Positions 1-26,649 of a DNA stretch of 26,649 nt are shown piece after piece. A model generated the notes under the pieces. It ran no database searches. It was not told the DNA's origin and saw only the letters and a list, made by a program, of their open reading frames with translations. Positions within the stretch are counted from its first letter, which is position 1; every line of letters begins with the position of its first letter. Both the position numbers and the translations under genes were made by a program. Source of the stretch: a virus; the IMG/VR virus record IMGVR_UViG_3300006793_000232, positions 1-26,649 of that record; one strand, 5' to 3'.

Positions 1-2943
1 AAAAAAACCTAACTCATCATAATCCCCAGATATAGTTAAAGATGGTGCGGATTCACTTCCATCTGGTAAAACAACAAAAGGTTTAGTAACTTTTAACTTA
101 TTGCTTTGTTCAAACATAACTGAGGTACCTATTTTTATTGCAGTACTTGATGCAGAAGTTGGTGTTCCACTGGATTGCGTTCCTACTTGTAAGGCTAAGT
201 TAGTTGCACTACCACCAGTTAAAGAAAATGAATTTGCTGCTAAATCACCTGCGCTAGAAACTTTAAATGGTGCAGATGCATAAGTTGCAGCTCCTAACCA
301 CATATTTCCACTTACATCAACGTGAAAACTTGAAGCATCAGAACCACCTACATCTAAAGCATCACCTACTGATAATGTTCCACTTAAATCTAATCTATTT
401 GCAGTTATTTCTAGACCTTCAGAGGATGCATTAATAGTTGCAAGTATTGCATCTGGGTCAACACCATCAATATCAGAAGCAGTAAAGTTAATTTGAGAAG
501 TTGTAATTGTTGGTAATCTGTCTACGTTTAAAGTTCCTGTACTAATTTCTGATGCGTTTAAATTAGTCACTGTAATATTAGAAGCATCTAAAGTACCTCT
601 AATTACTGCAGCATCAAATTCAGCACTACCATTTGCATTGATTGCCCAACCGGCAGAACCAGTTGAATAGTTATAAGACTTTATAAAACCACTTGTATTA
701 GAAACTCCACCAACGGTTATTTCACCACCAATAATGCTTCCACTTGTAATCTTTCCTGCTGATAAATCATTTATCTTTGCATCTGTAATAGTTGCGTCTG
801 CAATCTTAGCTGTTGTGATAGCAGCGGTTCCTATTTTTGCTTCTGTTATATTAGCGTCAGCTATATTAGCCTCTTCAATTAAGTTAGCTACAGCTGATTG
901 ACCATCTGAAGGGTCTGATTCGTTACCAGACTTGTCCACGGCTACTATTCTAAAATAGTAGTCTTGAGAGTCTTCTAACTCCATAGTCCCTACAACAGGT
1001 ATTCCTTGTAATAAGTTTCCAGAAGTTACTCTTACTTCACCAATTTTAGTTGATTCGGCTACAGTAAAATCTTGAATATTACCACTTTGTGTCACAGCGT
1101 GTACATCTAAATGGTCTAAGTCACCTTCTAATGTAAAGTCACCAAAAGCGTTACCACCACTATCAAGACCATCTTTGCCGAGATAATGTGTAACTTGAAC
1201 TCTCAATGGACCTGCAGATATTGATTGAGCTTGTTTAGGTTTAGATGGTGCTTGACCATCTTTTTCTATTTCTACAACAGCGTTAGATGCGAAATTAGAA
1301 TTTACACTAACTGAATCTGTGTACAAGTCTTGACCCGTTCCATCATAAGAAGACATTTTTTTAAACCCAGAACGGTCTACTGTAGCAACACCTATTTGGT
1401 AACTAACTCCAACTGTTAAGTCTTGTAGTATTAATGTTTCGCTTGATGCATTAGTATAAGGAAAATTCATATAGGAATATTCGCTATCAGTTGTTTTCTT
1501 GTAACGAACTTTGTAATGACTTCCGTCTGTTATCTGTGAACCATCTTCATTCAAAGGTCTACTGAAAGTAATTCTAATAAAACCTTTTGAGTCACCTGTA
1601 CTGTCTAAGTATGTACCAGATTGTAATGTTGGTGTCGCTGGTAAATCTGGTATAGAGAATACCCCAGCATTTTGCCTTGATAATGAAAACTCATTAAATC
1701 TTAAATCATCTCTTATTGACCTAAGTACATCTCCCAATTCAACTTGTGTTGAACCAGATTCAAATTGAACATAGTCTGTTAAATCTGTGTAGTTTCCATC
1801 TTTATCTCTAAAGTAAACACCCATACCGGACATAACCGGGAAAGTTAAACCAGTAATACGAACCTTAGCTGGTGTTATTGTTTGACCTCTAAAAGTTACT
1901 TCATACTTACTTCTTGATTCTGCTGCAGCATCTTCGTCTGTATCAACAAATCCTACATCTGGGTCAAAAGCATATACGAAGTCTCCAACTTTCATATCAC
2001 CAGAAACTTCATACTGAGTTAAATCAAGGTTAAGTATCTTCTTAACTCTTGCAAGTTCATTCAGCATTGCTTGTGCTCTAGTGTTTAGGTGTTCTTCTGG
2101 AGCTTCTGGTTCTTGTACTAAACCAACACGCTTTAAATCATTTCCGTGTAAATCTTTATAAGGTATCGAGGATAAGCTAGCTTCACCAGCAACATCAGTA
2201 GGTATATTGAAATAACCAACTTCTCCAGTAAAGTCAACTCTAGAAACCCAATCAGTAGCATCAAACTCACTTCTTAAACCACTTGGTGTTACACCTTCGT
2301 ATTCTGGGTCTTCACCGTAAGCACTTTTAACAACTACAGAGGTAGGTTCGCTACTTCCTACTCCTACAAATAAATTAGCTGACGGACCAGCGTCAATAGT
2401 TCCATTTGGATTAACTCTATATTCTGTATTGAGTATTTCTGATACAAATTTTACTGCTGATAAAGCAGTCTCTACGAAGTGTTGACCTGTATATAAACCA
2501 ACTGGGTCATAAATATTTCCTTGTTGTATGGCTTGTAAACTACCAGCTTCATCTCTCATTACTCCAAATGGCTTACCATCTGCAACTGAAGAGTTGAATA
2601 ATGCTTCTGATAAAGTTACGTTTGTGTATGTTCTTACTTTTCCAATATTGTTGGATTCAGCAATAACCATTCCTTTACCGGAACCATCACCCATATAGAG
2701 TTCTAATCCTTGACCAGCTACAGTTACGACACCTTCTTCAAGTGTTCTATTTAAAACTATTCCTGTGTATCTAGATGCATCAAGTATGTCACTATCATTA
2801 AGTGTGTCTACATCTATTTCTTGTGGGGTAACAACAATATGTCCCCATTCTTTTATTGATTCTATTATTGCAGTAGGTGTAAAATCTTGACTGAAGTTTA
2901 CAGTAAAGCTACCCGGTGCCATTAATCTTTCTGTAATTGCCAT
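1..2943 (-). CDS. Large tail-tip / minor tail protein with fibronectin-like domains (partial, C-terminus outside window)
   Basis: An open frame of 981 codons runs without a stop from the ATG at 2943 off the left edge. It starts MAITERLMAPGSFTVNF; the ATG overlaps the upstream TAA by one base (TAATG). The first ~420 residues look like the N-terminal baseplate-hub region of minor tail proteins of actinobacterial siphophages. Residues ~430-530 and ~565-685 look like two fibronectin type III modules (for example YYFRIVAVDKSGNESDPSDG in the second). Then comes a run of short ITDAKI/ITTAKI-type repeats (~690-740), as in trimeric fibre stalks, followed by AGWAINANGSAEFDAAVIRG, a motif common in J-like tail-tip proteins. 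Position after the distal-tail-like gene fits a tail-tip hub carrying the receptor-binding region. Family assignment is from pattern recognition; the coding call is secure. Confidence 0.85.
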   Translation of the reverse strand, partial: MAITERLMAPGSFTVNFSQDFTPTAIIESIKEWGHIVVTPQEIDVDTLNDSDILDASRYTGIVLNRTLEEGVVTVAGQGLELYMGDGSGKGMVIAESNNIGKVRTYTNVTLSEALFNSSVADGKPFGVMRDEAGSLQAIQQGNIYDPVGLYTGQHFVETALSAVKFVSEILNTEYRVNPNGTIDAGPSANLFVGVGSSEPTSVVVKSAYGEDPEYEGVTPSGLRSEFDATDWVSRVDFTGEVGYFNIPTDVAGEASLSSIPYKDLHGNDLKRVGLVQEPEAPEEHLNTRAQAMLNELARVKKILNLDLTQYEVSGDMKVGDFVYAFDPDVGFVDTDEDAAAESRSKYEVTFRGQTITPAKVRITGLTFPVMSGMGVYFRDKDGNYTDLTDYVQFESGSTQVELGDVLRSIRDDLRFNEFSLSRQNAGVFSIPDLPATPTLQSGTYLDSTGDSKGFIRITFSRPLNEDGSQITDGSHYKVRYKKTTDSEYSYMNFPYTNASSETLILQDLTVGVSYQIGVATVDRSGFKKMSSYDGTGQDLYTDSVSVNSNFASNAVVEIEKDGQAPSKPKQAQSISAGPLRVQVTHYLGKDGLDSGGNAFGDFTLEGDLDHLDVHAVTQSGNIQDFTVAESTKIGEVRVTSGNLLQGIPVVGTMELEDSQDYYFRIVAVDKSGNESDPSDGQSAVANLIEEANIADANITEAKIGTAAITTAKIADATITDAKINDLSAGKITSGSIIGGEITVGGVSNTSGFIKSYNYSTGSAGWAINANGSAEFDAAVIRGTLDASNITVTNLNASEISTGTLNVDRLPTITTSQINFTASDIDGVDPDAILATINASSEGLEITANRLDLSGTLSVGDALDVGGSDASSFHVDVSGNMWLGAATYASAPFKVSSAGDLAANSFSLTGGSATNLALQVGTQSSGTPTSASSTAIKIGTSVMFEQSNKLKVTKPFVVLPDGSESAPSLTISGDYDELGFF

Positions 2944-4199
2944 TATGCCCTCACTAATCTAACGTTTTCGTATATTCCTTCCAAGTATTGGTCTCTTACT
3001 GCATCTGATGTGTCTATAGTCGCTGGGTTTACAGCATTATAAACGTATCCAACAAATGTTTTAAACTGATTGTTACTTACATGAATTAAGTCTTGACCAT
3101 CAGCTACATCTGCTGTGTATCCTTGTGGACTTCCTACCATGAACTTTTGTCCATAACTATCAGCTGTGTCTTCAATCATATACCCAGTATCATTTGTGAA
3201 AGTATCGTGATTACTTGTCACTTGCAAATTAATTCTAGAGTTTGCTGCTCTATCTGAAGTAGGACCTTGGTTGGCTACCAAGGATATGTGATGAGCTCCT
3301 CGTTTAATAGTGGCATCTATTACGAGTCGCCCATCTCCATTACTGTCAGAATAAGTAGTGAAACGTACGACACATTCCTGTGGTTCATTTCTAAGTATTT
3401 GTACTGTTTTCCAAACATTCCATTCTGTTTTAGAAGCACCAGTATTAAATGATATCTCTCGGGGACTACCCCAAACTCCGTTATCATAAAACTCTATAGT
3501 AAATCTTGATTGATTTGATTGATTTCCAGAGGTTATTCTTATTATACCATTTGAAACTGTCACCCCTTGAGGTTGGTTTTTAGCTAAGTAACCAGTCATA
3601 GTTGTATTGTCTATGCTGATTCTTGCTGCACCTTTGTAGAAATCTACTGGCTCTACTATCCATTGAGCTGCACTATTTCTTAAGTTAGCATCGTAATAAA
3701 CTGCAACGTTACCTTCACTAGAAGCTCTTATAGCATCTATTGGGGCTTCACTATGGAAGTAATTAAATGCATTTACTGGTAAAACGTGCATTGGACCATA
3801 AGCAGTAGAAGTTATGCTATGTGAATTTGTTAAAAGAGAACCAGTCATGTTTGATTCAAACATCATTTCTGAAGTTCTACCTTTCACATCTAATTGAATA
3901 CTGTATTTAAATATTCCTGTTGCTAATTTAGCATTGTCTACACTGGTAGACCCTAATTTACAATAACCCTCAATTAACTCATCACCAGTCCAAGTAAAAG
4001 GAAAAGTTAAGTTAGAGTTACCCATAGAAATTAATTCATCTCTTAAAGATTTACCTTCATCAATTGAGTCAACAACAAACGTACCAGACATATTAATTGT
4101 TCTATCGACAGAGTTTCTAGAGCCGTCTTGAACAGAGTTTACACCAATAGTGCTAGGTGAAGTAAAACTCATTCTACCTATTGTTACTTTATTAGCCAT
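2943..4199 (-). CDS. Distal tail (Dit-like) protein
   Basis: This 418-aa protein lies between the tape-measure region and the tail-tip gene, the usual slot for the distal tail protein that joins tail tube to tip. Residues 1-115 (MANKVTIGRM start) have the beta-rich, short-turn character of Dit N-terminal domains; the rest looks like a beta-sandwich, possibly carbohydrate-binding (NSRINLQVTSNHDTF near the end). A GTG six bases upstream (4205) is in frame, but AAGGAG at 4208-4213 is 8 nt from the ATG at 4199 and only 2 nt from the GTG, so I chose the ATG. The start overlaps the previous stop by one base. The function rests mainly on gene order. Confidence 0.7.
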   Translation of the reverse strand: MANKVTIGRMSFTSPSTIGVNSVQDGSRNSVDRTINMSGTFVVDSIDEGKSLRDELISMGNSNLTFPFTWTGDELIEGYCKLGSTSVDNAKLATGIFKYSIQLDVKGRTSEMMFESNMTGSLLTNSHSITSTAYGPMHVLPVNAFNYFHSEAPIDAIRASSEGNVAVYYDANLRNSAAQWIVEPVDFYKGAARISIDNTTMTGYLAKNQPQGVTVSNGIIRITSGNQSNQSRFTIEFYDNGVWGSPREISFNTGASKTEWNVWKTVQILRNEPQECVVRFTTYSDSNGDGRLVIDATIKRGAHHISLVANQGPTSDRAANSRINLQVTSNHDTFTNDTGYMIEDTADSYGQKFMVGSPQGYTADVADGQDLIHVSNNQFKTFVGYVYNAVNPATIDTSDAVRDQYLEGIYENVRLVRA

Positions 4200-4393
4200 T
4201 AGCACATCTCCTTATCTCTACATTGTTTACACATACTGTATTGAGGTCCATAAAAGTATTCTCCACAATCCCAGTCTGACTTGCAAGACTTTAAATAATG
4301 TTTTTCTTTATTATCTAACAACTCCAGACCTTCCTTCTCTCTCAAGTTTTGTAAGTTCTCTTTGAATATTTTGTGCAATTTTTCTAGCAGCAA
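4199..4393 (-). CDS. Small cysteine-rich protein overlapping the tape-measure 3' end
   Basis: A 64-aa frame reads from ATG 4393 and overlaps the last 83 bases of the tape-measure gene in another frame. It ends with a one-base overlap (TAATG) with the distal-tail gene, which suggests translational coupling. The C-terminal half holds five cysteines (CKSDWDCG, then MCKQCRDKEMC), spaced like a small metal-binding knuckle. The cysteine part lies wholly outside the overlap. A TTG at 4321, preceded by AAGGAAGG with good spacing, would give a 40-aa product that avoids most of the overlap. I do not recognise a family. It could be a small tail-assembly factor. The start is uncertain. Confidence 0.5.
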   Translation of the reverse strand: MLLEKLHKIFKENLQNLREKEGLELLDNKEKHYLKSCKSDWDCGEYFYGPQYSMCKQCRDKEMC

Positions 4394-7300
4394 TTGGGTC
4401 TGTAGGTAGTCCTGTAATATTTAGATTTAAATTGTTTGTTGTTTGACCCATAGAACCACCTGTCATAGGAGTAATTTGTCCACCACCACCGGGTGATGCT
4501 TTCAACATTTCTGGTCCGTATTCTCCAACGATATAATTCTGACCCGGCTTAAAACGACCACCACCATGTCTTAAGAATGGTTTATTACCGGCTCCACCTT
4601 GCAAGAATGAATAGTTTCTTCTAGATGCATCTGATTGAGAACCCGGCAAAATTGGAGTAGTAGGTGCAGAAGCACCAGATATTATATCGTTTATAAAGTC
4701 ACTAGATTCTATTCTTAGATGGCTCAACAAAGTCATTACTCCGTCTAAAGCAGACACCGGAAGACCCACTGCTTCTGCAAGTGCTTTCATTTCATTTTCA
4801 CCAACAGCACGCATTTCCATAAATCCTATTTGAATGTCTAAAGTACGGTCAAGTACATCTTTTTGTGCATTGTGAATATCAAAGTGAGCTTTTTTTATAT
4901 CTCCCGGTATCTCAAGTAATCTCTCTTCAATAGCTATACGACGTTTTTCTATTTCTATTATCTCTTCGTTACGACGAGCAACAGACTCCAAGTTAATTTT
5001 AGTAATTTCTTCTTGTGCCTTAAGAATATCTTCTTTTTCTTGTTCACGGCGTAAGTCTGCTTTACCTTCAATATCAGCTGCTTTTCTACGCTTAAGAATT
5101 GCATCTGTTCCTGTAACTGCATTTTTCTCTAAAGCACTTATGTTTTCTTTAATTGCTTCAGCTTCTAAATCAGCAAACTCTAAAGAACCTTGAGCAGCAG
5201 CTAGTTCTACTCTCCTTAAATCTTTACGAAGCTTCTCTCTACGTAATTGGTCATTAGCAGATAGTGACAAACCTCTACGAAGTCTATCCTCTATTTCTAA
5301 AGCTTCATTAATTAAATCTTGTTGTTGTACAGTTTCCTCAAGGGTCATTGCAGCTTCAGTAGCATGCTTATTCTGTAGCTCTTGTATCTCTAAATTCTTT
5401 TCGGCAATTTCTAATTTTTCTTCATGAGTAAGCAACTCTGCAGTTTGTAAATCAACTAAATCTTGTTGTAACTGAGCATCTTCTGCGTGTAAGTCACCTA
5501 GTTCTGTGTGTAAGTCTGCATGTTCTTTGTGAGCATCAGCTAAGTCCATTTCAGCGAAGTCTAATTCAAACTGTGCTTTTGTTGGTGCAAAGACATCTGA
5601 AACCATTTGTTTCAAAGCTGAAGCATCCTCTTTAAGCTGAATCAAAGCTTCTTGTACAGGGTCTTTAGCAGGTGGAAATAAAATGTCTATAAGTGCTGGT
5701 ATACCTTCTATTGACATACCAAATTCTTTAGCAAACTTTTCTAGTCCATCAGCTTTTTTCAAAGCAGCTTCAAACTCTGCCGGTGTCTTTCCCATTATGT
5801 CGAGATTATCTTTTAGTAATTTTTTTAATTCTTCTTCATTAGTTAGGGATTCTTTACCAGCTCTAGCAAGTGCCAATTTAGCAATAATTTGTTGTTCTAG
5901 AATATCAGCTTGGTCTGTAAATTGTGTACCTATGAGACCGTTTAATTTTACTAAATCTTGATATATTTCAGAGGTTGTCAGACCTTCAGCTTCTAACTGT
6001 TTTATCATATCCATTACTTGTCCTTTATTTAGACCAGTAAAGTTAGCTTCACCAACACCAAAGTCGGTTTCCATTCCTTCTAATATCTCATCACTAATTG
6101 CTTTACCAAACTCTGCAAGATTTTTGGTATCATCAGCAGTTAAATTACCTGCATCAAACATAGTCTGGAGAGCGTCTTTAAGTGCTCCATCTTCTAGACC
6201 TTCAATCATTAATTTTAAAGAATCGTCTGTAATTTGGTCTAATCCATTTAGTCCATTTGTTTTGAATATGTTAAATTTATCCGTCAACGCCCCTACACTA
6301 CTTGCAAAGTCATCAATGATTGCTTGTTTGTCCCCGAATTTTGCTATAGCAGGTCCAAATGCAACTATCGCTCCTACGGCACCAGTTGCCATTTTACCTA
6401 CGAAGCCAAACATTTTAGCGAAAAAACCTAATTTTGGAGCTGCTTTAGTGAACAATCCAAAGAATTTTTTGAAAGCTTTAATAACAAACTCTATAACAGA
6501 TTTTATTTTGACGAAAGCAGTTATTATAAGTGCAAGTATTCCACCACCTTTAACCATCGGATGCATACCGTCTTTAATAGCTTTTATAGCTTCTATGAAA
6601 TTTTTGGAAGCACTTACTATGAAAAACAGACCATCGAAGAACCTACCCAAGAAATCTACAACTCTACGTATTACTGGTAATAATGTCTCGCCCATTCTTA
6701 TAGCAAAAGAATTTATCTTTGACTTAAGAATGTCTACTTGACCAGCAACGGTATCTTGTCTAGTTGCAAACTCTTTATCTAAAGCAGCTTGCCTTATAAG
6801 CTCTTCGTTAGCTATTTTTCTTGCTTTCGCTAAACCATGTTCGTTTTTAGCCATAGAAATTAATGCACGAGAAACTCTGTCTCTTGCTAATCCTACGGTG
6901 TCTAATGCTGCAACTTGGTCTTTTCCAGCAGCAGACATCTCATTCAAACCAATTAACACTGCCTCAGCAGCAGCAGCCATACTTGTTTCCGCTAATTCTT
7001 GGAATTCAAGCATTCCCATACCAGCAATATCAGCAAACTCTGCAAGACCACCTTCACCTAATACAGCTTTATTTAAATTTGTAAATAATTTATTAAGTGC
7101 TGTTGCACCAGCTGCAGCAGGTTGTCCCATCTCTCTCATGGCTGCTGAAAATGCTAAGATTTCTTCACCACTTAAACCTACTTGTGAACCTAGAGCACCA
7201 AAGTTAAGAGCTAACTGAATTATTTCAGATTCTGTAGTAGCAGTGTTGTTTCCTAATTCAACTAAGACGTTTGCAAAAGCTTCAGTATTTTTAATTGGTT

Positions 7301-7781
7301 GACCAATGACTTTCATAAATCTAGCCATTGAAGTAGCTCCCATTTCACCAGCTAAGTCTGTTGCTCCACCTAATTTAGCTATTACTTCAGTAAATCTAGC
7401 AACATCATCAACTGCAACACCTAACTGACCAGCAACTTGTGCTATTCCAGCAAGCTCTGTTGCTGTTTGTGGCAAAAATCGAGCCATGTTAATTAAATCG
7501 TCTGCTACTTGTGTAAACTGTGCGTCAGTAGCATTTAAAGTTTTCTTGACACCAGCGAATGCAGCTTCAAAATCTACCGCAGATTTAGCACCAGCTGCCA
7601 TTGCGATAGCAACTGCTGATAAAGTTGCAACAACTGCACCAGTAATCATACCGGAAGCAGCAGAACCTACTTTTTTGAAAGCATTAGTAGCCTTCATTTG
7701 AGCACCTGCTACAGCATTATTAATGCCAGAGGTATTACCCGTTATGTTGACTACTAAGTCGCCTAAATTAATTTTATTCAT
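4311..7781 (-). CDS. Tail tape measure protein
   Basis: At 1156 aa this is the longest complete gene here. Residues ~75-300 match the TP901/PhageMin tape-measure core (for example TATELAGIAQVAGQLGVAVD and LSGEEILAFSAAMREMG). Two hydrophobic stretches at ~412-440 and ~457-480 are typical of tape measures. Residues ~727-977 are rich in Glu, Leu and Ala heptads (DLHTELGDLHAEDAQLQ), a long coiled coil. The Gly-rich C-terminus ends in a basic tail. No peptidase or lysozyme domain is visible. It sits directly downstream of the frameshifting chaperone genes and overlaps the second one by 8 bases. At about 1.5 angstrom per residue it predicts a tail near 170 nm (inference). It scaffolds the tail tube and probably exits at infection. 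Confidence 0.95.
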   Translation of the reverse strand: MNKINLGDLVVNITGNTSGINNAVAGAQMKATNAFKKVGSAASGMITGAVVATLSAVAIAMAAGAKSAVDFEAAFAGVKKTLNATDAQFTQVADDLINMARFLPQTATELAGIAQVAGQLGVAVDDVARFTEVIAKLGGATDLAGEMGATSMARFMKVIGQPIKNTEAFANVLVELGNNTATTESEIIQLALNFGALGSQVGLSGEEILAFSAAMREMGQPAAAGATALNKLFTNLNKAVLGEGGLAEFADIAGMGMLEFQELAETSMAAAAEAVLIGLNEMSAAGKDQVAALDTVGLARDRVSRALISMAKNEHGLAKARKIANEELIRQAALDKEFATRQDTVAGQVDILKSKINSFAIRMGETLLPVIRRVVDFLGRFFDGLFFIVSASKNFIEAIKAIKDGMHPMVKGGGILALIITAFVKIKSVIEFVIKAFKKFFGLFTKAAPKLGFFAKMFGFVGKMATGAVGAIVAFGPAIAKFGDKQAIIDDFASSVGALTDKFNIFKTNGLNGLDQITDDSLKLMIEGLEDGALKDALQTMFDAGNLTADDTKNLAEFGKAISDEILEGMETDFGVGEANFTGLNKGQVMDMIKQLEAEGLTTSEIYQDLVKLNGLIGTQFTDQADILEQQIIAKLALARAGKESLTNEEELKKLLKDNLDIMGKTPAEFEAALKKADGLEKFAKEFGMSIEGIPALIDILFPPAKDPVQEALIQLKEDASALKQMVSDVFAPTKAQFELDFAEMDLADAHKEHADLHTELGDLHAEDAQLQQDLVDLQTAELLTHEEKLEIAEKNLEIQELQNKHATEAAMTLEETVQQQDLINEALEIEDRLRRGLSLSANDQLRREKLRKDLRRVELAAAQGSLEFADLEAEAIKENISALEKNAVTGTDAILKRRKAADIEGKADLRREQEKEDILKAQEEITKINLESVARRNEEIIEIEKRRIAIEERLLEIPGDIKKAHFDIHNAQKDVLDRTLDIQIGFMEMRAVGENEMKALAEAVGLPVSALDGVMTLLSHLRIESSDFINDIISGASAPTTPILPGSQSDASRRNYSFLQGGAGNKPFLRHGGGRFKPGQNYIVGEYGPEMLKASPGGGGQITPMTGGSMGQTTNNLNLNITGLPTDPIAARKIAQNIQRELTKLEREGRSGVVR

Positions 7782-8073
7782 TAAAGCTTACACTCTCTTT
7801 TGCTCCACCTAATTCATCTAAAGCCGTGTCTAAATTAATCTTTACACGATTTTCTTTGTTAAGTGAATTTTCCGAATCTATTTCCTCTCTAGCTTGCTCC
7901 ATATACTCAGTAAGGTACGGAGCATAAAAAGATGATTCTTGAGAGACCAGACTAAATATTAAATTTTTGAACCTTCTCCAAGAAAGTTCTAACGGTTGAA
8001 GGTTAAAGAAGCGTTGAAAATCAGATTCAACTGCAGACCATCTTTCCAAAATATCCTCAATAGTGACGTCTAT
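7774..8073 (-). CDS. Tail assembly chaperone, frameshift extension (T frame)
   Basis: This -1 frame is entered by slippage at 8073-8079 from the upstream chaperone. The joint reads ...EEDPK|IDVTIEDILERW... and gives a 217-aa fusion (118 + 99 residues). A TTG at 8049 could act as an independent start, but there is no ribosome site at a good distance, so I treat the frame as the GT-type extension. The sequence (LELSWRRFKNLIFSLVSQES) resembles the second reading frame of siphophage tail chaperones (lambda G/GT arrangement), in which the long form binds the tape measure and the short form caps it. It ends 8 bases inside the tape-measure start. Confidence 0.8.
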   Translation of the reverse strand: MDVTIEDILERWSAVESDFQRFFNLQPLELSWRRFKNLIFSLVSQESSFYAPYLTEYMEQAREEIDSENSLNKENRVKINLDTALDELGGAKESVSFNE

Positions 8074-8426
8074 TTTGGGTCTTCTTCTTCTCCCCCTTCA
8101 GTATCAGAGCTTTCTAGTTCTTCAGCTGATTGAACAATTCCATACTGGACTAATAACCAACTTAGAAGTTCTTCTAAGATTGTCCAAGATATATTTTGCT
8201 CTAAAAGCTTATCAAAAGTTTCTTCTCCAATAATCATTCTGAGCCACTCCCCAATATCTTTTTGGTCAATGCCTCCGAGTTCATTTTGCATTTTTAACTG
8301 TGTTAAAACAACTTTCGCTGGTAGCTGAGCTGGACAATCGAATGTCTCACCAGCTACCTTGAAAGTAATCTTTGCGTCGTTTACTTCTCTGATTGCTTCA
8401 TCGAAGTCTTTAAATTTGTCTGTCAT
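8070..8426 (-). CDS. Tail assembly chaperone, short form (G frame)
   Basis: This 118-aa acidic protein, between the tail-tube and tape-measure genes, has the layout of siphophage tail assembly chaperones: a central helical domain (LPAKVVLTQLKMQNELGGID, then MIIGEETFDKLLEQNISW) and an acidic C-terminal tail ending EEEDPK. It has the strong ribosome site AGGAGGG 4 nt before the ATG. The final codons CCA AAA followed by TAG lie on the slippery heptamer, so most ribosomes stop here and a fraction make the longer fusion. It is needed to load the tape measure with tube subunits and is not part of the virion. Confidence 0.88.
   Translation of the reverse strand: MTDKFKDFDEAIREVNDAKITFKVAGETFDCPAQLPAKVVLTQLKMQNELGGIDQKDIGEWLRMIIGEETFDKLLEQNISWTILEELLSWLLVQYGIVQSAEELESSDTEGGEEEDPK
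8073..8079 (-). promoter_or_regulatory. Programmed -1 ribosomal frameshift site (CCCAAAA)
   Basis: On the minus strand the zero-frame reading is GAC CCA AAA TAG. The heptamer C CCA AAA fits X XXY YYZ exactly, with the TAG stop directly behind it. Slipping back one base gives CCC AAA ATA GAC and enters the downstream open frame. No obvious strong hairpin follows within the next ten bases. Confidence 0.85.
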
Positions 8427-8445
8427 TTACCCTCCTAAGGTTTTG

Positions 8446-9051
8446 TTAAACTTCGTCTATTACTTTAAACAAGTGACTAAACGGAGCATCACTATTAGGT
8501 TTTAATAATTTGTATTCTACAGTTATTGTTACCTTTTGTGGTGCTTTAGCGTGAACCATTGAGAAAGCTCCGACGTTTACTGCTCTAGGAGCATAAATGT
8601 CTCTGACTTTCTGTGTTCCACCTTCAGATGCGCCCGGTGCATTAACTCTAAGAATTAATCCATACTCCAAGAATCCATCTGTTGATGGTGGAGTTAACTG
8701 GGTGTACCCAGAAGATGGAGTATCAGCTGCTGATACACCACCAGCCATTGCTAACTTTAAGTTAGCTAATGATGCTTGTGCTAATTCACCTGTGATTCTC
8801 ACTTCTTGAGCTGTTTTGATTGTCTTAATAGGGTCTATTTCCTCAGCAACCATAACATCTTCAAAAGTTTTATCATATTCAAGAGAGAATCCACCCTCTG
8901 AATATCCTATATTGGTCCAATACGAAGGGTCTGGTCCTGCAGCCGGGCTTGCTGGGAATGTTGCTGTTGGCGAATTGCCATTCAAATCACTCTCTAAAGC
9001 CGTATACATTACACCAGTTCCTAGTAAGACCTCACTAATACTTTGTGCCAT
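8446..9051 (-). CDS. Major tail tube protein
   Basis: This 201-aa protein has features of the siphophage tail-tube fold: an N-terminal glycine-rich segment (GYSEGGFSLEYDKTFEDVMV), a central EVRITGELAQASLANLKLAMAGG-like stretch cut here to its family-typical 'resists/affects' type motif, and a C-terminal beta-strand pair (KVTITVEYKLLKPN). Its place before the two chaperone frames is the conserved one. AGTAGGT upstream of the ATG is a weak ribosome site. Hundreds of copies would polymerise around the tape measure. It is likely a late, highly expressed product, although I see no dedicated promoter with a clear match in front of it. Confidence 0.88.
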   Translation of the reverse strand: MAQSISEVLLGTGVMYTALESDLNGNSPTATFPASPAAGPDPSYWTNIGYSEGGFSLEYDKTFEDVMVAEEIDPIKTIKTAQEVRITGELAQASLANLKLAMAGGVSAADTPSSGYTQLTPPSTDGFLEYGLILRVNAPGASEGGTQKVRDIYAPRAVNVGAFSMVHAKAPQKVTITVEYKLLKPNSDAPFSHLFKVIDEV

Positions 9052-9073
9052 TTTTTATACCTACTTACTCTAT

Positions 9074-9092
9074 GAATAACTTTTCGTTATTC
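9074..9092 (-). other. Small hairpin between tail genes
   Basis: GAATAAC and GTTATTC form a 7-bp stem with a 5-nt loop that includes the stop codon of the 96-aa gene. No T tract follows, so it is unlikely to be a terminator. It could protect the 3' end of processed tail mRNA just ahead of the tube gene. Confidence 0.35.
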
Positions 9093-9377
9093 TTCTTCTA
9101 CTTTTGTGTCAGCAGGATTGTCGTACCACTCATCATCTGAAACTTTATCTTCTACTTTTTCAGCAGCAGTAAAGTTTTTAATTTCACCCATACCATCTGT
9201 TTTTTCAACAAAATTGGGTAGTAGCAATTCTCCCTGTTTGGTTTGAGCTTCCTTAAGCCTTTTCCAGTCAGAGTCTTTTACTTCAACCCAGTTATTCTTG
9301 TCAAAAATTACATCAAGTTTCTCATCCCTAATGGCATCAAAAACTCGTATATATGGATTAACTTTTATATATTTCAC
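9087..9377 (-). CDS. Hypothetical protein between tail terminator and tail tube genes
   Basis: This 96-aa protein (KYIKVNPYIRVFDAIRDEKL start) has an acidic C-terminal tail (VSDDEWYDNPADTKVEEE). It starts with GTG overlapping the upstream TGA by four bases (GTGA), with GGAG 8 nt upstream, so it is translationally coupled to the tail-terminator gene. I recognise no family. Small proteins in this slot are frequent in actinobacterial and marine siphophages and have no assigned role. It may be a tail or head-tail junction accessory protein. Confidence 0.75.
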   Translation of the reverse strand: MKYIKVNPYIRVFDAIRDEKLDVIFDKNNWVEVKDSDWKRLKEAQTKQGELLLPNFVEKTDGMGEIKNFTAAEKVEDKVSDDEWYDNPADTKVEEE

Positions 9378-9826
9378 GATATCGCTCCATAAATCATTAC
9401 CATATCACAAGTATAGCGTGCCAAACCGAGCTCGGGTTCTTCTACTCTACCGAGACCAGATATTGAATCAAAACCATGAACCATTCCTACCTCTCCACCA
9501 ACGCTAGTTAGTTTTGTAGGTGCATGGTCAAAAGCTTCTCTTACAAAAGTATTACCTAAGGAAAAAGCAGAGGAATAGTCTGGTTGTCCTTTGGTTGAAT
9601 TAGTTGCATATTTACCTGCATAAAAATCTACTACAAGCTGTGCTTGGTATATTAACGACTCTCCACCTAATGGACTTCCACCAAGCATTTGTATAACTAC
9701 AAATGGCATATCTGCACCAACAGGTAATCTTGTTGACACTTTTTGATTAACTAAATCAGTAATGCTTGTTTTACTTAAAGCCCAAGTTCTAGCTAATATT
9801 TCTCCGTCTGGTAAGTTTTGCGCCAT
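9374..9826 (-). CDS. Tail terminator protein
   Basis: This 150-aa protein has the pattern of tail-terminator / tail-completion proteins: an N-terminal helix (LARTWALSKTSITDLVNQKV), strands such as MPFVVIQMLGGSP, and YQAQLVVDFYAGKYAT. It lies between the neck protein and the tube protein, the standard position. AAGGAGA 5 nt upstream of the ATG gives a strong ribosome site, which lies in the last codons and stop of the neck gene. A hexamer of this protein would cap the finished tail and join it to the head. Assignment is by position and secondary-structure pattern. Confidence 0.75.
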   Translation of the reverse strand: MAQNLPDGEILARTWALSKTSITDLVNQKVSTRLPVGADMPFVVIQMLGGSPLGGESLIYQAQLVVDFYAGKYATNSTKGQPDYSSAFSLGNTFVREAFDHAPTKLTSVGGEVGMVHGFDSISGLGRVEEPELGLARYTCDMVMIYGAIS

Positions 9827-9827
9827 T

Positions 9828-10784
9828 CTATCTCCTTAATTTATTTGCTTCAGCTATGAGGTTAGTAGTACTTACTCCGACATTTGTTGGACTCTTCTTA
9901 AATCTTTCTATTGTGTTTCTAGCACCCCTACGCATCATGGCACCTTTACCGTTTCTAGTGTTTACAGCAGGACGGTTTCTTGAAGATGATTTCAAAACTT
10001 TAACAGCTTCCGGCACTGGGAAGTATTTGTCTAAATATTTTGAACCAACGTTAAATCTGTTACCAGAACCAAACTCTATTATTGCGTGGTAATCTTTAGT
10101 AGTGCTGTCACCAATAATAACTTGACCAGATGGCATAGTTCCACCTTTAGCTTTATCTCTACCGAAATCTGCTCTTAAGGTTCCCCTTAGCTTTCCAGAT
10201 GAAACTGGAACGAATGGGTATACTTGCCTAATGACATCTTCTGTCACCTTTGCTATAGCATCATCAATATGATTAGCTATTAACTGAGCGTCAAATCCAC
10301 CTTGGACACTAACAATTGCTTTTTCTGGAACGTTTTTTCTAAACTGTTTTTTAACAAAAGTATCAAAAGCTTTTTGTGTGTTAGCACCAATAACTGACCT
10401 AGCAGCACGAGTAAATATACTGTTACCCGGTACCATAAGAATAAGTTTACCTGTTGCTCTACCACCAAATCTTCTAAATATACGTTCTCCCGCTCCTTCT
10501 ATGTTGGTATCTCCACTTCGTAATTTATTAAAAGTACCTATAGCAGCATTGACGTCACCCATAACACGACCACCTTTAAGCATATAATGACGTGCTGTAC
10601 TTAAGGAACCTAGTTTAGGCATTCCCGGAAGTGCTTGAAGGTCACCAATAAAAAGTGAGTATTCGTAAAAAAAACTTCTTAAATCTTGAAAGCTAGCTAT
10701 TTTACCAAACTGATAACGCTTTGAATTAGAGTTAATTTTTTTAAGAGTTCTGAGTGACCTATTAAGTCTTAGAGTTTGTGCCAT
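9828..10784 (-). CDS. Neck protein, HK97 gp10-like, with N-terminal extension
   Basis: Residues ~160-260 carry the HK97 gp10-like core (VYPFVPVSSGKLRGTLRADFG, then YHAIIEFGSGNRFN). The 318-aa length is about twice that of usual family members (~140-180 aa). The extra N-terminal ~150 residues are basic and of unknown role (SLRTLKKINSNSKRYQFGK). The C-terminus is also basic (GAMMRRGARNTIERFKKS). Its ATG overlaps the preceding stop by one base (TAATG). The role would be head-tail joining, in or near the neck. Confidence 0.78.
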   Translation of the reverse strand: MAQTLRLNRSLRTLKKINSNSKRYQFGKIASFQDLRSFFYEYSLFIGDLQALPGMPKLGSLSTARHYMLKGGRVMGDVNAAIGTFNKLRSGDTNIEGAGERIFRRFGGRATGKLILMVPGNSIFTRAARSVIGANTQKAFDTFVKKQFRKNVPEKAIVSVQGGFDAQLIANHIDDAIAKVTEDVIRQVYPFVPVSSGKLRGTLRADFGRDKAKGGTMPSGQVIIGDSTTKDYHAIIEFGSGNRFNVGSKYLDKYFPVPEAVKVLKSSSRNRPAVNTRNGKGAMMRRGARNTIERFKKSPTNVGVSTTNLIAEANKLRR

Positions 10785-11125
10785 TAAAAGCCTGCTTGCA
10801 TTTCTATTTCTTTATAGAAAACATTACCAAAACGGTCTTTTACATTTTTGACGGCTTTGATGTCATAATAATTACTTTCCCATTCAATTCTATCTTGAGG
10901 AGTAATTGTTTCGTTTGGTCCCATTGTTACAACAAAGATATCATTCTCTTCTGTTCTACCGTCTGTAGTTAACTCTTGTGCTCTTGTGTGTTGAATTTTA
11001 CACTGAACTGAGGTTGCTGAGTCAGAGAATGTAGCAGTGGAAAGACCTCTATCATCTACAGAGGAGCCACTTAATGTTTGAATCGTAACTGATTCATTTA
11101 ATACTGAAGTTGGAATCTTTGGCAT
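10784..11125 (-). CDS. Head closure / head-tail joining protein
   Basis: This 113-aa protein (MPKIPTSVLNESVTIQTLSG) matches small head-closure proteins (SPP1 gp16 / phage head-tail joining type): an oxidised-loop-like TLSGSSVDDRGLSTATF segment, then DRIEWESNYYDIKAVKNVKD near the C-terminus. A longer frame exists from a GTG at 11158, but that GTG lies in the stem of the terminator at 11144-11168, so I reject it. There is no Shine-Dalgarno before the ATG at 11125. Instead TGGTATAAT ends 7 nt upstream, so the mRNA is predicted to be leaderless. This gene heads the neck and tail operon. Confidence 0.8.
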   Translation of the reverse strand: MPKIPTSVLNESVTIQTLSGSSVDDRGLSTATFSDSATSVQCKIQHTRAQELTTDGRTEENDIFVVTMGPNETITPQDRIEWESNYYDIKAVKNVKDRFGNVFYKEIEMQAGF

Positions 11126-11132
11126 AATTATA

Positions 11133-11141
11133 ATTATACCA
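11133..11141 (-). promoter_or_regulatory. Extended -10 promoter of the neck/tail operon (leaderless)
   Basis: TGGTATAAT on the minus strand leaves 7 nt before the ATG at 11125, placing the expected start of transcription on or beside the start codon. The -35 area is occupied by the T tract of the terminator and shows no -35 match. Confidence 0.65.
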
Positions 11142-11143
11142 AC

Positions 11144-11168
11144 AAAAAACCCCCTCACGAAGAAGGGG
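11144..11168 (-). terminator. Rho-independent terminator after the HTH gene
   Basis: A stem of CCCCTT against GAGGGG with a six-base CTTCGT loop is followed by TTTTTT on the minus strand. It lies between the 248-aa helix-turn-helix gene and the neck operon. The reverse reading also ends in TTTT, so weak bidirectional action is possible. Confidence 0.85.
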
Positions 11169-11224
11169 CTTTTGAGTATAGTATGCTCGTCAACAAAAAG
11201 TTGACGTACATCAATAATAACAGA

Positions 11225-11971
11225 TTAACTCTTAGGTGTGTACCCTAATCCAGCAAAATATTTTAAAGATTCTTGCTTAGCCATTCCGTGTGCGTTACTT
11301 CTAACTTCTGGGTCTACTGAATTCAAATTAGCAGAGTAAGCTGTCTGAAATGCAATTGAATATTGTTGCAATCCCGAAGCCAATCTTCTATTTCTATGAA
11401 AGTATTCTGCAGGTAAGTCACCAAGTTCTGGAAGTGCAGAACATTGTTTACTTTCTACTACAGGTGTGGTTACATCTCTTTTGTAATAGTATTCTCTGAC
11501 CATAGACTTTACAGCTTTTTTACTTCTTCTTGAGTACCCATCAAGAGTGTTCTTGTCTTTATAGAATTCTGATACTGGTAACCATTCTCCAGTAACGATG
11601 CATCGCTTATGAGTAGGATTCTTTCTTTTCTCTATAGCAATTGCTTCTGCTTCTATTAATTTATCTTTATATTGAGGATTTTCATCCAACCAATATGTAA
11701 ACTTGCCTTTTCCAAATGGGTAATTTGCGTATGTTCTAGCAGTATTTACCGTTCCTTTTCCATCTTTAATGAATGCTATTATTTCATCAGCTACCATTGT
11801 GGTAATAGGCATAGCCCTTGTAGGCAAACCAAGTTTTTTCTTCATGAGTCGTACATTTTCATGTGACATACCCCATTCATTAGCCCATTCACGAAGTGTC
11901 TTATTAGGAAACTTCTTAAACAGAAACTCTGCTTGCTCTATTGTAGGTTTAGTTATATTATTATCTTCCAT
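11225..11971 (-). CDS. Helix-turn-helix protein with degenerate zinc-ribbon motif
   Basis: The 248-aa protein starts MEDNNITKPTIEQAEF. Residues ~25-48 (TLREWANEWGMSHENVRLMK) form a clear helix-turn-helix. Around residues 117-160 the segment CIVTGEWLPVSEFYKDK, then TLDGYSRRSK, follows the pattern of phage zinc-ribbon / endonuclease VII-like proteins (C-x2-C ... EFYK ... DGY ... C-x2-C), but only one cysteine remains there, so metal binding is probably lost. The frame also has a GTG at 11986, but TGATAAAAT sits 5 nt before the ATG at 11971, suggesting a leaderless mRNA from the ATG. It may be a regulator of the divergent plus-strand genes. A small terminase subunit (HTH protein) displaced from its usual place is the alternative. 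Confidence 0.72.
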   Translation of the reverse strand: MEDNNITKPTIEQAEFLFKKFPNKTLREWANEWGMSHENVRLMKKKLGLPTRAMPITTMVADEIIAFIKDGKGTVNTARTYANYPFGKGKFTYWLDENPQYKDKLIEAEAIAIEKRKNPTHKRCIVTGEWLPVSEFYKDKNTLDGYSRRSKKAVKSMVREYYYKRDVTTPVVESKQCSALPELGDLPAEYFHRNRRLASGLQQYSIAFQTAYSANLNSVDPEVRSNAHGMAKQESLKYFAGLGYTPKS

Positions 11972-11976
11972 ACTCC

Positions 11977-11985
11977 ATTTTATCA
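11977..11985 (-). promoter_or_regulatory. Extended -10 promoter of the HTH gene (leaderless)
   Basis: TGATAAAAT on the minus strand ends 5 nt before the ATG at 11971. There is no ribosome site at a usable distance (GGAG is one base from the ATG). Confidence 0.55.
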
Positions 11986-12050
11986 CACAAACGTTTTTTT
12001 AGCAAGATTTTTACACTTTTTTTTGTTTTTTGTTGTGTTTAGGTAAAATG

Positions 12051-12059
12051 TGGTATAAT
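12051..12059 (+). promoter_or_regulatory. Extended -10 promoter of the plus-strand island
   Basis: TGGTATAAT on the plus strand, with a weak TTGTTG 18 nt upstream of the hexamer. Transcription would start near 12066 and give a ~20-nt leader containing AAGGAG (12075-12080), 5 nt before the ATG at 12086. It diverges from the HTH gene promoter about 70 bp away. Confidence 0.7.
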
Positions 12060-12085
12060 TAGAAGGTATAGTACAAGGAGTTTTA

Positions 12086-12313
12086 ATGTTAGATGCATTT
12101 AAACCAGAAATTATTGCCGTCGACGAGCACCAAAAACTGCTCAAAATCGGTGAAAATACTGTATTTGTTACTTTTAACAAGTATACAAACTCTTTCGAGG
12201 GTCAAATATACACTAAAGTACAAGACAAATATGGTAGATTCATTAATGAATTTGTTACAGGTGTAACAGGCAATAGTGAAAAAGAAGTTATTCAAGAAGC
12301 TTTAAAAATATAA
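12086..12313 (+). CDS. Small hypothetical protein, first gene of plus-strand island
   Basis: A 75-aa protein (MLDAFKPEIIAVDEHQKLLK) with a strong ribosome site (AAGGAG, 5 nt spacing) and a good promoter. It looks beta-rich, with alternating hydrophobic residues (NTVFVTFNKYTNSFEGQIYT), and ends in an amphipathic helix (EKEVIQEALKI). There is no signal peptide and no recognised family. It stands divergent to the HTH gene and directly upstream of the lysozyme-like gene, which has its own promoter. Confidence 0.75.
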   Translation: MLDAFKPEIIAVDEHQKLLKIGENTVFVTFNKYTNSFEGQIYTKVQDKYGRFINEFVTGVTGNSEKEVIQEALKI

Positions 12314-12333
12314 CTTGTAAATTTTCCATAATA

Positions 12334-12342
12334 TGTTATAAT
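12334..12342 (+). promoter_or_regulatory. Extended -10 promoter of the lysozyme gene
   Basis: TGTTATAAT ends 6 nt before an ATG at 12349. That ATG opens a nine-codon frame (MKKKEVYDS) that ends inside the start of the lysozyme gene (ATG 12368). The same bases AGAAAGAAG could serve as a weak ribosome site for 12368. Confidence 0.6.
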
Positions 12343-12367
12343 AATATTATGAAAAAGAAAGAAGTAT

Positions 12368-12928
12368 ATGATAGCTGAATGTATGATATTTTTGGCATCT
12401 TTTGGTGTCATTAGTCAAGCAACCCCAGAGCTAATAGAAGAATACAGAGAATGTTCTTCGGTTATTCCTAGTTCTATGACTCAATATTCCAATATTTATG
12501 TAGATTATTTCGATAAAGAAAATTTATATACAGCAATGAGAATAGGTTGGTGTGAAAGCAGAGGTAAATACAATGCTTATCGTAAATCAGCTGATGACTC
12601 GGGATTAATGCAGTTTATTCCTTCGACTTGGAACTGGATTGCAGAAAAGTTTGATGCACCAATGTTTGATTCACAGATTTTAACTTATGATGGGATACCA
12701 CTAAATTTTTTACCAGAACAAGAGTTCTACGTAAGAGAGAGTTTTGCATTTGAAACTATTCAATTCAACCCTTATTACAATATTTGGATGGCTAGTAAAC
12801 TAGCTCAAGATACTTACAAAAAAAGTAATGGGGATACGTATACAACATTTAGAGACTGGAACTCTAGCAAGTTTTGTTGGGGTAATGAAAAAGTATTTGA
12901 AAGGAAGTGGAGAAATGAAGGATTCTAA
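12368..12928 (+). CDS. Secreted lytic transglycosylase / lysozyme-like endolysin
   Basis: This 186-aa protein begins with a hydrophobic segment (MIAECMIFLASFGVISQATP) resembling a signal or signal-anchor peptide. Residues ~52-100 carry the SLT/goose-lysozyme signature: WCESRGKYNA with the likely catalytic Glu63, then SGLMQFIPSTW (78-88). It would cleave glycan strands of host peptidoglycan at lysis or entry. Signal-type export would mean host secretion can release it; I find no clear holin beside it. An in-frame stop 18 nt upstream fixes ATG 12368 as the first possible ATG. It is encoded opposite to the head and tail genes, in the island between them. Confidence 0.85.
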   Translation: MIAECMIFLASFGVISQATPELIEEYRECSSVIPSSMTQYSNIYVDYFDKENLYTAMRIGWCESRGKYNAYRKSADDSGLMQFIPSTWNWIAEKFDAPMFDSQILTYDGIPLNFLPEQEFYVRESFAFETIQFNPYYNIWMASKLAQDTYKKSNGDTYTTFRDWNSSKFCWGNEKVFERKWRNEGF

Positions 12929-13061
12929 TAAATATTTAGAATGGAAGAAAAAAATGGTATCAGAAATGCGTCAAGAAGAATATGATAGAGCTATGAAAAA
13001 TTGGACTCTTAGTAAAGATTTACTTGACTCTCTAGAAAGTAGAGAAAGTGGAAGACGATAA
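12915..13061 (+). CDS. Small charged protein overlapping the lysozyme gene end
   Basis: A 48-aa frame (MKDSNKYLEWKKKMVSEMRQ) starts at ATG 12915, 14 bases before the lysozyme gene ends. AAGGAAG at 12901-12907 is 7 nt upstream, which supports this start over one further upstream in the same frame. It is highly charged and probably a single long helix with no membrane segment, so it is not an obvious holin. Unknown family. Confidence 0.6.
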   Translation: MKDSNKYLEWKKKMVSEMRQEEYDRAMKNWTLSKDLLDSLESRESGRR

Positions 13062-13368
13062 ATACTATCCCTTACCGGATTACTTAACTATAAAAAAGTC
13101 AAACATAGACGGTTTAGGTCTTTTTAGTACGCAAATTATAGATGAGAGTACTAATTTGGGAATAAGCCACATAAAGAATGATGAGTTTCAACACGGAATG
13201 ATAAGAACTCCACTAGGTGGGTTTGTTAATCATGCTGAAGATTCTAATTGCGAACTTATAGAAATAGGTCCAAATATTTATTTATATACAAAAAAAGATA
13301 TTATGCCCGAAGAAGAACTAACTTTAACTTACAGTACTTATTCTGTTAAAACTGTTGCTTCTTTTTAG
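13048..13368 (+). CDS. SET-domain protein (putative lysine methyltransferase)
   Basis: This 106-aa protein has the compact SET signature: DGLGLFST near residues 21-28 (the G-x-G loop), GGFVNHAEDSNCEL at 57-70 with the Asn61-His62 pair that helps bind S-adenosylmethionine, and MPEEELTLTYS at 86-96 with the terminal tyrosine (Tyr95). It has no pre-SET or post-SET cysteines. Enzymes of this fold transfer methyl groups to lysine side chains; the target here is unknown, with phage structural or host proteins possible. It starts with GTG, overlaps the upstream gene by 14 bases, and its 3' end overlaps the convergent FmdB-like gene by 23 bases. Confidence 0.82.
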   Translation: MEDDKYYPLPDYLTIKKSNIDGLGLFSTQIIDESTNLGISHIKNDEFQHGMIRTPLGGFVNHAEDSNCELIEIGPNIYLYTKKDIMPEEELTLTYSTYSVKTVASF

Positions 13369-13585
13369 AAGCTTTTCTAGCTTTGTCTTTCATTGATTGA
13401 CTAGCACCATTAGGATTACTATTCCAATCAATGCCAACAGTTCCATAGAGATAAACCCTATTGCTAATTTGTCTATTAGAAATTGCTTTACATTTTTCAC
13501 ATTTTACCTTTGGTTCGTCGTGTATTGAGTGTGTTACCTCAAAAACATGCTCACATTTAGAACATTTATAATCATACCTAGCCAT
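13346..13585 (-). CDS. FmdB-type zinc-ribbon protein
   Basis: This 79-aa protein opens MARYDYKCSKCEHVFEV and continues KVKCEKCKAIS: two C-x2-C knuckles in the first 35 residues, the Zn_ribbon_8 / FmdB layout. The C-terminus is lysine-rich (KARKASKKKQQF). Such proteins are common in phages of streamlined marine bacteria, often in the head operon; their role is not established, and a regulatory or nucleic-acid-binding function is assumed. Its ATG overlaps the upstream stop by one base. Its 3' end overlaps the SET gene in opposite orientation. Confidence 0.85.
   Translation of the reverse strand: MARYDYKCSKCEHVFEVTHSIHDEPKVKCEKCKAISNRQISNRVYLYGTVGIDWNSNPNGASQSMKDKARKASKKKQQF
13357..13376 (+). 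terminator. Possible terminator in the convergent gene overlap
   Basis: GCTTCT, a TTTT loop and AGAAGC form a 6-bp hairpin followed by TTTTC on the plus strand. It contains the stop codon of the SET gene. On the minus strand the hairpin is followed by a weaker TTTT after five bases. The stem is short, so it may act as a weak two-way terminator where the operons meet. Confidence 0.4.
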
Positions 13586-13800
13586 TAGTATATATATTTA
13601 CCTGTTCTCTTATCAACACCAATTATAGGCTCTCTTAAGCGTATATTCCTACTAATAGGATTACCTCGTTTGTTAACATATTTTACATCAACGTTGAGTT
13701 GTTTAGGATTTTCTTGTTTAAAAGAACGGATAGCTTCTTTTAATCCTTTTCCTTTAACGATTTTTATTTCACCATCGAATTCGTACTGATAGCGATTCAT
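13585..13800 (-). CDS. Small hypothetical protein in head operon
   Basis: A 71-aa basic protein (MNRYQYEFDGEIKIVKGKGL) predicted as beta strands around a helix (LKEAIRSFKQENPKQ). Its ATG follows the upstream stop codon with no gap (TAAATG), and its own stop overlaps the FmdB start by one base, so it belongs to the same operon. I recognise no family. Confidence 0.7.
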   Translation of the reverse strand: MNRYQYEFDGEIKIVKGKGLKEAIRSFKQENPKQLNVDVKYVNKRGNPISRNIRLREPIIGVDKRTGKYIY

Positions 13801-13995
13801 TTACTTTATTGGATATTTTTTACAAACTTTTAAGTATGCGTTGACTAAACCATCCATGTCTTGAACTAGATTAGTTCCTTTCATTCTCATGGAGTTCATT
13901 TGTTCAAGTAGAGCTTCCATAAAAAAGTCTATGTTTTGTGCTCTTAGCCAAGCTTGTCTTTGAGCTTTATTAAATTCAATATCTTTATTTTCCAT
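13801..13995 (-). CDS. Small hypothetical helical protein in head operon
   Basis: A 64-aa protein (MENKDIEFNKAQRQAWLRAQ) with a strongly helical pattern, including FFMEALLEQMNSMRMKG. It lies between the connector gene and the 71-aa gene. The ribosome site is not obvious; translation may depend on the upstream gene, which ends 9 bases before it. No recognised family. Confidence 0.68.
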   Translation of the reverse strand: MENKDIEFNKAQRQAWLRAQNIDFFMEALLEQMNSMRMKGTNLVQDMDGLVNAYLKVCKKYPIK

Positions 13996-14004
13996 AACAG
14001 CAGT

Positions 14005-14691
14005 CTAGTCTAAAATTGAGGCAGATGTAAAGTATTGCCTTTTATATTTTGTTAGTACTGATTTGTCTTGGGTATTGAGTATTTCTTGATTCATTAAATC
14101 TACAACTGATTCATATGTTGCTTTATAGTCTCCTATAGATTCTTCTGTTACTAGTTGAAACTGTGAATCTACTGAGTTGTCTGCATTATGAGTTGAAACT
14201 TCACCAGTTGACTGTTGAGATGATAGTGCTGCGGAAGCTGTAAATAATCTTCCTGCTGCTCTAGCACTAATGAACTTTATGTCTGATGGTATGTTTTCTG
14301 CTGCTGATTCTGTGTCTGAGTATCCAGCTTTGTAAGTAATTACAATATTTTGTAATCTTATATCAGACCATCTTTTGTTATTTGTTCTTTTGATTTTTCC
14401 TGTTTGCTTGTAAGCAACAAAATGTTCTTGATTACCCTCTGCATAAAGAACCCCGTCCTCATACAGTGAAGTTATTGAAACTATTGGTGCTACTTTAGTA
14501 AATATCTCTTCTTGATTAGCCCCATCAAATGTGTTGACTACAGCTCCGTTATATTCGAGCTCATAGCCAACAAAGTTTTTGATTGCTGCATCTGCTGCCG
14601 GTATAAAAATATCAGTGATGGTTGTTTCATCACTTGCTGAAACGTCTATACCAATAGCTTTTTTAACGTCTGAAACAGAAGAAAGTGCCAT
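14005..14691 (-). CDS. Head-tail connector (gp6-like adaptor)
   Basis: This 228-aa protein has the pattern of HK97 gp6 / phage connector proteins: an N-terminal helix-rich part (SSVSDVKKAIGIDVSASDET, then FIPAADAAIKNFVGYELEY), a middle strand region with IVSITSLYEDGVLY, NIVITYKAGY and IPSDIKFISARAAGRLF. The C-terminal ~75 residues (SQQSTGEVSTHNADNSVDS onward) are an extra, polar segment. It lies downstream of the major capsid gene, as expected for a ring that binds the portal. TAAGG 8 nt upstream of the ATG is a moderate ribosome site. Confidence 0.83.
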   Translation of the reverse strand: MALSSVSDVKKAIGIDVSASDETTITDIFIPAADAAIKNFVGYELEYNGAVVNTFDGANQEEIFTKVAPIVSITSLYEDGVLYAEGNQEHFVAYKQTGKIKRTNNKRWSDIRLQNIVITYKAGYSDTESAAENIPSDIKFISARAAGRLFTASAALSSQQSTGEVSTHNADNSVDSQFQLVTEESIGDYKATYESVVDLMNQEILNTQDKSVLTKYKRQYFTSASILD

Positions 14692-14701
14692 TGGCTAAAC
14701 C

Positions 14702-14956
14702 TTACTTGTCTTCTACGTCTTCTGGCTTAACAGCTTTATTTTCAATTGATTTTTTGGTTGATTTTTTCTTAGGAGCTTCCTCTTTAGAAGCTGCTTTTTT
14801 AACGCCCCAACCATGCTTTGCTAAGTAATCTGAATTGTATTCATGACCTTTTTTAGCAATCTTTGAAGCTTGACCATTAACACCGGAAACATCTCCTTCA
14901 TAGAGACTACCGTCTGCTAATTTCCAAATATCATTTTCTACTTTTATATATTCCAT
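14702..14956 (-). CDS. Small protein downstream of the major capsid gene
   Basis: An 84-aa protein (MEYIKVENDIWKLADGSLYE) with a short beta-rich N-terminal part and a lysine- and glutamate-rich tail (EEAPKKKSTKKSIENKAVK). AAGGAAC 5 nt before the ATG gives a good ribosome site. The position just after the capsid gene is one where decoration or head-accessory proteins occur, but the sequence gives no direct support for that role. Confidence 0.7.
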   Translation of the reverse strand: MEYIKVENDIWKLADGSLYEGDVSGVNGQASKIAKKGHEYNSDYLAKHGWGVKKAASKEEAPKKKSTKKSIENKAVKPEDVEDK

Positions 14957-15029
14957 TTTTGTTCCTTAATAAAAAAATTTAATAGTTCTATCTGGGGCAG
15001 GGTTACTACCCCAGATAATAATGAACTAA

Positions 15030-16250
15030 TTACATGTTTGTAATCTTACAGAAAGCTTCTTGTCTGTAAACAGCAAGACCGACTCTCATTGTAGCTCTAA
15101 TAGCTAGTTTTCCTTTGAGGAAAAAGTCGCTATGTGAATCTGAGACCGCAAGGTCTAGACCACTACGCATTACAACGTGAGCTGCTTCACCGCCACCGAA
15201 TTTACCAACAAGTACAGTACCTGCTGCTATTGCAGTGGAAGCTACGACTGGAAGACCCCAAATTCTTGGAGTTGCATCGGCACCAAAGCCACCAGCAACT
15301 ACAAATAATGGGTTCTTTGAACCGCTTGTAGTTACATCTGTGACGGATGTTACGATGTCATACCAGTCTGATGGATGCATTATTATTGCATCTGGTTCTA
15401 CGAAAGCACCTTTTCTAATTTCTGTAATGGCTTCATAAATTTGTCCTAATTTTCCTAATTCGCCGGAATAAGAACTATTGTTAAAGCCGGGTAATCCAGA
15501 TTTAGTTAATATACCTTCCATGTTTGGAGCAGAACCGTCTCCGGAAAGGAGTTGGTTGTCCAAACGTAGTTTCATCATTGTGCCTAGTCTTGAGTTGACA
15601 TAACCTTGAATTCCATTTACATCTGCTAATAACTCTTCTGTCACAGGCAAGAAAACGCCAACCTTACGGATTGGTGCAGTTTGTTCTGTGAAGTCAAGTG
15701 CTGCTTCTGCTGTTGTAGCTTCTTCAGCTTGTTCAGCAGCAGCATTAGTGAAAGTAGTTTCTTCCATGTATGCAAATGAATTTTGGTTTGTTTCAATCTG
15801 GTCGAAAAGACCAATGACAGCATCTGGGTCTCTAAGAGCGGACTCTAAGATTCCCGGTTGTCTTAATGTTTCCGGAGGAAAGGATGCAGTAAGTCCGGCA
15901 CCTAATGTTGCCTTTTCACCATATGCTGGTGAGAACTGTACTGTTGAGTCTATACCTTTAACTCCATCTTCTGTATAGCCTTTGTAAGCATCAGAATTAA
16001 CGAATGCTTGACCTACAGTTGACGGACCAGCTTGTGGTTCCTCTGATGCATAAACTTCTTGCTCCATAGCTTTTTCATTTTTAGCTTTGGCGCTCTCTAG
16101 TTTATCTGCGTCAATAAGACCAGCAAGCTCAGTGTTAAGACCTTTGATTTTTTCTTTTGCTTCTGGGGTATATTTACCATCAGTTGCAGAATCAAAAGCC
16201 TCTTTTAACTCAGCCCTTACCTTGGAAATGTTATCTTTATTATTTGTCAT
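15030..16250 (-). CDS. Major capsid protein (HK97 fold)
   Basis: A 406-aa protein with an N-terminal charged helical arm of ~100 residues (MTNNKDNISKVRAELKEAFD), as in HK97-type capsid proteins where this delta domain scaffolds assembly and is cut off by the prohead protease. The rest has family landmarks: TAPIRKVGVFLPVTEELLAD, IIMHPSDWYDIVTS, FGADATPRIWGLPVVAS near 330-345, and the C-terminal FFLKGKLAIRATMRVGLAVY. A TTG 15 bases upstream is in frame, but GGAG lies 9 nt before the ATG at 16250, so the ATG is chosen. It forms the icosahedral shell. Confidence 0.94.
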   Translation of the reverse strand: MTNNKDNISKVRAELKEAFDSATDGKYTPEAKEKIKGLNTELAGLIDADKLESAKAKNEKAMEQEVYASEEPQAGPSTVGQAFVNSDAYKGYTEDGVKGIDSTVQFSPAYGEKATLGAGLTASFPPETLRQPGILESALRDPDAVIGLFDQIETNQNSFAYMEETTFTNAAAEQAEEATTAEAALDFTEQTAPIRKVGVFLPVTEELLADVNGIQGYVNSRLGTMMKLRLDNQLLSGDGSAPNMEGILTKSGLPGFNNSSYSGELGKLGQIYEAITEIRKGAFVEPDAIIMHPSDWYDIVTSVTDVTTSGSKNPLFVVAGGFGADATPRIWGLPVVASTAIAAGTVLVGKFGGGEAAHVVMRSGLDLAVSDSHSDFFLKGKLAIRATMRVGLAVYRQEAFCKITNM

Positions 16251-16278
16251 TATTTTTATCTCCAAAATAAATTTATAC

Positions 16279-17571
16279 TTATACTTCGTCGTCTAGTTCT
16301 ATTACAAGAGAATCTGCAATTAATGCTTGTCCCTCAGCGAATAAAGCGTCTATCTCATCATCAACTTCTTCTAAAGAAGGAGCTTCAGTTTCGACTTCTA
16401 CTTCAGACTCTTCGGTCTCAGAATCAGAATCATCTTCAATGTTTTCTTCAACTTCGACAACCTCTACTTCAGTTTCAGCTTCAGCAACTTCTACATCCTC
16501 TTGAATTTCTTCAACAGGAGCTTCCATTACTGGAGTTTCTTCTTCAGCAGGAGTTTCCTCAGTTTCAGAAACATCATCTAAAATAGAATCTATTTCTGTC
16601 CAAGCGTCATTTAAGTCCTCTTGAACTGCTCTAAGAGCAGAACTAGCGTTCTCCGATATTACTCTTCCATCTTTTTCACGTAAGACTGAAATTGCTTTCG
16701 CTCTTACTATGAGGCTTTCTAATGCTGCAAGCACATCTTTGACCTCGTCAGAAAAACGTTTTCCTGTCATGCTGGAATCGTCATCTGAAATCTTTAAATC
16801 TTTTTCTTTATCTTTGGCACATTTACCACTACTTCCATAATCACAAGAGCCATATTTTTCTTCTGAGGTCTCTTCTGCATCTTTGGAATTGTTACTAATG
16901 GTTTCTTCATATATTTCATGAGTTGAACATGGCATATATACTTCTTTGCCGTCCATTTCATGAACATGTGTACCGGAACAACCTAATTCTTCTGCTCTTT
17001 TTGAGGCATCTTCTTGGTTGTCAAAAACATCTTCATCATTTGCTGCTTTTTCTTCAGATATATTTTCTGATTCATAAACAGCTTCTTCGCCAGACTTGAT
17101 TGCGAGTGTGTAAGTCTCTCTGTTAGCACCAACGAGTACTGGACTAACTTCAAAGACTTCTAAATCTTTTAAGTAGCGAACATCTACTTCATCTTCTACT
17201 CCATCTTTTTTAAACTTTCCGGATTCATAATCATTAATACGAAAACCAAAAGACCATTCTTGTAGATTTCCCATTTCTTTTGCTAGATTATAAGCTTCCC
17301 TACCAGCCTCAGTTTCCATAAAGAAACTTCCTGTGAATGTAGCTTTACTGTCATCTGACTTTATGACACCTTTTCCAATTGGCTGGTCCCATTTGTGCGC
17401 AAACACCATAGGGACTTGGTTATCTTTGAATCCAGACTTTATCGAACCCGGAAGAACAACATCGCCGTCTGTGTCGACATTGTTAAAAACTGAAAATACA
17501 GCTTCTACACTTCCCTTTTCGTCATCAGTAGTTTTAAACTCTATTGATTTGTTAAATTTGTTATTTTCCAT
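16279..17571 (-). CDS. Prohead protease with long acidic C-terminal extension
   Basis: Residues 1-160 are an HK97-type prohead (S78/U35) serine protease: VFSVFNNVDTDGDVVLPGS, FAHKWDQPIGKG with the likely catalytic His59, and EWSFGF with Ser107. Family enzymes are ~180-220 aa; this one is 430. The added part contains a cysteine/histidine-bearing segment (CSGTHVHEMDGKEVYMPCST and YGSCDYGSSGKC), a helical stretch (LAALESLIVRAKAISVLREK), and then ~100 residues dominated by glutamate and valine. It probably acts as a fused scaffold or internal-head module that the protease later cuts away (inference). No separate scaffold gene is seen. Confidence 0.88.
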   Translation of the reverse strand: MENNKFNKSIEFKTTDDEKGSVEAVFSVFNNVDTDGDVVLPGSIKSGFKDNQVPMVFAHKWDQPIGKGVIKSDDSKATFTGSFFMETEAGREAYNLAKEMGNLQEWSFGFRINDYESGKFKKDGVEDEVDVRYLKDLEVFEVSPVLVGANRETYTLAIKSGEEAVYESENISEEKAANDEDVFDNQEDASKRAEELGCSGTHVHEMDGKEVYMPCSTHEIYEETISNNSKDAEETSEEKYGSCDYGSSGKCAKDKEKDLKISDDDSSMTGKRFSDEVKDVLAALESLIVRAKAISVLREKDGRVISENASSALRAVQEDLNDAWTEIDSILDDVSETEETPAEEETPVMEAPVEEIQEDVEVAEAETEVEVVEVEENIEDDSDSETEESEVEVETEAPSLEEVDDEIDALFAEGQALIADSLVIELDDEV

Positions 17572-17616
17572 ATCTCACTCGCTTTAATATATACCTTTCA
17601 TATATCATATACTATT

Positions 17617-20115
17617 CTAATCTGTCAAATCGTCAGTGTTCTCTGTAATTAGGTCTATAGCCTTCTTACGTCGCTCATCTTCCTTTTTTTTCTGTTCATT
17701 GACAATTTTTTTCATTGCAGATACGCCAGATTTAGTTACGCCACCCCATTTCATGACAGCAATAATTCCATTCAAGCGAATGTTTCCTTGATGACGAGAC
17801 ATAAAACGTTCTCGTCTTTTTACCCAGCTAAGGACTGAAGAACTTCTATCTCCTGCCTTATACTTTGTCCAGTTTCTGTAGGCATCATTACCTGTGAATG
17901 AAGTAGGAGGGTTACCACCGGTACCAGCTCTTCTCCATATTTTCGGGTAATTCTTTTTTAAGTTATCTATATAAGCTTTATCTGGAAATTGTTTAAATTT
18001 AGAGTTGCTTAAACTAATTTTTTGATTATCTCCAGAGCTTGGAAAGTTTGTTAAATCTTTTGGAGCTTTAGACTCTTTACGCCAATCTTTAATCTTTTTT
18101 AATTTAGAAATTAGTTGGGTAACACTTCTATCAGTTTTTTGATGAGAGCCGTCTTCCATGATTGCCCAAACCATCATAGTTGCTTCTTTCTTTTCACTGT
18201 TGACAGAAGTAACTACGCCATGCACTGTTGAAGGTGGGTCTGGGTCTTTATTAATTGACCAGCTAACAGTGTCACCAGTTTTTACTGATGCAGCTTTAGC
18301 TGATTTTTTTGAACTTAATGGATGACCACTTGGAAGTAAATCTTGGTCAAAAGCTGTTCTTGGGAATTTACCTTTTAATCCTTTAAGGAATGCGTTAACT
18401 CTAGCTACGCCCCATTGGGTTGCTGAAGAAACATTACCTCGCACTGAAGCTGGGTTAGTTCTATAGGCACCGACACCTCGTCTGAATACAGCTGCCAACA
18501 TTCCATAACTTGCTCTATACTTTGGGTCTTTGGCATTGTGGTCTGCTACTTTCTTTTGTAATACTTTCTTAACCTTAGCTGATATTGGTGCAGCTTTCAA
18601 TTCAATAGGAACAAATGCAGATTCTGATGCAGTAAATTCCATATGAATATCAATAGCTACTGTCTTCTTTGTAGGTTTTCTTTTACCAATATTTCTTTTA
18701 CTTCTACGAACTTCTGGTTGAAATCGAGATGTGTTTAAAGTATCTTTTTCATCTTCTTCTGTAGCAGGTGCAGAAGGGACGGGCACCTCATCTACTGAGT
18801 TCATAATCCCGGTATCACCTTCTGCCACTGCCATCATATTTAATGGTCTAAGGTATACATCGTGACTATTGTCTGTTTCTAAACCTAAACTTCTTCTAGC
18901 TTCACCAACAGTAACAAAGCCACCCTGTACACCAGAGTTCATTGTCAATACTTGGTCTTTTTTATCGCTTGCTAATGCTCTGACTTGGTCTAAGTCAAAA
19001 GCACAAAAATATTCGTAATTATCTTTTTCAAAATTATCATGTAATAATTGATGTGAAATTTCTTGAGCAACCGCACTCCACATAGGAATCATTTTTTGTT
19101 CTGTAAAAAACTCTCTTAATTCTTTCGTATTGTTATACGTGGCTGCGTCCAATCCAGCGCCGAGTCCAGCGAGAATTGCTGGGACTCCAAGTACAGAAGA
19201 AACTCTCTCTTCTGGCAATCTTCTTAATTGTTTAAGATTCATTTGTTCTGGTGTAAACGAAACTACGTCTACATCCATAGAGCCAGTCATAATCATTGGT
19301 GCTCCTCTATTGGCACCAGCGAATTTTGATTTAAAAGATTGAGCAATTGCTTCAGCTTCTTCTCTACTTGGTCCACCCATTGCGTCGTCTTTAGGACTTA
19401 AGATAACTCCCGGAACAGCCATGTTGTGTAACAAAGCTACAGAGAATTGTCCAGCTGCTTCATCACCAGCTAGTTCTCTCATAACTGAACGTAGTGGTGC
19501 AAAACCTCTACGATGGTCGTCTGGGTCCATACCTTGACGTACGTGAACCATGTTTTCTCTTGGTATTTCTATATAGTCTGTATTTAATTTGTTACTCTTC
19601 TGAACAGCGTGGTATTCATAATGCGTAATCAATTCTTTTTCATTACCTCTTACTTTTACAAAAGAAGGCATTAATGGGACAAGCTGAACAACATTACCTT
19701 TACCGTCTTTGACTTTCAATAAGAAAGCATCTCCGTGTGCAGATAATGAAGTAACTATATAATGAGCAAGAATATTACCAGAGATAAACTCATTTGGTCT
19801 TTGCATTAAAACTTCTAATGGATGATTAACTACTTCTGCTTTACCTTGGTCTGTCTTTTTGTAAACTTTTAACATTGGTTCGGCAAAAGAAGTTGCCAGA
19901 ACGTTAAGACATGCGACAACGGCTGAATTACCAAGTCCATCACCTAATTCGTCTATTAATTTTTGCGGAAAGTAACCAGAAGAAGTATTGTAACCCCAAA
20001 CAGAACCTTGAACTTGTTCATATTTATCAAGAGGTCCTCGTTTTACGATTAACCTATCTGGTGGAGCTTGCAAATATTCCGCTGCTCGCTTAAAAAAACT
20101 TTTATCTTCAGCCAT
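17617..20115 (-). CDS. Portal protein with ~400-residue C-terminal extension
   Basis: At 832 aa this is about twice the usual HK97-type portal. Residues ~40-430 are portal: NSAVVACLNVLATSFAEPM, HGDAFLLKVKDGKGNVVQL, LRRLPEERVSSVLGVPAILA and DLDQVRALASDKKD. After a basic linker (~475-490) come three further modules: ~530-600 (YGMLAAVFRRGVGAYRTNP ... WGVARVNAFLKGLKGKFPRT), a TUDOR/HVA-like beta segment ~612-680 (VKTGDTVSWSINKDPDPPS), and ~705-832 with WVKRRERFMSRHQGNIRLNG and IIAVMKWGGV. I recall similar modules from phage head and portal-linked proteins, where their role is unknown. The portal forms the DNA channel at the unique vertex. Confidence 0.9.
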   Translation of the reverse strand: MAEDKSFFKRAAEYLQAPPDRLIVKRGPLDKYEQVQGSVWGYNTSSGYFPQKLIDELGDGLGNSAVVACLNVLATSFAEPMLKVYKKTDQGKAEVVNHPLEVLMQRPNEFISGNILAHYIVTSLSAHGDAFLLKVKDGKGNVVQLVPLMPSFVKVRGNEKELITHYEYHAVQKSNKLNTDYIEIPRENMVHVRQGMDPDDHRRGFAPLRSVMRELAGDEAAGQFSVALLHNMAVPGVILSPKDDAMGGPSREEAEAIAQSFKSKFAGANRGAPMIMTGSMDVDVVSFTPEQMNLKQLRRLPEERVSSVLGVPAILAGLGAGLDAATYNNTKELREFFTEQKMIPMWSAVAQEISHQLLHDNFEKDNYEYFCAFDLDQVRALASDKKDQVLTMNSGVQGGFVTVGEARRSLGLETDNSHDVYLRPLNMMAVAEGDTGIMNSVDEVPVPSAPATEEDEKDTLNTSRFQPEVRRSKRNIGKRKPTKKTVAIDIHMEFTASESAFVPIELKAAPISAKVKKVLQKKVADHNAKDPKYRASYGMLAAVFRRGVGAYRTNPASVRGNVSSATQWGVARVNAFLKGLKGKFPRTAFDQDLLPSGHPLSSKKSAKAASVKTGDTVSWSINKDPDPPSTVHGVVTSVNSEKKEATMMVWAIMEDGSHQKTDRSVTQLISKLKKIKDWRKESKAPKDLTNFPSSGDNQKISLSNSKFKQFPDKAYIDNLKKNYPKIWRRAGTGGNPPTSFTGNDAYRNWTKYKAGDRSSSVLSWVKRRERFMSRHQGNIRLNGIIAVMKWGGVTKSGVSAMKKIVNEQKKKEDERRKKAIDLITENTDDLTD

Positions 20116-21378
20116 TTAGTAAGCTTCCCATTTTCTCTTAGTTGCACTTTGTAAACAAGCGTACGCCAATACATCAACTATATCGTCGTGCTCTCCTACT
20201 GGAAAAGTTAGCAACTCTCTCTCTACTTGGAGAATCCAGTCTTTATCTTTTGGAAAGTATACTTGTCCTCTTTCCATCTTAGCAGACAAAGGAAGTGCTC
20301 GTGAACGCTTGTCTTTATCAGCTCTTAGTTCTTTAATTCTCAATCCTTCTCTTCTAGCAAACTGAACTATTGCTAGTTGGTAACCAGCACGTTCAATTCC
20401 TACCCATTCTAGATTATGTATTCCGACCATTCTTTTTATTTGAGGTACGATGTCTGGTGCTTCTATTCTATCTCTAAACATGTCTAGTAAAAATAATTTA
20501 TCATCTTCAATATTGTGACCAAATACACCTATAACTGTATAGTCAGCAGATTCTCTTGTGGAAACAGCTAAGTCAACAGTAGCGTATTTGACTAAATCAT
20601 TGTTTATATCGTATTTTTTACCATCTGCCCATACCGTTCCTACACCTTCTTTGTAATAATTAAACCAATCACTCTTAAATACTTGAGCACCTTCAGAGAT
20701 AAAGTCAGCTAAATACTCTTGAGCAAAAACTAATTCACCCAAATCTTCTCTTGCAGACTCGACTTCTGCTGGGTCAATCATAGGATTTGCAGTAGTTGGG
20801 TATTGAAATCTAGCCCAATCTTCTGCTTTTTCTGCTTTTTCCCATAATTTATAAAACCAATTGTCCATTCCTATGGGAGTACTGATAAATAATGCAGAAC
20901 CTTTATTTTCCGTAAGAGTAGGACGAAGTACTTCTGTCCAAGTTTCTTCTCTTACGAAAGCAGCCTCATCCATAACTAAGAAATGTAAACCTTCACCACG
21001 AAGACGTTGAGGGTTATCTGCTGATTTTACTGAAATTGAACCACCACCGGGGAAATGTACAGTCATATCTCCAACTTTTACATCTACACCAGCATCTTTT
21101 GGAAAAACACTTGCTGCTGCTACAACATCACGCCAACCAACTCTGGCTATTGCGAACGTAGGAGCAACCCACCAAACTCTACCACCTGCTAAAGCTTTTT
21201 CCATGCATAATTGCACACCAAGCCTTGATTTACCGAAACGACGACCAGCACACAATATTTTCCAACGTGCATCACTGTCTCTTACTTCTTGTTGTGGTTC
21301 ATGAAGAGGTGGAAAGTCTATGTTAAAAGTTTTTTCTTTAGTTAACTCTGTTTCTTCTAATATGTCTCGACTACCCAT
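20116..21378 (-). CDS. terL: Terminase large subunit
   Basis: This 420-aa protein has a P-loop AGRRFGKS (44-51), the Walker B VMDEAA (Asp137-Glu138) and a coupling-type ISTPIG segment (165-170). The C-terminal RNase-H-like nuclease shows acidic residues in YATVDLAVS (Asp269), IERAGY (Glu329) and HDDIVD (397-402). It drives ATP-dependent packaging of DNA through the portal and cuts the concatemer. The ATG is preceded by AAGG with 6-nt spacing. It heads the head operon, one base ahead of the portal gene. No small terminase is seen immediately upstream. Confidence 0.96.
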   Translation of the reverse strand: MGSRDILEETELTKEKTFNIDFPPLHEPQQEVRDSDARWKILCAGRRFGKSRLGVQLCMEKALAGGRVWWVAPTFAIARVGWRDVVAAASVFPKDAGVDVKVGDMTVHFPGGGSISVKSADNPQRLRGEGLHFLVMDEAAFVREETWTEVLRPTLTENKGSALFISTPIGMDNWFYKLWEKAEKAEDWARFQYPTTANPMIDPAEVESAREDLGELVFAQEYLADFISEGAQVFKSDWFNYYKEGVGTVWADGKKYDINNDLVKYATVDLAVSTRESADYTVIGVFGHNIEDDKLFLLDMFRDRIEAPDIVPQIKRMVGIHNLEWVGIERAGYQLAIVQFARREGLRIKELRADKDKRSRALPLSAKMERGQVYFPKDKDWILQVERELLTFPVGEHDDIVDVLAYACLQSATKRKWEAY

Positions 21379-21392
21379 TATTACCTTAGTCT

Positions 21393-21398
21393 ACTATA
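21393..21398 (-). promoter_or_regulatory. Possible promoter for the head operon
   Basis: TATAGT on the minus strand, with TTACCC 18 nt upstream as a poor -35. It lies just behind the terminator at 21459-21487 and ahead of the terminase gene. It lacks the TG extension seen at the other candidate promoters, so confidence is low. Confidence 0.3.
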
Positions 21399-21458
21399 CT
21401 TATTTACGGATATTCTGGGTAACTAGAGTCTCCTCTATTTTACTACTAATAACAATAG

Positions 21459-21487
21459 AAAAAAACTAGACCCCTCTTTCGAGGGGT
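21459..21487 (-). terminator. Rho-independent terminator upstream of the head operon
   Basis: ACCCCTC pairs with GAGGGGT around a four-base loop (GAAA, a GNRA loop, in minus-strand RNA). Seven T follow five bases after the stem on the minus strand. The plus-strand reading is also followed by TTTTGTTT, so it may work both ways. It separates the early-side genes from the terminase operon. Confidence 0.8.
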
Positions 21488-21499
21488 TTTGTTTAAAGA

Positions 21500-22192
21500 T
21501 TATTCTTCTTCTAAAGACCGTTCTTGATAAGCAAGTTGCATACCAATATCTTTAATTAAAGACTTTTCTGCATCAGACAAATCATCTTCTAGAATCCTTG
21601 TCCATATTTCCGAGTACATAGAAGTATGACTACGGTAATAGTTTTTAGTAAAAAGAAAAAGCTTTCTTTGTAACTTGCGTTTAGTTCCAACAAAGAATCC
21701 TTTACTTGCATTAGTTAAAAAGAAAAACGATGATATATACGTACCCCACTTAATTGGTGTTTTGGAATCGTTTATATTTTCCCTTGACCAGTTTTTGTGA
21801 GAACGTAGTTGTGCCTTTAAATAATACTTAGCCTGTTTCCAGCCTTTTTTATACCAACTGTGAAAGAATATGGTTATGTAAGATAACCAAGTACGCTGTT
21901 CCCAGCTTGGATGACCGAACCAAAAACCCGGTTCATAACCTGCGTGGCTATGACCCCAGTACATTGAAAGTACATCGTCATTATTTAACCAGTTGGCAAA
22001 TTTATGAGCGTGTTTATGGCATAGTCTAAATGTACACAGTTCGTCTTCACCAATAGAATCAGTGAAGTCACCGTAGCCACCAGTAGCAGTAAGGTCTAAT
22101 CCACCTTCGTTATTTGATTGCATTGGTCGACTGCATTTAGTTACAGCACATTTGCTGTATAGTTTAGATTGCATTTCTGACATTTCAGACAT
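21500..22192 (-). CDS. Hypothetical protein with N-terminal zinc-finger-like site
   Basis: A 230-aa protein. Residues ~14-65 hold CAVTKC and LCTFRLCHKHAHKF, with ATGGYGDFTD between them: two C-x4-C pairs with nearby histidines, consistent with one structural zinc site. The rest is basic and very rich in Trp, Tyr, Phe and Lys (for example FFHSWYKKGWKQAKYYLKAQ), ending in an acidic helix. There is no clear transmembrane segment or catalytic motif. AAGGGGG 5 nt before the ATG is a strong ribosome site. It is last in the small-gene operon, before the terminator. Function unknown. Confidence 0.8.
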   Translation of the reverse strand: MSEMSEMQSKLYSKCAVTKCSRPMQSNNEGGLDLTATGGYGDFTDSIGEDELCTFRLCHKHAHKFANWLNNDDVLSMYWGHSHAGYEPGFWFGHPSWEQRTWLSYITIFFHSWYKKGWKQAKYYLKAQLRSHKNWSRENINDSKTPIKWGTYISSFFFLTNASKGFFVGTKRKLQRKLFLFTKNYYRSHTSMYSEIWTRILEDDLSDAEKSLIKDIGMQLAYQERSLEEE

Positions 22193-22231
22193 ACGAACCC
22201 CCTTATATTAAATTGAATAGCTAGATGCTAT

Positions 22232-22423
22232 TTACTCTTCTTCATCATGGAATGGCTTAACTTCTACTTGTCCCATCTTTGGTTTCAAGTTTAAGTTTTT
22301 TGGTGCCATCGCGAGCTTTTCGTCTATGCTCTTCATTGCGTCTAGCAAATCAACTCCAATAAGAGTTATACTGCCCTCTATAGGAACAGTAAATTTCTTT
22401 ATCTTAATTTCTTTCTCTTTCAT
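22232..22423 (-). CDS. Small hypothetical protein
   Basis: A 63-aa protein (MKEKEIKIKKFTVPIEGSIT) with a short strand-helix pattern (LIGVDLLDAMKSIDEKLAM) and an acidic C-terminus. It starts with ATG overlapping the previous TGA by four bases (ATGA), so it is translated by coupling. No recognised family. Confidence 0.68.
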   Translation of the reverse strand: MKEKEIKIKKFTVPIEGSITLIGVDLLDAMKSIDEKLAMAPKNLNLKPKMGQVEVKPFHDEEE

Positions 22424-22599
22424 TCTTCTTCCAAAAATCTTTCTTTAACTGTGCATGCAAAATCATATGCATTGATTCCATCTTTTAAAAGCTTCTCATG
22501 TATTTTTTCTCTAGCTTCATCAACAGCATCTAATGTGTCGTCTTCTGAAGAAAAGATATCAAAGTCAGCAATTGTAAAATGTATAACTAACTCTCTCAT
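22420..22599 (-). CDS. Small hypothetical protein
   Basis: A 59-aa acidic protein (MRELVIHFTIADFDIFSSED) with a strand followed by a helix rich in Glu, Asp and Lys. The frame extends further upstream, but the ATG at 22599 forms an ATGA overlap with the preceding stop and has GGAAG 8 nt upstream, so this start is preferred. It is part of a chain of three coupled small genes. No recognised family. Confidence 0.68.
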   Translation of the reverse strand: MRELVIHFTIADFDIFSSEDDTLDAVDEAREKIHEKLLKDGINAYDFACTVKERFLEEE

Positions 22600-22853
22600 A
22601 ACTTTAACTTCCAAGCTCTCCAAACTTTATTAGAGTAAACAATACCTTGTCCCCCAGCTTGTATGTTACTAGACGCTAACGCCCAATTCCACATCAAGTT
22701 GTTAAACCATTGAAATCTGAATGCATAGTCTTCTCTATTGCCATCAATTGTTACCCACAACTGATATGGAAAAGAAAAGTAATCTTTGTTATCAAACCAG
22801 TAGTTTCCTGTAGCAAGTTTAGCTAATGCTTTATACAGTAACGATTCAATCAT
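22596..22853 (-). CDS. Small aromatic-rich hypothetical protein
   Basis: An 85-aa protein when started at ATG 22853 (MIESLLYKALAKLATGNYWF). The ORF can be extended to 22907, but that part overlaps the upstream gene; GGGGTGA lies 8 nt before 22853, while another ATG at 22859 is only 2 nt away. It is rich in Trp, Tyr, Phe and Asn (FRFQWFNNLMWNWALASSN). The neighbouring 63-aa and 59-aa genes overlap it by 8 and 4 bases. No recognised family. Confidence 0.62.
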   Translation of the reverse strand: MIESLLYKALAKLATGNYWFDNKDYFSFPYQLWVTIDGNREDYAFRFQWFNNLMWNWALASSNIQAGGQGIVYSNKVWRAWKLKL

Positions 22854-23037
22854 TTTCATATTCACCCCAGTAACTATAGTCATATGCACTAACTCCAAAA
22901 ATTGCAAAGAAAACTTTGTCGTGTATTTTCCTAGTAATTTTATAAGCTAGTCTTTTAAAAGCAGTATCTCTAGCATCAAGTCTTTCTAAGACAATTAATG
23001 TTATATTTCTAATGTAATTCATAATTTGTTCTTTCAT
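22846..23037 (-). CDS. Small basic hypothetical protein, first of an operon
   Basis: A 63-aa protein (MKEQIMNYIRNITLIVLERL), helical and basic in the middle (FKRLAYKITRKIHDK), with aromatic residues at the end (AYDYSYWGEYEND). There is no Shine-Dalgarno before ATG 23037; TGATACAAT ends exactly 6 nt upstream, so the mRNA is predicted to be leaderless. An internal ATG at residue 6 has no better ribosome site. Unknown family. Confidence 0.65.
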   Translation of the reverse strand: MKEQIMNYIRNITLIVLERLDARDTAFKRLAYKITRKIHDKVFFAIFGVSAYDYSYWGEYEND

Positions 23038-23043
23038 ATTACT

Positions 23044-23052
23044 ATTGTATCA
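23044..23052 (-). promoter_or_regulatory. Extended -10 promoter, leaderless small-gene operon
   Basis: TGATACAAT on the minus strand is followed by AGTAAT and then the ATG at 23037. It stands directly behind the terminator T tract (23063-23068). No -35 match is seen. Confidence 0.6.
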
Positions 23053-23062
23053 TACATTGCAG

Positions 23063-23099
23063 AAAAAAGCAAGTACTGTGATTAATTATCACAGTACTT
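23063..23099 (-). terminator. Rho-independent terminator that includes the stop codon of its gene
   Basis: AAGTACTGTGAT and ATCACAGTACTT form a perfect 12-bp stem with a 5-nt loop, followed by GC and TTTTTT on the minus strand. The ascending arm encodes the last residues (KYCD), and the stop codon of the 204-aa gene falls at the stem-loop border. Confidence 0.9.
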
Positions 23100-23696
23100 A
23101 CAAGTAATCTTGCGTCGTTTAAGTGGACATAACCCACCGTCTTTAAGGAACATCATAAGAATCTCTTCTTGAGAAACCCATTGCTGTTTCTTTTTCTTGA
23201 GCGGATAGTAGTAACCACCATTCTCTCTGCGTGCAGAAAAGTTGGAGCACCTCTCAAACCAAGTGTCTGGTCCTTCATGCCTATCTTTAGCTGACTCAAG
23301 TAAAACATAAGTCTTCTCATACTTACGCTTGTTGAACTTAGTGCCATCAGCATCTAAGACTTCATCTACTCGCTTATGAGTTTTTTTGTCTAATACTGTG
23401 AACTCAGCATTGCAAACATCGTAGCTTTCTTTCCTGCTACTGTAAGGACGATACACATAGTGAGGCACTTCAAAAGTTTCACCAATCTGAAGCTGTTTAA
23501 CTTCTGGCACATCTTGTGACCAAAGCTCATAAGATTTAACATCAAAGATGCTTCTCTTCAAGCCAGCAACAGAAAAGTCTTTTGTATCAGACCTCTCTAC
23601 TCGTTTCAAGATTTCTAAATCTCGTTTTGCACGTCTATCTACTAATGCAGATTGTGGACCATCGTTAACAGACCACACGTATTTTTTAGTATTCAT
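23082..23696 (-). CDS. Hypothetical protein with C-terminal cysteine cluster
   Basis: A 204-aa basic protein (MNTKKYVWSVNDGPQSALVD). The central part looks like alternating strands (LQIGETFEVPHYVYRPY, AEFTVLDKKTHKRVDE), and the C-terminus holds GLCPLKRRKITCKYCDN, three cysteines in a lysine/arginine-rich setting that might bind metal or nucleic acid. GAGGAGG, inside the end of the previous gene, stands 6 nt before ATG 23696 and decides the start against a longer reading to 23810. Unknown family. Confidence 0.78.
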   Translation of the reverse strand: MNTKKYVWSVNDGPQSALVDRRAKRDLEILKRVERSDTKDFSVAGLKRSIFDVKSYELWSQDVPEVKQLQIGETFEVPHYVYRPYSSRKESYDVCNAEFTVLDKKTHKRVDEVLDADGTKFNKRKYEKTYVLLESAKDRHEGPDTWFERCSNFSARRENGGYYYPLKKKKQQWVSQEEILMMFLKDGGLCPLKRRKITCKYCDN

Positions 23697-23697
23697 A

Positions 23698-23952
23698 TTA
23701 TTCCTCCTCGTTGTTGGTTTCTTGTGGGTACCTAAAGATAAAGTAATCTCTGGCATCCGTTTTATTTTTTTTGCTATATTCTCTTTGAGCTTTAGCCGCC
23801 CATTTAGCAAATGGTTCTAATTCATTAGCATAACCAAATACACTAATGTCAATGCTGTCCATTCCCACTACTTCGTATGTGTAAAAAGGGTGGACAGTTA
23901 GTCCTTTAGTAATTTTTACTATGTCGTAAATGAATTCTTTTTTATCGTTCAT
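23698..23952 (-). CDS. Small hypothetical protein
   Basis: An 84-aa protein (MNDKKEFIYDIVKITKGLTV) with a strand-rich first half, a basic helix (AKWAAKAQREYSKKNKTD) and an acidic end. The ORF could extend to 23991, but AAAGGA 5-6 nt before ATG 23952, and a promoter at 23982-23990, fix this start. The gene has a normal ~20-nt leader, unlike its leaderless neighbours. Unknown family. Confidence 0.72.
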   Translation of the reverse strand: MNDKKEFIYDIVKITKGLTVHPFYTYEVVGMDSIDISVFGYANELEPFAKWAAKAQREYSKKNKTDARDYFIFRYPQETNNEEE

Positions 23953-23981
23953 TTTATTCCTTTCGTTTTGCTTATATATTA

Positions 23982-23990
23982 AGTATACCA
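23982..23990 (-). promoter_or_regulatory. Extended -10 promoter with a normal leader
   Basis: TGGTATACT on the minus strand, ~30 nt before ATG 23952. A transcript starting near 23975 would carry AAAGGA as ribosome site. It serves the 84-aa and 204-aa genes and lies downstream of the structured RNA region. Confidence 0.6.
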
Positions 23991-24326
23991 CATGTCTAAA
24001 GATAATGCAAATTAAAAAAGAAATTTTTTTTCATTTTGAATACGACTCTCCGAAGAGAGTCGACGATGGGAGGGTATCGACAAAAGTGTAATCTCTTGCG
24101 AGACTACAGCCGACTATATCAGTATACCCTCTTGTATCGTCCTTGTTTATGTCATCCAGCTGTTAACACTTAATACATCACTATTTAAATAATGTTTGTT
24201 GCTGTACGAGTTGAGTCTTTCCCAACAAGGACATAAAAAAAAGGGAGTCAATATTTTAACTTTTACTTAATCACTACATTTAGTATCTTGTGTACACCAC
24301 AATTTAGTCAATTCCTAACTCCCTAG

Positions 24327-24406
24327 TGGACGTGGAGGGAATCGAACCCTCGTTACTTTTTGCCATTACTATATAGCAACAACAATAAGTCTATCCATTC
24401 ACGCCC
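24327..24406 (-). ncRNA. tRNA-like element with alanine-type acceptor stem, no normal anticodon arm
   Basis: An acceptor stem of GGGCGTG pairs with CACGTCC (all 7 bp, position 3 a G-U) and is followed by unpaired A73. The T arm is canonical: GAGGG, loop TTCGATT, CCCTC. CCA is not encoded. G3-U70 plus A73 is the identity set used by alanyl-tRNA synthetase for tRNA-Ala and tmRNA. The middle does not fold as a normal D arm and anticodon arm. Instead AATGGATAGAC, which recalls the tmRNA D region (TGGATTCGAC in E. coli), is followed by a possible 11-bp helix with four G-U pairs and an ATAT loop. A TGC (Ala) triplet is present, but only a poor anticodon stem can be drawn around it. It is far shorter than a tmRNA, and no tag-coding loop is inserted. 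Confidence 0.6.
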
Positions 24407-24549
24407 TAGCGGAATGAGGTGACGTGAATCACCAACACTGTCCCACAACTGTAATTCTAAGACTGTTGTCAGCCTCCCATCAGTTTAATACTTGAGTATT
24501 CTCCTAACTCGTGGCTTCATTCCTGTACACAAGTGTCCAGTTCATGTAC

Positions 24550-24569
24550 TTTCTCGGTTGTCCGAGAAA
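24550..24569 (-). other. Strong hairpin directly after a stop codon
   Basis: TTTCTCGG and CCGAGAAA form an 8-bp stem with a 4-nt loop, starting two bases after the stop of the 241-aa gene. No T tract follows on the minus strand; on the plus strand TTTT follows. It may be a processing or 3'-end protection signal at the border with the structured RNA. Confidence 0.55.
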
Positions 24570-24571
24570 TT

Positions 24572-25297
24572 TTAGTTTACCTCTTCCACAATATAATTCA
24601 CGACATAATCTATAAAACTTGTCGAAAACATTGCTTTAGAAATTAACTCTAAACTTTCTTCTGAGTGCTCATCTTCCCCGTCTCTTTTCGCAGGCATACC
24701 TTTATTTAATTCTGTGTATGCATTAATGAGTTCATAGATTTCTTTAACCGAACATTTAAAATCTTCCGGCTCTTCTAAAAATTCTGAATCTTCGTAAGGA
24801 ATAATCATAAACTTTTGAATTAGCTCATTGGTAAATTTCTTTAAAGAAAATTGGAAGCTTTCTTTAAAGTCATCATAATTCCATAAACACTGTCGAAGAT
24901 AATTCTTTTTTTCCTCAATTGATAATTTTTCATACTTTATAAAATTATTATCTAAAAGATTAAAAGTTAACTTCTGCAATTCTTTTGTTGAAAAATCATC
25001 TTTGTAGTTATCTTCTACTTCTAACTTGTTACATTCGTTTATAGAGTTAAACATAGCTACGTCCATATAATCCATAAAATCCTGTGAGTTCACTTTAAAA
25101 TCATCGTCACTATATTCATAGAAGTCTCCAGTATCGGGGTCAATGTCTTGAATAACTTCTAAAGTCTTAATAAAAGCATCACCAATATTTTTAATATTGT
25201 CTCTTGTTCTTACTGCCCAATAGAAACCTATAGCTTCTCTAACTTCTTTAGCTTTCTCTTCGTAGTACTCGTCTATAACGTGTTGTTTATATAACAT
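24572..25297 (-). CDS. Hypothetical acidic helical protein
   Basis: A 241-aa acidic protein (MLYKQHVIDEYYEEKAKEVR) that looks all-helical, with many Asp, Glu, Phe and Asn (for example LLDNNFIKYEKLSIEEKKNY). There are no cysteine clusters, membrane segments or known catalytic motifs. The ATG overlaps the upstream stop by one base (TAATG), so it is coupled to the 253-aa gene and may act with it. Unknown family. Confidence 0.8.
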   Translation of the reverse strand: MLYKQHVIDEYYEEKAKEVREAIGFYWAVRTRDNIKNIGDAFIKTLEVIQDIDPDTGDFYEYSDDDFKVNSQDFMDYMDVAMFNSINECNKLEVEDNYKDDFSTKELQKLTFNLLDNNFIKYEKLSIEEKKNYLRQCLWNYDDFKESFQFSLKKFTNELIQKFMIIPYEDSEFLEEPEDFKCSVKEIYELINAYTELNKGMPAKRDGEDEHSEESLELISKAMFSTSFIDYVVNYIVEEVN

Positions 25298-26058
25298 TAT
25301 TCAACTGTCCCTTCTACGACTTCTGCTTTTGGTGAACCGTACTTCTCAATATGCTCTGCATATGTTCTAAGGTGAGGTCTAGCGTTAGATAGCATCCAAT
25401 CAACCTTGTGTTCTGGTAATCCCATTAGTTTTGCAGTGTCTACAAACTTCTCTAACCACATTGGCTCTGGCTTGGAAAACTCTGCATGTTTTGGCGGAGC
25501 AATGGTTTTCTCTGCTCCACATGCTCTAGCTTCCACAGAGACGGCTTTATTACAGGTGACATAAAATTCCGGGTCTCCGTACTCACTATGAATCCAACCC
25601 AGCTCTATCCAGTCGTGTTCGCCTCCTGCTCTACATTCTCCAACTTCACCACGAGAAATCTGTCGCAGTTTTTGTTGTGTAATAACTTCTGTATATCCAA
25701 GCTTGTTAATCTTTCCAATAATCTGTGAACTGTTCGGTGCTGAATATGAACCTTCGTTGTGCAATTTAATCACTGCAGACTGAATGTCGCCGAATGTCCA
25801 GTATTGTAAATCTGAATACATAGCTTTTAGCTGTATGTCTGTCCATTCACTAGGTGCATCGTCACCCTTTGTATATCTTATTGAAAGCCATTGAACAATT
25901 TCTAAGAATTCATTCCAAGTAACGCCTACTTTACCTGCTTCTATAAGTTCTTCCATACTTGAAAGGACTGGTGCTTTTTCCCCATCTTCTACTATGTTTA
26001 GTGTTGCTTGGGCTTTTTCTAAATCGTCCTCGTAAGGACTTTGTATATCATCAGACAC
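25297..26058 (-). CDS. Putative replication protein (helicase-loader-like)
   Basis: A 253-aa protein. Residues ~45-120 (FLEIVQWLSIRY, then LKAMYSDLQYWTFGDIQSAV and SAPNSSQIIGKI) resemble the helical N-terminal domain of phage helicase loaders or replisome organisers, in which A-x-x-L ... P-x-x-x-x-I patterns recur. Residues 142-180 bear Cys142, His148, Cys169 and Cys180, a possible zinc site (ECRAGGEHDW, YVTCN, RACGAEK). The C-terminal ~50 residues are helical. GTG start with AGGAG 6 nt upstream. It follows a 139-nt leader with two hairpins. The functional suggestion is tentative; other DNA-binding roles fit as well. Confidence 0.75.
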   Translation of the reverse strand: MSDDIQSPYEDDLEKAQATLNIVEDGEKAPVLSSMEELIEAGKVGVTWNEFLEIVQWLSIRYTKGDDAPSEWTDIQLKAMYSDLQYWTFGDIQSAVIKLHNEGSYSAPNSSQIIGKINKLGYTEVITQQKLRQISRGEVGECRAGGEHDWIELGWIHSEYGDPEFYVTCNKAVSVEARACGAEKTIAPPKHAEFSKPEPMWLEKFVDTAKLMGLPEHKVDWMLSNARPHLRTYAEHIEKYGSPKAEVVEGTVE

Positions 26059-26090
26059 TTGTTTCTCCTATTTTATCTACTACTAAAGCA

Positions 26091-26116
26091 ATAATGATGA
26101 GTTGCCCCACCATTAT
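26091..26116 (-). promoter_or_regulatory. Leader hairpin with GCAA loop upstream of the 253-aa gene
   Basis: On the minus strand ATAATGGTGGG pairs with CTCATCATTAT over 11 bp, including two G-U pairs, around a GCAA (GNRA) loop. On the plus strand the two G-U pairs become A-C mismatches, so this is a minus-strand RNA element in the leader, about 30 nt before the GTG start at 26058. Confidence 0.6.
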
Positions 26117-26130
26117 CACTAACTTTAAAT

Positions 26131-26162
26131 GAATACCTGTAGTATGTCTACTACAGTTATTC
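26131..26162 (-). promoter_or_regulatory. Second leader hairpin, 13 bp with one mismatch
   Basis: GAATA, an A-G mismatch, and an 8-bp CTGTAGTA/TACTACAG stem with a GACA loop form a 32-nt hairpin between the 87-aa and 253-aa genes. No T tract follows, so it is not a standard terminator. With the GCAA hairpin downstream it may form a regulatory leader or a small RNA. Confidence 0.5.
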
Positions 26163-26197
26163 CTCTAACTCTATCACGGAATGCAATAAATTACAAG

Positions 26198-26461
26198 TTA
26201 TACTGTAATATCCCCAATAAAGCTAAAGTCTAGAGTTTTAAACTCTTCCCATCGTTCGTCGCCAATGTATGGTCTACCAGCATAATGCCAAGTAGAGTAC
26301 AAAGCGAACAACTTCTTGTTCTTGTCATTTAGCATACACCAATACAAGTCTTGGTAAGAAACCCCTGCTTGTTCTAGTGCCACTAAAAACATCTTCATAT
26401 CTGTATAAACTACTAAATCATTAGTCTTACACGGATAGGTTATTCTTTCTTCTTTGTCCAT
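26198..26461 (-). CDS. Small hypothetical protein, leaderless
   Basis: An 87-aa protein (MDKEERITYPCKTNDLVVYT) with mixed strand-helix character and many aromatic residues (LYWCMLNDKNKKLFALYSTW). ATG 26461 has no ribosome site; TGATATCAT ends 6 nt upstream, so a leaderless mRNA is predicted. It is the first gene of this transcription unit inside the window. Unknown family. Confidence 0.7.
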   Translation of the reverse strand: MDKEERITYPCKTNDLVVYTDMKMFLVALEQAGVSYQDLYWCMLNDKNKKLFALYSTWHYAGRPYIGDERWEEFKTLDFSFIGDITV

Positions 26462-26467
26462 ACTACT

Positions 26468-26476
26468 ATGATATCA
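26468..26476 (-). promoter_or_regulatory. Extended -10 promoter of the 87-aa gene (leaderless)
   Basis: TGATATCAT on the minus strand is followed by AGTAGT and then ATG 26461. This is the same geometry as at 23044-23052, and no ribosome site is present. Confidence 0.5.
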
Positions 26477-26550
26477 CATTTCGGGATATACTACAAATCA
26501 TTTGTTAACTTTTTTACTGATATACTTACTAACACACATAAATAGTTCTA

Positions 26551-26589
26551 TAGGTATAGTTAATAGGTTTAGTTATTAGGTATAGTTCC
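26551..26589. repeat. Three 13-bp tandem repeats
   Basis: TAGGTATAGTTAA, TAGGTTTAGTTAT and TAGGTATAGTTCC begin at 26551, 26564 and 26577, an exact 13-bp period with the core TAGGTWTAGTT. The run is AT-rich and free of genes. It leads directly into the dyad array at the right edge. Confidence 0.75.
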
Positions 26590-26649
26590 AGTTCATCTGG
26601 CGTACTACTGTAGTTCATTTAACGAACCCCTGCAGTTCGCCTCTCGAAC
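26590..26649. repeat. Tandem dyads with 22-bp period, cut by the window edge
   Basis: AGTTC occurs at 26590, 26612 and 26634, exactly 22 bp apart; matching right arms GTAC (26602), GAAC (26624) and GAAC (26646) follow after 7 bp. Each unit is GTTC-N7-GAAC, an inverted repeat of the size bound by a dimeric protein, and 22 bp puts the sites on nearly the same helix face. It may be an operator or origin array that continues past 26649. Confidence 0.65.

Follow-up and report, generated by a model that had tools for sequence, protein, structure and literature searches.

The window analysed here, that is the whole 26,649-nt stretch of viral DNA, carries towards its end about 530 nt between protein genes in which no internal open frame of 50 aa or more is found and into which the flanking frames reach by their ends only, so that the stretch is gene-free as the original prediction had held. 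The units recognised in and around it, with boundaries that we infer, are the following.

24550–24569, minus strand: 8-bp hairpin found by scanning, immediately past the stop codon that ends the upstream gene (24572–25297), with similar hairpins in L007 and L016.
24411–24523, minus strand: TLD1, the upstream tRNA-like module, recognised from inverted repeat I3 and a covarying acceptor.
24472–24481, minus strand: GAUGGGAGGC, whose complement is found in the C-rich linker of domain C (24065–24073); the calculated duplex is −18.3 kcal/mol.
24327–24406, minus strand: TLD2, of the TLD-only tmRNA form, scoring 42.1 bits with the Rfam tmRNA model and 69.8 bits with our own; the same fold is found in L003, L034, L035 and others.
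24241–24326, minus strand: domain B, with 15 distinct homologues (model R3).
24137–24240, minus strand: linker helix UUAUGUC/GACAUAA with inner hairpins, from inverted repeats I4 and I7 and alignment.
24121–24126, minus strand: −10-like hexamer TATACT, 6 nt before the GUCGG start of domain C, from a consensus scan and conservation.
24040–24114, minus strand: domain C, a putative phage sRNA, with at least 89 distinct sequences (25 of them close) and covariation reached in 0 of 500 shuffles.
23982–24011, minus strand: promoter-like TTTGCA-18-TATACT with TG, from a consensus scan only, downstream of the putative sRNA and before the next operon.

Folding of positions 24000–24640 evidences a clear difference between the strands. 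The minus strand has a minimum free energy of −193.6 kcal/mol, compared with −149.9 on average for shuffled sequences (z = −6.75, equalled by 0 of 20 shuffles), whereas the plus strand reaches −143 against −127 (z = −2.59), a much weaker departure. This agrees with the dense minus-strand RNA structure that had been read from the sequence, and the elements singled out at that time also exist. The GCAA and UUCG loops are real, and in the relatives of domain C the GCAA loops give way to UUCG or GAAA on stems that covary. The 9-base direct repeat (24313–24321 and 24502–24510) and the 10-bp helix joining 24287–24296 with 24524–24533, with 227 nt between its arms, are likewise present in the window; they are not conserved, and since L003 and L007 change both, they probably arose by chance.

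A search of the window against Rfam returned 0 families at the gathering score, and ARAGORN reported neither a tRNA nor a tmRNA in the stretch. With relaxed thresholds only tmRNA stands out, at 24324–24406 on the minus strand (42.1 bits, E = 2e-15), in a match that skips 294 of the 374 positions of the covariance model. Among the families proposed for comparison, tmRNA thus gives the best relaxed match while remaining below its gathering score of 47, and GOLLD, ROOL, RNase P and group I introns, which have no match at the gathering score nor any up to E 10 around the site, were rejected. A group I intron had also been suspected by eye from the P7-like ACUAAAUG and GAUAUAGUC, which covariation places in other helices.

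Using the terminase of the window phage as query we collected 28 related IMG/VR loci, and 38 loci were obtained with a 19-base invariant segment; the two exact matches of this 19-mer in a genome contig collection fall in coding-looking DNA where the RNA surroundings are absent, and were judged to be chance. Among the resulting alignments A1 and A7 are the reliable ones, and A5 holds five weak, probably false matches. In nearly all loci the order is the same, with upstream genes, the RNA, small genes, terminase, portal, protease and capsid on one strand. Related phages encode WhiB, which we take to be a marker of actinobacterial hosts, and this suggests that the window phage infects Actinobacteria. 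Alignment of the distinct copies shows that structure is conserved as covarying units which behave as separate modules, coming and going independently, and in the minimal relatives L020, L036 and L044 the cassette is reduced to its 3′ unit, domain C. The identity first put forward, a single large ornate RNA of the GOLLD or ROOL kind spanning the whole 530 nt, would account for the continuous dense structure on one strand; because relatives lose, gain and swap units independently, down to the three that keep the 3′ unit only, and there is no Rfam match, it is a very improbable description of this locus. What is shared with GOLLD and ROOL is being structured phage RNA associated with tRNA-like elements; sequence and structure do not match, and the cassette is modular, not a single large fold. 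The stretch is therefore made of several separate modular RNA units and not of one giant RNA. The suggestion of a new class holds for domains B and C, which covary and have no Rfam match, and is not supported for one large molecule, and the view that the minus strand yields a functional noncoding RNA is probably right, with a relation to tRNA-like RNA.

TLD2 comprises 80 nt that close on themselves and form a tRNA-like domain without an mRNA part. Its 7-bp acceptor, GGGCGUG/CACGUCC, includes a G3-U70 wobble and is followed by A73, which together are identity elements for alanyl-tRNA synthetase. There is no D stem, a long P2 hairpin with a short AU loop replaces the anticodon or tag, and the T-arm is GAGGG-UUCGAUU-CCCUC. 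In respect to tmRNA (RF00023), TLD2 has in common G3-U70, A73, the missing D stem, the D-loop GG, a long P2 where the anticodon stem would be and the T-arm; it differs in lacking the mRNA-like domain, the tag frame and the pseudoknots, as judged from closure within 80 nt, the skipped model positions and the silence of ARAGORN, and in its sub-threshold score. A tRNA-Ala does not fit either, there being no D stem, no alanine anticodon arm and no tRNA call by ARAGORN. A phage-encoded tRNA-like domain alone is what defines the TLD-only (CDS-less) tmRNA in PMC4131195, and TLD2 is of this form.

The conservation of these features was analysed in a table of distinct copies. G3-U70 and A73 are unchanged in all 14, whereas pairs 4-69 to 7-66 covary, and it is this table alone that bears on conservation of the wobble, those of its members found with covariance model R1 (built from 11 copies and used for further search) leaning towards the training set. 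A D stem is missing from every one of the 14, a single irregular hairpin fills the middle, and 13 of them have GG in the D-loop segment. In L003 the acceptor pair C4-G69 has become G4-C69 with G3-U70 unchanged, and in L034 and L035, otherwise different phages that both encode WhiB, TLD2 stands alone between protein genes with a P2 that has changed and is still paired. The idea of a functionless remnant, be it a degenerate tRNA-Ala, a tmRNA pseudogene or an att-site fragment of the host tmRNA gene, draws on the fact that tmRNA genes are common integration sites and on a true phage tRNA-Ala (L074) with the very same acceptor as TLD2. However, an att fragment would retain the 3′ end only, whereas here both acceptor strands are present and covary, and compensatory changes occur in P2 between the window, L034, L035 and L130 as well as among Streptomyces phages; with the alanine positions in every tabulated element, we hold decay to be quite improbable.

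Upstream of TLD2, TLD1 has a 7-bp acceptor (GGAAUGA/UCAUUCC), a T-arm-like hairpin and then GCUA, and is devoid of the alanine G3-U70. Its acceptor appears in relatives as GGAAUAU/AUAUUCC, GGAAUAA/UUAUUCC, GCCUGUG/CACAGGC and GCAGUA/UACUGC, and its discriminator may be A, G, C or U. The missing alanine identity and variable discriminator of TLD1, and the CUA that leads into the next unit after TLD1 as well as after TLD2, are what would be expected if the tRNA-like modules were mere RNase P/RNase Z processing sites cutting a long transcript into mature pieces. We consider this unlikely, as a processing site needs no invariant G3-U70 and TLD-only copies also stand by themselves, as between the two protein genes in L034 and L035.

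TLD2 is a probable anti-trans-translation decoy, a reading by analogy that follows from the precedent of mycobacteriophage DS6A, a phage listed as "TLD only" (Mao et al. 2009, as given in PMC4131195 and PMC11915505). According to the passages on DS6A in the latter two sources, a molecule of this type is a strong inhibitor of tmRNA whether or not it can be charged with alanine, and may act by titrating SmpB. By analogy, the TLD2 RNA would be processed like a tRNA and receive a CCA end, which is not encoded at 24327–24406, would be charged with alanine and might bind SmpB, perhaps also EF-Tu and the ribosome; having no tag frame, it would compete with the host tmRNA and damp trans-translation during infection. 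As DS6A is described in those passages, both are phage RNAs with little beyond the tRNA-like domain of tmRNA and no tag frame. TLD2 differs in being nested within a multi-unit noncoding cassette, the likeness being one of description, and the form appears here far more widespread than the single reported phage case. CDS-less tmRNAs of jakobid mitochondria and Mallomonadaceae plastids, as cited in PMC11915505, have equally lost the reading frame; these are organellar, and the mitochondrial form is thought in that account to aid ribosome rescue, unlike a phage decoy. The tag-less kind is thus already known, and its novelty here appears to lie in how widely it occurs and in its being set within a noncoding cassette.

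As to this spread, the cassette under study carries TLD2 in the window, L003 and L004, and R1 finds it at other loci of relatives (L044, L055, L056, L104, L105 and L106). By blast, 87 Streptomyces phage records match the TLD-only form, streptophage Jay2Jay has an unannotated copy in its tRNA cluster, and BRock and Microbacterium phage Vitas also bear copies. Two pattern scans of IMG/VR gave 29 distinct sequences, which say nothing of the conservation of G3-U70, this pair being built into the patterns. ARAGORN called none of the scanned copies, and these mostly score under the Rfam tmRNA threshold. Samisti12 (L083) has a full tmRNA at 26648–26914 with the tag ANSKFAFALAA besides a TLD-only copy at 15761–15837, and the presence of both in one Streptomyces phage genome is awkward for a simple block of trans-translation. 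Most relatives lack TLD2 at this position, and the covariance model found no TLD-only match in 95 further sRNA-bearing loci among the matches listed; the two units are hence not obligately linked, their linkage being lineage specific.

Between TLD2 and the 3′ unit, domain B consists of a closing helix (GGGAGU/ACUCCC), an inner helix (UUGACU/AGUUAA) and two inner hairpins, with U8 next. The closing helix is 100% paired in the 15 homologues, 3 of its 7 pairs having changed on both sides, and no Rfam family matches the domain. The linker helix that separates B from C takes the form UUACGCC/GGCGUAA, GCUCAC/GUGAGC or GCCCAC/GUGGGC in relatives. At L013 (6371–6960) we observed an apparent recombinant whose 5′ part is L007-like and whose 3′ linker helix is window-like, which points to modular exchange in the cassette.

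Domain C is about 75 nt long and folds into two hairpins: GUCGG-hairpin-UCGAU, then the C-rich linker ACCCUCCCAUCGUC, then the terminal hairpin GACUCUC-UUCG-GAGAGUC, the invariant C-rich stretch of the linker being CCUCCCAUC. In the 25 close homologues 94% of the cells in paired columns are paired, and the covariation score exceeds those of all 500 shuffles and of all slid registers, the GAGGGUA/UACCCUC helix contributing little covariation. The model also matches WhiB-encoding phages distant from the window, in a shorter form made of GUCGG-loop-CCGAC, CUCCUCCCAUCAUC and the terminal hairpin, and a generalised pattern is found in at least 120 IMG/VR contigs. Among the matches listed, the terminal stem is paired in 89 of 89 distinct sequences, and takes many compensatory forms; in an alignment of 49 distinct rows, pairing and covariation score once more lie above all shuffles. 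Rfam gives no convincing match to domain C in the window, only weak sub-threshold hits, and for the short-form homologues a single tmRNA hit is all that appears up to E 0.5.

The position of domain C is as constant as its fold. Among the matches listed, 90 of 96 newly found loci have the terminase on the same strand 0.7–3.3 kb downstream, and 51 of the 96 a WhiB-like gene, mostly 0.5–2.6 kb upstream. The −10-like hexamer is retained as TANNNT at −12 to −7 of GUCGG (T-12 in 72%, A-11 in 91% and T-7 in 81% of the 89 distinct sequences listed). Judged on sequence, domain C is probably a phage sRNA with its own promoter, and a candidate for a new RNA that is widely conserved and keeps a constant position ahead of terminase. 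This same arrangement, a promoter-like −10 followed by domain C just ahead of a same-strand terminase operon, could also serve a cis-acting control of the nascent late transcript, such as a put-like antiterminator or an attenuator. Such a leader is the main rival, since not every copy has a U-run behind the terminal hairpin (a T5 occurs in the first 60 nt or so after it in 38 of 88). Against it stand the terminator-like U-run at that point in one subclass and, weakly, the second promoter-like site past the terminal hairpin, which L070 matches with an analogous TTGACA-17-TATAAT. We regard cis control as rather unlikely, though clearly better placed than the alternatives discussed for TLD2.

A free sRNA of about 75 nt would be transcribed from this −10 promoter, and its exposed CCUCCCAUC linker could pair with G-rich sites, for example Shine-Dalgarno-like GGGAGG, or with a complementary site in the upstream cassette RNA, tuning gene expression around the early-to-late switch. 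The pairing of GAUGGGAGGC in TLD1 with the linker amounts to 10 bp in the window and is weak, being equalled in 21 of 500 shuffles; in one subclade the TLD1 segment pairs more extensively, at 16 of 17 positions in L041, and in L041 and L046 the pairing is equalled by 0 of 500 shuffles. The actinobacterial 6C sRNA and the C-rich-region sRNAs of Gram-positive bacteria are short, with two hairpins and an exposed C-rich stretch complementary to G-rich, Shine-Dalgarno-like sites. Domain C has the same short two-hairpin build with an exposed C-rich stretch, and differs in having no Rfam match, in being phage-borne and in its fixed location upstream of terminase.

Overall, we read the locus as several distinct noncoding RNAs gathered in a compact cassette immediately ahead of the packaging and structural genes, with TLD2 as a TLD-only tmRNA decoy and domain C as an sRNA, and assign to this combined proposal a probability of roughly 0.6. 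The computations establish the folds, their covariation, the alanine-identity positions, the recurrence and location of the units and the conserved −10, from which transcription, processing, charging, titration of SmpB and targets of the sRNA are inferred. More tentatively, and with the balance leaning against so broad a statement, tag-less tmRNA decoys may be a common and mostly unannotated weapon against trans-translation in actinobacteriophages and others, and a large phage clade may pair its packaging operon with an undescribed C-rich sRNA controlling the early-to-late switch, the decoy having been inserted in the same cassette in this lineage. A single reported phage has so far stood behind the idea that a phage RNA mimic suppresses ribosome rescue. 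Since dozens of contigs, and Streptomyces phages available in culture, have the same form, laboratory tests can begin immediately; ARAGORN misses this form, and the scanned copies mostly lie below the Rfam threshold. The target of domain C and its role in phage timing are testable as well, given its fixed place upstream of terminase.

Some further observations were made along these genomes. The short motif UGGACACUUGUAC (24524–24545, minus strand, in the window) is met again in several relatives, either within the first tRNA-like module or upstream of it, with GGGACAG recurring near it, and L049 (about 2250–2480) has about 110 nt extra inside the upstream tRNA-like module when compared with L050. 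The 340-kb and 114-kb contigs L113 and L123 carry a TLD-only form with the internal motif GAAAGCCGACAAUGGA, as in Streptomyces phages. In Samisti12 a gene for a Ro-like RNA-binding protein (L083, 11513–13165) is situated a few kb away from many tRNAs and from the TLD-only element at 15761–15837. A Y RNA/YrlA identity, prompted by this Ro-like protein of Samistivirus, was rejected on the lack of any Y RNA hit, and no gene for the Ro partner TROVE was found in the window record or in 8 related records, several of them partial. Another tRNA-like RNA, about 95 nt long and likewise unannotated, is present in the Streptomyces phages Jay2Jay (L081, 640–742) and in L084, L085 and L089–L091; it lacks a recognisable anticodon arm and has the conserved internal GAAAAGUUGGUCACUCAGUA.
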